This document shows positions 1-64,000 of a DNA stretch of 64,000 bases, piece after piece. This stretch comes from Nitrosospira sp. Nl5. Lineage in GTDB: Bacteria; Pseudomonadota; Gammaproteobacteria; Burkholderiales; Nitrosomonadaceae. Every line of letters begins with the position of its first letter. Within the stretch, counting starts at the first letter, position 1. The notes below the pieces were generated by a model. The model had not been told where the DNA came from, did no database searches, and saw nothing but the letters and a program-made list of their open reading frames with translations. The translations under genes and the position numbers were made by a program. Where the stretch lies: the NCBI RefSeq assembly GCF_900102495.1, contig NZ_FMVQ01000008.1:1-64000 (forward strand). The letters are read 5' to 3'.

Positions 1-102
1 GAAGCCCCCGAAACAGACCTCAATGCCAGCCGCACCCAGGGCAAGATGGTCCTCAAGGCCGAAAAGAAAGAGAAAGACGAGGATGAGGAGGAGGATGAGT
101 AA
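1..102 (+). CDS. C-terminal end of a truncated gene
   Basis: The first frame is open from base 1 and ends at TAA, giving 33 residues. They read as a short body ending in GKMVLKAE followed by a highly charged Lys/Glu/Asp tail. The G-K-M-V-L end is reminiscent of the C-terminus of medium-chain quinone oxidoreductases, but too little is present to name a family. The acidic tail is low complexity. The start lies outside the window. Confidence 0.45.
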   Translation, partial: EAPETDLNASRTQGKMVLKAEKKEKDEDEEEDE

Positions 103-346
103 TCGGGCTCATCTCCCGGTTCTCACGTTCACCTAGAGTGAGTTTTCATCTCGCCTTACGCCGTTGTTCCCAATTGAAACGACTGGGAACAGCGGTAGCT
201 GCGTGCCAGGTTACTTCTCCAGAGGAAACGAACCCACGCCACCTGCTTTCACACGTCACGCCACCGGATGATTTCGTGCCTGGCTTGCATCGCGCGGGAC
301 GAAAACACGACGTAGGTCTTTAGATTAACAAGCGAAAATATAAAGA

Positions 347-1132
347 ATGCTGCGCCATTTCCCCCAGGCTAATGCCACCTATTCTCACGGAATACGTGAT
401 TATTTTATAGCCGCCTTAACTTTTTTTTGCGTGGCCGTCAGTTTGGTGATGGACGCCAGCGGGAGCCTGGAGCAACAAAATTTCATGGGACTCATCGCCT
501 GGACATTCTTGCTCGGTCTGTTGTTCGGCGAAAATAAAGAAGTACGGATGCAGGTCATCATTGCGGTTGCTTTTGCCACGCTTGGTGAGCATTTTGCATC
601 CATCTACATGCAGGGATATACCTATCGTTTTGGGAACGTACCCGCCTATGTGCCGCCCGGCCATGGAATGGTTTATTTAACGGCTGTCGCGCTCGCGCGT
701 TCGGGTTTCTTTTTGAAGTATGCCAGAAAAATCGCTACGTTTGTCGTGGTGGTCTGCGGCGCGTGGTCAATCTGGGGGATCAGCGGTTATCCTGAACAGG
801 GCGATCAGGTGGGTGCGTTACTGTTTTGTGTTTTTCTCATTTACCTGTTTAAAGGGCGTTCACCGATGGTTTATCTCGCCGCCTTCTTTATTACCACATG
901 GCTGGAGCTGATCGGTACGGCGGCTGGAACCTGGAAATGGGCAACAATAGAACCTGTTCTTGGCTTGTCTCAGGGAAATCCTCCCAGCGGCGTTGCAGCC
1001 TGGTACTGCCTGGTCGATGCGGTAGCCATTGGCGGGGCTGCGCCATTGCTAAAGGCTTTGAAAAAAAGCACCGAATGGTTTAAAGCCGAGAAGCCATCAA
1101 AAAATATCCATCAGGGCGCGAGAAATGACTAG
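347..1132 (+). CDS. conserved multi-pass membrane protein of unknown function
   Basis: A 261-residue protein with roughly seven to eight hydrophobic segments, so an inner-membrane protein. Between segments are polar loops that look conserved: an H-x4-YMQGYTYRFGN stretch and PPGHGMVYL near residues 80-110, and ELIGTAAGTWKW followed by QGNPPSGVAAWYC near residues 185-220. I do not recognise a named family. The His, Arg and Trp residues at membrane boundaries could bind a ligand, but this is speculation. It stands alone: about 245 bases without a convincing gene precede it and rhlE follows after 206 bases. The start is the first ATG of the frame, with a weak AAAGA ribosome site. Confidence 0.75.
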   Translation: MLRHFPQANATYSHGIRDYFIAALTFFCVAVSLVMDASGSLEQQNFMGLIAWTFLLGLLFGENKEVRMQVIIAVAFATLGEHFASIYMQGYTYRFGNVPAYVPPGHGMVYLTAVALARSGFFLKYARKIATFVVVVCGAWSIWGISGYPEQGDQVGALLFCVFLIYLFKGRSPMVYLAAFFITTWLELIGTAAGTWKWATIEPVLGLSQGNPPSGVAAWYCLVDAVAIGGAAPLLKALKKSTEWFKAEKPSKNIHQGARND

Positions 1133-1338
1133 GTGTATTTCCCAAGTTGGCACAAGCTGCTGTTCTGGCAACATTTCCTAATGTCCTGTATCATGCCGAT
1201 TCATGGTCGTCTGGCATAACTGTCCGGTCACAGCCGCGACCAGCCGCATATTCCTTTTGTTTACACAATCCTCGTTATTAATTGTTCTGCCTAGACCGGT
1301 CCCAACAGGCGTTGGTAGGCGGTTTGGGAGTCACAGAT

Positions 1339-2877
1339 ATGTCGTTCGACCAACTCAATCTATCAGCTGAAATTCTGCATGCTATTGCAGATCAAGGCTA
1401 TACAGAACCCACCCCGATTCAGGCACAGGCGATCCCGCCAATACTTGAAGGCAAGGATATCATGGGGGGTGCGCAAACCGGTACCGGCAAGACCGCCGGT
1501 TTTACCTTGCCCATGCTTCACCGCTTGCAGTCCCATGCAAACACCAGCGTCTCTCCTGCCAGACATCCCATTCGTGCGCTAATTCTGGTCCCCACGCGGG
1601 AACTCGCGGCCCAGGTTTATGAGAGCGTCAAAACCTATGGCAAATATCTGCCGTTAAAATGTGCTGTGGTCTACGGGGGTATCAATATGGACCCCCAGGT
1701 CAAGGAATTGCGGGCTGGCGTAGAGATCCTGGTCGCGACGCCGGGACGCCTGCTGGATCACATCGAGCAGAAAACCATGAGTCTTTCCAAAGTCGAAATC
1801 CTGATACTGGATGAAGCTGACCGCATGCTGGACATGGGCTTCATGCCTGATATAAAGCGCATTCTCGCGCTGATACCGCAACACCGCCAAAGTCTGATGT
1901 TCTCCGCCACGTTTTCCGATGAAATCAAGAGACTGGCGGACAAGTTGCTGAAACAACCGGTGTTGATTGAAGTGGCGCGGCGCAACTCCATCACCGAGCT
2001 GGTAACCCACGTGGTATATCCGGTGGAGCGTGACCGCAAGCGCGAGTTACTGGCGCATCTGATCAAGTCACATGACCTGCAACAGGTGCTGGTATTTGTC
2101 CGTACCAAGCACGGTGCCAGCCGACTGGCTCAGCAGTTGGAACGTGACGGGATCACCGCAACAGCGATTCACGGCGACAAGAGCCAACCCCAACGCACCC
2201 AGGCGCTGGCGGAATTCAAACAGGGCGTGGTACGCGTACTGGTCGCAACCGACGTGGCCGCGCGCGGACTGGACATCGAAGACCTGCCGCACGTGGTCAA
2301 TTTCGAATTGCCTACGACGCCGGAAGATTATATCCACCGGATTGGCCGCACTGGCCGGGCCGGAACCAAGGGGGATGCGATTTCTCTAGTATGCGAAGAC
2401 GAGAACGAATTGCTTGGAGGTATCGAGAAGCTTCTGAAATTCAAGTTGAATGTCAGGACAATCGCCGGGTTCGAGCCGGAAATGCGGAATCGCACCGCGG
2501 ACCAGGAAAGTAGTCGTGGGAGGCGCAACCGAGACGAACGTGCCAAGCCTGAGCAGAAGAAACCTTCCGAATCTCGTGCGGCGCAGTTCGATGAAACGCC
2601 GCAGGCCTCCCAATCCCAGGTCAAGCGTCCGAGGCAACGTGGAGAGCATGGCCGCTCGCAAGGGGGGCGCAAAACGCCGGAGGACCCTTTGTTCAGTCAG
2701 CCGTATACGCCTTCGGCCCCGTCCTCTAATAACAAGTCGGCCTCTTCCGTCAATCCCGCAACATCCTCATCTGCGATAGAGAGGAGCCATGGGCACGCCC
2801 GGCCGGGGCAGCAAAAAAAGCCGCTCGCCGCGCTATTCATGCCGCGCTCGCCAAGAAAACCCCAGCAGGAGGAGTAG
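1339..2877 (+). CDS. rhlE: DEAD-box ATP-dependent RNA helicase RhlE
   Basis: A 512-residue DEAD-box helicase that unwinds RNA duplexes with ATP, in this family linked to ribosome assembly and RNA turnover. Motifs in order: the Q motif region [12 protein letters not shown] near residue 21, Walker A AQTGTGKT at 45-52, PTRELA, TPGR, DEAD, SAT, and the C-terminal RecA-like domain with ARGLD and HRIGRTGR. After about residue 375 comes a long basic, low-complexity tail rich in Arg, Gln, Ser and Pro, typical of RhlE and likely an RNA-binding extension. The chosen ATG has GGGAG 8 bases upstream; an in-frame ATG 57 bases earlier adds residues that do not look conserved. Confidence 0.93.
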
Positions 2878-2933
2878 CAGTATGGATGGGCGGAGACGCT
2901 GGCAGTATCCACTGCCACATCCCCGCGTCAGAT

Positions 2934-3500
2934 ATGCCTAAACGCCTTACAAAAATCTATACCCGCACCGGCGATGACGGCACCACGGGGTTGGGCGACG
3001 GCACGCGATCCGTCAAGGAAAGCCTGCGTATTGAAGCTATTGGTACCGTGGACGAGCTCAATAGTTGTATCGGCGTTCTGCTTGCAGAAAATCTAGAGGA
3101 CGGAGTGCGCCTCAAACTGGAAAATATCCAGCATGATTTGTTTGACCTGGGTGGCGACTTAAGTATTCCCGGCCGCGTCAGCATGAGTGAAGCACAAGTC
3201 AGCCGTTTGGAAAAAGAACTCGATGAATACAACACCAGGCTTACCCCGCTCAGGGAATTCATACTCCCCGGCGGCGCTCGTGCCGCTGCACTCTGTCATG
3301 TGGCGCGCGCAGTATGCCGGCGCGCGGAAAGGTGCGTCGTCAAACTATCTCGAACCGAAACAATGATACCGTTTCACCTCCAATATCTTAACCGCCTGTC
3401 CGACCTCTTGTTTGTGCTGTGCCGGATCCTGAATCGTCAGCAAGGTATGGAGGATGTGCTCTGGCAGCCTGGAAAGAACCGTGATTTCGATTCCGCCTAG
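2934..3500 (+). CDS. cob(I)alamin adenosyltransferase, PduO/MMAB type
   Basis: A 188-residue cytosolic enzyme that transfers the adenosyl group of ATP to cob(I)alamin to make adenosylcobalamin. The N-terminus TKIYTRTGDDGTTGLGDG is the ATP-binding signature of the PduO family, and the helical bundle has the RAVCRRAER and YLNRLSDLLFVL stretches expected near the C-terminus. Length matches the family. The ATG used begins MPKRLTKIYT; an earlier in-frame ATG would add 16 residues of no family likeness. It follows rhlE by 56 bases in the same direction. The window also carries cobalamin-independent metE and an orphan FecCD permease, so the cell seems to scavenge or process B12 without depending on it for methionine. 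Confidence 0.9.
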   Translation: MPKRLTKIYTRTGDDGTTGLGDGTRSVKESLRIEAIGTVDELNSCIGVLLAENLEDGVRLKLENIQHDLFDLGGDLSIPGRVSMSEAQVSRLEKELDEYNTRLTPLREFILPGGARAAALCHVARAVCRRAERCVVKLSRTETMIPFHLQYLNRLSDLLFVLCRILNRQQGMEDVLWQPGKNRDFDSA

Positions 3501-3610
3501 AAGCTAACCAGCAAATTTCGCTGGACAGACCCTAACACTACTGAATTGCGCGCGATAGCAGCATTGATCAACAGAGCGGAAACCAATTTATATTCCGTCA
3601 AATATCCTGC

Positions 3611-4108
3611 CTAGCCATTCTTTCTTTTTGCCAGATTCTCTGTGTCAGATCCTTTTTGGCGGAAGCTATCGAGTATCAGTAACATGGCTCCGAGGAAAAT
3701 CGCGGAATCCGCCACATTAAAAGCAGGCCAGTGGTAGCCGCCCGCATGGAAATCCAGAAAATCGACGACATGGCCCAAGGTGATGCGATCCCACAAATTG
3801 CCCAGCGCACCGCCCAATATCAGCCCCAGTGCAATACAAAACAGCCGTTCGGCTGCGTGTTTGCGTAGCAGATAAACGATCAGTATTGATGCTCCGGCCG
3901 CGATCGCACTAAAAAACCAGCGTTGCCAACCGGCAGCGTCGCTCAAGAAGCTGAATGCAGCGCCCGCATTATATGCCAGCACCAAATTGAAAAAACTTGT
4001 CAATGCAATCTGCTGCCCGTGAAACAGCGCGGACTCGACCCAGCGCTTGGTAATAAAATCCAGCACCAGCACGAACAATGCCAAGCCCAGGCTGACTGGA
4101 AGCTTCAT
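3611..4108 (-). CDS. lspA: lipoprotein signal peptidase LspA
   Basis: A 165-residue inner-membrane aspartic protease that removes the signal peptide from diacylglyceryl-modified prolipoproteins. Four hydrophobic segments are visible. The two catalytic aspartates sit in the family motifs GNLWDRI and FNVADSAIF, and the NAGAAFS motif lies near residue 50. The start giving MKLPVSLG is preceded by GGAGG at good spacing; an upstream GTG in frame is less likely. It is the last gene of the leftward ribF-ileS-lspA cluster, a common bacterial order, beginning 33 bases after ileS. fkpB and ispH, which follow in enterobacteria, are absent here; the cluster meets the adenosyltransferase gene tail to tail. 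Confidence 0.95.
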   Translation of the reverse strand: MKLPVSLGLALFVLVLDFITKRWVESALFHGQQIALTSFFNLVLAYNAGAAFSFLSDAAGWQRWFFSAIAAGASILIVYLLRKHAAERLFCIALGLILGGALGNLWDRITLGHVVDFLDFHAGGYHWPAFNVADSAIFLGAMLLILDSFRQKGSDTENLAKRKNG

Positions 4109-4141
4109 CGTATCCAATCCTCCGCCGCGCACACCGCCATC

Positions 4142-6967
4142 TCAGGCATACCGCCGGGGCTCGCCGGAGCCAAAAAGATTGGAGATGCATCGACCACATA
4201 TCGTCGGATGACCGGGATTGATTCCAACATCCTGGCGATAATGCCAGCAGCGCTCGCATTTGGGATGCGCGCATGGCGTTACAGAAATCTTTTCTTCCCC
4301 GGAGTTCTCTGGTCGCGCCACGCGTGCTTCGGAGGTGACGAGTATCAACCGAAGTTCGTTACCCAATGAATCGAGCAGCAGGAAATCTTCTCCGCTGGCG
4401 CGAATCTCCACTGCGGCAGCAAGCGAAGAACCGATTTGCCCAAGGGCGCGGGAATCTTCCAGACGCCTTTGCACCTGCGAGCGCAGTTCGCGAAGTCTGG
4501 TCCAGCGCCTTACCAATATTTCTTCGTCCAGCTGTGGTGGAAATTTATGCCAGGTGTGCAACAAAACGCTATCACCGGTATCGCCCGCCAGATGCTCCCA
4601 TACTTCTTCCGCGGTGAAACTGAGTATTGGAGCAAACAAGCGGACCAGGCTATGCGCGACGTGATGCAGCGCGCTTTGTGCCGAGCGTCGGGGGAGACCT
4701 TTGGCGGCGGCGGTATAAAGCCGGTCCTTGAGAACATCCAGATAGAATCCGCCCAGATCTTCGGAACAAAAATTATGCAGCTTGTGCACAATCAGGTGAA
4801 AATCATAGCGTTCGTAATTTTGCGTAAGATCATCCTGGAGTATTCTTATGAACGCCACCATGTAGCGGTCGATTTCCAGCCATTGATCTACTGCCACCAT
4901 ATCCGCGGCGGGATCGAAGTCGGCCAGGTTGGCGAGAAGAAAACGCAGCGTATTTCGTATGCGTCGGTAGCTCTCCACCACGCGTTTCAGGATTTCGTCC
5001 GAAATGGAAAGTTCGCCGGAATAATCGGTGGAAGCCACCCATAGCCGCAAAATATCCGCTCCCGACGTATCCATCACCTTTTGTGGTGCAATCACATTCC
5101 CCTTGGACTTACTCATCTTGTGACCATGACCATCCACCACGAAACCGTGGGTGAGCAAGGCGCCATAAGGTGCACGGCCGTTAATGGCGCAACCGGTGAG
5201 GAGCGAGGACTGGAACCATCCGCGGTGCTGGTCGGAGCCCTCCAGATAAAGGTCCGCTGGATACTTGAGCCGAGCGTCGAATTTTAGAACCGTATCATGA
5301 GTGGTTCCGGAATCGAACCAAACATCCAGGGTATCCGGAAGCTTCCTGTAGTCTTTCGCTTCTTCATTCAGCAGCTCCCCGGCATCCAGGTTAAACCATG
5401 CTTCGATTCCCTGCTGTTCCACGCGCCGTGCCACCTGTTCCAGCAACTCATCCGTACGGGGATGCAAGGCGCCTGTCTCCTTATGCACAAAGAATGCCAT
5501 CGGCACTCCCCAGTCTCGTTGGCGCGAGACGCACCAGTCGGGCCGGTTCCTGATCATTGCTTCGAGGCGGGCCTTACCCCATACCGGGTAGAAAAGAGTG
5601 GTATCAACGGCATCCGCGGCGGATTCACGAAGTGTTTTCCCCTGCTGAGAACCCGCTGTCCAATTGCCCTTGCTCATACCGATGAACCACTGCGGCGTGG
5701 ACCGGAAAATGATCGGGGTTCTATGCCGCCAGCAGTGCGGGTAGCTATGTTGAATCTTTTCCATATGCAGCAGGTGCTCGCTACGCCGCAGCGTGTCGAT
5801 CACCACATCGTTGGCTTTCCATACAAACAAGCCGCCGACAACGGGCGCAGCCGCGATGAACTTGCCGTCGTCATCTACCGGGCTGTCATTGGGAAGGCCG
5901 TATTTCTGACCGATGAAATAGTCGTCCAGCCCGTGCGCTGGTGCGGTGTGCACCAGGCCTGTCCCAGCCTCCAGGGTCACATGCTCTCCGCAGATAACAG
6001 GAACCTGCTGTCCATTGAAGGGGTGATCCAACCGGATTCCCTCCAATGCCGAACCTTTACACATGGCAAGGGTTTCACCATGTAATCCATAACGCTCAAG
6101 ACACGCTTGCTTGAGCTCGTCAGCCAGTATGAGCAATCCGCGAGACGTCTCCACCAGCGCGTAATCAAAACCGGGATGTACGGATACCGCCTGATTAGCA
6201 GGTAGCGTCCACGGCGTGGTGGTCCATATTACCGCATACGCCTTGACGTCTTTCGGCATGGTTATACCAAAAGGCTTCGCTAGCGGATGATGGACTGGAT
6301 TACTCTCGCCTTGGGAGCGGGGACGGTTTACCTCGAAGCCGACATCAATCGCGGATGAAGTCTTGTCTTCATATTCGACTTCCGCTTCCGCCAGCGCGGA
6401 GCCACAATCGATACACCAGTTGACCGGTTTCTGTCCCTGGTAAAGATAGCCGCTTTGGTGCACCTTTCCGAGCGCGCGAATGATACCCGCCTCGGTCCGA
6501 TAATTCATGGTGAGATAGGGATTATCCCAATCGCCTAGTACGCCGAGACGAATGAAATCGGCTTTTTGCCGTACCACCTGTTGCTGCGCAAAAGCGCGGC
6601 ACAGCTCGCGCACTTTATCCGCCGCCAGATTCTTGCCGTATTTTTTTTCGATCTGATGTTCGATCGGCAGGCCGTGGCAATCCCAGCCCGGTACATAAGG
6701 GGCGTCAAAACCTGCCAGCGTTTTGGCCTTGATGATAATATCCTTTAGGATTTTATTGACTGCATGGCCGATGTGGATATCGCCGTTGGCATACGGCGGG
6801 CCGTCATGCAGTACAAATTTAGGACGACCTTTGCAAGCCTCACGGATAGCCCGGTAAAGATTTTTTTCCTGCCAGGCTTTGAGCATGAGAGGCTCGCGCT
6901 TGGCGAGATCGCCGCGCATGGGAAAAGGCGTATCGGGCAGGTTGAGCGTTTTTTTATAATCGGTCAT
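4142..6967 (-). CDS. ileS: isoleucyl-tRNA synthetase
   Basis: A 941-residue class I aminoacyl-tRNA synthetase that charges tRNA-Ile with isoleucine and edits valine. The HIGH motif appears as DIHIGH (HIGH at residues 65-68) after PPYANG, and KMSKS occurs as [10 protein letters not shown] near residue 615. The editing domain lies between them, with [13 protein letters not shown]. The C-terminus has the zinc-binding Cys set [10 protein letters not shown] and CGRC. Length is normal for the bacterial type. It follows ribF after 15 bases and precedes lspA, so it is probably co-transcribed with both. Confidence 0.97.
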
Positions 6968-6982
6968 GGAATATAAGTAACA

Positions 6983-7978
6983 TCAGATCGATCTGGGCAG
7001 ACGGTTTTTTCCAATATCGGCAGAAAATGCGGAGGAGTGCGAGGAAAAAAAATTCTTTGCATTCTCTACGTCTCGCCCAATTTGCCTGGTGAGCGTTTCC
7101 AAGTCAGGATATTTTTCTTCGTTCCGGAGCTTATGCAAAAAAAACACGCGCAAGTGGCAGCCGTAGATTTCGCGATCAAAATCAAATAAGTGCACTTCCA
7201 GAACAGGTTTCCCATTCTCATGTATGGTCGGGCGCACTCCCAGGCTGGCTACGCCCCGCGCCGAGCTGGGCGAGGACAACTTTGCAATACCATGCGCTTC
7301 CACCGCGAAGATTCCCGACAGCGGAGGCCGATTGTGTTTCAACTGAATATTGGCGGTTGGAAAGCCGATCTTCTTCCCGAGCTTGTCACCATTCACTACC
7401 CGCCCGCTGATACTATAGGAGCGCCCCAGCAAGCACTTGACAAGGCCAAGATCGGCCCTGGCCAAGGCTTCCCGAACCGCCGTACTCGAAACTCGCAACC
7501 CGTTCACGATGTAGCCCGGCATTTCCTCCACTTCGAAACCATGCCCTGCGGAATATTTCTTTAGCATGGAAAAATCGCCAGCGCGGCGCGCGCCAAAACG
7601 GAAATCATCGCCCACCAGCAGCCACCTGACGGCAAGCCCATGCTGCAGAACGCGGACAATGAAATCTTCCGCGCTGATTCTGGCGAAATCGAAATTGAAA
7701 CGGCATATTTGCACGCGTTCCACGCCTGCCGCCGCCAGTAGCTCCAGTTTTTCCCGCAAGCTGGTAAGCCGCGTCGGCGCCTGATCCGGCGCGAAAAACT
7801 CGCGTGGATGCGGCTCGAAAATCATGACGCAAGTACTAAGGCCGAGCCGGGCGGCAGCTTCCTTTAGCCGGGCGAGCATCGCCTGATGACCCAGATGCAC
7901 TCCGTCGAAATTGCCTATGGTGAGCGCAACGGGAGCTTCGGGTTGAACGGGGATGCCGCGAGAAACACGCATGCGCAT
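6983..7978 (-). CDS. ribF: bifunctional riboflavin kinase/FAD synthetase RibF
   Basis: A 331-residue enzyme that phosphorylates riboflavin to FMN and then adenylates it to FAD. The N-terminal nucleotidyltransferase domain begins with TIGNFDGVHLGHQ, holding the HxGH signature, and the C-terminal flavokinase domain has GKKIGFPTANIQ. I start it at the ATG giving MRMRVSRGIPVQ; the open frame extends 37 residues further upstream, but that part looks unlike RibF and would make it too long. No strong ribosome site is seen. It is first in the leftward ribF-ileS-lspA cluster. Confidence 0.93.
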   Translation of the reverse strand: MRMRVSRGIPVQPEAPVALTIGNFDGVHLGHQAMLARLKEAAARLGLSTCVMIFEPHPREFFAPDQAPTRLTSLREKLELLAAAGVERVQICRFNFDFARISAEDFIVRVLQHGLAVRWLLVGDDFRFGARRAGDFSMLKKYSAGHGFEVEEMPGYIVNGLRVSSTAVREALARADLGLVKCLLGRSYSISGRVVNGDKLGKKIGFPTANIQLKHNRPPLSGIFAVEAHGIAKLSSPSSARGVASLGVRPTIHENGKPVLEVHLFDFDREIYGCHLRVFFLHKLRNEEKYPDLETLTRQIGRDVENAKNFFSSHSSAFSADIGKNRLPRSI

Positions 7979-8341
7979 AACTGCTAAAATGCTGAATTGT
8001 AGCTTGTTTCGGGCGAAAGGGTCTAGACTGTACTGTTTTAAGTTACATGCCCGTACGGTTTCAACAGGATGCACAGGGTAAAAACACACCGTCTGTAATA
8101 TTTAGTCAAGGCAATAAATGTGGTCGATATGACGCCTCAATCTCACTCGCCGTGCAATCCATGTTCTGTTCCCTTCCAACCCTACAGCGCGAACTGTCGC
8201 GTGTTCCCATGGGTTTTGCGCTGTGCTAGAATTGCGCACGGCAAAAAACAGGATTGATCGCTTGGCGGAGTCGGCGCAGACCGGCCCGCCCTAAACCTAA
8301 AATCCTTATATACCGAAAAAGTACGTGAATCTGTTTCAGAT

Positions 8342-8417
<76 letters not shown>

Positions 8418-8428
8418 TAATCAAATCC

Positions 8429-8548
8429 TCACCACCCGTAGGCAACTCCGTGAACGGTGTGTGTGATGGCGGTGTGACGAAGTGTGTGAAACATGACTTC
8501 ATCGGGGTCCAGTCCGGTAGTAGCTGAAACTACGCGGCAGAACGCCAT
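8429..8548 (-). pseudogene. C-terminal remnant of a tyrosine (phage-type) integrase
   Basis: Read on the minus strand, this short frame contains GLDPDEVMFHTLRHTAITH, the box II HxLRH region of tyrosine recombinases that holds the catalytic His and Arg. It ends at TGA soon after, before the GHxxxxxT-Y part, so the nucleophilic tyrosine is missing and the gene is dead. No recognisable integrase sequence remains upstream. Its position beside the tRNA-Phe 3' end is the classic arrangement for an integrated island. The family call rests on the box II motif; the rest is too short to place in a subfamily. Confidence 0.7.
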
Positions 8549-8966
8549 ACATCCTTCCAGAAATTTCACTAGTTGTCCCGGAATGGGTTGCTAACGCGAG
8601 CCGCCCTTTGCATTCGGAATATATATCGTTCGACGCTCCGCATAGCCAATTTTCATTCCGCTCCCTCTACAAAGTAGTTTTCTCCTGAAACTCATCGGTA
8701 TCCTGACTTATCGGGATATTTCAAGGAGTTTTGGGAGGCATAAACACGCCAAAAATGGGTATTTTTCCTTCCCGTTACGCATCTCCGATAAACGACGTTT
8801 TCGAGAATAATTAAGCGGGAGTGAGCCATACCATCAGAAGAGAGATCGCGCGTTGTTCCGTGGCGAAAGAGAGTAGTTTTGCAAACCATATTAGCCCAAG
8901 CGTTATGTTTATGGGTACCACGAGTAGAATAAGGCCTTCACTAATACTCATCCTATAGGACTGCCA
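8549..8966. other. non-coding stretch inside a decayed island
   Basis: About 420 bases between the integrase remnant and the DUF262 remnant. I see no gene I can support; a 65-residue open frame on the minus strand has no recognisable family features. This is probably degraded island sequence. Confidence 0.4.
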
Positions 8967-9267
8967 ATGTCAATCACCCTTACAGTGGAGTTTGATCAAG
9001 AAGATGAAGAAAACTTTGGGAATGATGACAAAGTAATTGCTGGATGCAGCTGAAGCGGTTCTATATGCCTCAGACTGGACGATTTAAACGATGCGAATCA
9101 TTGAAACGACAATTTATTTTCTTGAACCCGGATTTCAGCGTCGAGACGCTTGGGTTATTCGAAAAAGAAGCGCTTTCATAGAATCCATTCTCCTCAACTT
9201 ACCAGTGCCCCAGATCGTTCTTGCCCAAAACCGACGTTTTTTGCACCGGCACATGCCCAGGTTTTGA
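8967..9267 (+). pseudogene. decayed N-terminal part of a DUF262-family gene
   Basis: Three reading-frame pieces line up as one DUF262 N-terminus. The first starts at ATG with MSITLTVEFDQEDEE and stops at TGA after 28 codons. The frame then shifts to EAVLYASDWTI, followed by an in-frame TAA, and continues in that frame as MRIIETTIYFLEPGFQRRDAW and IRKRSAFIESILLNLPVPQIVLAQN. The SDWT, FQRRxxW and FIESLxxxLPxPQIVLAE blocks are those of the DUF262 (GmrSD/ParB-like) fold. After LAQN likeness ends and the frame stops within ten codons, so the gene is both interrupted and truncated. An intact but different DUF262 gene lies at 50.3 kb. Confidence 0.65.
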
Positions 9268-9376
9268 TTTACAGTTATTCCTGGTTCAAAATCGTATTAA
9301 ATGCCAGCCGGCACGATTTCAAATGCAGGTTGCTACAGCTTATATGGGTGATACTAAGCACCATATTTCCGGGCAT

Positions 9377-10552
9377 ATGGCCATAAAGCGTACGGGCTAT
9401 TCAAAGTTTCCCTTCATGAGAACACGTAGAATTGTTTTCAATATTCACCTTTATATTGGTCTCGCTGTCGGCCTGTTTCTGGTTCTGATCGGGCTAACCG
9501 GAAGCATGGTCGTTTTTCGGGAAGAGATCGAGAAACTCATGCACCCGGAATTGCTGGAAACGGCGGTACGCGGTGAGCGGGTTCCTGTGCAGACAGTATT
9601 GAATGCCGTCAAGCGGTCGTATCCAGAAGACAAGATAGTTTTTATCCGGATGCCGCGTATGCCGCAGGAAACCTATTTGCTCAAGATGAATAGCGCTCAT
9701 GATTTGTTCGTGTATGCGGATCCTTACAGTGGCGAAGTCCTCGGCGCGCATAGACAGGAAGATACTTTTATAGGATGGGTTGCCCTTGTCCATACCGAAC
9801 TTCTGATGGGTGAGTACGGAAAAACTGTCCTTGGCGTCACTGCATTACTTCTGATCTGCATGAGCATCACAGGTCCCTTCCTGTGGTGGCCACCTAATGG
9901 CAAGATTTCCCGAGGCCTTAAAATCGATTGGCGGGGTCCTCGGAAAAAGCTTGTTTTTGATATGCACCGCGCATTTGGAATCTATTCCGTACTTTTTCTT
10001 CTAATCGTTGCACTCACTGGTGTCTCGCTGGTGTTCAATAAAACCGTAGCCGAAATTACAAATTTTTTGACAGCCAGTGCGCCAAGACCTCCACCTCCTC
10101 CCTCCAGTTCTCCTGGAGAAACCGGAGCAATGCCTTCAATCGATGACTTGCGGCATAGGGCAGATCGCATTCTATCTGGTCCCACCACTTGGATCACTTT
10201 CCCTCAGACATCGGAGGCATCGCTTGTGATCCGGAAAAAGATGCCCGGGGAATTCAATCCAAATGGAAAAAGTTTTATCTATTTCGATCAGTATACGGGT
10301 GAAGTGTTACTAGTCGAAGACGCCTCGTCTGCCCCTGTGGGCACGCGCATCTACAATACTTTTTACCCCCTCCATATAGGTACTTTAGGCGGATTGCCCA
10401 CCCGTATCTTTCAGGTGATCGTTGGTTTCTTACCGCTCCTCCTGTTTGTCACAGGCTATGTCATGTGGAGAAATCGGCGCAAGGCGAGAGCGTATAAAAA
10501 CACTTCCAAAAATTGGACGAGAAATACTAGTCCGTTACGCAAGGAGAAGTAA
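9377..10552 (+). CDS. PepSY-associated transmembrane protein, iron-uptake linked
   Basis: A 391-residue inner-membrane protein of the PepSY_TM family, whose members often sit beside TonB-dependent siderophore receptors and are thought to reduce or process ferric-siderophores. Four main membrane segments are visible, with the family's histidines in NIHLYIG, VHTELLMG, MHRAFGIYS and PLHIGTLGG. The large periplasmic part lies between segments, and a Pro-rich linker occurs near residue 235. The frame is open further upstream over decayed island DNA, so I use the ATG giving MAIKRTGYSK; the later ATG at MRTRRIVF is also possible. The downstream receptor supports an iron role. Confidence 0.85.
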   Translation: MAIKRTGYSKFPFMRTRRIVFNIHLYIGLAVGLFLVLIGLTGSMVVFREEIEKLMHPELLETAVRGERVPVQTVLNAVKRSYPEDKIVFIRMPRMPQETYLLKMNSAHDLFVYADPYSGEVLGAHRQEDTFIGWVALVHTELLMGEYGKTVLGVTALLLICMSITGPFLWWPPNGKISRGLKIDWRGPRKKLVFDMHRAFGIYSVLFLLIVALTGVSLVFNKTVAEITNFLTASAPRPPPPPSSSPGETGAMPSIDDLRHRADRILSGPTTWITFPQTSEASLVIRKKMPGEFNPNGKSFIYFDQYTGEVLLVEDASSAPVGTRIYNTFYPLHIGTLGGLPTRIFQVIVGFLPLLLFVTGYVMWRNRRKARAYKNTSKNWTRNTSPLRKEK

Positions 10553-10687
10553 CTTGGAGCGAGAATAATGGATTCAGGAGATTACACGGCGGAACTTGGC
10601 CTACCTGCACGATCCCGGGTGAATCTGCCATTCATCCGGACTCTATGGAGAAGGTGCAGTTTCGTTACCCGTTGTCTGCCTTTTCAT

Positions 10688-10706
10688 GAGAATGATTATG
10701 ATTTAC
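10688..10706 (+). promoter_or_regulatory. putative Fur box
   Basis: GAGAATGATTATGATTTAC matches 14 of 19 positions of the Fur consensus GATAATGATAATCATTATC. It lies about 70-90 bases upstream of the siderophore receptor start, the expected place for iron repression of that gene. The match was counted by eye. Confidence 0.55.
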
Positions 10707-10776
10707 AATAACGCTCGCATCAGCCAGCCATTGCCAGCCAGTTCTCTTTCAGAGAAAACAGAAAAAGGGAGACATT

Positions 10777-13023
10777 GTGCTGTTCAAGATTACTTCTGCT
10801 CTCCGCTCTTTGCGGGCCCCTGTACCAATACGCTTCAAGCCGCTGGCTTTTACCATATGCATGGCAGCCTTCGCCGGCCTATTGACCGCCGGATTTATCG
10901 ATCATGTTCATGCCCAAACTCCGGCACAGGCAAAACCAAAGGAAAAACCACAGGAAAAACAAGAGGCCGCCGAAAACGTGACGACACTCCCTGAGGTGAA
11001 AGTCAGTGCGGAACGCCCTGATGCGCTTCCGCAACCCTATGCCGGCGGACACGTTGCGCGCGGTGGACGGCTCGGATTGCTCGGCAATACGGATCTCATG
11101 AAGGCGCCTTTCAGCATCAGCAGCTATACGTCCCAGATGGTACGGGACCAGCACGCAATCACGGCGGCCGACGTCTTGTCCAGAGATTCTTCAGTCCGCT
11201 CTACGGGCCAGAGGGGCGGTGTCGTCGATTCTTTCTATATTCGTGGCTTTCCGATTGGCGAAGGCAATGTGGGAGAACTCGCCTTCGACGGACAGTACGG
11301 AGTAGCGCCCAACTACCGGGTATTTACCGATTACGCCGAGCGCGTCGAGGTGATCAAGGGACCTGCCGCCCTGCTGTACGGCATGTCCCCGAACAGCGGG
11401 GTAGGCGGCGTCATCAATATCGTTCCAAAGCGCGCGTCTCCAACCGACCTGACCCGGCTCACGGGCAACTACCTGTCGAACGCGCAAGGAGGCGGCCACC
11501 TCGATGTCAGCAGACGGTTTGGTGCGGATCGCCAGTTCGGCATTCGGCTCAACGGCAGCCATCATCAGGGTAATACGATGCTGGACAACCAGTTCCGCCA
11601 GGCAGATGTCGGTGCCGTGGCGCTCGACTATCAGGGCGAAAGGTTTCGGGCGACGTTTGACGCCCTTGGGCAGTATGAGCGGTTCAAGGCTCCATCGCGC
11701 CCGTTCCTGGTTGCCCCGGGCCTCGACGTGCCCTCCGCACCCGATGGCAGGCGTAACGTAACCCAGCCTTGGGGCCGGTCGACGATCGAGGACGTGTCGC
11801 TCCTGGCCAAGGCGGAATACGACATCTCGAACTCGCTGACACTGTTCGGCAGTGTCGGCGGCTCCCAATCGTGGGTGGATCGGCTCTCGGATCAGACGCC
11901 TACGATCCAGAATGCCGCCGGCGATACCAATTCAACGCCGATGCACTTCAGGTTCGGCGTCAATCGTTCCAGCGCAGACGGTGGGTTGCGTGCCCGCTTC
12001 AATACCGGCCCCATTCGCCACACCATGACACTTCAGGGCAGCGGTTATCGGGATCGTCTGGATCGAGGTTCCACTACTGGTACGGCAGTGTTGTCGAACA
12101 TGTATTCCCCAATCGATCGCCCCGCTCAAGACTTGGCCAAGCCTGGCCTGTTGAAAGCCTCGGAGACAGAATTCTACGGAGGCGCATTAACCGATGTCCT
12201 GTCTATCGCCGACGAACGCGTGCTGCTTACGCTCGGCGTGCGCTTGCAGCAGATCAGCTCGGACAACTTCGGTCCAACGGGTGCCGTCACTTCTTCCTAT
12301 GACAAGGGCGCCGTCACCCCGCTGGCCGGTCTGGTCGTCAGGCCCTGGAAAAACGTCTCGGTCTACGCCAACCGCATGGAAGGGCTAAGCAAGGGCGACA
12401 TTGCGCCACAGATCGCGGCCAATGCCGGCCAGATCTTCGCACCCTACAAAACCGAACAAGTCGAAGTCGGCGTCAAGATTGATCATGGCCGCCTGATCAC
12501 TACACTTAGTCTCTTCGAGATCAAAAGGCCTAGCGGCCAGCTCACGGGTAATATCTTTGCCGTGGATAGTGAGCAGCGCAACCGCGGCCTGGAACTCTCC
12601 CTATTCGGCGAACCCCTATCAGGTCTTCGGCTGCTGGGCGGCGCGACGCTGTTCGATGCCGAATTGACGAAGACCAGCAGCGCGGCCACGGTGGGCAACA
12701 AGCCGGTCGGTGTGCCGACATTGCAAGCCAATCTGAGCACCGAATGGGATGTGCGGTGGCTGCCCGGATTCACCCTGACCGGACATCTTATCCATACCGG
12801 CAAACGATATATCGACCAGGCGAATACGCAAAGCGTGCCTTCCTGGACGACATTTGACTTTGGCGCGCGCTACAGTACCAAGGTGGCTGGAAAATCGACC
12901 ACCGTCCGGGCCAATCTACTTAATGCATTCGATACCAACCACTGGTCAGGCGTGGCCTCTTTCGGCACTTTATCGCTAGGCCTTCCGCGTACCGTACTAG
13001 TATCGGCCACGGTCGACTTTTGA
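10777..13023 (+). CDS. TonB-dependent siderophore receptor
   Basis: A 748-residue outer-membrane receptor importing ferric-siderophores with TonB energy. A signal peptide ends near HVHAQ (about residue 47). A TonB-box-like LPEVKVSAE follows, then the plug with a stretch reaching ADVLSRDSSVRS and FYIRGFPIGEG, and VIKGPAALLYGMSPNSGVGG. The rest is a beta barrel ending in the aromatic VSATVDF. Plug details and length fit the FhuE/FpvA-type siderophore class. The start is GTG with AAAAGGGAG a few bases upstream; no in-frame ATG gives a proper signal peptide. It lies 224 bases after the PepSY gene behind a Fur-box-like site. The gene looks more GC-rich than the flanking non-coding DNA, consistent with acquisition. 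Confidence 0.93.
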   Translation: MLFKITSALRSLRAPVPIRFKPLAFTICMAAFAGLLTAGFIDHVHAQTPAQAKPKEKPQEKQEAAENVTTLPEVKVSAERPDALPQPYAGGHVARGGRLGLLGNTDLMKAPFSISSYTSQMVRDQHAITAADVLSRDSSVRSTGQRGGVVDSFYIRGFPIGEGNVGELAFDGQYGVAPNYRVFTDYAERVEVIKGPAALLYGMSPNSGVGGVINIVPKRASPTDLTRLTGNYLSNAQGGGHLDVSRRFGADRQFGIRLNGSHHQGNTMLDNQFRQADVGAVALDYQGERFRATFDALGQYERFKAPSRPFLVAPGLDVPSAPDGRRNVTQPWGRSTIEDVSLLAKAEYDISNSLTLFGSVGGSQSWVDRLSDQTPTIQNAAGDTNSTPMHFRFGVNRSSADGGLRARFNTGPIRHTMTLQGSGYRDRLDRGSTTGTAVLSNMYSPIDRPAQDLAKPGLLKASETEFYGGALTDVLSIADERVLLTLGVRLQQISSDNFGPTGAVTSSYDKGAVTPLAGLVVRPWKNVSVYANRMEGLSKGDIAPQIAANAGQIFAPYKTEQVEVGVKIDHGRLITTLSLFEIKRPSGQLTGNIFAVDSEQRNRGLELSLFGEPLSGLRLLGGATLFDAELTKTSSAATVGNKPVGVPTLQANLSTEWDVRWLPGFTLTGHLIHTGKRYIDQANTQSVPSWTTFDFGARYSTKVAGKSTTVRANLLNAFDTNHWSGVASFGTLSLGLPRTVLVSATVDF

Positions 13024-13550
13024 AGTTTTGAATAGGTACATGCATGCACGACAATCACCTATCAGAGAATGAAGCCGAGCACATACGTGGCGCGATTCCC
13101 ATCGGGCTACCGCCCATTCTCAACCAAAGCATAGCGGACATCGTCTATCATAATTTTTGAAAGAAAGCCTTAAGCGAACTACAGTTTTATCACTTTCTGA
13201 GAGGATCTTGCTTGTGCTAAGCATTCTTCTTAGAACTGCGCGGTATCCAGACTCCACCGATGAGTTGCATGCTCTAATTTTTCGTCCTGACCATAAAAAT
13301 AGTCTCCTGAGCACTGATTTTTCAACGTGCCATGAAAATGACTTTCCGACCAAGATTGTAAAGATTAATCGCTGCGTTGGCCCCAAAACGTATCTCGATG
13401 ATTGTCTGACTGAGCCCTTGCCACCAATTCATTGCTTTATCTCGTCTAAAAAATCTCACAAAGCCCGCTAGAATCATAACGACTAGCAGGTTTTTGTTTT
13501 ACCCCATTCATTCCCGTCCATTGCAATCAACTTACTATTTTACGTATATT
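13024..13550. other. long intergenic stretch between convergent genes
   Basis: No gene can be supported firmly. A 38-codon frame at 13044-13160 on the plus strand encodes a peptide with IPIGLPPILNQSIADIVYHNF-like content (two overlapping halves), but has no good ribosome site and no family I know. Longer frames on either strand lack recognisable features and overlap each other. Confidence 0.35.
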
Positions 13551-15659
13551 TCAGCTGCTGATACCAGCATCATATCGTTCCGGTTTAGAGCGTCCCTTTT
13601 CGTTATTGCTTGGATAACTGGTTTTGGCCCAGCAGCGCAATACCTCAGCCACGCTCCATGCCTGGGAAATACAACCCCTTGGCATAAACGGCTCTCTTGC
13701 ATCGCAAATTTCGCTTATCGAGCCTATGCAAGCTTCATTGAGATGAGGAATAAATCCTTCCAGGAATTTTCGTGCGGTTTCCTTGCTATCCGGATTTAGG
13801 GCGAGGTAAGCATCGATAAAAGGTCCGATCAGCCATGGCCAAACGGTACCTTGATGGTACGCTGCGTCCCTCGCGCGCAAATCGCCGAAATATTTGGGTT
13901 TATAGTCGGGATGATCCGGGGATAAGGATCGCAAGCCTACGGGAGTTAAAAGCATTTGCTGCACAATCTCTATAACTGGCTGCCAGTATTTTTTATCAAG
14001 AACGGGATATTTAAGGGAAAAGGAAATGAGCTGATTTGGACGGCAAGCGCTGTCATCACCGTTTTCGCCATCTATGACATCATAAAGATAATTGCCGCCT
14101 CCAAACCAGAACCGTTCGTTGAATGATTTGCGCAACTTCTCGGCATGCTCTTTATATTTTCTCGCCGTGCTGGTCTCTCTTTCCGCCTCCAGCCACTCGG
14201 CAAGAAGACAAAGAGCATTGTAAAAAAGGCCATTGATTTCAACTGCTTTCCCACGTCGAGGTGTTACCACCCAATCATCAACCTTAGCGTCCATCCAGGT
14301 AAGTTGATAACCTTCTTCCCCCTGAATGATGAGGCCATCGCTGGCATCGACGTGGATACCGAACCAGGTACCTTGAATATGATGTTCGATAATGCTAATA
14401 AGCGATGGTAGCAAAAACCGCAGGGTTATACGGTCATCCGTATAGGCAAGATAACGGTCCAGCGCATGGAAGTACCACAAGGTCGCGTCGGCTGTATGGT
14501 AAACGCCCTCATCCGCCCCTTCAGGTATAAAGTTTGGTATAAGGCCATTGCGGACGTAACGGTTGAAGGTGCGCAAGATTCCCCGCGCATCAGAATAGCG
14601 TCCCGTTGTCAAGGTCAGCCCTTCAAGGGCGATCATGGTGTCACGGCCCCAATCCGTAAACCAGTGATAACCGGCAATCACTGCCCGTACCTTATCGTCC
14701 ATGGCGTGCGCCTGTACTTTGTCTCGCAAGCGTCCTCTTGGTTCGAAAAGAAACTGGTCCGCCGCCAGTACGAGTTCCGCGACTATGCCGCTCTGCACCG
14801 AGGATTCGGCGTGCTCGATCAGGCCGGATCTGCGCTGGCGCTCAAAAGCCAGGGCTTCGGAAGGACTCATTGCCTCGATGTTGGCCCAGCTCTCAGTCGA
14901 TAATATAAGCGTAATTTCCTGGCCTGGCGTTATCGGCATTTGGAAAAACCCGGGCGTCCATGATACATGCCGCGCTTCATAACCGCGCTCGGCATCCTTT
15001 CTAAAAAAAGTATCACGGTTCATGCCGCCTTCGGTCACAAAATAAGCCCGCTCATATCGCAATGACATGCGCAGCCGGGGAAGGTTTTCACCGGCCGAGA
15101 CTTCATACCGGTCATTCTGCATATGTAAGGCAAAAGGCAAGGCTTGCGGATTGTAATCCGATTCCTGTGGAGGCCTGAACGAAACAAAAGGCCTTAACTC
15201 AAGCTGCACTGCCTTAGGAGCGGATAAAATCCTATAGTTAACATAAACAGTGTTCTGCCGGTGAAGCATGAAGATAGTCCGTTCGATTTCGACGTCTTCG
15301 ACCTTGTAATGCCAAATGGGAATTCCATATTCCAGACGAAATTCGTGCAGCTGCCCTTCTCCCGGAACATCGATGGTTCCCGGTTCCGTTTCCTCACCGG
15401 TAATTGAAATAATCTTGCCAGACGAAAACCGGAGTTGTTCGGACAGATTCTTGACGATCATAATGCGTCCAAGAGGCTCAGCTTCCGCCGAAACCAGGAT
15501 TCCATGATAGCGCCAGGTATTGACGTTCCCTATCGTGCCGGACGCATAGCCGCTAAGCCCATTGGTAACCAGCCATTCCCGACTTAAAAGAAGGTCGGTG
15601 ATACTGGTTTTCTCATCTACATTGGAAAGCTTGAAAACGCATTGAGGGACTTCATTCAT
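13551..15659 (-). CDS. amylo-alpha-1,6-glucosidase (glycogen debranching enzyme)
   Basis: A 702-residue glycosidase that cleaves alpha-1,6 branches of glycogen-like glucan. The N-terminal domain has the family pattern NGLSGYASGT followed by NTWRYHGILV. The C-terminal (alpha/alpha)6 catalytic domain contains YHWFTDWGRDTMIALEGL near residues 330-345, and later QLTWMDAK and AYHQGTVWPW. This is the archaeal/cyanobacterial-type debranching enzyme (GH133-like), not GlgX of GH13. Its ATG overlaps the treZ stop by 4 bases, so translation is coupled. The pair suggests breakdown of glycogen with conversion to trehalose; treY is not in the window. Confidence 0.9.
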   Translation of the reverse strand: MNEVPQCVFKLSNVDEKTSITDLLLSREWLVTNGLSGYASGTIGNVNTWRYHGILVSAEAEPLGRIMIVKNLSEQLRFSSGKIISITGEETEPGTIDVPGEGQLHEFRLEYGIPIWHYKVEDVEIERTIFMLHRQNTVYVNYRILSAPKAVQLELRPFVSFRPPQESDYNPQALPFALHMQNDRYEVSAGENLPRLRMSLRYERAYFVTEGGMNRDTFFRKDAERGYEARHVSWTPGFFQMPITPGQEITLILSTESWANIEAMSPSEALAFERQRRSGLIEHAESSVQSGIVAELVLAADQFLFEPRGRLRDKVQAHAMDDKVRAVIAGYHWFTDWGRDTMIALEGLTLTTGRYSDARGILRTFNRYVRNGLIPNFIPEGADEGVYHTADATLWYFHALDRYLAYTDDRITLRFLLPSLISIIEHHIQGTWFGIHVDASDGLIIQGEEGYQLTWMDAKVDDWVVTPRRGKAVEINGLFYNALCLLAEWLEAERETSTARKYKEHAEKLRKSFNERFWFGGGNYLYDVIDGENGDDSACRPNQLISFSLKYPVLDKKYWQPVIEIVQQMLLTPVGLRSLSPDHPDYKPKYFGDLRARDAAYHQGTVWPWLIGPFIDAYLALNPDSKETARKFLEGFIPHLNEACIGSISEICDAREPFMPRGCISQAWSVAEVLRCWAKTSYPSNNEKGRSKPERYDAGISS

Positions 15660-17533
15660 TTGGTCTCTTCCGATTTTTTAATGTCAGGTTTGACTTCACT
15701 AGAATCGGTAGGTCTCATCCATATGGCTGCATGACCCGGTATATACCAGTTTCGCGTACTGTCCGGACAGGCGGCTCCTGTGCCGCCATATTTAGGATGC
15801 TCGCTGGACCAGGCAATCGTCCATAATTTACCTGCCATTGGTCCAAGTAAAGGTTCTGGCGCGGGGCGCAGGCTTAGGTCACGTCCGAAATTAACCAAAA
15901 GCAACCGGTCTTCATCTTTGCCAAAATAACGTAGGACAAAACATTCCGGTCCCAGCACCGCGCCGTCTATTCGTTCTGGATGGATAACTAAATGGTCTTC
16001 ACGGCGTAGAGCGAGCAAATCTTTATAAAGTTGATAAATTTCATGGTATTGATGGCGTTCTTTTAAATCCAGTTTTGAATTTATGAAGGTTTGTGGATCA
16101 CCAGGATCGGGCAGCCGGGCAAGCATTTCCTCGGTTCTCAGGCTGGGAAACTGCTGCAAAAATTCAGCGCGCCCTTTTGCAACTGTTTGCGCCAGTTCAC
16201 TATCATGATCCGCAAAATAAAAGAAAGGCTTTGAGGAACCGAATTCCTGCCCTTGGAACAACATCGGTGTTTGCGGCAGCAACAAAAGAAGGGCGGACAT
16301 TGCGCGGTAATGTGCTGGGCCGGTTACGTTATTAATGCGGTAGCCGCGCCCTGAATTTGCCACCTGATCATGGTTTTCAATGAAGTGAACGAAGCGGAAG
16401 CGAGCTATATCAAATGCCGGGGTTCCGCGTCTTTGCTCCTGCCATTCATATCTTTGGCCTTGGTAAAGAAATCCATATTTGGCGGCTGAAATAAATTCCT
16501 GCGGGGATCCCTTGTAGTCCGTATAGTAGGCCTCGCTCCTCCCGGTTAATGTAACAACAGCGGTATGGTGGAAATCGTCATTCCACACTGATGTAACGCC
16601 ATAGCCGCCGGGTTCAAAAAAAATGGAATTCTGCGGCTCATTTTCCGCCACGAAATACAGATTCCGGTTCGGATTACGCGATTTGGCCTGCTCAATCATT
16701 TCTTGAATGATATATTTTTCTGATGAATCTTTGATGTTCTGGGTGGCGTCGAAGCGCAGACCGTCAAAGTGAAACTTTTCGATCCAGTACAGGATGTTCT
16801 GGATAAAATATTCCCGCACCGGCCCCGAATGTTCACCGTCGAAATTAATACCAGCACCCCAGTCGGTTTTATAACCTTTGGAAAAATAATTTTCGGAGAA
16901 TAGGTGCAGAAAATTTCCGCTGGGGCCGAGATGGTTGCAAACCACGTCCAGTATTACGGCCAGCCCTGCTTCATGCGCCTTATTGATAAAAGATTTTAAA
17001 TCGTCTGGCGTCCCATAAAGATGACAAGGCGCGAATAGATTGACGCCATCATATCCCCAGCCGAAGCGCCCGGCAAAATCGGCAATCGGCATCACTTCGA
17101 TCGTCGTTATGCCAAGATCCTTTAATTCCCATAGTTCTTCAGCTGCGGCAAGCCAGGTACCATCTTCGACAAAAGTTCCAATGTGAAGCTCATAAATGAC
17201 ATGCTCATCTTCAGGTATGCCTGTCCAGTTCTGATCAGTCCATGGGAAAGATTTATGGTCGATTATCTGCGATGGACCAAAAGGCCCTTGCGGCTGGAAA
17301 TAAGATGCAGGATCGGGATACAAATTGCCGTCATTATCTAATTGGTATCGGTAAAGGCTGCCGGCTTTGGAGGCTGGGACAATACCGGAGAAGAAACCAT
17401 CTTCGTCTTTTTTCAAGGCATAGGAAGAAGTTTTAATGCCTTTGCCGTTTTCCAACACCAGAGTTACCGCATGTCTCTCCGGCGCCCAGACACGAAAATG
17501 AACATTTCCACCAATTAAGTTTGTTCCAATCAT
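15656..17533 (-). CDS. treZ: malto-oligosyltrehalose trehalohydrolase TreZ
   Basis: A 625-residue GH13 enzyme that releases trehalose from the end of maltooligosyl-trehalose, the second step of the TreY-TreZ route. An N-terminal beta-sandwich starts with VHFRVWAPER. The barrel contains GWGYDGVNLFAP, the nucleophile Asp in GLRFDATQN near residue 260, the acid/base Glu in VAENEPQ near 296, and the third acid in ENHDQVANS near 387. Length and motifs fit TreZ better than GlgB or GlgX, which lack this GYDGVNLFAP context. It is first of a two-gene leftward operon with the debranching enzyme. Trehalose is a common osmoprotectant. Confidence 0.9.
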   Translation of the reverse strand: MIGTNLIGGNVHFRVWAPERHAVTLVLENGKGIKTSSYALKKDEDGFFSGIVPASKAGSLYRYQLDNDGNLYPDPASYFQPQGPFGPSQIIDHKSFPWTDQNWTGIPEDEHVIYELHIGTFVEDGTWLAAAEELWELKDLGITTIEVMPIADFAGRFGWGYDGVNLFAPCHLYGTPDDLKSFINKAHEAGLAVILDVVCNHLGPSGNFLHLFSENYFSKGYKTDWGAGINFDGEHSGPVREYFIQNILYWIEKFHFDGLRFDATQNIKDSSEKYIIQEMIEQAKSRNPNRNLYFVAENEPQNSIFFEPGGYGVTSVWNDDFHHTAVVTLTGRSEAYYTDYKGSPQEFISAAKYGFLYQGQRYEWQEQRRGTPAFDIARFRFVHFIENHDQVANSGRGYRINNVTGPAHYRAMSALLLLLPQTPMLFQGQEFGSSKPFFYFADHDSELAQTVAKGRAEFLQQFPSLRTEEMLARLPDPGDPQTFINSKLDLKERHQYHEIYQLYKDLLALRREDHLVIHPERIDGAVLGPECFVLRYFGKDEDRLLLVNFGRDLSLRPAPEPLLGPMAGKLWTIAWSSEHPKYGGTGAACPDSTRNWYIPGHAAIWMRPTDSSEVKPDIKKSEETK

Positions 17534-17895
17534 TGTAATTGCCTATTAGGGAACATTGAATTCAGTTTGTGAAATTAAAATAACCCCATGATCTTGATTT
17601 TTATTGGTTCCCTTAATCCAGGCCGGCTGTGCGCATTGATAAATTTCCAGCCTTGATTTTACGGCTTGAAACTAAGTAGTCGTCCCTGAAATACCTGTTA
17701 AACCAATACCGGCAAACCCGCATAGATATTAGCATTTAGGGGTATACAACAGCTGAGGAAATTGCCGGAATTTGGATATTTATCCCTGGTTTCTGGTGCT
17801 TTGACGATGCCGAAGAAGCAAGAATTGAGTGCTTTATGAAGACCTGTTCCGCATACGTCGTTGGCGCAGACACAGCACTCACAGCCATGCTACCC
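17534..17895. other. upstream region of treZ, no gene
   Basis: A 360-base stretch holding the leftward promoter region of treZ and, further right, sequence running into a transposase remnant. It is AT-rich near treZ. I cannot define a convincing promoter by eye and see no coding frame with family likeness. Confidence 0.35.
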
Positions 17896-18063
17896 AAAGA
17901 AGCGTACGTGGATCGGGGTTACCGGGTCACCGCATCTATCAAGATGCATTCAAAGTATGGATCGCCGGCCCCAAACGGAATGTCACTGCCATAGGCAAGA
18001 AACTCAAGCGCGCAATGCCGTAGAGCCGGTGATTTGACAAATGAAAACTGATGGGCGGCTGAA
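17896..18063 (+). pseudogene. decayed IS5-type transposase, C-terminal part
   Basis: Fragments in three frames read as one transposase end: KEAYVDRGYR, then after a shift GHRIYQDAFKVWIAGPKR and VTAIGKKLKRAM, then after another shift VEPVI, an in-frame TGA, and QMKTDGRLK. These match the order VDRGYRGH, ISGQKRG, IEPVIGHMKxDGRL of IS5-family transposases, where the Glu of IEPV belongs to the DDE region. At least two frameshifts and a stop show it is dead. No terminal inverted repeats or target duplications could be identified. Confidence 0.6.
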
Positions 18064-18788
18064 GGTCCTCACCTAGATAGGTTTCTCCAGCAGATTCGCA
18101 ACTCGGGAATGCTTTTGCTCGGCCAGAGTTTATTTGTTCATGACCTAAGCGCCGTAGCTTTTTATATAGAAACAGAGATGCTTCCCTCAAGACCTTGCGC
18201 TCGCAATCCCTGATTTCGCCTATCTCTTCGTCAGTCAGGATATAAAGCGGCATAGATGAGCCAGGACCTGTAATACTGCTCGTATAAAGCCTTGGCTGGA
18301 TAAACCAACTTTCCGTCCTATCTCAAGAAACTCCCCGAAAAGCCCGCGTCCTGCGGATTCTTTCCTTAGATAGTTCCCTCCTTGCCAAGGTTACCGCATC
18401 TGAATGCACAAACGTCCCTAACGGGCCGATCGAGGCCGGCAGTAGGATAATCTATGTTTCTCAACCCATCCTCCAGGCCATAGAGAAACTGCTTCCCTAA
18501 CAGGCACAGCGGCGCCACATGGATAGACGAATATATTGCTTAAATTATAGAGTTGAGATGCCAATCAAGCATTGATCTGCAGGAGTGTATCAGCGGTTAA
18601 ACGGTTTATTGCGAAGCGGTGACGGATAGTGCAATGGTGCTATAAGCCATAGGACTATTACAAATTTGTTTTTTCTGGGGGATGATGAATCAATCGGTTT
18701 TAGAGAGCATTTCAGTGTGCGCCAAAGGAAGCATTGCTCGACATACCGATTAATTTCGAGATGTACATTTAACCCATGGAGGAAACAA
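18064..18788. other. degraded stretch and upstream region of the PEP-CTERM gene
   Basis: About 700 bases without a supportable gene. On the minus strand, 18253 leftwards reads a coherent-looking peptide beginning MPLYILTDEEIGEIRD with LFLYKKLRRLG, but its second half is antisense to the transposase remnant, so it is probably a fragment. The last 200 bases must hold the promoter of the PEP-CTERM gene; I could not define it. Confidence 0.35.
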
Positions 18789-19406
18789 ATGAACATGCGA
18801 TTAAAATCACTCATCGTTGCTTTAGCGTTCGGAGGATCGATTACTACTGCATCCGCCGCCGGCGTTATTACCGATATAACGGCTAGCGGGGAAGGCTTGG
18901 GATCGTTTAGCGTGCTGGCTAACACCACTGATCCCAATGTCCTGGATCTTACCAAAACCTTTGATAGCGTTAATCCGATTGTCCTGACTTTTACGGTTGA
19001 GCATATAGACGGGGGTCCAGGCAACCCTTATACCGTGACTGAGGCGGTCACCAACAACACTGGCCAGCCTTGGATCGACTTTCACTACAGTATTCAAGAA
19101 CCAGCCCAAGGCCAAGGGGTCGTATTTACCGACTTTAACAATTCGACACTTACCGGCTTCACGCTTGATTCACCTCCGTCGAGTGGTCCGCGCAACCTCA
19201 ACTTTACCGGAAATCTAGCGGATGGCGATACGGCCAATGCAACCTTTAATCTAAGCCCATTTGATCCAGGTGCGGGGAATACAGCCACTTTTACTCTGAC
19301 ACAGATTCCGACCATTCCCGAACCGGAAACTTATGCCATGCTATTGGCAGGACTCGGTTTGATGGGGGCCGTGGCAAGACGCAGAAATAGCAAAGGAAAC
19401 GCTTAA
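18789..19406 (+). CDS. PEP-CTERM sorted exported protein
   Basis: A 205-residue secreted protein with a signal peptide (MNMRLKSLIVALAFGG, cleavage near SAA about residue 24), a Thr/Asn/Ser-rich beta-type body, and the C-terminal sorting signal IPEPETYAMLLAGLGLMG followed by an Arg-rich tail. PEP-CTERM proteins are cut by an exosortase and linked to exopolysaccharide or biofilm formation; the exosortase is not in this window. The ATG has GGAGG 6 bases upstream, and the frame further upstream lacks a signal. Convergent to it lies an EpsA-type regulator, a family known with exosortase systems. The function of the body is unknown. Confidence 0.88.
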   Translation: MNMRLKSLIVALAFGGSITTASAAGVITDITASGEGLGSFSVLANTTDPNVLDLTKTFDSVNPIVLTFTVEHIDGGPGNPYTVTEAVTNNTGQPWIDFHYSIQEPAQGQGVVFTDFNNSTLTGFTLDSPPSSGPRNLNFTGNLADGDTANATFNLSPFDPGAGNTATFTLTQIPTIPEPETYAMLLAGLGLMGAVARRRNSKGNA

Positions 19407-19431
19407 CTCGATTCGCGTTAATCCGGCAGTC

Positions 19432-19462
19432 GACAATCCCGTCTTGGCGGCGGGATTGTCGG
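19432..19462. terminator. hairpin between convergent genes
   Basis: CGACAATCCCG and CGGGATTGTCG form a perfect 11-bp stem with a 9-base loop, placed between the PEP-CTERM gene and the convergent regulator. There is no clear U run, so it may be a bidirectional or assisted terminator. Confidence 0.6.
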
Positions 19463-19483
19463 ACGGGGAACGCCCGCGGAGTT

Positions 19484-20278
19484 TCAGTGATCTTGTTTAC
19501 GGCCCTGCGCGACTTTTGACGCGGCTTGCATGCGATTGGAAACATCAAGTGTTTTGAAGATATGCTGCAAGTGATTTTTCACGGTAAAGACACTGATATC
19601 TAAAATGCTGGCAATCTCGGGATTTGTTTTGCCCATCTTGACCCAATTCATGATTTCTATTTCACGCTTGCTCAAGTCCCAGCACGCCGGTGGGCTTGTT
19701 AATGGAGTCGCATTAGATGCGGGATGGGTAAGGGGTGTAACCCGGCACAATGCCGTGTCCAGATAAGGCAGCAGAATTTGCATTGCGCCGAGCGACTCAT
19801 GCAGCTTTCTTTCCGAGCTGAAGATCACGTAGAGGCAGTCATGGCTTGACCGCTCATCGGTAAGTCCGTGTACCAGCAAAGACCGCATGTTTTGCAATGC
19901 CTTGCCGAGAGGACACTGGAGGCCCCCCTCTTCCAGCAGGAAACCGGACTCACCGACCCCTAGCGTATAGGGTGATTTTCCAAGATCCATCCAGCGATTA
20001 AACAGTCCCTGCAATAGCGGCGAGAGCGTCTGCGGGTTGGAGAATTCGGTTCTGACTCCGGCTAGTGGTGACACAATGTCGTAACAAATCAGGTTTGCCG
20101 TGAAATCGCCCCACGCGGCAATCAGGATCTCGTGCGGCAAAAAGTGCTGTATCTCTCCCTGCAACCACGCCAGCAGTTCGTTATGACGGCGTATCCCTAT
20201 TCCTTCCGTGATTACGCGATAGTAACGGTGGAGATGTTCGGCAGGTAAGGTGGAGAGCTGATCCATTTTATCAGTCAT
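19484..20278 (-). CDS. epsA: LuxR-type transcriptional regulator EpsA (PEP-CTERM/exosortase associated)
   Basis: A 264-residue cytosolic regulator with a C-terminal LuxR/FixJ-type helix-turn-helix: LSKREIEIMNWVKMGKTNPE followed by VKNHLQHIFKTLDVSNR at about residues 200-255. The N-terminal two thirds resemble the ligand or sensory part of EpsA proteins, which regulate exopolysaccharide clusters that carry exosortases. No receiver domain is seen. It is convergent with a PEP-CTERM gene, which supports the assignment. The distinction from other LuxR solos rests on the RREIEIMNWVKxGKTNPEI wording and context; direct targets cannot be told. Confidence 0.75.
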   Translation of the reverse strand: MTDKMDQLSTLPAEHLHRYYRVITEGIGIRRHNELLAWLQGEIQHFLPHEILIAAWGDFTANLICYDIVSPLAGVRTEFSNPQTLSPLLQGLFNRWMDLGKSPYTLGVGESGFLLEEGGLQCPLGKALQNMRSLLVHGLTDERSSHDCLYVIFSSERKLHESLGAMQILLPYLDTALCRVTPLTHPASNATPLTSPPACWDLSKREIEIMNWVKMGKTNPEIASILDISVFTVKNHLQHIFKTLDVSNRMQAASKVAQGRKQDH

Positions 20279-20709
20279 GCTTAACGTCTGTATTCAGGCA
20301 ATATCCAACACAGGCTGTAGCAATTTTCATTCCAGAATTACTACTGTCTTATAAACAGCAGCTTAGTCATGACTGGAAAATGGACTTGAAAAATGTGTCA
20401 ATAATTGCGACAGCGGTGGCGCATGTTTCGCGCCACAGGTTCCGCTTAAAAGTTCTCCAGTCTTTGAGATGGGAATGGCGATACAACTCGCGGCAAGCTA
20501 TCCTGGTGCTACTAAAAAACCCGTAATGATTTCTCAAGTAGCGGCAAGCGACGAAAATCACCCTTGCTATTCCTGTAGAGCTCCTCATATTTTTCTGTAA
20601 ACCTGAAACTCTTCTACGTAGAAACCATTCTAATTTATGGTATTCAAACGCTTGTAATACTATAATCAGCAAATTTTCAGATTCTTCACCTGTGCTTACA
20701 TTGTCGTCC
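20279..20709. other. leader region upstream of hemA with a possible promoter
   Basis: A 430-base gap between divergent epsA and hemA. TATAAT occurs at 20661-20666, 44 bases before the hemA start, in an AT-rich context; no good -35 element lies at the standard distance. Frames on the minus strand here run antisense into hemA and lack family features. No RNA motif was recognised. Confidence 0.35.
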
Positions 20710-21963
20710 ATGCAGTTATTTGCCTTTGGCATTAACCACCAGACCGCGCCACTGGACGTGCGCGAGCAGGTTGCGTTTCCGGAAGATGCAATGGAACACG
20801 CATTGCACGATCTCGTGGGCCACCGTCCGGTAAGGGAGGCGGCGATCGTTTCGACCTGCAATCGCACCGAGGTTTATTGCAGTACCGAGAAGCCGGAGGC
20901 GGCAATGCACTGGCTGGCGGATTTCCATCACTTGCAGGCGCGTGAGCTGGAACCGTATCTCTACCAGTTGCCTCGCGAAAAAGCGGTGAAGCATGCCTTC
21001 CGGGTGGCCAGCGGGCTGGATTCCATGGTATTGGGTGAGCCGCAGATACTCGGGCAATTAAAGAGCGCGGTGAAGTCCGCAGAACACGCCGGCACGCTCG
21101 GCATGCTATTGCATAAATTATTCCAGCGTACTTTCTTTGTGGCCAAGGAAGTCCGCAGCTCCACGGAGATCGGGGCGAATTCGGTTTCCATGGCTGCGGC
21201 CGCTACGCGGCTGGCTGAACGGATTTTCGGGGACATCGGCGAGCAGCGCGTATTGTTCATCGGAGCGGGCGAGATGATCGAATTATGCGCCAGCCATTTC
21301 TCCGCCCGCCATCCGAAGCGTATTACCGTCGCGAATCGCACTAGCGAGCGTGCACAGATTCTGGCGCATCGTTTCAATGCGCAGGCCATCACCTTGAACG
21401 AGCTTCCCGAGCAATTGGCATTGCACGATATTGTGGTAACTTGCACGTCGAGCACGTTGCCCATACTTGGCAAAGGCATGGTAGAGCGTGCGATCAAGGC
21501 GCGCAAGCATCGCCCGATTTTTATGGTGGATCTGGCTGTGCCGAGAGATGTGGAGCCGGAAGTGGCGGAGCTGGATGATGTATTTCTCTATTCCGTCGAC
21601 GATCTTGCCGATATTGTCAAAGAAGGGCTCGATTCTCGCCACGGCGCGGTAGCGCAGGCCGAAGCGATCATCGACTCGAACGTGGTGAATTTCATGCACT
21701 GGCTTGAGTCGCGCGAACTGGTCCCAACCATACGGGCATTGCGCGACCAGGCCGAACGGTATCGGCGCCATGAGCTGGAGCGAGCCAAGAAACTCCTGGC
21801 CAAGGGCGAGGACCCGCAAAAGATCATAGAATCCTTGAGTAATGGCCTGACCAATAAATTTCTCCATATTCCCTCCTACGCCCTCAATCATGCCGCAGCG
21901 GATGAACGTGACGATCTGGTCGATCTGATCAACCGGCTGTACCACCTCCACCGCCCAGAATGA
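20710..21963 (+). CDS. hemA: glutamyl-tRNA reductase
   Basis: A 417-residue enzyme that reduces glutamyl-tRNA to glutamate-1-semialdehyde, the first step of the C5 haem pathway. The N-terminal catalytic domain has [14 protein letters not shown], the nucleophilic Cys in [10 protein letters not shown] near residue 50, and [15 protein letters not shown]. An NADPH-binding domain with FIGAGEM follows, then the helical dimerisation end. I start at ATG giving [10 protein letters not shown]; a start 18 bases earlier adds a non-family hexapeptide. Its TGA overlaps the prfA ATG. hemL, the next enzyme of the pathway, is at 35.4 kb. Confidence 0.96.
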
Positions 21964-23036
21964 ACAAAAGTATCGCTGCCAAGCTCACGCAACTTAGCGT
22001 GCGCCTGGAGGAATTGAATCATCTATTGAGTAGCGAAACCATCACCGCTAATCTGGATAACTACCGCAAGCTTTCGCGCGAACGTGCAGAGATCGCGCCA
22101 GTGGTGGAGCTTTACGGCGCGTATTTGCAAAGCGAGCGCGACATCCATACGGCGCAGGAAATGTGTGCCGACGCCGAGATGCGCGAGTTTGCCGACGCTG
22201 AAATACGCGATGGCAAAGAGAAGCTCACGCAAATCGGCGCGGAACTGCAAAAACAGTTGCTGCCCAGGGACCCCAATGACGAGCGCAATATTTTTCTGGA
22301 AATCCGCGCTGGAACAGGCGGAGATGAGTCTACGTTATTTGCGGGCGACTTGTTTCGCATGTATGCCCGTTTCGCAGAGCGCCAACACTGGCAGGTGGAA
22401 ATAATCTCTCAAAGCCCATCCGAAGCTGGTGGTTACAAGGAAATCATCGCCAAGATCATTGGCAACGGCGCCTACTCCAAGCTAAAGTTTGAATCAGGCG
22501 GCCACCGGGTGCAGCGCGTGCCTGCAACCGAAACCCAGGGGCGTATTCACACTTCCGCCTGTACCGTTGCAGTGATGCCTGAGGCGGACGAGATCATGGA
22601 CGTGGTGCTGAATCCGGCAGAGTTAAGGATCGACACTTACCGCGCCTCCGGCGCCGGCGGTCAACATATCAACAAGACCGATTCCGCGGTGCGCATCACC
22701 CATCTGCCTACCAATATCGTGGTCGAGTGCCAGGACGGGCGCTCGCAGCACAAAAACAAGGCCCAGGCGATGAGTGTGCTGGCTGCGCGAATTCGCGATA
22801 AGCAAACGCAAGAGCAACAGAGCAAGCAGGCTGCTACCCGCAAGTCATTGATCGGCAGCGGCGATCGCTCTGGACGCATTCGCACCTATAATTTTCCTCA
22901 GGGCAGAATAACCGATCACCGCATCAACCTGACGCTTTACAAGATAGAGCAGATCATGGATGGAGACCTGAACGAATTGTGTTCCGCCCTGGTATCCGAG
23001 CATCAGGCGGAGCAGTTGGCGGCGATGGCGGAGTAA
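21960..23036 (+). CDS. prfA: peptide chain release factor 1
   Basis: A 358-residue class I release factor that recognises UAA and UAG and hydrolyses peptidyl-tRNA. The GGQ catalytic motif sits in [17 protein letters not shown] near residue 232, and the stop-codon-reading PAT-type tripeptide region lies in [10 protein letters not shown] near residue 186. Its ATG overlaps the hemA stop by 4 bases (ATGA), so the two are coupled, and prmC, which methylates the GGQ glutamine, follows. This hemA-prfA-prmC order is widespread in proteobacteria. Confidence 0.97.
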
Positions 23037-23121
23037 GAAACATGCTTTATTCCAGTGCATGCGTAGCAATGCTTACTCGTGTCTGAGCTGTAGTTTCAGG
23101 TTGAAGCACCGATATCCCATA

Positions 23122-23973
23122 ATGCAGCAAATCACGATATTGCAAGCGCTAAGTCAAGCCCGTGGGGACATTGGCGATACCGATGCGCGGTTGTTATTAC
23201 AGACCGTACTTAATGTGAACCATGCCCATCTTATTGCTCATTCCGATCAGGAACTGGTTCCGGCAGAAGCGCAATACTTGCATCAGTTGATTGCACGGCG
23301 CGCACAAGGCGAGCCGGTTGCCTATCTTATGGGGAAACGCGAGTTTTACGGTTTGAGTTTTAAGGTAACACCCGCGGTACTCATTCCTCGCCCGGAAACC
23401 GAGCTCCTGGTGGATCTGGCGTTGGAGAGAATGCCACTGGATCATTCCAGCAAAATTCTTGACCTCGGGACCGGTAGCGGCGCCATCGCAATATCCATCG
23501 CCAACCATCGTCCACTCGCGAATATCACTGCGGTGGACGCGTCCGCCGATGCTGTGGCTGTGGCCAAAATAAACGCCAGGCAGCTTAATGTAAATAATAT
23601 CCGCATTATCGAGGGCGACTGGTTCGGCGGACTTGCAGGCAAAAGATTCGATCTCATCGTTTCCAATCCACCCTATATTGCCGGTAGCGATCCTCATCTT
23701 GCTCAAGGCGACTTGCGTTTCGAGCCACAGACGGCGTTGACAACGGGCGGCGATAGTCTCGACTGTATTCGCTGCATTATCGCTTCCGCCGCCGCGCATC
23801 TCGTTGCAGGCGGCACGTTGTTGCTGGAACATGGCTATGATCAGGCGGAAGCATGTAGGCAATTGCTGGATAAAGCGGGTTTTTGCGAGGTGTTTTCCCG
23901 CCCCGATCTGGCAGGCATCATGAGAGCCAGCGGCGGGGTTTGGGAGTTTCCTCGGGAAACTGCTAGAATATAA
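23122..23973 (+). CDS. prmC: release factor glutamine methyltransferase PrmC
   Basis: A 283-residue SAM-dependent enzyme that methylates the glutamine of the GGQ motif in release factors, raising termination efficiency. The SAM-binding site is ILDLGTGSGAIAIS, and the substrate-glutamine motif NPPY occurs in VSNPPYIAG. The N-terminal helical domain includes IPRPETELLVD. I choose the ATG giving MQQITILQAL; the frame upstream adds residues without likeness. It follows prfA, its substrate gene, by 85 bases, and grxD comes 99 bases later. Confidence 0.95.
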   Translation: MQQITILQALSQARGDIGDTDARLLLQTVLNVNHAHLIAHSDQELVPAEAQYLHQLIARRAQGEPVAYLMGKREFYGLSFKVTPAVLIPRPETELLVDLALERMPLDHSSKILDLGTGSGAIAISIANHRPLANITAVDASADAVAVAKINARQLNVNNIRIIEGDWFGGLAGKRFDLIVSNPPYIAGSDPHLAQGDLRFEPQTALTTGGDSLDCIRCIIASAAAHLVAGGTLLLEHGYDQAEACRQLLDKAGFCEVFSRPDLAGIMRASGGVWEFPRETARI

Positions 23974-24072
23974 AGTCGGATGTATATTGAAAGGACGAAT
24001 CAATCTCTTGAAAGCGGCTTAATTTTTCCACAAGCTGATTTTTTGGGTTGGTCAAATGACGAGGAGCCAGAC

Positions 24073-24381
24073 ATGAATACGCAAGAAACCATCAAGCAGC
24101 AAGTAACCGCTCATCCCGTGGTACTTTATATGAAAGGCACGCCGCAAGCCCCCCAGTGCGGTTTCTCCGCCCATGCGGTCAAAGTGCTCAATGCGTGTGG
24201 GGTAAGTGATATTTTCGCGGTGGATGTCCTCTCCGAACCGGAAATCCGGCAAGGCATCAAGGAGTACTCAAACTGGCCGACTATCCCCCAGCTCTACGTC
24301 AACGGCGAGTTTGTGGGCGGTTCTGACATCGTTACGGAAATGTACCAGAGCGGTGAGCTACAAAAGTTGCTTCAGAAGTGA
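24073..24381 (+). CDS. grxD: monothiol glutaredoxin Grx4 type
   Basis: A 102-residue CGFS-type glutaredoxin that carries or delivers [2Fe-2S] clusters. The active site PQCGFSAHAV holds a single cysteine, and VVLYMKGTP, WPTIPQLYVNGEFVGG and the GGSDI glutathione-binding loop are present. Length fits the family. The frame extends upstream, but the ATG beginning MNTQETIKQQ gives the normal N-terminus. It follows prmC in the same direction and is closed by a good terminator, so it is likely the end of the hemA operon. Confidence 0.95.
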   Translation: MNTQETIKQQVTAHPVVLYMKGTPQAPQCGFSAHAVKVLNACGVSDIFAVDVLSEPEIRQGIKEYSNWPTIPQLYVNGEFVGGSDIVTEMYQSGELQKLLQK

Positions 24382-24434
24382 ATGGAAGAGGTAAAGAGAT
24401 AGATTATCTGATGTTTGGTTGATGGAGAACCGAT

Positions 24435-24470
24435 AAGCCGGCCGATAAAGTAATAGCCGGCTTCTTTATT
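24435..24470 (+). terminator. rho-independent terminator after grxD
   Basis: AAGCCGGC and GCCGGCTT form an 8-bp stem with a 13-base loop, followed by CTTTATT. It lies 54 bases after the grxD stop and could also serve the convergent yqaA-type gene. Confidence 0.7.
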
Positions 24471-24494
24471 GGAAGAACGAACCGTGCAAGGGGA

Positions 24495-24917
24495 CTAAGG
24501 GGTGATAGCAGTCGCGATTGCCCAATAACGAATAAATTTTCCCGCACCCATGAATACCATCGCCGATATCCAGTTGATTCGAAGCCATCCCGCCGCAACA
24601 CACAGCAAATCGCCGATCAGCGGCACCCATGCCAGCAGTAGTATCGGACTTCCATAATTCCGCACCCACTCCAGGCCGCGCATATTGCCCCCGGCTTTTT
24701 TCAGAAGCGTTTTTTCATCGGGCAAAAAGCGCCCGATAACGTACGAACTCATGCCGCCCAGTACATTTCCTACTGAGGCGACTCCCAGGGCGGACCAATA
24801 AAGTTGGGGATAAGCTGTCAAAACGCCAAATAGTACTGCTTCCGAGCCGCCGGGGAGTAAGGTGGCGGCAAGAAAACTACTGGTAAAGAGCGCCAGCAGG
24901 CTCGCCTGCTCATCCAT
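24495..24917 (-). CDS. YqaA/DedA-family membrane protein
   Basis: A 140-residue inner-membrane protein of the SNARE-associated (DedA/VTT) superfamily, YqaA type. It has the family pattern FLAATLLPGGSEAVL at the N-terminus, then GNVLGGMSSYVIGRFLP, and the helix end LLLAWVPLIGDLLCVAAGW. Four or five hydrophobic segments are visible. Members are linked to lipid scrambling or proton-dependent transport, but the YqaA role is not established. I start at MDEQASLL; the longer frame adds 18 residues. It is convergent with grxD. Confidence 0.85.
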   Translation of the reverse strand: MDEQASLLALFTSSFLAATLLPGGSEAVLFGVLTAYPQLYWSALGVASVGNVLGGMSSYVIGRFLPDEKTLLKKAGGNMRGLEWVRNYGSPILLLAWVPLIGDLLCVAAGWLRINWISAMVFMGAGKFIRYWAIATAITP

Positions 24918-25075
24918 AAAAGCTTCTAAAAAACAAATGAGAGTCCCAGTGTAGCCGCGAACCTGCCGCAAGTGGAGGCGTTAACGGATTGTTGTTTTTA
25001 CGAGCGCGGTCATTAATCGTATGACCAGCATTTAATCATCAAAATTTGACTTAACGATATTATTTCGCGATGATA

Positions 25076-25850
25076 TGCTGACCGATTACCCATCTCTGTT
25101 CAAGAGGAAAATCATGACAACCACCGATGTATCACTGAAGCAAAAGGTCAACGCCATCATTGACGCGAAGCACCTGCTCAAGCATCCTTTTTATGTTGCC
25201 TGGACGGAAGGCAAGCTATCCAAAGACCAGTTACGGCATTATGCCGAACAATACTTTCATAATGTACTGGCCGAGCCGACATATTTAAGTGCGGTGCACT
25301 TCAATACGCCGCACCTTCATACGGAGACCAATAGCGGCGACATCAGCGTGCGCCAGGAAGTATTGAAGAATCTGATCAGCGAAGAGCATGGCGAAAAGAA
25401 CCATCCTGCCTTGTGGAAGACGTTTGCCCTGGCGCTGGGAGCAAGCGACAAAAGCCTGGCCGGCGCGACAGCTTTGCCTGCCACCGCCAGGCTGGTATCG
25501 ACGTTTCGGGACATCTGCCTGAACCAGCCATTCTATGCGGGTCTTGCGGCAATGCACGCATTTGAATCGCAAGTACCGGCGGTTGCTGCCGTAAAGATTG
25601 ACGGTCTGGCCAGGTTCTATGGAATGAACGACCCGGACAGTTACGAATTCTTTACCGTGCACCAGGAAGCCGACGTGCATCACTCGCAGGCGGAATGGGC
25701 ATTGATTGCGCGTTTTGCCGATACTCCGGAGAAGCAGGCTGAAGTACTGGCGGCAACGACGCGGGCATGTGAAGCGCTGTGGGGGTTTCTCGATGGCATC
25801 TACGAGAATTATTGCTCAGACCTCGCCCGCGAGGATCAGGCCGCTGTTAC
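25076..25850 (+). repeat. direct repeat, copy 1 (775 bases, no differences)
   Basis: Compared base by base by eye, this block is identical to the block 4,220 bases downstream. It covers 38 bases of leader with the ribosome site and all but the last three codons plus stop of the CADD gene. It begins with TGCTGA, the same bases that form the last codon and stop of metE in copy 2. Confidence 0.95.
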
Positions 25851-25860
25851 TATGCACTAA
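25114..25860 (+). CDS. CADD/PqqC-family p-aminobenzoate synthase, copy 1
   Basis: A 248-residue protein of the PqqC/TenA-like helical fold, CADD subfamily (as in Chlamydia CT610 and a Nitrosomonas homologue shown to supply pABA). CADD makes p-aminobenzoate for folate from its own tyrosine, using a dinuclear Fe/Mn site. All key residues are visible: Tyr27, metal ligands Glu90, His97, Glu151, His183, Asp187 and His190, and Lys161 matching the catalytic CADD Lys152. AGAGGA lies 5 bases before the ATG. PqqC itself is less likely because no pqq genes are nearby and the CADD tyrosine and lysine are present. The neighbours are metR and metE, which use methyl-folate. It has its own upstream region, unlike copy 2. 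Confidence 0.88.
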   Translation: MTTTDVSLKQKVNAIIDAKHLLKHPFYVAWTEGKLSKDQLRHYAEQYFHNVLAEPTYLSAVHFNTPHLHTETNSGDISVRQEVLKNLISEEHGEKNHPALWKTFALALGASDKSLAGATALPATARLVSTFRDICLNQPFYAGLAAMHAFESQVPAVAAVKIDGLARFYGMNDPDSYEFFTVHQEADVHHSQAEWALIARFADTPEKQAEVLAATTRACEALWGFLDGIYENYCSDLAREDQAAVTMH

Positions 25861-25874
25861 CCGGTGTGTGTGTT

Positions 25875-25908
25875 CTGATGAGCAAACGATGCGTCGCTTG
25901 CTCATCAG
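25875..25908. terminator. hairpin between CADD copy 1 and metR
   Basis: CTGATGAGCAA and TTGCTCATCAG make a perfect 11-bp stem, extended inside by CGA/TCG around a TGCG loop after one mismatch. It lies 14 bases after the gene stop, between convergent genes, and may terminate both. Confidence 0.65.
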
Positions 25909-25969
25909 ATGATCTTTCAAGCTGGTATTTCCCCGTTTCTTTTTCTTCTCTCCTCTTTGCCGGAAGCTT

Positions 25970-26884
25970 TCATTCCAATGGCACAATTCCATCAAGCGTA
26001 GCAAAACAGGTATTTCTTGCAGTCGTCAAAAAATCGCGCAGATAAGGACGAGATGCCGTTTCCTTGAGCGTCGAGGCATACAGGTCGCTCCATAGTCCAT
26101 TGGAGCCGATGCGGCGGGCAATTACATAGTCGTGATCAACGTAGTTTTTGATCCCCCAGCTAGGGAGCGCTGCAACACCGCGGCGGCTGGCTACCAGTTG
26201 CAGAATGGCAACAGTCAGTTCCGCCGTACGTCGCTGTGGATGAATGCCGGCGGGCTTCAGCACGTTAAGAATCAGATCAATACGATCTTCCGGCACCGGA
26301 TAGGTAATAAGCGTCGTGTCGGCGAAGTCCGCAGCATGCAATATACGTTTTGTGCGCAAGGGATCCTCCGGTGCCAGCACTGCGAGAATCTCAAAACGAA
26401 ATAACGGATGGTGGATAATATCGCGCTGCCGTTTATGCTCCGATCCGATCACCACGTCCGCGCCTCCTTCCTCTAGAAGTTTGACGGGATCGCTATGGAA
26501 CCCGGAAACCAGATCCAGTTCCACGTCCGGCCAATGCAACCGGAACTCATCCATGAGTGGCATTAGCCAATCAAAACAAGTGTGGCATTCCAACGCGATG
26601 CGCAAACTCCCCGATGCTTGCTGCGAGACTTTAGCCAGATCCCGTTCGGTTGCCTGAATTTCCTGCAGCACTTTTTCGGCAAGTGACACCAAGTGTTTCC
26701 CGGCATCGGTGAGTTCGATGGATTGCCCCCTTCGTTGAATGACCGACAAACCATAATGGCTTTGCAAGCTCTTGATCTGGTGTGACAATGCGGACTGGGT
26801 AAGATGCACGCGCTTTGCAGCACGCGAGACGCTGCCGGTTTCGTGCAATGCTGCAAGGGTGCGGAGATGGCGCAGTTCAAGCAT
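25970..26884 (-). CDS. metR: LysR-type regulator MetR
   Basis: A 304-residue LysR-family activator of methionine genes that senses homocysteine in known members. The N-terminal winged helix holds the SALSHQIKSLQ recognition helix near residue 30. The effector domain has MetR-like wording: IALECHTCFDWLMPLM, LVLAPEDPL-type AVLAPEDPL, LITYPV, AALPSWGIK and GLWSDLYA. It is divergent from metE with a perfect MetR site between them, the arrangement known from enterobacteria. It likely represses itself and activates metE. Confidence 0.92.
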   Translation of the reverse strand: MLELRHLRTLAALHETGSVSRAAKRVHLTQSALSHQIKSLQSHYGLSVIQRRGQSIELTDAGKHLVSLAEKVLQEIQATERDLAKVSQQASGSLRIALECHTCFDWLMPLMDEFRLHWPDVELDLVSGFHSDPVKLLEEGGADVVIGSEHKRQRDIIHHPLFRFEILAVLAPEDPLRTKRILHAADFADTTLITYPVPEDRIDLILNVLKPAGIHPQRRTAELTVAILQLVASRRGVAALPSWGIKNYVDHDYVIARRIGSNGLWSDLYASTLKETASRPYLRDFLTTARNTCFATLDGIVPLE

Positions 26885-26889
26885 ATTTA

Positions 26890-26902
26890 TGAATTTAATT
26901 CA
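26890..26902. promoter_or_regulatory. MetR binding site
   Basis: TGAATTTAATTCA is a perfect TGAA-N5-TTCA match to the enterobacterial MetR consensus. It lies 5 bases before the metR start codon and about 60 bases upstream of the predicted metE transcription start, fitting activation of metE and autoregulation of metR. Confidence 0.75.
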
Positions 26903-26924
26903 TTGGTTTTTTATAAAATTTCAT

Positions 26925-26953
26925 TTGATTCATAGTGTAGTCTGCCACACAAT
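26925..26953 (+). promoter_or_regulatory. predicted metE promoter
   Basis: TTGATT and CACAAT stand 17 bases apart. Each matches four of six consensus bases, which fits a promoter that needs an activator. The ribosome site GGAGG follows close to the metE start. Confidence 0.45.
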
Positions 26954-27000
26954 CTTTCCTTTTAGCAACTGAATCAGCAACTGAGAATAGCGGAGGACAC

Positions 27001-29301
27001 ATGGCATTGACACACAACCTGGGCTTCCCGCGCATCGGCGCGCGAAGAGAGCTGAAACTGGCGCTTGAGGCGTACTGGCGTGGCGATATCAACGAAGAGC
27101 GACTGCAAACTACGGCGGCGGAATTGCGGAAGCAACATTGGATTTTGCAACGCGAAGCAGGCATTGACCTGATCCCGGTTGGCGATTTCGCGCTTTACGA
27201 TCAAATGCTGAACATGACGGCACTGCTCGGTGCAGGGCCCGCAAGGTTTAACGCAGACAGTGGTGAAGTTGACCTGGATTTGTATTTTGCCATGGCGCGT
27301 GGAACTCCAGGTCAGCCGGCGATGGAGATGACCAAATGGTTCGATACCAACTATCACTACATCGTCCCGGAATTCGACGCGCGCACCGAATTCCGTATCG
27401 CTTCGTCGCAGCTCTTCCGGGAAGTAGCCGAAGCCAAGGCGCTTGGTATTTCACCCAAGGTTGTACTGATCGGGCCGCTTACCTATTTATATCTCGGTAA
27501 AGAGACGGAGCCGGGTTTCAATCGTCTTGACTTGTTAACGCGCCTGTTGCCCGTTTATCGCGAGATTTTGGCCCGGCTCGCATCCCTTGGCGTGGAATGG
27601 GTACAAATCGACGAACCATTGCTGGCGCTTGATCTGGATAACGACTGGCTCAGCAGGCTGGATCACGCCTATGCTGCCCTGGATGCAACTGGAACGAAAC
27701 GGCCGAAATTGCTGCTGGCGACGTATTTTGAAGCGGTGGATAACCATGCCGCACGATTGAAAAAACTGCCGGTGGACGGTTTGCATATTGATTTATGCCG
27801 CGCACCGCATCAGCTCGATATTTTTCTCGACAATTATCCGGCTGGCAAAGTGCTGTCATTGGGTGTCATTGATGGGCGCAACGTATGGCGCGCAGACCTG
27901 GCGCAGGCGTTCTCCATTCTGTCGCGAGCACAGGCAATCGTGGGTGAAAGATTGTGGATTGCGCCAAGCTGTTCGCTTTTGCATTGTCCGGTGGATCTTG
28001 AACTGGAAACCCGGCTGGATGGCGAGATTAAAAACTGGCTCGCATTTTCCGCACAGAAATTGAAGGAAGTATCGACCCTCGGACGCGGCCTGGACCAGGG
28101 GGAAAATGCGATACGGGAAAGTCTGGATGCCGCTGCCGAGGCACGACAAGAGCGCCGCGACTCACCACGCATACACAGCCCTGTGATGCAGGAGCGCTTG
28201 CAAAGCCTGACGCATAACGATAGCGGGCGTGCCAGTCCATTCCCGGTGCGGCAGTTACTGCAACGGCGGCGGTTTCAACTTCCCCTTTTGCCGACTACGA
28301 CCATCGGCTCGTTTCCTCAGACGCCGGAGATTCGCCAAGCGCGCGCCGCGTTCAGGAAAGGAGAGCTCGGTAACCTGCAGTATCTGGAAGCGATGCGCAA
28401 CGAAATCCGGTTTGCGATAAAAAAACAGGAGGAGATCGGGTTGGACGTACTCGTGCATGGAGAACCCGAGCGCAACGACATGGTGGAATATTTCGGCGAG
28501 CAATTGTGGGGCTATGCCTTTACCGAGAATGGATGGGTACAAAGCTATGGTTCCCGTTGCGTAAAGCCGCCGATTCTCTATGGCGATATCTATCGTCCCG
28601 AACCCATGACTGTCGACTGGATTCAATATGCGCAAAGTCAGACCGAGAAGCCGGTGAAGGGGATGTTGACCGGACCTATAACCATGCTGATGTGGTCATT
28701 TGTGCGTGACGATCAAGCGCGTTCCCTCACGGCGTTGCAACTTGCGCTTGCTATCCGCGATGAAGTCGCCGATCTGGAGCGGGCCGGCATTGGTATTATT
28801 CAGATAGATGAGCCGGCGTTTCGGGAAGGACTGCCGCTCAAAAAGGCCGACTGGAACGGATATTTCCAGTGGGCGGTGGAAGCCTTCCGGGTAGCCAGCT
28901 CCGGGGTAAAAGACGATACGCAGATACATACCCACATGTGTTACTCTGAATTTAACGATATCCTGCCAGCGATCGCCGATATGGGAGCGGATGTCATTAC
29001 GATTGAAACTTCGCGCTCACGGATGGAGTTGCTGGACGGATTCGGTCATTTCAAATATCCCAATGAAATCGGACCGGGGGTATACGATATTCATTCGCCA
29101 CGGATTCCGGATACCGCGGAAATGCTCGAATTACTGGAGAAAGCCTGCCTGGTGATCAATCCAAAACAGCTATGGGTTAACCCCGATTGTGGCTTGAAGA
29201 CGCGGGGCTGGACAGAAACTGTCACGGCGTTGGAGCGCATGGTGGAAGCTGCGCGACTGTTGCGTGCCCGCCTGGATATTTCGCAAGCTGAAACCTGCTG
29301 A
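27001..29301 (+). CDS. metE: cobalamin-independent methionine synthase
   Basis: A 766-residue zinc enzyme that transfers the methyl group of 5-methyl-tetrahydrofolate polyglutamate to homocysteine. The zinc ligands expected from E. coli MetE are all found: His645 and Cys647 in HTHMC, Glu669 in TIETSRS, and Cys730 in NPDCGLKTR. The N-terminal half is the duplicated barrel with [18 protein letters not shown] precedes the ATG. The CADD copy 2 start lies 32 bases after its stop, so the two are probably one transcript that couples pABA supply for folate with a heavy folate user. Confidence 0.97.
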
Positions 29302-30070
29302 CCGATTACCCATCTCTGTTCAAGAGGAAAATCATGACAACCACCGATGTATCACTGAAGCAAAAGGTCAACGCCATCATTGACGCGAAGCACCTGCTCA
29401 AGCATCCTTTTTATGTTGCCTGGACGGAAGGCAAGCTATCCAAAGACCAGTTACGGCATTATGCCGAACAATACTTTCATAATGTACTGGCCGAGCCGAC
29501 ATATTTAAGTGCGGTGCACTTCAATACGCCGCACCTTCATACGGAGACCAATAGCGGCGACATCAGCGTGCGCCAGGAAGTATTGAAGAATCTGATCAGC
29601 GAAGAGCATGGCGAAAAGAACCATCCTGCCTTGTGGAAGACGTTTGCCCTGGCGCTGGGAGCAAGCGACAAAAGCCTGGCCGGCGCGACAGCTTTGCCTG
29701 CCACCGCCAGGCTGGTATCGACGTTTCGGGACATCTGCCTGAACCAGCCATTCTATGCGGGTCTTGCGGCAATGCACGCATTTGAATCGCAAGTACCGGC
29801 GGTTGCTGCCGTAAAGATTGACGGTCTGGCCAGGTTCTATGGAATGAACGACCCGGACAGTTACGAATTCTTTACCGTGCACCAGGAAGCCGACGTGCAT
29901 CACTCGCAGGCGGAATGGGCATTGATTGCGCGTTTTGCCGATACTCCGGAGAAGCAGGCTGAAGTACTGGCGGCAACGACGCGGGCATGTGAAGCGCTGT
30001 GGGGGTTTCTCGATGGCATCTACGAGAATTATTGCTCAGACCTCGCCCGCGAGGATCAGGCCGCTGTTAC
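29296..30070 (+). repeat. direct repeat, copy 2 (775 bases, no differences)
   Basis: Identical to the block 4,220 bases upstream. Its first six bases TGCTGA are the last codon (Cys) and stop of metE. Beyond the 3' edge the last codons still look related (ACTATGCACTAA against ACGGTTCACTGA), so the paralogues continue past the identical block. Confidence 0.95.
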
Positions 30071-30080
30071 GGTTCACTGA
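29334..30080 (+). CDS. CADD/PqqC-family p-aminobenzoate synthase, copy 2
   Basis: A 248-residue protein differing from copy 1 only at residue 247 (Val for Met). Tyr27, Lys161 and the six metal ligands (Glu90, His97, Glu151, His183, Asp187, His190) are all present, so both copies should be active. It follows metE by 32 bases, most of them inside the repeated block, and is likely expressed under MetR control with metE. Copy 1 lacks this link. In the family the protein itself is thought to supply the tyrosine, so output would follow the amount of protein made; a second copy could raise folate capacity. The pABA role is known for relatives and inferred here. Confidence 0.88.
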   Translation: MTTTDVSLKQKVNAIIDAKHLLKHPFYVAWTEGKLSKDQLRHYAEQYFHNVLAEPTYLSAVHFNTPHLHTETNSGDISVRQEVLKNLISEEHGEKNHPALWKTFALALGASDKSLAGATALPATARLVSTFRDICLNQPFYAGLAAMHAFESQVPAVAAVKIDGLARFYGMNDPDSYEFFTVHQEADVHHSQAEWALIARFADTPEKQAEVLAATTRACEALWGFLDGIYENYCSDLAREDQAAVTVH

Positions 30081-30141
30081 GTATTCGCTTGGCATGAATT
30101 TGACCATTGCTATGGAGACGTTACTATCTCGCATGAGCTGT

Positions 30142-32784
30142 TTAGCCCGTTGTCTGCAATGCGTTTAACAACTCTGTTTCCAAGTGGAGCAGCGTTCTCG
30201 TTTGCTTGAGTATTTCTCCCGTGACCAGAAATGTATCCTCGGCACGTTCGCCCAGGGTGCTTATCCTGGCACTGTGAACGTTTACGCCGAAACGCACCAG
30301 TACCTGCGCAATGCGGGACAGCAATCCTGGCTGATCGCCGGCAACAATTGACAGAACATGATATGTACCTTTTTCATCGGGTTCGATATCGACTTCCGGG
30401 GTAATCGGAAAATGCTTGAGATGACGGCTGACCCGCCCCTGTAGCGGTGGTTTTAGGGGCACTTGCTGTTCCAGTTGCTGTGTCAGTTCATGCTCTACAA
30501 GATTGATCGCGTCGCGGTGATGCTCGACAACGTTGAAAGGGTTCAGCACCAGGAAGCTATCGAGCGCGTAGCCGTCGCCGGTAGTATGAATTTTGGCTTC
30601 GACGATGTTGTAATCCATGCCGTCGAAGAAACCGCAAATACGCGCGAACAGATCCTTTTGATCGGGAGCGTAGACCAGTACCTGAATGCCTGTTCCAGCC
30701 GGTGCGATGCGCGCTTTTACCACTGGCGTCGGTGACTTTACCCGGTGGCTCAAATGACGCGTATGCCAGGCGATTTCCTGTGGCTCATGCAGCAGCAGAT
30801 AAGCGGGATCGAGCGACGACCAGAGCTGTTCATGGGCATCGGGGGGAATACCAGCGCGTTGCAGCAATTCCAGCGCCTTGTTTCTGTGATTTTCCAGCAT
30901 ATCGTCCGCATGAATTGGCGCGCCGCATAGATACCCCCGCGTTGTCCAGAACAAATCTTCCAGCAGCTTGCCCTTCCATGCATTCCATACTTTTGGACTG
31001 GTGCCTCGAATATCAGCGACGGTGAGCAGGTAAAGCGCAATAAGCCGACGCTCGTTTCCGATACGCGAGGAAAATTCTCTAATTACGTCCGCATCGGATA
31101 TATCTTTCTTTTGTGCCGTGATCGACATTACCAAATGATTCTCCACCAGCCACGCAACCAGTTCCCTATCTGCCGGTAACATTGCATGTTGCCGGCAGAA
31201 GTGCGTCGCGTCTGCTTTACCAAGCCTCGAATGGTCCCCTTTGCGTCCTTTGGCAATATCGTGGAAAAGGCCTGCGAGATAGAGCACTTCAGGGCGTTCG
31301 AAGTCACCCATGAGCCGACTGCATAATGGATACTCGTGAGCATATTCCGGCGCCATGAAGCGGCGCAGATTTCTCACTACCATCAGGATATGTTCATCCA
31401 CTGTATAAACATGGAACAGGTCATGTTGCATCTGGCCGACGATGCGCCCGAAAGCCGGGATATAGCGCCCCAGGATGCCGTAGCGGTTCATCAAGCGCAG
31501 TTCGCGGGTAAGCCCGCGTGGCTGACGCAGGATTTTCATGAACAATGCATGATTGCGCGGATTGTGCCGGAACTTCGCGTTGATTTGCGGCGTGGCCCGC
31601 CACATCGCTCTCAGAGTCCCTGCACTACGGGCCTTTAATTCAGGGTGCTGCTGTAGCAGCAGCGTACTTTCCAGAATCGCGCTAGGGTTCCGCCTGAAAA
31701 TGTTTTCGTCGCTTGCTTCCAGCAATTCCCCGCGCTTCTGAAATCGCTCGTTGATAGCAACCGGAGCCGCCATCTTGCCAGGAAAAATTTCCGCACGGAG
31801 TGTGAGTAACAAGATGGTGTTAATCTGTGTCACCGCCTTGGCGGCGCGGTAGTAGCGCTGCATCAGCATTTCACCGGCAAGACGCGGTGGTTTGCCGGAG
31901 ATATTGAACTCTTCGGCGAGGGAAGTCTGATAATCGAATAGCAGCCGATCTTCACGTCTTCCTGCGAGATAGTGCAGCCCGATGCGCAGGTCTTGCAGGA
32001 TGGTTTGATGACGCTGTGCGAGGCGGGCTTCCTGCCGAGTGATGAATCCACCCTTGGCGAGCCCTGACCAGGATTTTCCCAGGCCGGCAGCGCGGCTCAC
32101 CCACAGGATATTCTGCAAATCTCGAAGACCACCGGGGCTTTCCTTCAAGTTGGGCTCAAGATTGTAGGTGGCATCATGATATCGGCCGTGACGCTGTTGT
32201 TGCTCCAGTTGCTTGGCAATGAAAAATGCACGAGGCTCTAGCGCAGCCCGCATGGCATGGGAGAATTCGCAGAACAATTGACGGTGTCCCGCAAGTTGAC
32301 GCGCTTCCAGCAGACTGGTTTGCACCGTAATATCCTTCTCCGCCTCTTCCGCACATTCGGCGAGTGTACGGACGCTGTGCCCAACCTCCAGCCCAATATC
32401 CCACAGCGATCCTACCCAGTGTTCCAGACGGGTTTTGACAGGATCGTCTACTGCATCGGCACCGCTTTTGCCACCAGGAAGGAGTACCAGCAGATCAATA
32501 TCGGAATAAGGAAAAAGCTGTCCGCGCCCGTAGCCCCCTACCGCCAGTAACGCGATGGAATTCGGCATTGCCATTTCCCGCCACACTTGGCGCAGGATGG
32601 CATCCACGAGCTCACAATGGTCACGCAGCAAGGCTGCGCCATTTTTATTCCTGCAATAGCGTTGATGTAACAACTCGCGCCCTTGAAGCAGGGCCGTCTT
32701 GCCCGTTTCGGGGCTAAACCTGAATCCGGCGGTTGATCGCCCATCTCTCCGGTTAACGCCATGGCTCGTAGAAACCCTTTGCAT
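30142..32784 (-). CDS. glnD: [protein-PII] uridylyltransferase/uridylyl-removing enzyme
   Basis: An 880-residue nitrogen sensor that uridylylates PII proteins when glutamine is low and removes UMP when it is high. Domains in order: nucleotidyltransferase with VGGYGRGQLFPYSDIDLLVL near residues 82-101, a linker, the HD domain with GLFHDIAKGRKGDHS near residue 505, and two C-terminal ACT domains with VYAPDQKDLFARICGFF and VAGDQPGLLSRIAQVLV that bind glutamine. AGGAAA precedes the ATG by about 10 bases. The first 25 or so residues are partly encoded by a dispersed repeat and look unlike GlnD. It follows map in the same direction, as is common. Confidence 0.96.
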   Translation of the reverse strand: MQRVSTSHGVNRRDGRSTAGFRFSPETGKTALLQGRELLHQRYCRNKNGAALLRDHCELVDAILRQVWREMAMPNSIALLAVGGYGRGQLFPYSDIDLLVLLPGGKSGADAVDDPVKTRLEHWVGSLWDIGLEVGHSVRTLAECAEEAEKDITVQTSLLEARQLAGHRQLFCEFSHAMRAALEPRAFFIAKQLEQQQRHGRYHDATYNLEPNLKESPGGLRDLQNILWVSRAAGLGKSWSGLAKGGFITRQEARLAQRHQTILQDLRIGLHYLAGRREDRLLFDYQTSLAEEFNISGKPPRLAGEMLMQRYYRAAKAVTQINTILLLTLRAEIFPGKMAAPVAINERFQKRGELLEASDENIFRRNPSAILESTLLLQQHPELKARSAGTLRAMWRATPQINAKFRHNPRNHALFMKILRQPRGLTRELRLMNRYGILGRYIPAFGRIVGQMQHDLFHVYTVDEHILMVVRNLRRFMAPEYAHEYPLCSRLMGDFERPEVLYLAGLFHDIAKGRKGDHSRLGKADATHFCRQHAMLPADRELVAWLVENHLVMSITAQKKDISDADVIREFSSRIGNERRLIALYLLTVADIRGTSPKVWNAWKGKLLEDLFWTTRGYLCGAPIHADDMLENHRNKALELLQRAGIPPDAHEQLWSSLDPAYLLLHEPQEIAWHTRHLSHRVKSPTPVVKARIAPAGTGIQVLVYAPDQKDLFARICGFFDGMDYNIVEAKIHTTGDGYALDSFLVLNPFNVVEHHRDAINLVEHELTQQLEQQVPLKPPLQGRVSRHLKHFPITPEVDIEPDEKGTYHVLSIVAGDQPGLLSRIAQVLVRFGVNVHSARISTLGERAEDTFLVTGEILKQTRTLLHLETELLNALQTTG

Positions 32785-32878
32785 TACTTGGCTTTTCCTT
32801 TCTGATAAGCTCGATAGAGGGCGCGTTCAGATTAAAGAGCACTTCGCGGCAGTCCTGTATCGTAGCGCTTCATGGCGA

Positions 32879-33679
32879 TCAGGAACGAAAGGCGGGCTTG
32901 GGGGGTGCACCGGCTGACAGGGTCAGCACTTCGTATCCGTTATCGGTGACCAGCACCGTGTGCTCCCATTGCGCCGATAAGCTGTGATCCTTGGTAACGA
33001 TGGTCCACCCATCGGCCATTTGGCGTATGGCAGCCTTCCCCGCATTGATCATCGGCTCGACCGTGAAAATCATCCCGGTTTTGAGTTGGAGCCCGGTGCC
33101 GGCACGGCCATAGTGGAGTACCTGTGGTTCCTCGTGAAATTTTGCGCCAATGCCGTGGCCGCAAAATTCCCGCACTACGCTGCACCCATGACTTTCGGCG
33201 AATTGCTGGATGGCTTGGCCGATATCCCCTAATCGTTTGCCTGGTTTGATTTCCTCAATACCGCGCCACATGGATTCGTATGTAATTTCACACAGGCGCC
33301 TTGCCTGGATTCCCGGCTCCCCAACGTAGTACATGCGGCTGGTATCGCCGTGATACGCATTTTTAATGACAGTTACATCAATGTTGACAATATCGCCGGA
33401 CTTCAGTTTTTTCTCACCCGGCACGCCATGGCACACCTGGTGGTTAACGGAAGTGCAGATGGATTTTGGATAAGGCGGATATCCGGGTGGCGCGTAATTG
33501 AGCGGAGCTGGAACGGTATCCTGCACATTGACCATATAATCGTGGCACAGTGCATCCAGCTCATTCGTGGTGATGCCAGGCTTGACGAAGGGAGTAATGT
33601 AATCCAGCACCTCCGATGCCAGTTTACCCGCTATCCGCATTTTCTCTATTTCCTGGGAGGATTTCACCGATACGGTCAT
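32879..33679 (-). CDS. map: methionine aminopeptidase, type I
   Basis: A 266-residue metalloprotease that removes the initiator methionine from nascent proteins. The pita-bread fold ligands lie in SGDIVNIDVTVIKNAYHGDTSRM (the two Asp, shown here in two parts: VNIDVTV and YHGDTSRM), in CGHGIGAKFHEEPQV, and in FTVEPMINAG, with a final Glu in WEHTVLVTD. There is no N-terminal extension, so it is type Ia. The CAGGATT just before the ATG belongs to a dispersed repeat (AATCCGGCAGTTG reversed), which seems to supply the ribosome site. glnD follows downstream after 94 bases. Confidence 0.96.
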   Translation of the reverse strand: MTVSVKSSQEIEKMRIAGKLASEVLDYITPFVKPGITTNELDALCHDYMVNVQDTVPAPLNYAPPGYPPYPKSICTSVNHQVCHGVPGEKKLKSGDIVNIDVTVIKNAYHGDTSRMYYVGEPGIQARRLCEITYESMWRGIEEIKPGKRLGDIGQAIQQFAESHGCSVVREFCGHGIGAKFHEEPQVLHYGRAGTGLQLKTGMIFTVEPMINAGKAAIRQMADGWTIVTKDHSLSAQWEHTVLVTDNGYEVLTLSAGAPPKPAFRS

Positions 33680-33686
33680 AATCCTG

Positions 33687-33811
33687 AATCCGGCAGTTGG
33701 CCCTGTAGTGAACTCACGATATAGGGGAAGGTCAAGTGGTACAGAAAGTCTTTATTGATCATGGTACCGAGCTGAAAAATGAATGAAGAATGAGCGGTCA
33801 ACTGCCGGATT
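33687..33811. repeat. inverted repeat pair of a dispersed GGTCAACTGCCGGATT element
   Basis: AATCCGGCAGTTGGCC at 33687-33702 and GGTCAACTGCCGGATT at 33796-33811 are inverted copies with one mismatch, bounding a 125-base unit. Related copies lie at 32723-32738 inside the glnD 5' end and at 19421-19436. The pair could be a small REP- or MITE-like element. A core of this word also occurs by chance inside prfA coding sequence. Confidence 0.45.
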
Positions 33812-33915
33812 TGGAGAAAGCTTATGATAAACTGGATAAACATATGATGGAGTTTGCCGTATCGCATTGCAAGACCGGCATGGAAGACGGTGTGTATTGC
33901 CGCGTTTGGCCATGA
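33790..33915 (+). CDS. possible small protein, 41 residues
   Basis: An ATG frame on the strand opposite to its neighbours encodes 41 residues beginning MSGQLPDLEKAYDKLDKHM and ending in CKTGMEDGVYCRVWP. Codon choice and the coherent amphipathic start look protein-like, and GAATGAAG precedes it. Its first codons overlap one arm of the inverted repeat. No family is recognised. It may be spurious. Confidence 0.25.
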   Translation: MSGQLPDLEKAYDKLDKHMMEFAVSHCKTGMEDGVYCRVWP

Positions 33916-33936
33916 ACAAGTAGCTCGGAGCACCTT

Positions 33937-34557
33937 TCATTTCGATTCTTCAAATTCGGCTGCATGCTCGCAGGTCGTCGTATTCAGCTCACTGCCGGGG
34001 AATTCCCGTTTCAGCTCCATCATTTTTCTTGTGACATCCTCTGACGGCGCGGGTACGACAAATTTCACCTGTTCCACGTTACGTGCGCCGATAATCGCTG
34101 ACCTTACGCCTTTACTTCTCAGTGACGTCAGCAAATTCCGCGCCTCGTCTATCTCCTGAAAAAACCCCATTGAAATGGCATTATCCCATTTGCCGCCGTC
34201 TTGAACTTGGGAATGATCGGTTATCCCTAATCTTTTAAGCTCCCCGATTTTCTGTTCCGCGCGGGATTTACTTCCGAGCGGCGGGATATGCACCCAATAA
34301 ACCGGAACTTTACCCATTGCTTGCCGGGTTACCTGGTTGCCCAGTTGCTGTGCGGCGATCACGGCCTCGACACGCTCCATATCCGCATCAAGAAAAGTCC
34401 CCCATTCCAGACACGTCGCCGGCGCAGGCAACGGCTTAACTTTTTCTGACCGAAGTTCCAATTGCGGCGGTGTGCCGGCACCTGGTCCCGGCCTCGACAG
34501 CATATAAGCCGCAAACGCGGCGTTGGTAAGCAGCAACAGAAAAAATAATGTTCTCAT
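33937..34557 (-). CDS. SPOR-like exported or membrane-anchored protein
   Basis: A 206-residue protein with an N-terminal hydrophobic anchor or signal (MRTLFFLLLLTNAAFAAYML), a short Pro-rich linker, and a domain starting CLEWGTF that resembles SPOR-type repeats: VYWVHIPPLGSKSRAEQKI, LKRLGI and AISMGFFQEIDEARNLL. SPOR domains bind denuded peptidoglycan at division sites. In betaproteobacteria a similar gene often follows coaX/birA, which are not seen here. It is divergent from the cytochrome c4 gene. The function is inferred from the fold only. Confidence 0.7.
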   Translation of the reverse strand: MRTLFFLLLLTNAAFAAYMLSRPGPGAGTPPQLELRSEKVKPLPAPATCLEWGTFLDADMERVEAVIAAQQLGNQVTRQAMGKVPVYWVHIPPLGSKSRAEQKIGELKRLGITDHSQVQDGGKWDNAISMGFFQEIDEARNLLTSLRSKGVRSAIIGARNVEQVKFVVPAPSEDVTRKMMELKREFPGSELNTTTCEHAAEFEESK

Positions 34558-34655
34558 TTGTTGGTGGTTTATTGTTGTTAACCAGCCCTCTCCTTGTTAA
34601 AATGCAATATTCATAGTACGAATATCATTTTTCCGGGGTTCAAGGAATGCAAGGC

Positions 34656-35306
34656 ATGAAGCTAGTTTCGAACGTGGTAGCATTTGCCGCACTGGTTCTA
34701 TCTCACCAAATTTTTGCCGATACGGCCACCGAGACCGGGAAAGCGCCGGGTGACGCAGCCAAGGGTCAGGAAATTGCAACTCAGGTTTGCGCGGCTTGTC
34801 ACAACGCCGACGGCAACAGCTCCATTCCCGCGAATCCAAGCCTGGCCGGACAGCATGCCGAGTATATCATCAAGCAACTGAAGAATTTCAAGTCGCAAGA
34901 CGGCAAGCCCGCGGAACGCGAGAGCCCGATTATGGCCGCAATGGTCGCGCCGCTTTCGCCGGATGATATGAAGAATCTCGCCGCGTATTATGCCCAGCAG
35001 ACTCCCAAACCTGGAGTAGCCAAGGACAAACTGCTGGCGGAACAGGGTGAAAAGATATATCGCGGCGGCAACCTCGAAACCAGCGTCCCCGCGTGTTCTG
35101 GTTGTCATTCCCCCAATGGCGCCGGCATTCCAACCAGCTATCCGCGCCTTGCAGGGCAACATTCGGAATACGTGGCAGCACAACTGCGAGCGTTCCGGAC
35201 TGAACAGCGCACCAAAGATGCCAACAACGAGATGCATATAATCGCTACACGCATGAGCGAGAGGGAAATGCAGGCGGTATCGGAGTTTATTTCCGGTTTG
35301 CGTTAA
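34656..35306 (+). CDS. diheme cytochrome c4-type protein
   Basis: A 216-residue periplasmic electron carrier. A signal peptide ends near IFADT (about residue 22). Two similar class I cytochrome halves follow, each with a CxxCH haem site: CAACH near residue 46 and CSGCH near residue 148. Both are followed by LAGQHAEY or LAGQHSEY and by a distal Met ([15 protein letters not shown]). This is the c4 pattern, which in respiratory bacteria feeds terminal oxidases. AGGA lies 10 bases before the ATG chosen; an ATG 9 bases earlier is possible. Confidence 0.92.
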   Translation: MKLVSNVVAFAALVLSHQIFADTATETGKAPGDAAKGQEIATQVCAACHNADGNSSIPANPSLAGQHAEYIIKQLKNFKSQDGKPAERESPIMAAMVAPLSPDDMKNLAAYYAQQTPKPGVAKDKLLAEQGEKIYRGGNLETSVPACSGCHSPNGAGIPTSYPRLAGQHSEYVAAQLRAFRTEQRTKDANNEMHIIATRMSEREMQAVSEFISGLR

Positions 35307-35366
35307 ACGCTAGTCTGAAGCCGAGTTAAACAGCCCCAAACGGCCGGCTGGTAGCCAGGCTGGTTT

Positions 35367-36650
35367 TTACTTCCATGTGTCAAATACTTTTTCAGCCGCA
35401 GCCAACGTCTTGCTGATTTCGGCGTCGCCGTGTGCCGCGGAAACAAACCCGGCTTCGAATGCTGACGGAGCGAAGTAAACGCCCTCCTCAAGCATGGCGT
35501 GAAAAAAGCGGTTAAAGGCTTCCTTGTCGCAACTCATCACCTCAGTATAGCTTGCGGGTAGATTCTCCCGAAAATAGAGGCCGAACATGCCGCCCACCGC
35601 CTGTGCGCAAAAAATGACACCGTGTTTTTTGGCGGCCAGGGTGAGACCTTCAGTAAGTTGCCCCGTTGTGGCGGCGAGTTTTTCATAAAACCCCGGCATC
35701 TGCACCAGCCTCAGTGTGGCCAGTCCGGCAGCCACCGCGACAGGATTGCCGGAAAGCGTACCCGCTTGGTACACGGGCCCCAGGGGGGCCAGGCACTGCA
35801 TAATGTCACGCCTGCCGCCAAAAGCCGCCATTGGCATGCCGCCGCCGATCACCTTGCCGAGAGTGGTAAGGTCGGGTTTTATGCCGTAGAGCCCTTGGGC
35901 ACATCCCTGTCCCACCCGAAAGCCTGTCATCACCTCATCAAAGATCAGTACGCTGCCATATTGCGTGCACAATTCGCGCAGGGCCGGCAGGAAACCGGTT
36001 TGCGGTGTTACCAGGTTCATGTTGCCCGCCACCGGTTCGACGATGACCGCGGCAATTTCTTCGCCAAACTGGCCGAATGCCTGTTTCACACCGGAGAGAT
36101 CGTTGTAATCCAGCACCACGGTGCTTGCAGTGGTTCCTTCAGGGACTCCGGCGGAACTGGGATGGCCGAAAGTCAGTGCCCCGGAACCCGCCTTCACCAG
36201 CAAGGCATCGTCGTGCCCATGATAACAACCCTCGAATTTAATAATGCGGTTTCTACCGGTGTAGCCTCGCGCCAGACGAATGGCGCTCATGGTCGCTTCA
36301 GTCCCCGAGCTCACCAGCCTCACCTGCTCAATTGAAGGCACCAGCCGGCACAACAGCTCCGCTATTTCGAGCTCCGCCTCAGTAGGTGCGCCAAAAGTCA
36401 ATCCATTTTGCGCCGCTGCCTGCACTGCCTTGATTACGTCTGGATGAGCGTGGCCAAGAATTAAAGGCCCCCATGAACCAACGTAATCAATGTAGGTTTT
36501 ATCGTCTGCGTCCCACACATAGGGTCCTTTTCCGCGCCGGAAAAATATGGGGGTACCTCCGACTGACTTGAAGGCGCGTACCGGCGAATTAACGCCGCCG
36601 GGAATATATTGTTGGGACAGTTCAAATAACTGCTGATTACGTGAGGTCAT
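35367..36650 (-). CDS. hemL: glutamate-1-semialdehyde 2,1-aminomutase
   Basis: A 427-residue PLP enzyme that converts glutamate-1-semialdehyde into 5-aminolevulinate, the step after HemA. The PLP lysine is in [12 protein letters not shown], the cofactor Asp region in [11 protein letters not shown], and the N-terminus has [10 protein letters not shown] and [19 protein letters not shown] start at [13 protein letters not shown] four residues earlier is also possible. Its start lies inside the end of thiE, so thiD-thiE-hemL form a tightly overlapped leftward operon. It is convergent with cytochrome c4. Confidence 0.96.
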
Positions 36651-37311
36651 TTGATAGCTCATAATTATGAGGAATGGAATATTTGGCTGGTTTGAATAGC
36701 CGGGAAAATTTCTCAGCCGCGGACCGGACATCCCTTGCACTATACAAAGCGTTGCTTGCTGCCACCGCGTCTGCGCCCAGATGGATCAGCTCCACCGCAT
36801 TGTTGGGAGTGACGCCGCCGATAGCGACAACAGCAGTATGCAGTTTTCGCTTTGCGTCGCGCAGCAAATTGAGGGGTGCTCCTGCTGCGCCGGGTTTGGT
36901 GACCGAAGCAAAAAACGCGCCGAATGCAACATAATCCGCGCCTTGCCGCTCGGCGTCCACCGCAAGCTCCAGTCGATCGTAACAGGAAGCCCCGATAATC
37001 TTTCCAGCTCCCAGCCTGCGCCGCGCTTCGGTGACAGGAGCATCTTCCTGCCCCAAATGCACGCCGTCAGCACCGATCTCAACGGCAAGGTCAAGATGAT
37101 CGTTGACAATGAGGGGCACGTTGAATTTCCGGCAAAGAGGGGCGATTAAACGTGCCTGCTCCAGGCGCAGAGCACTATTCGCTATTTTGTTGCGATACTG
37201 AACCAGCCGCGCTCCTCCCATCAGCGCCTGCCGGGTCATCGTAGCCAGATTGGAACTATCATCCATATCCGGTGTGATGGCGTATAAGCCGTTAATTCGC
37301 AGTGGCGTCAT
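36637..37311 (-). CDS. thiE: thiamine-phosphate synthase
   Basis: A 224-residue TIM-barrel enzyme joining HMP-diphosphate and thiazole phosphate into thiamine phosphate. Family motifs are [56 protein letters not shown] and [21 protein letters not shown] precedes the ATG chosen, which lies inside the end of thiD (20-base overlap). Its own end overlaps hemL. The grouping of thiamine and tetrapyrrole genes is found in several betaproteobacteria. Confidence 0.96.
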
Positions 37312-38143
37312 TCGCCTTATCTCCATCCGCGGCGGGTTCCTCGCGGGCCCAGAACAACCGGTCCGGCAGGTATTGCCCCATTCCCGGACGAAAACCGGAT
37401 TTCAGCGACTGCCAGGTATACTCCTGGGCTTCATATACCCCCTCGGCGAGGGACAAGCCGTTGGCAAGAGTCGCGGCGATAGCCGACGCGAGCGTGCATC
37501 CCGACCCATGGTAAGAGCCTGCCAACCGCTGCCACGAATCCGTGCGTATGAGGCCATCGGTTCCATACAGGTTATTAATGACCTGTGAAGTATTCTCATG
37601 GGTTCCGGTGATGAGTACGTACTGGCAGCCCATATGCAGAAGCCGGACTGCGCACTGGCTCAACGGCGGCGTTCCATCGTCATCTTCATCATCCTGCGCG
37701 AGGCGCCGGGCTTCCATGCTGTTGGGAGTGACGATGGTGGCCTGAGGAAGTAGCAGTTCGCGCATCGCTGCCACCATATCTTCGCTGGCGAGTTCGTCAC
37801 CGCGGCCTGAGGCAAGCACCGGGTCCAGCACGAGGGGGATATTAGGATAATCGGAAATTACCTCGGCGATGGCTGTGATAATTTCAACGCTGCCCAGCAT
37901 CCCGATCTTGAAAACATGTACCGGCATGTCCTCCAGGACCGCGCGAGCCTGGTCCGCCACCCATTCCGGGTCCAAGGCCATGACGTCATCCACGCCGGCG
38001 GTGTCCTGCACAGTAATGGCTGTAATCACTGGCAGGGGATGGCAACCCATGCTGGCAAGCGTGAGAATATCAGCCTGAATGCCGGCGCCACCGCTTGAGT
38101 CGCTGGCAGCGAAAGAAAGTACTATAGGGGGTGGCTGAGACAT
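37292..38143 (-). CDS. thiD: hydroxymethylpyrimidine/phosphomethylpyrimidine kinase
   Basis: A 283-residue ribokinase-fold enzyme that phosphorylates HMP and HMP-phosphate for thiamine synthesis. Seen are the N-terminal AASDSSGGAGIQADI, the TAITVQDT substrate loop, VLDPVLASGRGDEL, and the catalytic GSGCTLASAIAA anion hole near residue 215. An acidic run QDDEDDDG near residue 150 is unusual and probably a loop. It is first in the thiD-thiE-hemL operon, divergent from rubredoxin with only 45 bases between. Confidence 0.95.
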   Translation of the reverse strand: MSQPPPIVLSFAASDSSGGAGIQADILTLASMGCHPLPVITAITVQDTAGVDDVMALDPEWVADQARAVLEDMPVHVFKIGMLGSVEIITAIAEVISDYPNIPLVLDPVLASGRGDELASEDMVAAMRELLLPQATIVTPNSMEARRLAQDDEDDDGTPPLSQCAVRLLHMGCQYVLITGTHENTSQVINNLYGTDGLIRTDSWQRLAGSYHGSGCTLASAIAATLANGLSLAEGVYEAQEYTWQSLKSGFRPGMGQYLPDRLFWAREEPAADGDKANDATAN

Positions 38144-38188
38144 GGACGAATACCGTAAAATGGCATTTTAACCCAAATTACTCCTATC

Positions 38189-38377
38189 ATGCCCACTACC
38201 GAAAGTCGCGTTTACCGTTGTTACATGTGCCTCATTTGCGGCTTCATATACGACGAAGCTGAAGGATCGCCGGAAGAAGGCATCCCTGCCGGCACAAGGT
38301 GGGAAGACGTGCCGATGAACTGGACTTGCCCGGAATGTGCCGCGCGCAAGGAAGATTTTGAGATGGTAGAAATTTAA
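38189..38377 (+). CDS. rubredoxin
   Basis: A 62-residue one-iron electron carrier. The two CxxC iron sites are CYMCLICGFIYDEAEG (metal Cys of CLICG) and WTCPECAARKEDF. Length and the DVPMNWTCPEC segment are typical. It is divergent from thiD, and gloA begins at the base after its stop, so the two are co-transcribed. The partner reductase is not in the window. Confidence 0.95.
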   Translation: MPTTESRVYRCYMCLICGFIYDEAEGSPEEGIPAGTRWEDVPMNWTCPECAARKEDFEMVEI

Positions 38378-38767
38378 ATGCGTATTCTACATACCATGCT
38401 GCGAGTCGGCGACCTGGAAAAATCCATTGCTTTTTACACCGATGTGCTCGGGATGAAGCTGCTGCGTCGAAGGGATTACCCGGAGGGTAAATTCACCCTG
38501 GCTTTTGTCGGTTACCAGGAGGAAACAGATGGCGCGGTCCTGGAATTAACCCATAACTGGGATGTAAAAAAATACGATTTGGGCACTGGCTATGGGCATA
38601 TTGCCATAGAAGTGGAAAATGCCTACCAGACGTGCGCGGATGTAAAAGAGCGCGGCGGCAAAGTGACACGTGAAGCGGGGCCAATGAAACATGGCGCCAC
38701 TGTGATTGCATTCGTGGAAGACCCTGACGGTTACAAGATCGAGTTCATACAGAAAAAAACGGTATAG
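38378..38767 (+). CDS. gloA: lactoylglutathione lyase (glyoxalase I)
   Basis: A 129-residue metal enzyme that turns the methylglyoxal-glutathione hemithioacetal into S-lactoylglutathione. The four metal ligands fall exactly at His5, Glu56, His74 and Glu122, as in E. coli GloA. Motifs [21 protein letters not shown], read in two parts ([14 protein letters not shown] and VLGMKLLRR), and [12 protein letters not shown] are present. It starts directly after the rubredoxin stop and is convergent with the MscS-type gene. Confidence 0.96.
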
Positions 38768-38827
38768 CCGTGAAAGGGGGGCTGAAACCGGTCCTTATCC
38801 TTGGAAAAAATCCAGCTTCCTCTGCGG

Positions 38828-40117
38828 CTAGCTCTCCAATTTGCCGGGCCGCACCAGCCGCACTTCCCGTTGCGGAAAAGGAATGTCGATGCCGTTTTTC
38901 TGAAATTGAGACCAGAATTCAAGATTCAGGGCGGAACGTAGCCGCAGTGCTCCGCCTTCCGGATCCTCTACCCAGACAATCAATTCCAGCTTGATTCCAT
39001 CGTCGGCAAACTCCCTCAGGATCACCACCGGTTCCGGATCAACCAATATTTGTTGCTGTTTTTTCGCAACCTCCAGCATGATGTTCATCGCGATTTCAAT
39101 AGGACTGGCGTAACTGATCTGAATTGGCAAAACCAGACGTATCCGGTGATCGGAATAGGTCTGACTGACCACTGTCGAGGTAATAAAGGTATCGTTGGGA
39201 ATCAGGGCTTCGGTGCCGTCGTCACTCTTGAGGACGACGTATCGCGTGGTGAGCGAAGTGACCTCGCCTTTGCGGTTATCCACCGTCACGACATCGCCGA
39301 TGTGCAGAGAGCGATCCAGGAGAATGATAAAGCCGCTTATGTAGTTGCTGGCAATCTTCTGTAGACCCAATCCCAGCCCGACGCCAAGTGCGCCCCCGAA
39401 TACGGACAGGACGGTGATGTCCACGCCAACCATTGGCAAGGCGACCAGCACGCCTAAAAAAATCAGAAGCGTGCGGATAAGTTTCGAGAGTATTACCCGC
39501 TGGTTGATATCCATCGCCTTGGCGTCCATGATACGAGCTTCAAGCGAGCTGGCGAGCCACAGTGCTACCAGCATACTGAGCGTGAATGCGAGGATCCCTT
39601 GCACGATCAGCAATACTGAGAGGCGTTGCTTGCCGACATGGAAGGAAATATCATCGAGAAGCGTTAGAATCTCCGGCAACAGACCTGTTATGTGGAGTAC
39701 CAGCCCGATCCAAACTGTCCACCCGATGAATCGCTCCCATGGGTGCAGCCACTCCTGGCTGGAAAAAACCCTGCGCAGCATATAGACGGTCACGCGAATC
39801 AGCGCGAGCGCAAACAACAACGGGACAACGATGTTGAGAAGATGCGTCGAATACCAGTGATCCAGGGCCCACCTGGCTGGGATCACCAGGGCAAGCGCAA
39901 AGAAGGGGAAGATAAGCCGGCTCATGCTGTTCACGCTGATATTTAGCGGCCCGCTGCCGCCTACCTGCGATGCGATACGTTGCCTGAATTGCCATTGCAG
40001 CAGCCATGCTAGCCCAAGACTTGCAAACAGCACGGCAAGCTGCCACAGGACACTCACTTCCTGCGCATCTGTGATCAGATTACGGAGGAGGCTCTGGAAT
40101 TCGTTATTGGATTGCAT
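38828..40117 (-). CDS. MscS-family mechanosensitive ion channel
   Basis: A 429-residue inner-membrane channel that opens under membrane tension. Five or six hydrophobic segments precede the pore helix GGALGVGLGLGLQKIASNY and the beta domain entry GFIILLDRSLHIGDVV with the TRYVVLKSDDGTEALIPN region. The extra N-terminal segments put it among the medium-sized MscS relatives. I start at MQSNNEFQ; a longer frame adds 26 residues of unlikely sequence and no clear ribosome site is seen at either start. Confidence 0.9.
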   Translation of the reverse strand: MQSNNEFQSLLRNLITDAQEVSVLWQLAVLFASLGLAWLLQWQFRQRIASQVGGSGPLNISVNSMSRLIFPFFALALVIPARWALDHWYSTHLLNIVVPLLFALALIRVTVYMLRRVFSSQEWLHPWERFIGWTVWIGLVLHITGLLPEILTLLDDISFHVGKQRLSVLLIVQGILAFTLSMLVALWLASSLEARIMDAKAMDINQRVILSKLIRTLLIFLGVLVALPMVGVDITVLSVFGGALGVGLGLGLQKIASNYISGFIILLDRSLHIGDVVTVDNRKGEVTSLTTRYVVLKSDDGTEALIPNDTFITSTVVSQTYSDHRIRLVLPIQISYASPIEIAMNIMLEVAKKQQQILVDPEPVVILREFADDGIKLELIVWVEDPEGGALRLRSALNLEFWSQFQKNGIDIPFPQREVRLVRPGKLES

Positions 40118-40210
40118 GAGGTTTGCTGGAACTGAGCATGCGCTGGAATAAATTCTCGCAGGGCCGGACAAGCTTGCCACACCGTGTCGTGGCAAAGCCG
40201 CAAGTTGCGT

Positions 40211-40798
40211 CTATCGGTAAGGCTGTGAGTGTTCGTAGTGGTGGCGCCAGTTTTTCAGGTAAAGATCGGTGAGCGCCAGATTGCCGCGTATCAACAGCAC
40301 ATTCTCCGCATTCTTGTACTGCGCGGCGTGGGTAAAGTTGAAACTACCCGTAATCAGCGTTGCTCCGGGGCTATCGGCGTCAATCACAATGACTTTGTTG
40401 TGGGCACCGGTGTGATCGGAATCAATAAAAACCGGCACGCCGCCGGCTACCAGTTTCGCGATCACGCTAGTGGGAATTCGATGGGTCTGTTCCTTATCCG
40501 CAACCACTTTTACGTCCACTCCACGCTGTTTGGCTGCGATCAATGCTTCAGCAATTTTGCGGTGGGTAAAGCTGAATGCTTGCACCAGCACCTGCCGGCG
40601 TGCATCATGAATAGCATCCGCGATAAGCTTGCCGGCATCATTTCCTGGAGTGAAGGCAACCTGCACTGTGCCGGTAGCGGGAAGAATAAGGGCCGCGCTG
40701 CCCTCATGATGATGAGGTGGCTCAAAGGCTGCTGCAGACGCGGCAAAAAGGACGGCCAGACAGCCGGCAATGAAAGTGCCGCGATCGAGCAGTATCAT
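40211..40798 (-). CDS. phospholipase D-like (Nuc-type) exported hydrolase
   Basis: A 195-residue protein with a signal peptide (MILLDRGTFIAGCLAVLFA, cleavage near SAAAFE) and a single HKD motif: HNKVIVID followed by GSFNFT. A single HKD domain plus a signal peptide fits the Nuc-type endonuclease/phospholipase D group, which acts as a dimer, probably in the periplasm. Its ATG overlaps the rsmB stop by 4 bases, and GGAAG precedes it. The frame extends upstream inside rsmB, which is not coding for this protein. Substrate, nucleic acid or lipid, cannot be told. Confidence 0.85.
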   Translation of the reverse strand: MILLDRGTFIAGCLAVLFAASAAAFEPPHHHEGSAALILPATGTVQVAFTPGNDAGKLIADAIHDARRQVLVQAFSFTHRKIAEALIAAKQRGVDVKVVADKEQTHRIPTSVIAKLVAGGVPVFIDSDHTGAHNKVIVIDADSPGATLITGSFNFTHAAQYKNAENVLLIRGNLALTDLYLKNWRHHYEHSQPYR

Positions 40799-42060
40799 GC
40801 TGCTTCCTTCTTTGCCAGTTCCACTGCGGCGGCAAAAAAACCGTCCGTGCCATGCGAACCGGGGGATAATTGCAGGTATACGCCGGTGTCGAGCGAAATT
40901 TTTTGCTGCGTCAAAAGCTCGGCACAATTCAGCACGTTGAACCGGGAGTGGCTAGCGAGAAAACGTTCGACAATTTCCTGGTTCTCCTCCGGCAAAAAGC
41001 TGCAGGTGGCATAGATCAATCTGCCGCCGGGTTTTAGGAGGTTTGCCGCAGACGACAGAATCGCCGCTTGCTTGCGCTTGAGTTCTTCGATGCTCCGGGG
41101 GGATTGCCGCCATTTCAAATCCGGGTTACGTCGCAGTGTTCCCAGGCCGCTGCATGGAGCATCCACCAGCGCCCGGTCGATCTTCCCCGTCAGGCGTTTT
41201 ACCTTGATGTCATTTTCATTGGCGATACGCTGCGGATACAGGTTGGATAAACCGGAGCGCTTGAGGCGCGGCTTGAGATTATTCAGGCGTTTCTCGGAAA
41301 TATCGAAAGCATAGATGCGCCCTTGCGAGCGCATCAGCGCACCTAGCATCAGCGTTTTGCCCCCAGCCCCCGCACAGAAATCAACCACCATGTCGCTGCG
41401 CCTTGGGGCGAGCAAATAGCCCAGCAGTTGGCTGCCCTCGTCCTGTACTTCCACTTTGCCGGTGAGGAACAGTTCGTGGCGGTTGATCGCGGGCTTGCCG
41501 GTGAGACGGATGCCGATAGGCGAGTACGGCGTAGTATTGCATTCAATTCCGTCTTTGCTGAGTAACGCAAGTACCTCGTCGCGATTTGCAAGCAGCGTAT
41601 TCACGCGCAAATCAAGCGAAGCAGGCTGTTGCAGCGAACGTCCGAGAGCGAGGATATCGGCATCCGGCATGAAGCTTCCCAGCTTTTCCACCAGCCACTC
41701 GGGGAGTTCAGCCTGGATAGCAAGTGGCTCAGAGTTCGGTGTTGCCGCCTTGATTCCCGAAAGCCATTTCGCCTCGGCCTCGCTGACGAGCGGTACCAGC
41801 TCGCGCAAATTCATACCCTGAAATTTCGCCAGGTAGGCGAGTAGCAGGGGACGGGGCATAGTGCCGGCAACACACTCAAGAAAAAACCGGTGACGCAGAA
41901 TGCCAAATATGCTTTCTGCAATAAACGCCCGGTCGTTTGCCCCGAGCATTGGATTTTCGCGAAAAAAATGCCGCAGTATCGAGTCAGCGGGGTGTTCCAG
42001 CGGAAGCACGGCACGCAGCGCGGCGGTTGCCATGTCTAGGTGAGCAGGGGTGAGACGCAT
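40795..42060 (-). CDS. rsmB: 16S rRNA (cytosine-C5) methyltransferase RsmB
   Basis: A 421-residue SAM-dependent methyltransferase of the RsmB/NOP family. An N-terminal NusB-like helical domain (residues 1-140) is followed by the catalytic domain with DFCAGAGGKTLML for SAM, VDAPCSGLGTLRR and ATCSFLPEEN, the last two holding the paired cysteines. The NusB-like part and length support RsmB over RsmF. It precedes the PLD-like gene with a 4-base overlap. In many proteobacteria the gene lies beside fmt and a DUF4390 gene, but not here. Confidence 0.9.
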   Translation of the reverse strand: MRLTPAHLDMATAALRAVLPLEHPADSILRHFFRENPMLGANDRAFIAESIFGILRHRFFLECVAGTMPRPLLLAYLAKFQGMNLRELVPLVSEAEAKWLSGIKAATPNSEPLAIQAELPEWLVEKLGSFMPDADILALGRSLQQPASLDLRVNTLLANRDEVLALLSKDGIECNTTPYSPIGIRLTGKPAINRHELFLTGKVEVQDEGSQLLGYLLAPRRSDMVVDFCAGAGGKTLMLGALMRSQGRIYAFDISEKRLNNLKPRLKRSGLSNLYPQRIANENDIKVKRLTGKIDRALVDAPCSGLGTLRRNPDLKWRQSPRSIEELKRKQAAILSSAANLLKPGGRLIYATCSFLPEENQEIVERFLASHSRFNVLNCAELLTQQKISLDTGVYLQLSPGSHGTDGFFAAAVELAKKEAA

Positions 42061-42159
42061 CTATTGTAGGCACTATGGAAGTAGGGCAAGGAGGTGTGGC
42101 GGCACACTGCACATCCCAAGCCGCGGGAGGACGATCACTCTTGCTATTCTTGGTTTAGA

Positions 42160-42897
42160 TTATTGCAGGCGTCCCTGTTTTAAGCTGTTTGCTGGTTCTC
42201 CGTAGCTTATTTTCGTTACCATCTGATCTGTCACAATACCCATTTTCTCGGTCGCAACGATGCGTACCGGGAGCATATGGTGATCCACGGCCAGCCAGAT
42301 TTTTCTGTCGCGCTCCCCATCCGTTTCCGTCTGCTTTGTCAGGACGACAGTTTCGAGCTTGCCCATCGGGGTATCCAGTGTTTCCTTGCCAACGGTGTAG
42401 CGAACGGGCTCGAGCTGTTTTCCATCTGTTACATGCAGATTTAAGACTTGGTCAGAGATAGGGGATAATATGAAGCTATATAACAGGCTCAGCTTATCCT
42501 GAGCGTTGGCAGGTAAGGTTTTTTGCTCTTCCCCGCGTTTGTGCTGAAGGATCAGTAACTTCTTGCCCCAATCAAAAATGGCTACTTTGGGTAATTTCTT
42601 GCCGTGCTGATCGGAAAAGCGGGTAGGACGTAGTGTTCCCTCCGCAGTAATGATTCCCTCGCTATCACGCACCACCGGGTGCGGTTGGGTCAGCGCTAGC
42701 ATGCCTTTGGCGCGCGCTTCGCTGCTAATGGCGTAGCTGCGCGCACCGCTTTCCCGCCTGATTTCCAGCGTATCGTTCACCTCACCTTCCAACGCGCCGG
42801 ATGTGATCGAATAGCTGATATCGACGCGAGCAGGAATATCGGCGGTGAAGGCGGGAACGCTCAGCCCCCAAAATAAAGCAACGAATAAAAATTTCAT
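42160..42897 (-). CDS. exported DUF3108-domain protein
   Basis: A 245-residue protein with a signal peptide (MKFLFVALFWGLSVPAFTA) and a beta-rich body of the DUF3108 type, with RVDISYSITSGALEGEV, TLRPTRFSDQHGKK, FILSPISDQVLNLHV and KIWLAVDHHMLPVRI. DUF3108 proteins often follow purN in betaproteobacteria. They share a fold with periplasmic lipid-handling or lipoprotein-like proteins, but the role is unknown. Its ATG overlaps the purN stop by 4 bases, making it the third gene of purM-purN-DUF3108. Confidence 0.85.
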   Translation of the reverse strand: MKFLFVALFWGLSVPAFTADIPARVDISYSITSGALEGEVNDTLEIRRESGARSYAISSEARAKGMLALTQPHPVVRDSEGIITAEGTLRPTRFSDQHGKKLPKVAIFDWGKKLLILQHKRGEEQKTLPANAQDKLSLLYSFILSPISDQVLNLHVTDGKQLEPVRYTVGKETLDTPMGKLETVVLTKQTETDGERDRKIWLAVDHHMLPVRIVATEKMGIVTDQMVTKISYGEPANSLKQGRLQ

Positions 42898-43532
42898 TTG
42901 TATAGTCCCGGTGAATATAAAACTGCATCATTGGCTATGGCATCACTCACTTCAACACGGTTATCGAAGAGTTTCAGCCTGCCTTCCATGAACCATCGCA
43001 CGGCTTCGGGGTAAATGCGGTGTTCCTGTTGCAACACCCGGCCGGCAAGGGTTTCCTCGGTATCGCCTGGCAAGACCTGGATCGCGGATTGAATAATAAT
43101 CGGGCCATGGTCCACCCGCGCATTAACAAAATGCACCGTGCAACCATGTATTTTCACACCTTCCCGCAGTGCCCGGCTATGCGTGTCGAGCCCCGGAAAA
43201 GCGGGCAATAGCGAAGGATGAACATTCATTAGCTTTCCACGATAACGGTTAACAAAGCCATCCCCCAGAATGCGCATAAAACCAGCCAGTGCTACCAAGT
43301 CCGGCTCGTAAGCGTCGATTGTTTCCGCCAAGGCGGCATCAAATGCCTCGCGGCCCGAGTAAGCGCGTTGATCCACGACTTTCGTTGCAAACCCCTGCGC
43401 TGCTGCGATTTCCAGTCCCGCCGCATCTGGCCTGTTACTGATCACCGCCGCTATCCTGACCGGAAGTTTTGCCTCAATCAGCGCTTGCATGTTGCTCCCG
43501 CGCCCGGAGATGAGGATAACCAGAGATTTCAT
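42894..43532 (-). CDS. purN: phosphoribosylglycinamide formyltransferase PurN
   Basis: A 212-residue folate-dependent enzyme that adds a formyl group to GAR in purine synthesis. The N-terminal SLVILISGRGSNMQALI is the phosphate-binding loop, and the catalytic Asn, His and Asp are in MNVHPSLLPAFPG and VDHGPIIIQ. It follows purM after 35 bases. It uses 10-formyl-tetrahydrofolate, so it is another folate user in this window. Confidence 0.96.
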   Translation of the reverse strand: MKSLVILISGRGSNMQALIEAKLPVRIAAVISNRPDAAGLEIAAAQGFATKVVDQRAYSGREAFDAALAETIDAYEPDLVALAGFMRILGDGFVNRYRGKLMNVHPSLLPAFPGLDTHSRALREGVKIHGCTVHFVNARVDHGPIIIQSAIQVLPGDTEETLAGRVLQQEHRIYPEAVRWFMEGRLKLFDNRVEVSDAIANDAVLYSPGLYK

Positions 43533-43567
43533 CATGTCAGCAGAGCGGACATCCATCACCCTGCCAA

Positions 43568-44656
43568 TTACTCAATGATCGTTTGCGCTTCATTCGCGTG
43601 GCGTGGTCGTATTATGCCAATGCGCCACGCAGTTTCACCTGTGGATTTCAATAATTTTATCGCGGGTTCAGCGTGTTCCGGTGCTGTGATCAATGCCATG
43701 CCGATGCCGCAATTGAATACGCGATGCATTTCGCTATCGCTTACATTGCCTTGTTGCTGCAGCCAGCCAAAAAGCGGAGGCATATCCCACTTCCCTTTCT
43801 GCAGTACCGCGGCAACACCTTCCGGCAAGACGCGGGGGATATTTTCCACCAGTCCCCCGCCGGTAATGTGAGCCATTCCTTTGACCGGCACATGCTTCAT
43901 CAGTTCGAGCACCGGTTTTACGTAAACACGGGTCGGCGCCATGATTACGTCCATCAACGTTTCACCGTTGAAATCGGCTGACAAGTCCGTATTATTCTTT
44001 TCGATGATCTTGCGGATTAGCGAGTAACCGTTGGAATGGGCGCCACTGGAAGCAAGTCCAATTACCGTATCGCCTTCCCGGATGGTTAAACCGGTGATAA
44101 GCTGGTCTTTCTCCACCACGCCCACGGCAAAACCCGCGAGGTCGTATTCGCCCTCCGGGTACATGCCAGGCATTTCAGCCGTTTCGCCGCCAATCAAGGC
44201 ACATCCCGCCTGTTCACAACCTGCTGCGATACCCTTGACGACGCGCGTGGCGATACCCACATCCAGCTTGCCGCAGGCGAAATAGTCAAGGAAGAACAAC
44301 GGTTCCGCCCCTTGCACCAGAATATCGTTGACGCTCATCGCCACCAGATCTATGCCCACGGTGTCGTGTTTGGCCAGCTGGAATGCGAGTTTCAACTTGG
44401 TACCCACGCCATCGGTACCTGATACCAGCACCGGGTTGCGGTAGTTCCGGGAGATTTCGAACAGTGCTCCAAAGCCGCCTATGCCTGCGAGCACTTCCGG
44501 ACGCATGGTACACTTCGCATAGGGTTTGATGTTTTCCACCAAACGGTCGCCGGCATCAATGTCCACGCCTGCATCGCGGTAGGAGAGTTGAGTAGCGCTC
44601 GGATTCTCGGGTTTGGATGACGTCAAGTTGAGTTCTCGCTCTGTTGCAGATAGCAT
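43568..44656 (-). CDS. purM: phosphoribosylaminoimidazole synthetase (AIR synthase)
   Basis: A 362-residue ATP-dependent enzyme that closes FGAM to AIR in purine synthesis. Motifs are [62 protein letters not shown] and [14 protein letters not shown]. The open frame extends far upstream, but I start at MLSATEREL, which leaves about a 25-residue lead before the conserved region; even this may be long by some residues. Divergent hda starts 136 bases away. Confidence 0.95.
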
Positions 44657-44792
44657 GCCAACTTTCAAGAATCGCGATTTTACCGTAAATGGCTCACGAA
44701 CACTCCTTTGATCTGCGCCATTCGCCAGAGCGCCTGCGGCGCGTCTGGCTGCATCAAATGCGTACGCCATACACGGGCAGCAGTCGCTCGCA

Positions 44793-45476
44793 ATGAAGCA
44801 GCTCGTGCTGGATATTGTCCCGTCGCCGCCGCCTGCACTGACCAATTTCGTGCCGGGACGCAACGCTGAACTGTTGCAAACCTTGGATAACATTCTTGCG
44901 GGAGCGGAACGAGAGCATTTTGTTTACCTGTGGGGCAGGACAGGATGCGGCAGAAGTCACTTGCTGCAAGGGGTGGCGGGGTTATGCATGCGCAACAAAA
45001 TGCGCGCCGCGTATATCGCGTGTGACGCGAATACCGATTTTGTTGCGAACGGCGAAGCCGATTGCGTAGCGGTGGATGATGTTGACCGTCTCAACGCTGA
45101 GGCGCAAATTGGCTTGTTTAACCTCTATAACCGTATTCGCGACGAAGGCCACGCGCTCCTCCTGGTAAGCGGTCCCGCCGCACCGGCGCAATTGAAGTTG
45201 AAAGTACGTGAAGACCTGGTCACCCGCCTGGGATGGGGGCTGGTATACCAGGTGCATGAATTGACCGACGAGGAAAAAATAAAAGCCATGAAAAGCCACG
45301 CCGCCAATCGCGGCCTCGATCTGCCGCAGGAGGTATGCGGCTATCTGCTTCGGCATGGGCGCCGCGACCTGCCGTCCCTGATGGCGACACTCGACGCACT
45401 CGACAGCTACTCGCTGGCAAACCAGCGTAAGGTCACGGTCCCGTTAGTGCGCGAATTGCTGCAGATAACGTCATGA
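44793..45476 (+). CDS. hda: DnaA regulatory inactivator Hda
   Basis: A 227-residue AAA+ protein like DnaA domain III but without the DNA-binding end. With the sliding clamp it stimulates ATP hydrolysis by DnaA after initiation. The N-terminus MKQLVLDI has a QLxLxx clamp-binding motif, the Walker A is [13 protein letters not shown] near residues 47-60, and Walker B is [10 protein letters not shown]. The arginine finger region and [20 protein letters not shown] at the C-terminus fit. It overlaps the HAD gene by 4 bases. Confidence 0.92.
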
Positions 45477-46135
45477 AGCTGGCCCTGTTCGACCTCGATA
45501 ATACCCTTCTGGCCGGTGATAGCGATTTCGAGTGGGCGCAATTCCTCATCGAGCAGCGCGTGCTCGACCGGGAGGTGTATGAGGCACGCAATGTGGAGTT
45601 CTATGAGCAATACAAAGCCGGCACGCTCGACATACACGAGTTTCTGGATTTTCAATTGAAGCCGCTGTCACGCCATCCCCGCAGCCAGCTTGATGCATGG
45701 CACAGTGAATTCATGGAAAAGAGAATTCTGCCGCGGATAGCGCCAGGCGCGCGGGAATTAATCAACCGACATTTGCTGGGAGATGATCTGTGCATCATCA
45801 TCACTGCCACGAATCGCTTTGTTACCGCACCGATCGCGCGTGCATTGGGCATCAGCAACCTGATCGCCACCGAGCCGGAACATAAGGATGGTGAATTTAC
45901 CGGCCAGGTTTTGGGGGTGCCCTGTTTCAGAGAAGGCAAGATAACCCGGCTGGAAAACTGGATGGATGAGCACAACCTGACTTGGCTGTCGTTTCTGGAA
46001 AGCTGGTTTTATAGCGATTCGCTGAATGATCTGCCGCTGCTCAAAAAAGTCACCCACCCCGTCGCGGTAGATCCCGATGCGACACTCAAGGGTTATGCGG
46101 AAAAAAATGCCTGGCCCATCATCAGCCTGCGGTAA
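45473..46135 (+). CDS. HAD-superfamily hydrolase, SerB-like subfamily IB
   Basis: A 220-residue phosphatase-like protein. The DxD motif is in LALFDLDNTLLAGDSD near residues 7-9, the Thr/Ser motif in IIITATNRF, and motif III/IV in YSDSLNDLPLL. HAD-IB proteins of this type (PSPase-like, sometimes named CicA or histidinol-phosphatase-like) are often found next to hda in betaproteobacteria. The true substrate is not known. Its ATG overlaps the hda stop by 4 bases, so the two are coupled. Confidence 0.88.
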   Translation: MKLALFDLDNTLLAGDSDFEWAQFLIEQRVLDREVYEARNVEFYEQYKAGTLDIHEFLDFQLKPLSRHPRSQLDAWHSEFMEKRILPRIAPGARELINRHLLGDDLCIIITATNRFVTAPIARALGISNLIATEPEHKDGEFTGQVLGVPCFREGKITRLENWMDEHNLTWLSFLESWFYSDSLNDLPLLKKVTHPVAVDPDATLKGYAEKNAWPIISLR

Positions 46136-46249
46136 CGCTGGGGGAAGGTTCTGTTATGGGTTGATGAGGTTGGCAACAGCTGCCCAGGCGACCAGTATGT
46201 TTTCCTCTAGTAATTTGCGGCCAGAGATGTTGATTGTTCGCGTTCCGGC

Positions 46250-47227
46250 GTGATTTCCGCCAAGCATCCCTCGCTGTTGCTGATTGTGTTTTTGACGTTC
46301 GCATTTGGCAGCCTGTTTGCCGGATTGCTGTTCGGCAGCGTGGATATTCCTTTTTCCGGCGTTGCCCACGCGTTGTTGTCGCCAGCCGATAGCATCCCTC
46401 ATCAGATTGTCTGGCAGCTTCGCATCCCGCGCGTATTGGCTGCATTTGCCTGCGGTGGTCTGTTGGCCCTGGCGGGGGCGCTATTGCAGATTTTATTGCG
46501 CAATCCGCTGGCCGATCCCTATATCCTGGGGGTCTCCGGCGGGGCGGCGGTTGGTGCGCTCGTTGCAATGCTGCTGGGGTGGGGCCTCTTATTGACCAAT
46601 CTGACATCGCTGGCGGGCGCATTGGCAGCGATCGCCATCGTATTCGGGTTGAGTTTTCGCGCAGGCGACTGGAATCTCTACCGGCTGCTCCTGACAGGCG
46701 TAGTGTTGTCAGCCGGCTGTACCGCACTGACCACCTTAATCCTGACCCTGGCACCGGCCAGCGATGTAAAAGGCATGCTGTTCTGGTTGATGGGCGACGT
46801 TTCCCGCGCCGAAGAGTTGTGGCCTGCGTGGACAACGCTGATTGTTGTCGCGGCATTGAGCATGCTTTTTTCCGGTAGCCTCAATGTTCTAAGCCTGGGT
46901 CAAATGAAGGCAAGAACGCTTGGCGTGGCAGTCCTGCCATTGCAGGTCGGGATTTACTTTGGCGCGTCGCTGGCAACAGTCGCGGCGCTAATGCTGGCGG
47001 GCGCCATCGGTTTCGTCGGGCTGATTGTTCCCCACGCAGTTCGCCTGCTGGGAGTCAGCGACGTTCGTTGGCTGCTGCCCTTGTCGGTGCTGTTGGGCGG
47101 CGGCTTTCTTACATTGGCGGATACCCTGGCGCGTACCTTGTGGGCGCCCCAGCAATTGCCTGTCGGGGTACTGACCGCCTTGCTGGGTGTGCCGATGCTG
47201 TTGCTGCTGCTATCGAAAAAACGCTGA
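46250..47227 (+). CDS. FecCD/BtuC-type ABC transporter permease, without ATPase partner
   Basis: A 325-residue inner-membrane permease for iron-siderophore, haem or cobalamin uptake. About nine to ten hydrophobic segments are seen, with family patterns LRIPRVLAAFACGGLLALAG, LLQILLRNPLADPYILGVS, GGAAVGAL, GAIGFVGLIVPHAVRLLGV (coupling region) and LPVGVLTALLGVPMLLLL. The start is GTG overlapping a TGA of a short upstream frame. The expected ATPase and binding protein genes do not lie on either side, which is unusual. Cobalamin is one plausible substrate given the adenosyltransferase in this window, but siderophore transport cannot be excluded. Confidence 0.88.
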   Translation: MISAKHPSLLLIVFLTFAFGSLFAGLLFGSVDIPFSGVAHALLSPADSIPHQIVWQLRIPRVLAAFACGGLLALAGALLQILLRNPLADPYILGVSGGAAVGALVAMLLGWGLLLTNLTSLAGALAAIAIVFGLSFRAGDWNLYRLLLTGVVLSAGCTALTTLILTLAPASDVKGMLFWLMGDVSRAEELWPAWTTLIVVAALSMLFSGSLNVLSLGQMKARTLGVAVLPLQVGIYFGASLATVAALMLAGAIGFVGLIVPHAVRLLGVSDVRWLLPLSVLLGGGFLTLADTLARTLWAPQQLPVGVLTALLGVPMLLLLLSKKR

Positions 47228-47331
47228 TCGCAATATCCGGTGTGGTTAGCGGGAGAGATTGCCCTCAGGAGATAATAGGTTCAGCCACGCTTGTTTATGC
47301 GGCATAATTCACCCTTTTCGGTTTTGCCGCA

Positions 47332-47877
47332 ATGAACGCTGCCGAATTATCCGCCTGGTTTCCCGCGCCGTCTTCCTTGTCGCCGCGCGCTCGCGGCTGG
47401 TTGCAGAACCGTGGCTCTCTGACTCAGCTCATTCAGCGGCGCTGCTGCGGCGATTTCCGCGTTAATCCGGTGTTCCAGTCACTGTCAAAGGCATGCCAGG
47501 ATGAACTTGCCGTGATGAACTTGCGCCGAGACGAACTTGCGATGGTACGGGAAGTGTATTTGTATTGCGGCAATACGCCAGTGGTATTTGCGCATTCCGT
47601 GGTGGCAGCGAAGGATCTCCGGGGTGCATGGCGCGGCTTGGGCGGCCTGGGCAGCAGGTCGCTGGGCACCGTATTGTTTACGAATCCCGTGATCAAGCGT
47701 ACCCCGCTTCGATTCAAGAAGCTGAATTCAGCGCACCCGCTTTTCCGCCGCGCCTGTCAGAATTTGCCGGAAAAACCACCTGGCTTGTGGGCACGTCGTT
47801 CCCTGTTCAGCTTGCGGGGGCAATCGATACTGGTCACCGAAATATTCCTGCCTTCCATCCTGGAGTTGACATCGTGA
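47332..47877 (+). CDS. ubiC: chorismate pyruvate-lyase
   Basis: A 181-residue enzyme that splits chorismate into 4-hydroxybenzoate and pyruvate, the first committed step of ubiquinone synthesis. Family residues are seen: Arg73 in [25 protein letters not shown] and the catalytic Glu in [10 protein letters not shown]. The order ubiC-ubiA-ubiD with 4-base overlaps marks a ubiquinone operon. The Arg-rich segment [12 protein letters not shown] is a little unusual. The start ATG is the first of the frame. Confidence 0.93.
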
Positions 47878-48755
47878 CGCTGACACACTTGGGGCAGCGC
47901 CTCGGCCATTACGAAAAGCTGATGCGTCTTGACAAGCCAATCGGCATCCTGCTGCTGCTGTGGCCGACACTATGGGGCCTATGGCTTGCGGCGGAGGGTG
48001 TGCCCAGCGTGAATATTCTGCTGATATTCGTGCTGGGCACGGTGCTGATGCGTTCCGCAGGCTGCGTCGTCAATGACTATGCCGATCGCAATATCGATCC
48101 ACACGTCGAGCGCACCAAAAATCGCCCGTTGGCCACCGGCAAGCTGAGTTCCAGGGAAGCGCTGTTGCTGGCAGCCGGATTGAGCCTCTGTGCGTTCCTG
48201 CTGATACTGCCGCTTAACCGCCTGACGCTGGAGCTGTCGGTGCTTGCACTATTCCTTGCGGCGAGCTATCCGTTCACCAAGCGCTTCTTCGCCATGCCGC
48301 AGGCCTATCTCGGCATTGCTTTCAGCTTTGGTATTCCAATGGCCTTTGCCGCGCAGACCGGTGAGGTGCCGTTCATTGCGTGGATACTGATGGCGGCGAA
48401 TCTGCTGTGGGTCATTGCATACGATACCGAGTATGCGATGGTGGACAAGGTTGACGACCTCAAGATCGGCATCAAGACTTCCGCCATTACTTTCGGCCGT
48501 TTCGATGTCATGGGCGTGATGCTATGCCATGTCTTTTTTCTGGGCACTATGATAATGGTGGGGCTAATCCAGAAACTGGGCATTATGTATTATGCGGGCC
48601 TGGCGGTTGCGCTGGGGCTGATGGTTTATCAATACCGCCTCATTCACGATCGTGACCGAGGACGCTGCTTCAAGGCTTTTTTGCATAATAATTGGGTAGG
48701 CGCAGCGGTGTTTGCCGGAATTGCATTGGATTATCTGATAGGCAATTTCCAATGA
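47874..48755 (+). CDS. ubiA: 4-hydroxybenzoate polyprenyltransferase
   Basis: A 293-residue membrane enzyme that attaches the polyprenyl tail to 4-hydroxybenzoate. The two Asp-rich motifs are [19 protein letters not shown] and [20 protein letters not shown], which bind the diphosphate through Mg. Eight to nine membrane segments are visible. I use GTG overlapping the ubiC TGA (GTGA); the frame continues upstream antisense-like inside ubiC without family likeness, and the next ATG at MRLDKPIG is a shorter alternative. Confidence 0.94.
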
Positions 48756-50215
48756 AATATAGAGACCTGCGCGATTTTATTGCCCAGTTGGAAAATCAGG
48801 GCGAGCTGAAACGCATCACGGCCGAGATCGATCCTCATCTGGAAATGACCGAAATCTGCGATCGGGTGCTGAAAGCTGGCGGTCCGGCTGTTCTGTTTGA
48901 AAAACCGAAGGGCCATACCATCCCCGTACTGGGGAATTTGTTCGGTACCCCGCGACGCGTGGCGATGGGCATGGGGCAGGAGTCGGTCGAGGCACTACGG
49001 GAAGTAGGAAAACTTCTCGCTTATCTGAAAGAACCCGATCCCCCCAAAGGGCTGAGAGATGCCTGGGAAAAATTGCCGGTGCTGAAGCAGGTGCTCAACA
49101 TGGCGCCCAAGGTACTTTCGAGTGCGCCGTGCCAGGAGGTTGTATGGGAAGGAAACGACGTGGACCTCGGCAGGCTCCCGATCCAGACCTGCTGGCCGGA
49201 GGATGCAGGGCCATTGATCACCTGGGGATTGACCGTCACTCGCGGTCCGCACAAAACGCGACAGAATCTGGGCATTTACCGGCAACAGGTGATCGGACCC
49301 AATAAACTGATCATGCGCTGGCTGGCCCACCGCGGCGGAGCGCTCGATTTTCGCGATTTCTGCCTGGCTAATCCGGGGCAGCCTTACCCCCTGGCGGTTG
49401 CGTTGGGGGCGGACCCGGCGACGATACTCGGCGCGGTGACGCCGGTGCCGGACAGCTTGAGCGAATACCAGTTCGCCGGATTGCTGCGCGGCGCAAAAAC
49501 CGAAATCGTCAAATGCCTGAGCCATGATTTGCAGGTTCCGGGCAGTGCCGAAATCGTCCTGGAAGGCTATATTCATCCCGGCGAAACCGCGCTTGAAGGC
49601 CCTTTCGGCGATCACACCGGCTATTACAACGAGCAGGAGACTTTCCCGGTATTTACGGTGGAGCGCATCACCATGCGGCGCAACCCGATCTATCATTCCA
49701 CCTACACTGGCAAGCCGCCCGACGAACCGGCAATCCTTGGCGTGGCGCTGAATGAAGTATTCGTCCCCTTGCTGCAAAAGCAGTTTTCCGAAATTATCGA
49801 TTTTTACCTTCCGCCGGAAGGCTGTTCCTATCGCATGGCAGTGGTAAGCATGAAAAAGCAGTACGCGGGCCATGCCAAGCGCGTCATGTTCGGCGTATGG
49901 AGCTTCCTGCGTCAATTCATGTATACCAAGTTCATCATCGTGACCGACGACGACGTAAACATCCGCGACTGGAAGGAAGTCATCTGGGCCATTACCACGC
50001 GCGTCGATCCCGCACGTGACACTCTCATCGTGGAAAATACGCCAATCGACTATCTCGATTTCGCAAGCCCGGTCTCCGGCTTGGGCGGGAAAATGGGGCT
50101 GGATGCTACCAATAAGTGGCCGGGAGAGACTAATCGGGAATGGGGTACGCCGATTGTGATGGATGCGGCGGTGAAAGCGCGGGTGGACGAGATTTGGAAG
50201 GGTCTAGGACTGTGA
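48752..50215 (+). CDS. ubiD: 4-hydroxy-3-polyprenylbenzoate decarboxylase UbiD
   Basis: A 487-residue decarboxylase that uses prenylated FMN to remove the carboxylate of 3-polyprenyl-4-hydroxybenzoate. Seen are [33 protein letters not shown] and [10 protein letters not shown] of the cofactor site, and the catalytic Glu region [13 protein letters not shown], plus [20 protein letters not shown]. Its ATG overlaps the ubiA stop. The partner ubiX, which makes prenyl-FMN, is not in the window. The next gene, after 114 bases, is an AT-rich accessory gene. Confidence 0.96.
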
Positions 50216-50329
50216 AGTGAATTCTTTATTCGAGTAACGACGACGGGTGACCGGCATAAAGAATAGATTAACCAATTTCTTCAGAATTTATTGTATGTCT
50301 AATTTAATACCACTCGACAAGGTCATTCT

Positions 50330-51901
50330 ATGGCTCATAAGGTAAACCTCGATGCACTTATACCGCGCGATGACTTTGAAATGGGGGAACCAACTGTTAC
50401 CGCCGGTATACAGAAACATACAATTTCCATAAACGATCTAAAGAAGGGGGAGTTTTTTTATTCTTATTTAAGAAAACCTGATTTTCAAAGAGAGACTAGT
50501 GAATGGGATGCTCAAAAACTAAGCAATTTAATACTCAGTTTTCTGAATAACGATTTAATCCCTGCAATTATTTTATGGAAGAATGGTGCAAGTTTAACGT
50601 TTGTTATCGATGGCTCACATAGACTTAGCGCATTGGCGGCTTGGATCAATGACGATTATGGTGATGGCAAGATTTCAAAGGATTTTTTCGATGCGCGTAT
50701 ACCTGATGAGCAGCAAGAAATCGCAAATAAGACACGCAAGTTAGTAAATAGTAAAATAGGCTTATTTTCCGACTATCAATTGGCAAATACTAATCCCGAA
50801 AAAGTAAAAGCAGAAATAGTATCGCGGGCAAAGCAGTTGGGGGCGTTATCTGTACAGCTTCAATGGGTTAACGGGGATGCGAGAAAGGCTGAGGAATCAT
50901 TCTTTACGATTAATCAACAAGCATCGCCGATTAATCAAACGGAGCTTCGAATTTTACGAGCAAGAAAAACTCCTCAGGGAATTGCGGCGCGCGCGATATT
51001 TAGAGCAGGACAAGGGCATAAATACTGGTCGGCCTTTCCTGAGGACGCTCGGCTAAAGGTTTTAGAGGCCTCAAAAGAAATACACGAACTTTTATTTGTG
51101 CCAAAACTTAAGACGCCAATAAAAACTTTAGACATTCCGATCGGAGGAAAAGTTAATTCTGCCAATGCATTGGCACTTGTTTTAGATTTTATATATATTG
51201 TAAACGGTATAAAAATTGAAAAAGAATCGGTTAGTGACGAAATTCGGGACGATATTGATGATAGTAAAAGAACGCTAATGCTATTGAAGCAATGTATCGA
51301 AATTGCGAAACGCATCAATAGTGTCCATCCGGGTTCTCTGGGATTACACCCTGCGATTTATTTTTACTCCAGAGATGGAGGTCATAAGGTGGCTACGTTT
51401 TACGCAATTTCATCTCTGATGCTTGAAATTGGAAAGAAAAATTTGTGGAACACGTTTATCGAGATCCGAAGTAAACTCGAATCCTTTCTTTTATCAAATG
51501 ATGAGCTAATACAACAGATTGTTAGAAAGCATCGCGGTGCGTTTGCCAGTCATGAATATATAAAAGATTTTTTATTGATGATAATAAATGAGCTAAAAAC
51601 AAAAGGAATAGATAAAGCTCTAGAATCCGTAATTGCAACTCAAACCTTTTCCTATTTGAAATTGGGTACTGGTAGCCCGCAACATGAGGCTTCGCAACAA
51701 GAGTTCACGCGAGCAGTTAAGTCTAAAACCTTTCTTGCTCAGGCCCTAGCTGGTGCAGTGAAATGTTCAATTTGTGATGGTTATCTTCATACGAATTCAA
51801 CCACTGTTGATCATATCGCTAGAAAAAGAGATGGTGGGAGAGGAGGTGCGGAAAATGCACAACTTGCTCATCCTTATTGCAACAGCACATATAAAAATTA
51901 A
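50330..51901 (+). CDS. DUF262 plus HNH nuclease-like protein, probable defence gene
   Basis: A 523-residue protein joining two modules. Residues about 35-180 are the DUF262 (GmrSD/ParB-like) fold with LRKPDFQRETSEWD, IDGSHRLSALAAW (DGSHR at 94-98) and a SFFTINQQ-like stretch. The last 45 residues form an HNH nuclease with CSICDGYLH, TTVDHIARKRDGG and HPYCNSTYKN. This architecture is found in type IV-like modification-dependent restriction (GmrSD, BrxU) and related anti-phage systems. No methylase or partner is adjacent. Its AT-rich codons differ sharply from its neighbours, so it was probably acquired. It lies between ubiD and a mutagenesis cassette. The defence role is inferred. Confidence 0.78.
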   Translation: MAHKVNLDALIPRDDFEMGEPTVTAGIQKHTISINDLKKGEFFYSYLRKPDFQRETSEWDAQKLSNLILSFLNNDLIPAIILWKNGASLTFVIDGSHRLSALAAWINDDYGDGKISKDFFDARIPDEQQEIANKTRKLVNSKIGLFSDYQLANTNPEKVKAEIVSRAKQLGALSVQLQWVNGDARKAEESFFTINQQASPINQTELRILRARKTPQGIAARAIFRAGQGHKYWSAFPEDARLKVLEASKEIHELLFVPKLKTPIKTLDIPIGGKVNSANALALVLDFIYIVNGIKIEKESVSDEIRDDIDDSKRTLMLLKQCIEIAKRINSVHPGSLGLHPAIYFYSRDGGHKVATFYAISSLMLEIGKKNLWNTFIEIRSKLESFLLSNDELIQQIVRKHRGAFASHEYIKDFLLMIINELKTKGIDKALESVIATQTFSYLKLGTGSPQHEASQQEFTRAVKSKTFLAQALAGAVKCSICDGYLHTNSTTVDHIARKRDGGRGGAENAQLAHPYCNSTYKN

Positions 51902-51972
51902 ATTGGGTGGGCGGGGTTAGATAAGAAGTTTAGATTAAGACGATGATAGCGTGTGTACGGGGCCGAGCAGAA

Positions 51973-51992
51973 AGAGGATGCTCGCATCCTCT
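51973..51992. terminator. hairpin between the DUF262-HNH gene and dnaE2
   Basis: AGAGGATGC and GCATCCTCT form a perfect 9-bp stem with a 2-base loop; with strain the effective loop is larger. It lies between convergent genes and lacks a U run, so termination is plausible but not certain. Confidence 0.4.
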
Positions 51993-52039
51993 GTGAATAT
52001 TGTAGGAGCATAATTCCAAACCCGCTATCAGTTTTCTAC

Positions 52040-55000
52040 TTAATGAAAATCCCGGCTCTCAACCCTGAGATTGCCCAGCAAATGACTATGGTCCACCAGG
52101 CGCTTGGCAATCACATGTTTGACTTCACTTTCGCATTGCCATACGCCATAAACCGTTAAAAGCTTTGAGTTCACTAGCTCGCGGCGCTGTTTCAGGACAA
52201 GCTGGTTCCACATCACAACGTTTATTATCCCGGTCTCATCTTCCAGCGTCACGAACACGACGCCACTTGCAGTTCCAGGGCGCTGCCGGCAGGTCACAAT
52301 GCCGGTTGTCCGTACCAATCGTCCGCTTGGATAGTTATCCAGCTCTATTGCCGAATGCAAATTCATCCTGGCCAGTTTTGGCCGCAGCAGGGCAAGGGGA
52401 TGCCGCCGCAGGGTGAGTTCCATGCTGGCGTAATCGGCGCTAATTTCCTCTGCTTCGGACGCAGAGGCAATATCCGGCAATGTCTCCCTTACCGGAGCGT
52501 CTCGCATCAAGTCCGATTGCTTAATATGGGACGCGGCCGCCCATAAGGCTTCCCGCCGGTGGCCTGATAAGGTGCGCAATGCATCGGCGCTAGCGAGAGC
52601 GCGTATTTCAGAAGTGTTGATTGATGCGCGCTTTGCCAGATCGGCTGGACTTTCAAAAGCAGCCATTTCCCTCGCCTTAACGATACGCTTGGCGGCTTTC
52701 AGGCCGATTCCTTTCACCCTGTTCAGGCCCAGCCGGACAGAGGGTTGAAAAGTCCCATTCATCTGTTCTTCAAGCGTGCAATCATGCTCGCTGACAGTCA
52801 CGTCCACCGGGCTGACCTGAACACCATGGCGCTTCGCGTCTTGAATCAGCTGTGAAGCGCCATAAAAACCCATCGGCAAGCTGTTGAGCATCGCGCACAG
52901 GAATGCGGCGGGCTCGTGGCATTTAAGCCAGGATGATACGTAAACCAGCAGCGCAAAGCTGGCAGCATGAGACTCTGGAAATCCATATTCGCCAAAACCC
53001 TCGATCTGCCGGAAGATGCGCTCGGCAAATTCATGCTTGTAACCACGGCTGACCATGCCGTCGATTAAACGCATGTGGAAGGAGCCGAAGCCACCCTTTC
53101 TTTTCCAGGCGGCCATGGAGCGCCGCAACTGATCCGCTTCACCTGGGCTGAAGCCAGCGGCAAGTATTGCCAATTGCATCACTTGTTCCTGGAAGATCGG
53201 TACGCCGAGCGTGCGCTCCAAGGCGGTTCTGACTTCCTCGCCTGAGTAGTCCACGGGCTCCAGCCCTTGTCTGCGGCGCAGATAAGGATGCACCATGTCG
53301 CCCTGAATCGGCCCCGGGCGTACGATGGCAACTTCTACTACCAGATCGTAGAAGGTCCGGGGCCTTAAGCGTGGCAGCATTGACATCTGCGCGCGGGATT
53401 CGATCTGGAAGACACCGATGGTGTCGGCTTTGCAGATCATGTCGTAAGTTGCTGTATCTTCTCTCGGAATATCCTGCATCCGCAATGGCACTCCACGCCG
53501 GGCGGAAACCAGATCGAGCGTGCGGCGGATCGCCGATAGCATGCCCAGCGCGAGCACATCGATTTTCATCAGCCCAATGGCTGCCAGATCATCCTTGTCC
53601 CACTGGATGATGCGGCGGTCCGGCATGGCGGCGTTTTCGATGGGTACGATGCGGGACAGCTTCTCGCGCGAGATGACGAAGCCGCCGACATGCTGGGACA
53701 AATGACGCGGAAACCCATATAAGACTGGAATCAATTGAATCAGCTTGTGAATAACAGGGCTGTCGGGATCGAAGCCGTTCTCGGTCAGGCGACTGCGGAT
53801 ATCGGAGGCTTTATCCCACCAGGCCAAGGAACCGGATAGGCGTTTCGTGCGCTCAATATCGAGCCCCAACGCCTTGCCGATATCCTGAATTGCCGAACGA
53901 GTACGATAGGTGATGACCGTCGCGGCGATGGCGGCGCGGTCCTGGCCGTATTTCCGGTAGATATACTGGATAACTTCTTCCCGGCGCTGGTGCTCGAAAT
54001 CGACATCGATATCGGGTGGCTCGTTCCGTTCCCTGGAGATAAAACGCTCGAACAACAAATTGCTGTGCTCCGGGTCGATCTCAGTAATGCCGAGGCAATA
54101 GCAGACCGCGGAATTGGCTGCCGAGCCACGCCCCTGGCAAAGAATATCCTTCGATCGGGCAAACCTTACAATGTCGAACACCGTTAAAAAATAGGGCTCA
54201 TACGCAAGCTCGGCAATCAGTTGTAACTCACGCTCGATCTGATCCCTGACCTTGACCGAGATCTCGTTGGGAAAGCGCCATGCCATCCCCTCCTCGACCA
54301 TCCGCCGCAGGTAATCCCCATACGTTTCATTGGTTCTGGCATCCGTCCCTGTCAATTCTTCAGGATATTCATAGCGCAGCTCATCAAGCGAAAAAGTACA
54401 ACGCGTTGCAACTGAAACCGTTTCCTGCAAGAGTTTCGGTGGATAAATTTGCGCCAACTGCAACCTGGTACGTAGATGCTGCTCCGCATTGGGCTGCAAT
54501 GCATGGCCGCATTCGCAAAGCGCCTTGCCGATGCGAATGGCGGTCATCGTATCTTGCAGGGGTTTACGGGTACGTTCATGCATATTCACGTCGCCCGCGG
54601 CCACAAGCGGCATTCCGGTGATATCCGCAGCCTGGCGTATTCGCGCAAGCAACAAATCCTCGCTGGCATGCAGCAATAGCTCGACCGCAGTCCAGCAGCG
54701 TCCCGGAAACAGCGATAGTGCCCAGCGCATGTCATCTGCCAAACAACTGCCTGCCTGAGTAGAGGAAGGGATCAACAAGACCAGGCAATCCGGCAGCAGG
54801 GATAAATGCGGGGCATCGGTACAGGCCTCGAAATCCGCGCGGCATATACGATAAGTCCCTTTCTCCGCGCGTTGCCTTGCCAGCGTGATGAGTTCGCATA
54901 AATTCCCGTAGCCATTTCGATTCATGGCCAGGCAGACCAGGCGTAATCCATCCTCCAGGACGAACTGGCTGCCGATCAAAAGATGCAGGCCCGTTTTTTT

Positions 55001-55180
55001 GGCTTCGGAATGCGCCCGCACGACACCTGCCATGGAACATTCGTCCGTGATAGCCAATGCGGTGTAGCCCAAGTTTGCCGCGCATTCAACCAGTTCTTCC
55101 GGCATGGAAGCTCCCTTCAGGAAACTGAAGCTGGAGCAGCAATGAAGCTCGGCGTAGGGAGGAGGTGAAGGCAAGGCCAT
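52040..55180 (-). CDS. dnaE2: error-prone DNA polymerase DnaE2 (ImuC)
   Basis: A 1046-residue C-family polymerase that replicates past damage together with ImuA and ImuB. The N-terminal PHP domain starts YAELHCCSSFSFLKGASMPE, and the polymerase active site Asp residues are in EPPDIDVDFEHQRREEV. The GRGSAANSAVCYCLG segment and the tandem helix-hairpin-helix near GIGLKAAKRIVKA fit, as does an OB-fold end with GVVFVTLEDETGIINVV. It is shorter than DnaE1 and starts 3 bases after the imuB stop. It is the last gene of the lexA-imuA-imuB-dnaE2 operon. Confidence 0.96.
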   Translation of the reverse strand: MALPSPPPYAELHCCSSFSFLKGASMPEELVECAANLGYTALAITDECSMAGVVRAHSEAKKTGLHLLIGSQFVLEDGLRLVCLAMNRNGYGNLCELITLARQRAEKGTYRICRADFEACTDAPHLSLLPDCLVLLIPSSTQAGSCLADDMRWALSLFPGRCWTAVELLLHASEDLLLARIRQAADITGMPLVAAGDVNMHERTRKPLQDTMTAIRIGKALCECGHALQPNAEQHLRTRLQLAQIYPPKLLQETVSVATRCTFSLDELRYEYPEELTGTDARTNETYGDYLRRMVEEGMAWRFPNEISVKVRDQIERELQLIAELAYEPYFLTVFDIVRFARSKDILCQGRGSAANSAVCYCLGITEIDPEHSNLLFERFISRERNEPPDIDVDFEHQRREEVIQYIYRKYGQDRAAIAATVITYRTRSAIQDIGKALGLDIERTKRLSGSLAWWDKASDIRSRLTENGFDPDSPVIHKLIQLIPVLYGFPRHLSQHVGGFVISREKLSRIVPIENAAMPDRRIIQWDKDDLAAIGLMKIDVLALGMLSAIRRTLDLVSARRGVPLRMQDIPREDTATYDMICKADTIGVFQIESRAQMSMLPRLRPRTFYDLVVEVAIVRPGPIQGDMVHPYLRRRQGLEPVDYSGEEVRTALERTLGVPIFQEQVMQLAILAAGFSPGEADQLRRSMAAWKRKGGFGSFHMRLIDGMVSRGYKHEFAERIFRQIEGFGEYGFPESHAASFALLVYVSSWLKCHEPAAFLCAMLNSLPMGFYGASQLIQDAKRHGVQVSPVDVTVSEHDCTLEEQMNGTFQPSVRLGLNRVKGIGLKAAKRIVKAREMAAFESPADLAKRASINTSEIRALASADALRTLSGHRREALWAAASHIKQSDLMRDAPVRETLPDIASASEAEEISADYASMELTLRRHPLALLRPKLARMNLHSAIELDNYPSGRLVRTTGIVTCRQRPGTASGVVFVTLEDETGIINVVMWNQLVLKQRRELVNSKLLTVYGVWQCESEVKHVIAKRLVDHSHLLGNLRVESRDFH

Positions 55181-55183
55181 GAT

Positions 55184-56680
55184 CTATCCAAAAAGCCCCT
55201 GCAAGTACCAGCCCGCATTTTTTGCCGCCGGATTCTGCTCGCGGTAAATCCATAACAATTGGCCAAGCGCATTCTCCGCAATAAAATAATCGCGTGCGAT
55301 TGGCGCATCGTCCCACCAGCCCGCTTCGATTCGCTCCGGTCCCGCAATCAATTTCAATGGTGAACCATAGACTGGTTGATGGCGTTGCACCCTCAGTTCC
55401 AGCGGTGTTTCCCTTAACCAGGCAGGACGGGTCAAAGGATGAGTTGATTCCAGTGGAATCGCTTTCCGGCATGAAAGATTATTCATTCCCGGAGGCTGAC
55501 AGCTCTGGCTGTATTCGGGACGATGGTCAGGAATAACATTCAAACGCGTGATGGCTTGTGGTCCCAGGCGGGAAGAAAGTTTCTCAATAAACCGGTTTAA
55601 TGAAGTTGTTTCTGATTGCGAGGTGGGGAATAGCTCTAAATTGGAATCTGGTCCTGCTGTTACTTTGTCCGCCGTCAGTTCCAGTTCACAGACCGGGGCT
55701 ACTATTTCCGTACGCCCCAGCCATTCACGCAGCAAAATCATCAAATGCCGCGGGTCGTCGCTTTGCTCGGAAAGCCGTATCTTTATTGGCGTGGATTTGT
55801 GCGGCTGCCTGGGAGAGTATTCGTGATGCAAAACGAATGAGAACTCCAGGACTGCCGCATAACGCAAAGCCAGCCAGCCGCACATTTGCTCGATCATTCG
55901 CTGCACGGCAACTGACAGCAATTCGACATTTTCAACTTGCGCCATTAATGCCGTCTTTTGCTGAAAATATTCCGGCATCTCGAGCCACCGTTGCGGGTCT
56001 GGGGAGTTGCCGTAGGCATGATCCAGTTCAATCAGCAAATCCGGGCCAAACCGGCGTGCCACCCCGCTGCGAGGTAGTCGCTGTAGATCAGCCAATGTTT
56101 TGCAGCCTATGCCGCGAATGGCTTCAAGATGCGGCTGGGCTGATTCCAGCAAACCGGCGGGCAAGGAATCGAGCAATAACCGGAGTCTGGCGCCGGCGCC
56201 ATTGACGACGGTGCGCAACGGCGCGGATCGCGCAAGCAGCCATGCCCCCGTGGCGGTGGGAGCAATCCCTACACAGAGCTGCAAGCCCTGCGCAGCCACT
56301 GCCTGATTAAGTAATCGACATAATTTTTTCAGGCCGCCAAACAACTTCAGGCTTCCTGAAACCTCGGCGATCAGTCCGCTGCCTTGCATAACGATATAGG
56401 GCGTGAAGCGTAGCGCGGCATACGCAGCTTCCTGCAATGCTTTCGTTTCTTCATTCGGATCATGTTCCACCAATATCAAGTCGGGGAAAAGGGACAAGGC
56501 GCTGGCTAGCGGTTGGCGAGCCATTACTCCCCGCCGCTGTGCCGGTTGATTGGCTTGCTGGATATAAATCTGATTGCCTTGACGAACAGTTACCGCCATT
56601 GCGGGAATCAATGTGGCGGGAAACCGGCGTTCAATCCAGTCAAGTGATAACGTCGGGCAATGAAGAGCGATCCACAACAT
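55184..56680 (-). CDS. imuB: ImuB, inactive Y-family polymerase-like protein
   Basis: A 498-residue relative of DNA polymerase IV/V. ImuB links ImuA, DnaE2 and the sliding clamp and is catalytically dead in studied cases. Here the N-terminus MLWIALHCPTLSLDWIERR lacks the acidic residue found in active Y-family enzymes, and no DE pair is seen where catalysis would occur; the little-finger part lies near residues 230-400. Its first 41 bases overlap the end of imuA in another frame. The WWDD and DYFIAEN stretches near the C-terminus are typical of ImuB. Confidence 0.93.
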   Translation of the reverse strand: MLWIALHCPTLSLDWIERRFPATLIPAMAVTVRQGNQIYIQQANQPAQRRGVMARQPLASALSLFPDLILVEHDPNEETKALQEAAYAALRFTPYIVMQGSGLIAEVSGSLKLFGGLKKLCRLLNQAVAAQGLQLCVGIAPTATGAWLLARSAPLRTVVNGAGARLRLLLDSLPAGLLESAQPHLEAIRGIGCKTLADLQRLPRSGVARRFGPDLLIELDHAYGNSPDPQRWLEMPEYFQQKTALMAQVENVELLSVAVQRMIEQMCGWLALRYAAVLEFSFVLHHEYSPRQPHKSTPIKIRLSEQSDDPRHLMILLREWLGRTEIVAPVCELELTADKVTAGPDSNLELFPTSQSETTSLNRFIEKLSSRLGPQAITRLNVIPDHRPEYSQSCQPPGMNNLSCRKAIPLESTHPLTRPAWLRETPLELRVQRHQPVYGSPLKLIAGPERIEAGWWDDAPIARDYFIAENALGQLLWIYREQNPAAKNAGWYLQGLFG

Positions 56681-57404
56681 TGGCTAAGGCGGGTGCGGGG
56701 GTAATGGGGTTAAAGAAGGGCTCTATTTGAGGCAGGGGAATGTAAAGGGGTAAGTCAATCGAGGCGCCCCTGCGCTTCAGTAAACGCACAGAAAGCGTAT
56801 GCCGCTTCGCTGGAGCGAGCAATATTCTTAGCGGAGCTGCGGAGGGTTCAGATTGCGCGCTCGCCGGCCGGAACAAAAAAATCAGGCTGGCGGCAGTCCG
56901 CGCGATGATTTGCAGTTTGCGCAGCGCTTGCGGGCTTGCTGCGGGCAACCAGCAGATGATGATGCCAAAAGCGGCACTCTTGATGCCTTGTTCAATCACC
57001 CATAATCGCTCTGCGGATTTGGAAACCTTGGCCACCAGAATGCGCCGGCTATCAATATCTAAATTCTCCCATGCATGCATGTAAGGAAGATGAGGCGGAT
57101 CAACCAGCAGGATATTCCTGCCATCCTGGGTGATATGCTTGAGTGGTTGGCTCAGTAATCTTATTTCCCCCAGTCCTTCCGCTGGCAACAACAATTCCGT
57201 CAGGCTGTGCGTAGACCATCCCCCTCCAGGCAACGCTTTATCCAGTTCATCGAAGCCACTGGAAACAATTTGATCAGGCGAAGACCCTAATGCGTCGCCT
57301 CGCCATATTCTGTCTCTGAATTGCGTTTCGATTTGTAGAAGCGATAGCGAGGCCAGGGATGAGGAAGCAAGCGTTGGCATGGCGAAAGACTTTTCATCAG
57401 TCAA
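56640..57404 (-). CDS. imuA: ImuA, translesion-synthesis accessory protein
   Basis: A 254-residue RecA/SulA-like protein that partners ImuB in mutagenic repair. The pattern SSGFDELDKALPGGGWSTHS followed by LTELLLP near residues 47-70 is characteristic. The Walker A site is degenerate (no GxxxxGKT), as in other ImuA. Its ATG overlaps the lexA stop by 4 bases and its end overlaps imuB, so the operon is translated as a chain. It was often annotated as SulA or RecA-like; context settles the identity. Confidence 0.92.
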   Translation of the reverse strand: MTDEKSFAMPTLASSSLASLSLLQIETQFRDRIWRGDALGSSPDQIVSSGFDELDKALPGGGWSTHSLTELLLPAEGLGEIRLLSQPLKHITQDGRNILLVDPPHLPYMHAWENLDIDSRRILVAKVSKSAERLWVIEQGIKSAAFGIIICWLPAASPQALRKLQIIARTAASLIFLFRPASAQSEPSAAPLRILLAPAKRHTLSVRLLKRRGASIDLPLYIPLPQIEPFFNPITPAPALANVVDRSSLPDVIT

Positions 57405-58024
57405 CGATTGAAATTGAGGCGATGCCCGGAAGTACGCGTTTTTCGGATGAGGCCAACATACAGCCCGTAGATTTCCAGTCCCTGCTCGGGCCGGATGGGC
57501 GGATAGTCACTGCTGCGGCCATGGTTGCGCGCTTCGAGGTAATAACCTCTTTTATCTCTGGCCAGGACTTTGAGAGTGAATTCATTATCCACAATTGCCA
57601 ATACAACTTGACCGATTGAAGGTGAGTTACTGCGTTCGATAATCACCATATCGCCCTCAAGTATTCCCGCATCGATCATTGAATCGCCTTTAACGGGAAA
57701 TAAAATGGTTTGAGAGGGATTCTCGATAAGATAATCATCGATGCGCAGCAATTCGGGTTGGACGTCGGCGGCCTGCTGAGGCATTCCCGCCCGAACCATA
57801 TGCCCAACTGTTCGCTCAAAAAAGCGGGGGCCGGGACGCAATCGGCTACCCGGTGCATTCTCAAGAAAGTCCTCTTCCTTTAAACGCTGAACAATCTGGT
57901 GTGTCCAGGAACGCGCCTTCCCGTTCCATAGCACAGACAATTCAGTGATTGAGGGGATGACTTTTTCCTTGGCGTAGTAATCCTGGAGTTTGCCCAGATA
58001 AGAAGAAATGTCGAGTTGTTGCAT
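57401..58024 (-). CDS. lexA: LexA-type repressor of the imuAB-dnaE2 cassette
   Basis: A 207-residue S24-family repressor. The N-terminal DNA-binding part (residues 20-60) is divergent, with PSITELSVLWNGKARSW rather than the usual LexA winged helix. The self-cleavage site Ala79-Gly80 is in MVRAGMPQQ, the catalytic Ser115 in VKGDSMIDAGILEGD, and Lys152 in FTLKVLARD. So it should cleave upon RecA activation. It is first in the cassette and its own promoter holds two matching palindromes. This is probably the second LexA known for such cassettes (LexA2), not the global one. The ATG 21 bases further upstream would start inside an operator and is rejected. Confidence 0.88.
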   Translation of the reverse strand: MQQLDISSYLGKLQDYYAKEKVIPSITELSVLWNGKARSWTHQIVQRLKEEDFLENAPGSRLRPGPRFFERTVGHMVRAGMPQQAADVQPELLRIDDYLIENPSQTILFPVKGDSMIDAGILEGDMVIIERSNSPSIGQVVLAIVDNEFTLKVLARDKRGYYLEARNHGRSSDYPPIRPEQGLEIYGLYVGLIRKTRTSGHRLNFNR

Positions 58025-58038
58025 GGCGAATAGGATTG

Positions 58039-58052
58039 AGAACAATTGTTCT
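58039..58052. promoter_or_regulatory. operator 2, over the transcription start
   Basis: AGAACAATTGTTCT is a perfect 14-base palindrome just beyond the -10. It does not match CTG-N8-CAG. With operator 1 it is the likely site of the LexA-type protein encoded next to it. Confidence 0.7.
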
Positions 58053-58053
58053 T

Positions 58054-58082
58054 ATTGTAGAGGACAATTGTTCTCAATTCAA
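58054..58082 (-). promoter_or_regulatory. promoter of lexA-imuA-imuB-dnaE2
   Basis: On the minus strand, TTGAAT and TACAAT (five of six for the -10) are separated by exactly 17 bases. The predicted start site is about 23 bases before the lexA ATG. Two palindromic operators overlie it. Confidence 0.65.
58061..58074. promoter_or_regulatory. operator 1, inside the -35/-10 spacer
   Basis: AGGACAATTGTTCT is a 14-base palindrome with one mismatch, nearly the same as operator 2. Its centre is 22 bases from that of operator 2, about two helical turns. Confidence 0.65.
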
Positions 58083-58329
58083 GCGAAACCAGTTAGCGCG
58101 ATCTTAAAAAACAGGTTTCATTTGGCGTAAACCAGCGGATTATTTATCTATCCTGCTAAGGGAAATGCGCCGCTGCGTTACTTATATTCCCTGATTTTCT
58201 TGCTCGCCCGATGCTGAGAAGGGATAATAGCGAGTTCTCCGCTGTTGCCCGCACTGGACACACGCCAACTCCAGCATAAGGTTATGGCGGGAAAAGCGGG
58301 TTTAATCGGCCTTCGAAATCATTCCATAT

Positions 58330-58893
58330 ATGCTGTTGATGATCGACAATTACGATTCCTTCACCTATAACCTGGTGCAATATTTTGGCGAACTGGGTGA
58401 GGAAGTGGTCGTGTTTCGCAATGACGAAATTACTCCGGATGAAATTGCGCAGCTAAAGCCCCGACGAATCGTCATTTCACCCGGCCCTTGCACGCCCAGC
58501 AAAGCGGGTATATCGATACCGTTGATTGAGCGCTACAATAGCCGCATTCCTATATTGGGCGTATGCCTGGGCCACCAGAGCATAGGGCAGGCTTTCGGCG
58601 GCAAGATCGTTCACGCCAAACAAGTCATGCACGGCAAGACTTCGCCCATCTTTCATCAAGGCGCGGGCATGTTTCGAGGCTTGCCAAATCCATTCACGGC
58701 AATTCGTTATCATTCGCTTGTCATTGAGCGTGAGAGCCTTCCGGATTGTCTGGAAATCACCGCCTGGACGGAGGATGGCGAAATCATGGGTGTGCGCCAT
58801 AAAACCCTCGCGGTCGAAGGTGTGCAGTTTCATCCGGAGTCCATTCTGACCGAGCACGGACACAAGTTGCTGGAAAGCTTCCTGAATCAGTGA
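58330..58893 (+). CDS. trpG: anthranilate synthase component II (glutamine amidotransferase)
   Basis: A 187-residue amidotransferase that supplies ammonia from glutamine to TrpE for anthranilate, and in many bacteria also to PabB. The class I triad is visible: Cys in [16 protein letters not shown] near residue 79, and His and Glu in VQFHPESIL near residues 170-172. The N-terminus [19 protein letters not shown] is typical. It starts the trpG-trpD-trpC run. trpE is not next to it; upstream lies the divergent lexA cassette. If the genome lacks pabB, its dual role would not be needed, given the CADD genes. Confidence 0.94.
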
Positions 58894-58952
58894 AGCCTGC
58901 CTGATGCGCGGACATACCCAAAAAGGAAATTATCATTAAGCCGCAGGAAGCG

Positions 58953-59978
58953 TTGGCCCGTATCATCGAGCATCGCGAGATCTTTCACGACGAAATGCTC
59001 TCGCTCATGCGCCAGATCATGAGCGGAGAGATGCCCCCGGCGCTCATCGCCGCTATTGTCACCGGACTTCGGGTAAAAAAGGAAACTATCGGCGAAATCG
59101 CCGCCGCCGCACAAGTGATGCGTGAATTTGCCACTCGCGTGGAGGTGGCGGATCATCGGCATCTTGTGGATACATGCGGGACTGGAGGGGATGCCGCGCA
59201 TACTTTCAATATTTCCACTACCGCCGCTTTTGTTGCCGCGGCTGCAGGGGCGCGAGTCGCCAAGCATGGAGGCCGCTCCGTATCCAGCAAATCGGGAAGC
59301 GCCGATGTGCTTGAAGCCCTCGGCGTCAACCTTAACCAGACGCCCCCGCAAGTTGCGGAAAACATAAGGCAAATCGGCCTCGGTTTCATGTTCGCGCCCA
59401 ATTTTCATAGCGCCATGAAACATGCCGCTCCAGTGCGGCGCGATCTCGGCGTACGTACCCTGTTCAATATCCTGGGACCGCTGACCAATCCCGCTGGAGC
59501 GAAGAATCAGGTACTGGGCGTATTTCACCCAGATCTTGTCGGCATCCTCGCCCGCGTGCTGCAGCGCCTGGGCAGCCATCATGTAATGGTGGTCCATGGC
59601 AGGAATGGGCAGGGAGGGCTGGACGAAATCACCATTGCGGGTGAAACCTGGATTGGCGAGCTCAGGCACGGCGAGGTGTCGGAATACGCCGTTAAACCGG
59701 AGGATTTCGGTATGAAGACGGCTGCGATCGAAACGATACAAGTGCAAGACAGCATGCAATCCAGGGAGATGCTGCTGTCGGTGCTGGATAATCAGCCGAG
59801 CCCCGCGCTGGATGTCGTGCTGCTTAACGCAGGGGCGGCGATCTATGTTGCAGGAGTGGCGGAATCACTGGAGCAGGGTCTGGAAAAGGCCCGTGTGGCG
59901 ATAGAAAGCGGTGCAGCCAGGGTAAAGTTGCGTGAACTGGCCGAATTCTCAAATCGGGATAGCATTCCCCTGGTTTAA
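58953..59978 (+). CDS. trpD: anthranilate phosphoribosyltransferase
   Basis: A 341-residue (from this start) enzyme that joins anthranilate to PRPP. The PRPP site is [18 protein letters not shown], and [21 protein letters not shown] and [11 protein letters not shown] are present. The first canonical start in the frame is TTG within the conserved [17 protein letters not shown]. Family N-termini are a few residues longer (MI-PQEAL); here that position reads ATC-ATT-AAG-CCG, so translation may begin at ATT 58935, where AAGGAA stands at good spacing. The 3' neighbour trpC starts 3 bases after its stop. Confidence 0.95.
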
Positions 59979-59981
59979 CCG

Positions 59982-60815
59982 ATGTCCAATATTCTGCAAG
60001 AGATTCTGAGCGTCAAGGTACAGGAAATTGCCGCGGCAAAGGCAGCCAAGCCCTCGTCCGCAATGCGTCAAGAAGCGGAAGCGGCAGCGCCGCCCCGTGA
60101 TTTCACGGGAGCAATCCGCGATAAAATCGGTGCCGGCCTGCCCGCAGTCATTGCGGAAATCAAGAAAGCCAGTCCCAGCAGGGGCGTGTTGCGCGAGCGT
60201 TTCGATTCCGCGGCGATCGCGGCCAGTTATGCGCTGCATGGGGCGGCCTGCCTGTCGGTATTGACTGACGCACAATTTTTTGGCGGCAGCGCGGAATATC
60301 TCCGACAGGCCCGGGCCGCGTGCGAATTGCCGGTGCTGCGCAAGGATTTCATGCTGGACGAATACCAGGTGTTCGAGGCCCGCGCGATGGGAGCAGACTG
60401 CATTCTGATCATTGTCGCGGCGTTTTGCATGTCTTCATACTTGGCCGGAGAGCGTCAGGGAGAGGAGGAAGCGGTTGCGAGAATGCATAGGCTCGAAACG
60501 CTCGCACATGCGTTGGGCATGGCCGCGCTGGTGGAAGTTCACGATGGCGCCGAGCTGGAACTTGCGTTGCAATTAAATTCCCCACTGATCGGCATCAACA
60601 ACCGCAACCTGCGCACTTTCGAAACAAGCCTGGACACCACGCTGCAATTGCTCGACCGTATTGCGCCATCACGCATTGTGATTACTGAAAGCGGCATCCT
60701 CACACCTGCCAATGTCGCGCTGATGAGTGATCATCAGGTCCACGCCTTCCTGGTCGGTGAAGCCTTTATGCGTGCCGATAACCCGGGAGAGGAGCTGACG
60801 CGATTGTTCGGGTAG
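59982..60815 (+). CDS. trpC: indole-3-glycerol-phosphate synthase
   Basis: A 277-residue TIM-barrel enzyme that closes the indole ring from CdRP. Catalytic regions are [63 protein letters not shown] and ITESGIL. A stretch of about 15 residues, [18 protein letters not shown], follows [10 protein letters not shown]; most relatives have a shorter loop there, so it seems to be an insertion. It ends the trp run; no trpB, trpA or trpF follow. Confidence 0.95.
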
Positions 60816-61076
60816 CCCCCGCGTCGTCCGTACTGCTCGCGGTCTTGATATTTAAATCCGCTGTGAATCGCTGCTCAAACGATTTTGTTGCAAAAAAGCA
60901 ACACAAGCTTCTTGCATATTCTGAAAGTAACTTGATTTCCTTGCTACGCGTTGCCGCGTTAGGCACAATCTCTCAACCTTCTCACTTTGAGAGGTCCAAA
61001 GCAGCGGGACGCACTCCACCGAAAATAGGGTCGGTGAGATGGCTCCACCGTTTCAACTTTAAAGGAGATTTTCCAA

Positions 61077-62339
61077 ATGAAAAAGAAACTGATTGCACTG
61101 GCTGTCGCCGGGGCACTCGCGGCCCCAGTGGTTGCATCCGCGCAGGGGACAAACGTCACGATTTTTGGTAGGGCCCAAGCGGAATACAGCCTTGTCGATT
61201 TTTCAGGCCAGCCAAGCCAGGGAGCGCTTCAGGACAATTCCCGCTCGTCACGTTGGGGTCTGCATATCACCGAAGATCTCGGCAATGGGCTCAAAGCGAA
61301 CGCCCGCCTGGAAATGGGCTTGAACATGGGTTCCGGTTCAGCCACGACTCCTCGTGAGCAGTGGGTTGGTCTCTCCAGCAATAACTGGGGCGATGTCAAG
61401 TTCGGCCGCGTCCAGTCTCCGTTCAAGGACTTTGCCGGCGGTATGACGATTGATCCATTTGCCTACACCACCCTGCAAGCCAACGGTGCCGGCGGCACAA
61501 TGTCGGGCGGCGCTAACGGCATGGGTTCAGGCGCAAACGGTTTTGTCAACAGCGCTATCCGTTTTGACTCGGCGACCGTGGAAGGCTTCTCCTTCGCCGC
61601 TTTGCTGATGCCCGGTGACGCGAATAGTCTCGATCCTCAACTGACCAATTCTGGAATTGGGGGCGTTTCCGGCAGCTTTATGCCGAGTGGCTTGGGTAAT
61701 CAGGGCAATACCGGCGGTAGAAACGGCGAATTCGACGGCCAGGCGGCTGCCAAATACCACGCTGATTTCATGGGCATGGGAATTGATGTATTCGGCGGTT
61801 ATTCCAGGGACAACGCCAATAATTTCCAGAAGGGTCTTGGCCTCCAAACCGAAGAAGTTTGGCGTGTCGGTGCTTCCTGGGCCTATGAGAACTTCAAGCT
61901 CAGCGGCCAATATGAGGACATCAACAATGCTATCGGTTCTGCGACCTGTACCACCGCCGCATCTTTGACCGCCAACCCGCTGGACGTCGGCACCGCCACA
62001 GGGCAGTGTAATTCCGCAATGAATGCCGGCGCCGATGGCAATATCTGGCATGCAGGCGGGCAATACAAGTGGGGCAGTACCACGCTTGTGGCGCAAGGGG
62101 GTATGACTAACGCGCATGCGGGTGGTATTAATGCCGCCGGCGCACGCAACGTCGATAGCTTCACGGTGGGTGCTATTCACAACCTGAGCAAGCGTACCAG
62201 CCTTTTTGGTGGCTACCAGCATGTCTATGTTGATAACCCAAATGCCGGAGCTGCGAATAACGTAGGTGCCATTGTTGCACCCACTTATGCAACGGGTAAT
62301 CGTGCCACCTACACGATTGGTGTCCGTCACAACTTTTAA
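61077..62339 (+). CDS. outer-membrane porin (Gram-negative porin, betaproteobacterial type)
   Basis: A 420-residue trimeric-type porin with a signal peptide (MKKKLIALAVAGALAAPVVA, cleavage after SAQ), the barrel start VTIFGRAQAEYSLV, and RWGLHITEDLGNGLKANARL. EQWVGLSSNNWGDVKFGR is a hallmark of this family, and it ends in the C-terminal aromatic GVRHNF needed for assembly. Loops are rich in Gly, Asn and Ala. AAAGGAGA lies a few bases upstream of the ATG. It stands alone with a strong terminator, which suggests high expression. Confidence 0.95.
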   Translation: MKKKLIALAVAGALAAPVVASAQGTNVTIFGRAQAEYSLVDFSGQPSQGALQDNSRSSRWGLHITEDLGNGLKANARLEMGLNMGSGSATTPREQWVGLSSNNWGDVKFGRVQSPFKDFAGGMTIDPFAYTTLQANGAGGTMSGGANGMGSGANGFVNSAIRFDSATVEGFSFAALLMPGDANSLDPQLTNSGIGGVSGSFMPSGLGNQGNTGGRNGEFDGQAAAKYHADFMGMGIDVFGGYSRDNANNFQKGLGLQTEEVWRVGASWAYENFKLSGQYEDINNAIGSATCTTAASLTANPLDVGTATGQCNSAMNAGADGNIWHAGGQYKWGSTTLVAQGGMTNAHAGGINAAGARNVDSFTVGAIHNLSKRTSLFGGYQHVYVDNPNAGAANNVGAIVAPTYATGNRATYTIGVRHNF

Positions 62340-62356
62340 TCGAGTTAATCAGTTGA

Positions 62357-62385
62357 AATGGGGCGCTCCGGCGCCCCATTTTTTT
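62357..62385 (+). terminator. strong rho-independent terminator after the porin
   Basis: AATGGGGCGC and GCGCCCCATT form a perfect 10-bp GC-rich stem with a TCCG loop followed by TTTTT. It lies 17 bases after the porin stop. Confidence 0.93.
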
Positions 62386-62824
62386 GCCGTCTTCCACACT
62401 ATAAGCCCGATGTCTGAATTCGCCACTAGATTCTGGCATCACTTGAATTTGCCCGATAGAGCAGGCTGATAAAAAGTGGAAGTTGGGCGGCACAAGAAGC
62501 GCACTGTGGATCATGGCGGCCAATTGGAAATACGTGAAAAAATGAACTGGAAAGTAGCTCCTCAAGTGTCGAATTCAATATGAATTCCTGGATTAAAGCC
62601 GGTGTATTAACCCTGAAACGGCTGTGTGTTTAGTTTATAAAACATACGTGCTAATATACTGACGCAATAAAATGTCATAAGAAGAAGAAAAAAATAGGGA
62701 GGTGATATGGAAGCCGTATTGCATCGTAAGAAGCTTTCGTGAGCTTCAAAATAACAGGAAAATCAGTGCGGTTATTTTGTATGGCTATCAATTAGTTTAT
62801 TGAGGTTTTTTGGAGGATTTGCTC
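62386..62824. other. leader region upstream of hpnH
   Basis: A 440-base gap without a supportable gene. It becomes AT-rich towards hpnH. TATACT at 62655-62660 could be a -10 element, with no clear -35. GAAGCTTTCGTGAGCTTC near 62730 can form a small hairpin in the leader. Ribosome site GGAGG precedes hpnH. Confidence 0.35.
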
Positions 62825-63934
62825 ATGGGAGTTCCGTTGCGTCAACAGATTGCTGTAGGCAGCTATCTGATCAAGCAAAAGTTGAAAGGAGTAAAAAAAT
62901 ATCCTTTGGTTCTGATGCTGGAGCCTCTGTTCCGTTGTAATTTGGCCTGTGCGGGCTGTGGCAAAATTGATTACCCTGATGACGTCCTTGATCAGCGTCT
63001 TTCGTTTGAACAATGCATGCAGGCTGTCGACGAGTGCGATGCACCGATGGTATCGATTCCCGGTGGCGAACCGCTGATACACAAGGAAATGCCGCAAATC
63101 ATTGCAGGCATTATTGCCCGGAAGAAGTATGTGTATTTGTGTACGAATGCGCTTCTGCTGAAAAAGAAGATAAACGACTATTCGCCATCTCCTTATCTGA
63201 CCTTCTCTATTCATCTGGATGGCATGAAGGAAAGGCATGACGCCTCGGTTTGCCAGGATGGGGTTTTTGATCGGGCAGTTGAGGCAATAAAGTTGTGCGT
63301 GGAAAGAGGGTTCAGGGTCACCGTAAATTGCACGCTATTTCAGGGCGAAACCCCGGCGGATGTTGCCGAATTCCTGGATTATGCGATGGAACTGGGCATC
63401 GAGGGCGCAACTATCGCGCCGGGGTTCAGCTATGAACGTGCTCCCAAGCAGGACATCTTTATTAAAGGACAGGATACCAAGAAGTTATTCCGCGGTATTT
63501 TTGACATCGGCAAGACGCGCAACTGGAAACTGAATCATTCCAAGCTTTATCTTGATTTTCTCGCAGGCAATCAGGACTATGAGTGCACCCCGTGGGGTAA
63601 CCCGACGCGTAACATATTTGGCTGGCAAAAACCCTGCTATTTATTACCGGATGAAGGTTACGCAACAAGCTTTCAGGAACTCCTGAATGATACGCCCTGG
63701 GAAAAATACGGTAACAGCAGCAATCCCAAGTGCGCCCAATGCATGGCCCATTGTGGTTATGAGGCAACCGCCGTTGAGGATACGTTGCAGCATCCGCTGA
63801 AAGCATTGCTAGCCTCTTTCAGGGGTCCCAGAACGACTGGCCCAATGGTCGCCGAGCCCACGCCTAAATGGGTGACAGAAGAACTGAAAGCTCGAAAAAC
63901 AATTGGTGGGATTCCTGTCAAAGCCGAGCGATAA
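62825..63934 (+). CDS. hpnH: adenosyl-hopene transferase HpnH (radical SAM)
   Basis: A 369-residue radical SAM enzyme that joins the adenosyl radical to diploptene, giving adenosylhopane, the first step towards extended bacteriohopanepolyols. The cluster motif CxxxCxxC is in FRCNLACAGCGKIDYP near residues 40-50, and SIPGGEPLIHKEM and TFSIHLDGMKERHD are typical. A C-terminal CAQCMAHCGYEATA cluster region is present. GGAGG lies 9 bases before the ATG beginning MGVPLRQQI; an ATG 15 bases upstream is less likely. Hopanoids stiffen membranes. Other hpn genes may follow beyond the window. Confidence 0.95.
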   Translation: MGVPLRQQIAVGSYLIKQKLKGVKKYPLVLMLEPLFRCNLACAGCGKIDYPDDVLDQRLSFEQCMQAVDECDAPMVSIPGGEPLIHKEMPQIIAGIIARKKYVYLCTNALLLKKKINDYSPSPYLTFSIHLDGMKERHDASVCQDGVFDRAVEAIKLCVERGFRVTVNCTLFQGETPADVAEFLDYAMELGIEGATIAPGFSYERAPKQDIFIKGQDTKKLFRGIFDIGKTRNWKLNHSKLYLDFLAGNQDYECTPWGNPTRNIFGWQKPCYLLPDEGYATSFQELLNDTPWEKYGNSSNPKCAQCMAHCGYEATAVEDTLQHPLKALLASFRGPRTTGPMVAEPTPKWVTEELKARKTIGGIPVKAER

Positions 63935-64000
63935 ACGGCACCTGCAATGACGCGCATTCAAAGTACGCCCGGCTAGCTGTGCACGGGTCTTGATGGCAAG

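Follow-up and report, generated by a model that had tools for sequence, protein, structure and literature searches.

The metR-metE locus and its two CADD copies

The window, the whole 64-kb stretch of DNA analysed here, carries a divergent gene pair, metR and metE, placed between two copies of a gene of the CADD family. The order at the locus is CADD copy 1, metR (minus strand), metE (plus strand) and CADD copy 2, with the following features:

25046..25074, plus strand: predicted sigma-70-like promoter of copy 1 (TTGACT, 17 nt, GATGAT), a conserved motif before CADD
25076..25850, plus strand: repeat block copy 1, with a 38-base leader and most of the ORF, 775/775 against 29296-30070
25114..25860, plus strand: CADD-family p-aminobenzoate (pABA) synthase gene copy 1, 248 aa counted from the conserved ATG
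25874..25909, plus strand: strong hairpin 3' of copy 1, terminator-like, with no evident T run; the folding energy of 25861-25930 is -27.2 kcal/mol (z -3.56); absent from the terminator scan list
25970..26884, minus strand: metR, LysR-type regulator (Pfam HTH_1 and LysR_substrate; best NCBIfam PRK15421 MetR, 225 bits, below the cut-off of 382)
26889..26903, no strand assigned: MetR box ATGAATTTAATTCAT, a predicted site that matches ATGAA-N5-TTCAT exactly
27001..29301, plus strand: metE, cobalamin-independent methionine synthase (TIGR01371 1080.9 bits, cut-off 929.95), its stop codon inside the copied leader
29296..30070, plus strand: repeat block copy 2, an exact match to the copy 1 block
29334..30080, plus strand: CADD-family pABA synthase gene copy 2, 32 nt 3' of metE, without the conserved promoter (TIGR04305 296.6 bits, cut-off 200)

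Exact string comparison confirmed what an earlier note on this DNA had described, a block of 775 bases present twice in direct orientation around divergent metR and metE: all 775 bases agree, and the first flanking base on either side is unlike. The distance of 4,220 bases given there is correct as the spacing from start to start, not as the gap between the blocks. Each block holds the 38-base leader and the CADD ORF short of its last codons, and in copy 2 the leader provides the stop codon of metE (29299-29301). The copies were also called identical, which holds for the block; the proteins agree at 247 of 248 residues, with Met or Val at residue 247, because the last codons fall outside the block. 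Searched as DNA, the whole assembly (3.03 Mb, 34 contigs) yielded no repeat copies besides these two, and the TIGR04305 family model likewise finds two CADD copies in this genome (G000; other G numbers denote the relatives' genomes compared). With 775 identical bases, a chance repeat is ruled out. Rfam gave no match to a known RNA, riboswitches included, in 23900-31000 up to E = 1. In the viral collection no stretch matched the six peptide patterns used, and thus we see no sign of viral carriage.

By its sequence, the window protein is, as the earlier note had proposed, a CADD-family pABA synthase; it is related to the characterised enzyme of Nitrosomonas europaea. CADD proteins build pABA from their own tyrosine at a dinuclear metal site. 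A profile search with TIGR04305 gives it 296.6 bits, where the curated cut-off is 200, and the closest solved chain by sequence is PDB 9pj4, a 4-aminobenzoate synthase (E 3.5e-135, 246 residues). All eight expected residues are present, namely Tyr27, Lys161 and the positions Glu90, His97, Glu151, His183, Asp187 and His190, which we take to be the six metal ligands of the family. They are the same in the protein of N. europaea ATCC 25978, which served as a stand-in for NE1434 in the residue comparison. Tyr27 and Lys161 of the window align with Tyr25 and Lys159 of this stand-in, and Phe150 and Phe179 align with Phe148 and Phe177.

According to the accessible part of its description, NE1434 (NePabS) makes pABA in a self-sacrificing, one-turnover reaction and complements E. 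coli lacking pabABC (PMC11965152). It belongs to the same family as the window protein (TIGR04305) and shares with it the consumed Tyr and Lys and the Phe at 148 and 177, the Fe/Fe metal-site positions (PMC11965152). By analogy, the window protein would also be used only once. In N. europaea ATCC 25978 (L146), the CADD gene likewise lies before metR-metE; however, it is a single copy within the 20.7-kb locus, whereas two copies flank metR-metE in the window. The neighbour of NE1434 is given as glyA, and a text search of the accessible part of the same paper found no mention of metE, methionine synthase, gene copies or duplication (PMC11965152). CADD/CT610 of Chlamydia trachomatis is of the same family (PDB 1rcw, E 7.4e-47) and its reaction is self-sacrificing too. 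As far as the source is accessible, it differs in being an Mn/Fe enzyme with two Tyr where the N. europaea and window type has Phe, and its gene clusters with folate genes rather than with metE (PMC11965152).

THI5 of yeast is unrelated to the window CADD in protein, pathway and organism, and the likeness is a dosage analogy only. Yeast has several THI5 copies. The enzyme, a thiamin pyrimidine synthase, is described in the accessible part of the source as single-turnover (PMC10848271). A flanking CADD pair around metR-metE was not found described in the literature searched, a search outside which most subscription papers lay. The enzyme is already known; the genomic arrangement is new.

Folate genes and the linkage of CADD to metE

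The earlier note had proposed looking for an absence of pabB and pabC; in the profile searches neither rose above cut-off. Each of the 23 genomes of the genus has exactly one PabB-like match, none of them above cut-off (0/23), and the search of G000 itself gave no PabC above cut-off. The PabB-like match in G000 is TrpE (573 bits, cut-off 517.7), and its two PabC-like matches are IlvE and a D-amino-acid-transaminase-like protein. Since the latter scores under its own cut-offs, it may have a lyase side activity. FolP, which uses pABA, passes its cut-off in 23/23 genus genomes and is present as a single such copy in 22. From this gene content, CADD appears to be the sole pABA source of this ammonia-oxidising bacterium. 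Among the eight genomes of the family with no CADD match, most of them incomplete drafts, PabB is above cut-off in G058 and not in the other seven. MetE uses methyl-folate; metH is also present, which makes the need for MetE conditional.

Of 125 Nitrosomonadaceae genomes, 117 carry TIGR04305, 11 of them at two or more places or fragments; the neighbours that have a name belong to Nitrosospira, Nitrosovibrio and Nitrosomonas. When 399 genomes were drawn evenly from the order, 15 were carriers at E up to 1e-30, of which 13 are Nitrosomonadaceae (G000 included) and two come from one other family. CADD and metE lie at most 5 kb apart in 86 of the 98 Nitrosomonadaceae genomes with matches for both, a count that takes in G010 and G011, whose nearby metE is broken. 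In 10 of the remaining 12 genomes the two genes are on different contigs, and in the other two they share a contig at a long distance. At least two MetE clades occur near CADD, one of the Nitrosospira/N. europaea type and one, with about 55% identity, in other Nitrosomonas. The gene order varies and can be CADD-metR-metE, metR-metE-CADD, or both. Outside the family, the two CADD genomes elsewhere in the order gave no match to the window metE within about 7 kb, and tblastn of 13 window genes against the cyanobacterial loci L155, L156 and L158 found CADD only, with no metE link. The metE neighbourhood across the family, the second, distant MetE clade included, ties the CADD route to one-carbon and methionine metabolism.

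Recurrence, promoters and likeness of the two copies

The same arrangement recurs in related Nitrosomonadaceae, where the earlier note had suggested searching for it. VTT-CADD-metR-metE-CADD-glnD is seen in G000, in G096 (one contig, 3.26 Mb) and in G100 (a contig of 3.47 Mb), and with G103 and G107 the count is 5/23 genus genomes. In the sister genus, 2/9 genomes have the flanking pair, G121 (on two contigs) and G119; three of these seven genomes (G103, G107 and G119) are known from contig-end fragments. In the four full-length pairs (G000, G096, G100 and G121), neither CADD copy is interrupted. A recent simple duplication confined to this strain is unlikely, given the same position in two genera and the divergent 3' ends. 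A single CADD copy is present in 18/23 genus genomes, all still with a metE match, and the second copy is therefore dispensable rather than essential. Among the 15 of these 18 that were examined, none had a convincing remnant of copy 2 behind metE (best 18 codons, reverse strand, E 0.044). G116 carries VTT-CADD-glnD and, at a separate locus, metR-metE-CADD; its two CADDs agree at 86% and do not pair in the tree. On the hemA-prfA tree (40 rows, 32 labelled), the two-copy label changes four times, and three of the changes are forced by supported branches.

The two copies differ in what lies upstream. The promoter scan found three sites of the copy 1 kind against 4.3 expected by chance, and sites in the promoter and terminator scan are no more numerous than in shuffles, so the case for this promoter lies in its conservation. 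Among 103 distinct loci, 82 have the motif TT(G/T/C)ACTT-N10-18-GATGAT ahead of CADD. It occurs in 0/8 CADD copies with a metE end less than 60 nt upstream, or in 0/9 with G119 added by hand, a short alignment having put G119 in the 60-440 nt class. In that class, where metE is mostly of the other type, the motif is kept in 27/30. Ten loci with no metE just upstream also lack it, three of them cyanobacterial. The scan listed no plus-strand terminator in the 32-nt gap between metE and copy 2, and in G096, G100 and G103 the metE stop overlaps the CADD ATG (ATGA). As read from these sequences, copy 1 comes with a conserved promoter of its own; copy 2 is without that motif and follows metE, with which it is probably co-transcribed.

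The ATGAA-N5-TTCAT box between metR and metE is the sole exact one in the window. Its 13-base core lies upstream of 33/34 distinct metE starts of the window type (at least 63% identical) and of 7/28 starts of the other type, against a background of 1.7% of random 250-base stretches. In the accessible part of the source, ATGAA-N5-TTCAT is the MetR motif, homocysteine is the MetR signal, and in most genomes of beta-proteobacteria MetR targets only metE and metR (PMC4239095). The earlier note had placed one CADD copy under the methionine control of the metE transcript. The position stands, as copy 2 is directly behind metE and the MetR box is exact; for the control itself, the evidence is the box.

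The copies seem to be kept alike by gene conversion. Within a genome, their third-position identity is 95–100% in the four full flanking pairs, and between G000, G096 and G100 it is 61–79%. In the tree of the CADD body, the copies of these pairs group by genome and not by position, with bootstrap unsettled. Selection for an identical protein fails to explain agreement at third positions, which gene conversion explains better. Over the whole gene, the copies are 96.1% identical in G096 and 96.9% in G100, and they differ at 7 of 387 columns in G103 and at 5 of 334 in G119. The boundaries are sharp in two genomes. In G100, 19 of 36 head bases differ and then 0 of 694 (Fisher p 5e-28); in G107, 15 of 36 differ and then none of the 117 bases up to where the contig ends, with 3/205 differences at the 3' end. 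This pattern, closer likeness within than between genomes in the four full pairs and sharp boundaries in G100 and G107, is that of a conversion pair. The unconverted heads of G100 and G107 agree at 26/36 bases, more than either does with copy 1 of the same genome (17/36 and 21/36), in support of a single, old copy 2.

In G000, a single base separates the block start at 25076 from the -10 hexamer in front of copy 1, and the end of metE has been overwritten by the block. MetE ends in ETC here, versus ETLPA in G100 and G107, ETISA in G103 and EALSA in G096. The transfer most likely ran from copy 1 to copy 2, because the leader is the usual copy 1 leader in relatives. A fresh re-copying in G000 may be an alternative to conversion, and the two are hard to tell apart fully.

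Possible uses of the second copy

We lean towards a reading with two intact, self-consuming pABA synthase copies that are kept by conversion, the second adding pABA in step with MetE. Copy 1 would be the ancestral gene, driven by its own conserved promoter. Copy 2, behind metE and downstream of the MetR box, should rise in expression with MetE. The flanking pair would predate the species, with conversion, in this genome directed from copy 1 into copy 2, extending as far as the metE end, and the promoters and outer ends remaining unlike. Because each protein would yield at most one pABA, the second copy should raise the supply in step with MetE, a methyl-folate user. For copy 2, we regard this extra dosage tied to MetE as the most probable use; most members of the genus manage with one copy, which argues against a strong need for it. 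An enzyme spent in one reaction converts gene dosage and promoter strength straight into product, and the natural one-copy, two-copy and metE-less relatives offer a setting for testing the dosage idea. MetE is slow, abundant and ties up methyl-folate. We speculate, with considerable doubt, that the metE-CADD operon could act as a stoichiometric dispenser, giving about one folate precursor per MetE made and scaling the folate pool to MetE, while copy 1 covers the basal need.

Four relatives with one CADD gave no metE match (G117, G118, G122 and G123). Of these, G118 and G122 carry VTT-CADD-glnD, and G118 groups with the two-copy G119 and G121 (SH-aLRT 86, hemA-prfA tree). The 5' flanks of G118 and G122 are 91% and 90% identical to that of copy 1 of G121, and their 3' flanks are closer to copy 2 (57% and 56%) than to copy 1 (34% and 48%), these percentages being rough and the genomes drafts, 95% and 89% complete. 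Judged by their flanks, the two seem to have arisen when the copies recombined and metR-metE dropped out. An ancestral state without metRE would leave an identical junction, so the change may have run in either direction; none of the eight g2 genomes has metE at the CADD locus, seven having no metE match and the eighth metE on another contig.

A neutral origin is a weaker but serious contender. In this account, recombination through CADD placed metR-metE and left a direct repeat, which passive conversion maintains until loss, with no dosage benefit. It fits the many single-copy genomes, the 15 gaps with no convincing remnant, the repeated changes of the two-copy label and the metE end overwritten by the conversion tract; against it stand the same flanks of two-copy genomes in two genera, both copies open in every full-length pair, and N. 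halophila, where CADD seems to have been duplicated separately. We think it rather improbable that the direct repeats serve mainly as a recombination site for dropping metR-metE, by which an intact CADD with its promoter would be left and B12-independent methionine synthesis lost. G118 and G122, with their flanks and the grouping of G118, would be such products, and metH remains. However, the ancestral order predicts the same junction, the difference between the 3' flanks is small in G122, and the loss could be a consequence rather than a function. As for an assembly artefact or a single-copy collapse, the perfect identity in a 34-contig draft is all that speaks for it; the 3' ends of the copies differ, both lie on one contig, and G096, in a single contig, and G100 show the same layout, which makes an error highly improbable.

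Against the dosage reading, which is the one we retain, count the presence of metH, the copies that are not always near-identical, the 12 of 98 genomes in which CADD and metE do not lie within 5 kb, and the codon adaptation of the two CADD genes, which ranks fifth and ninth among the 52 window genes, within the ribosomal range and not extreme.

Further CADD copies

In N. halophila Nm1 (loci L121 and L058), the genes are arranged in the order CADD-metR-CADD-metR fragment-metE. The two CADD copies are 99.1% alike over the 896 columns compared, and the pair is apparently a separate tandem duplication.

The sister-genus genome G116 carries metR-metE-CADD at a locus (L063) other than that of its resident CADD gene, close to genes that we named by reading as RND-efflux-like. 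The CADD at L063 clusters with other species of the sister genus, not with the resident G116 copy, and contamination of the MAG may be the source of this metR-metE-CADD set.

metE at and away from the CADD locus

In genome G010 (L169), stops interrupt the metE adjoining CADD, and a stop-free metE is present at a genome position different from the CADD locus. One internal stop is found in the metE of the CADD locus in G105. Three genomes, G105, G106 and G111, each possess a second metE away from this locus, that of G106 (L163) being of a distant type, 57% identical.

PabA-PabB-like fusion in G058

The MAG G058, which has no CADD match, encodes a fused PabA-PabB-like protein of 710 aa (L161, 8284-10416), whose PabB score of 343.8 bits exceeds the cut-off. 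Two ORFs adjoin the fusion gene, one prephenate-dehydrogenase-like and the other NRPS-like, both named by reading, not search. The fusion gene shares one contig with the hemA-VTT locus of this MAG.
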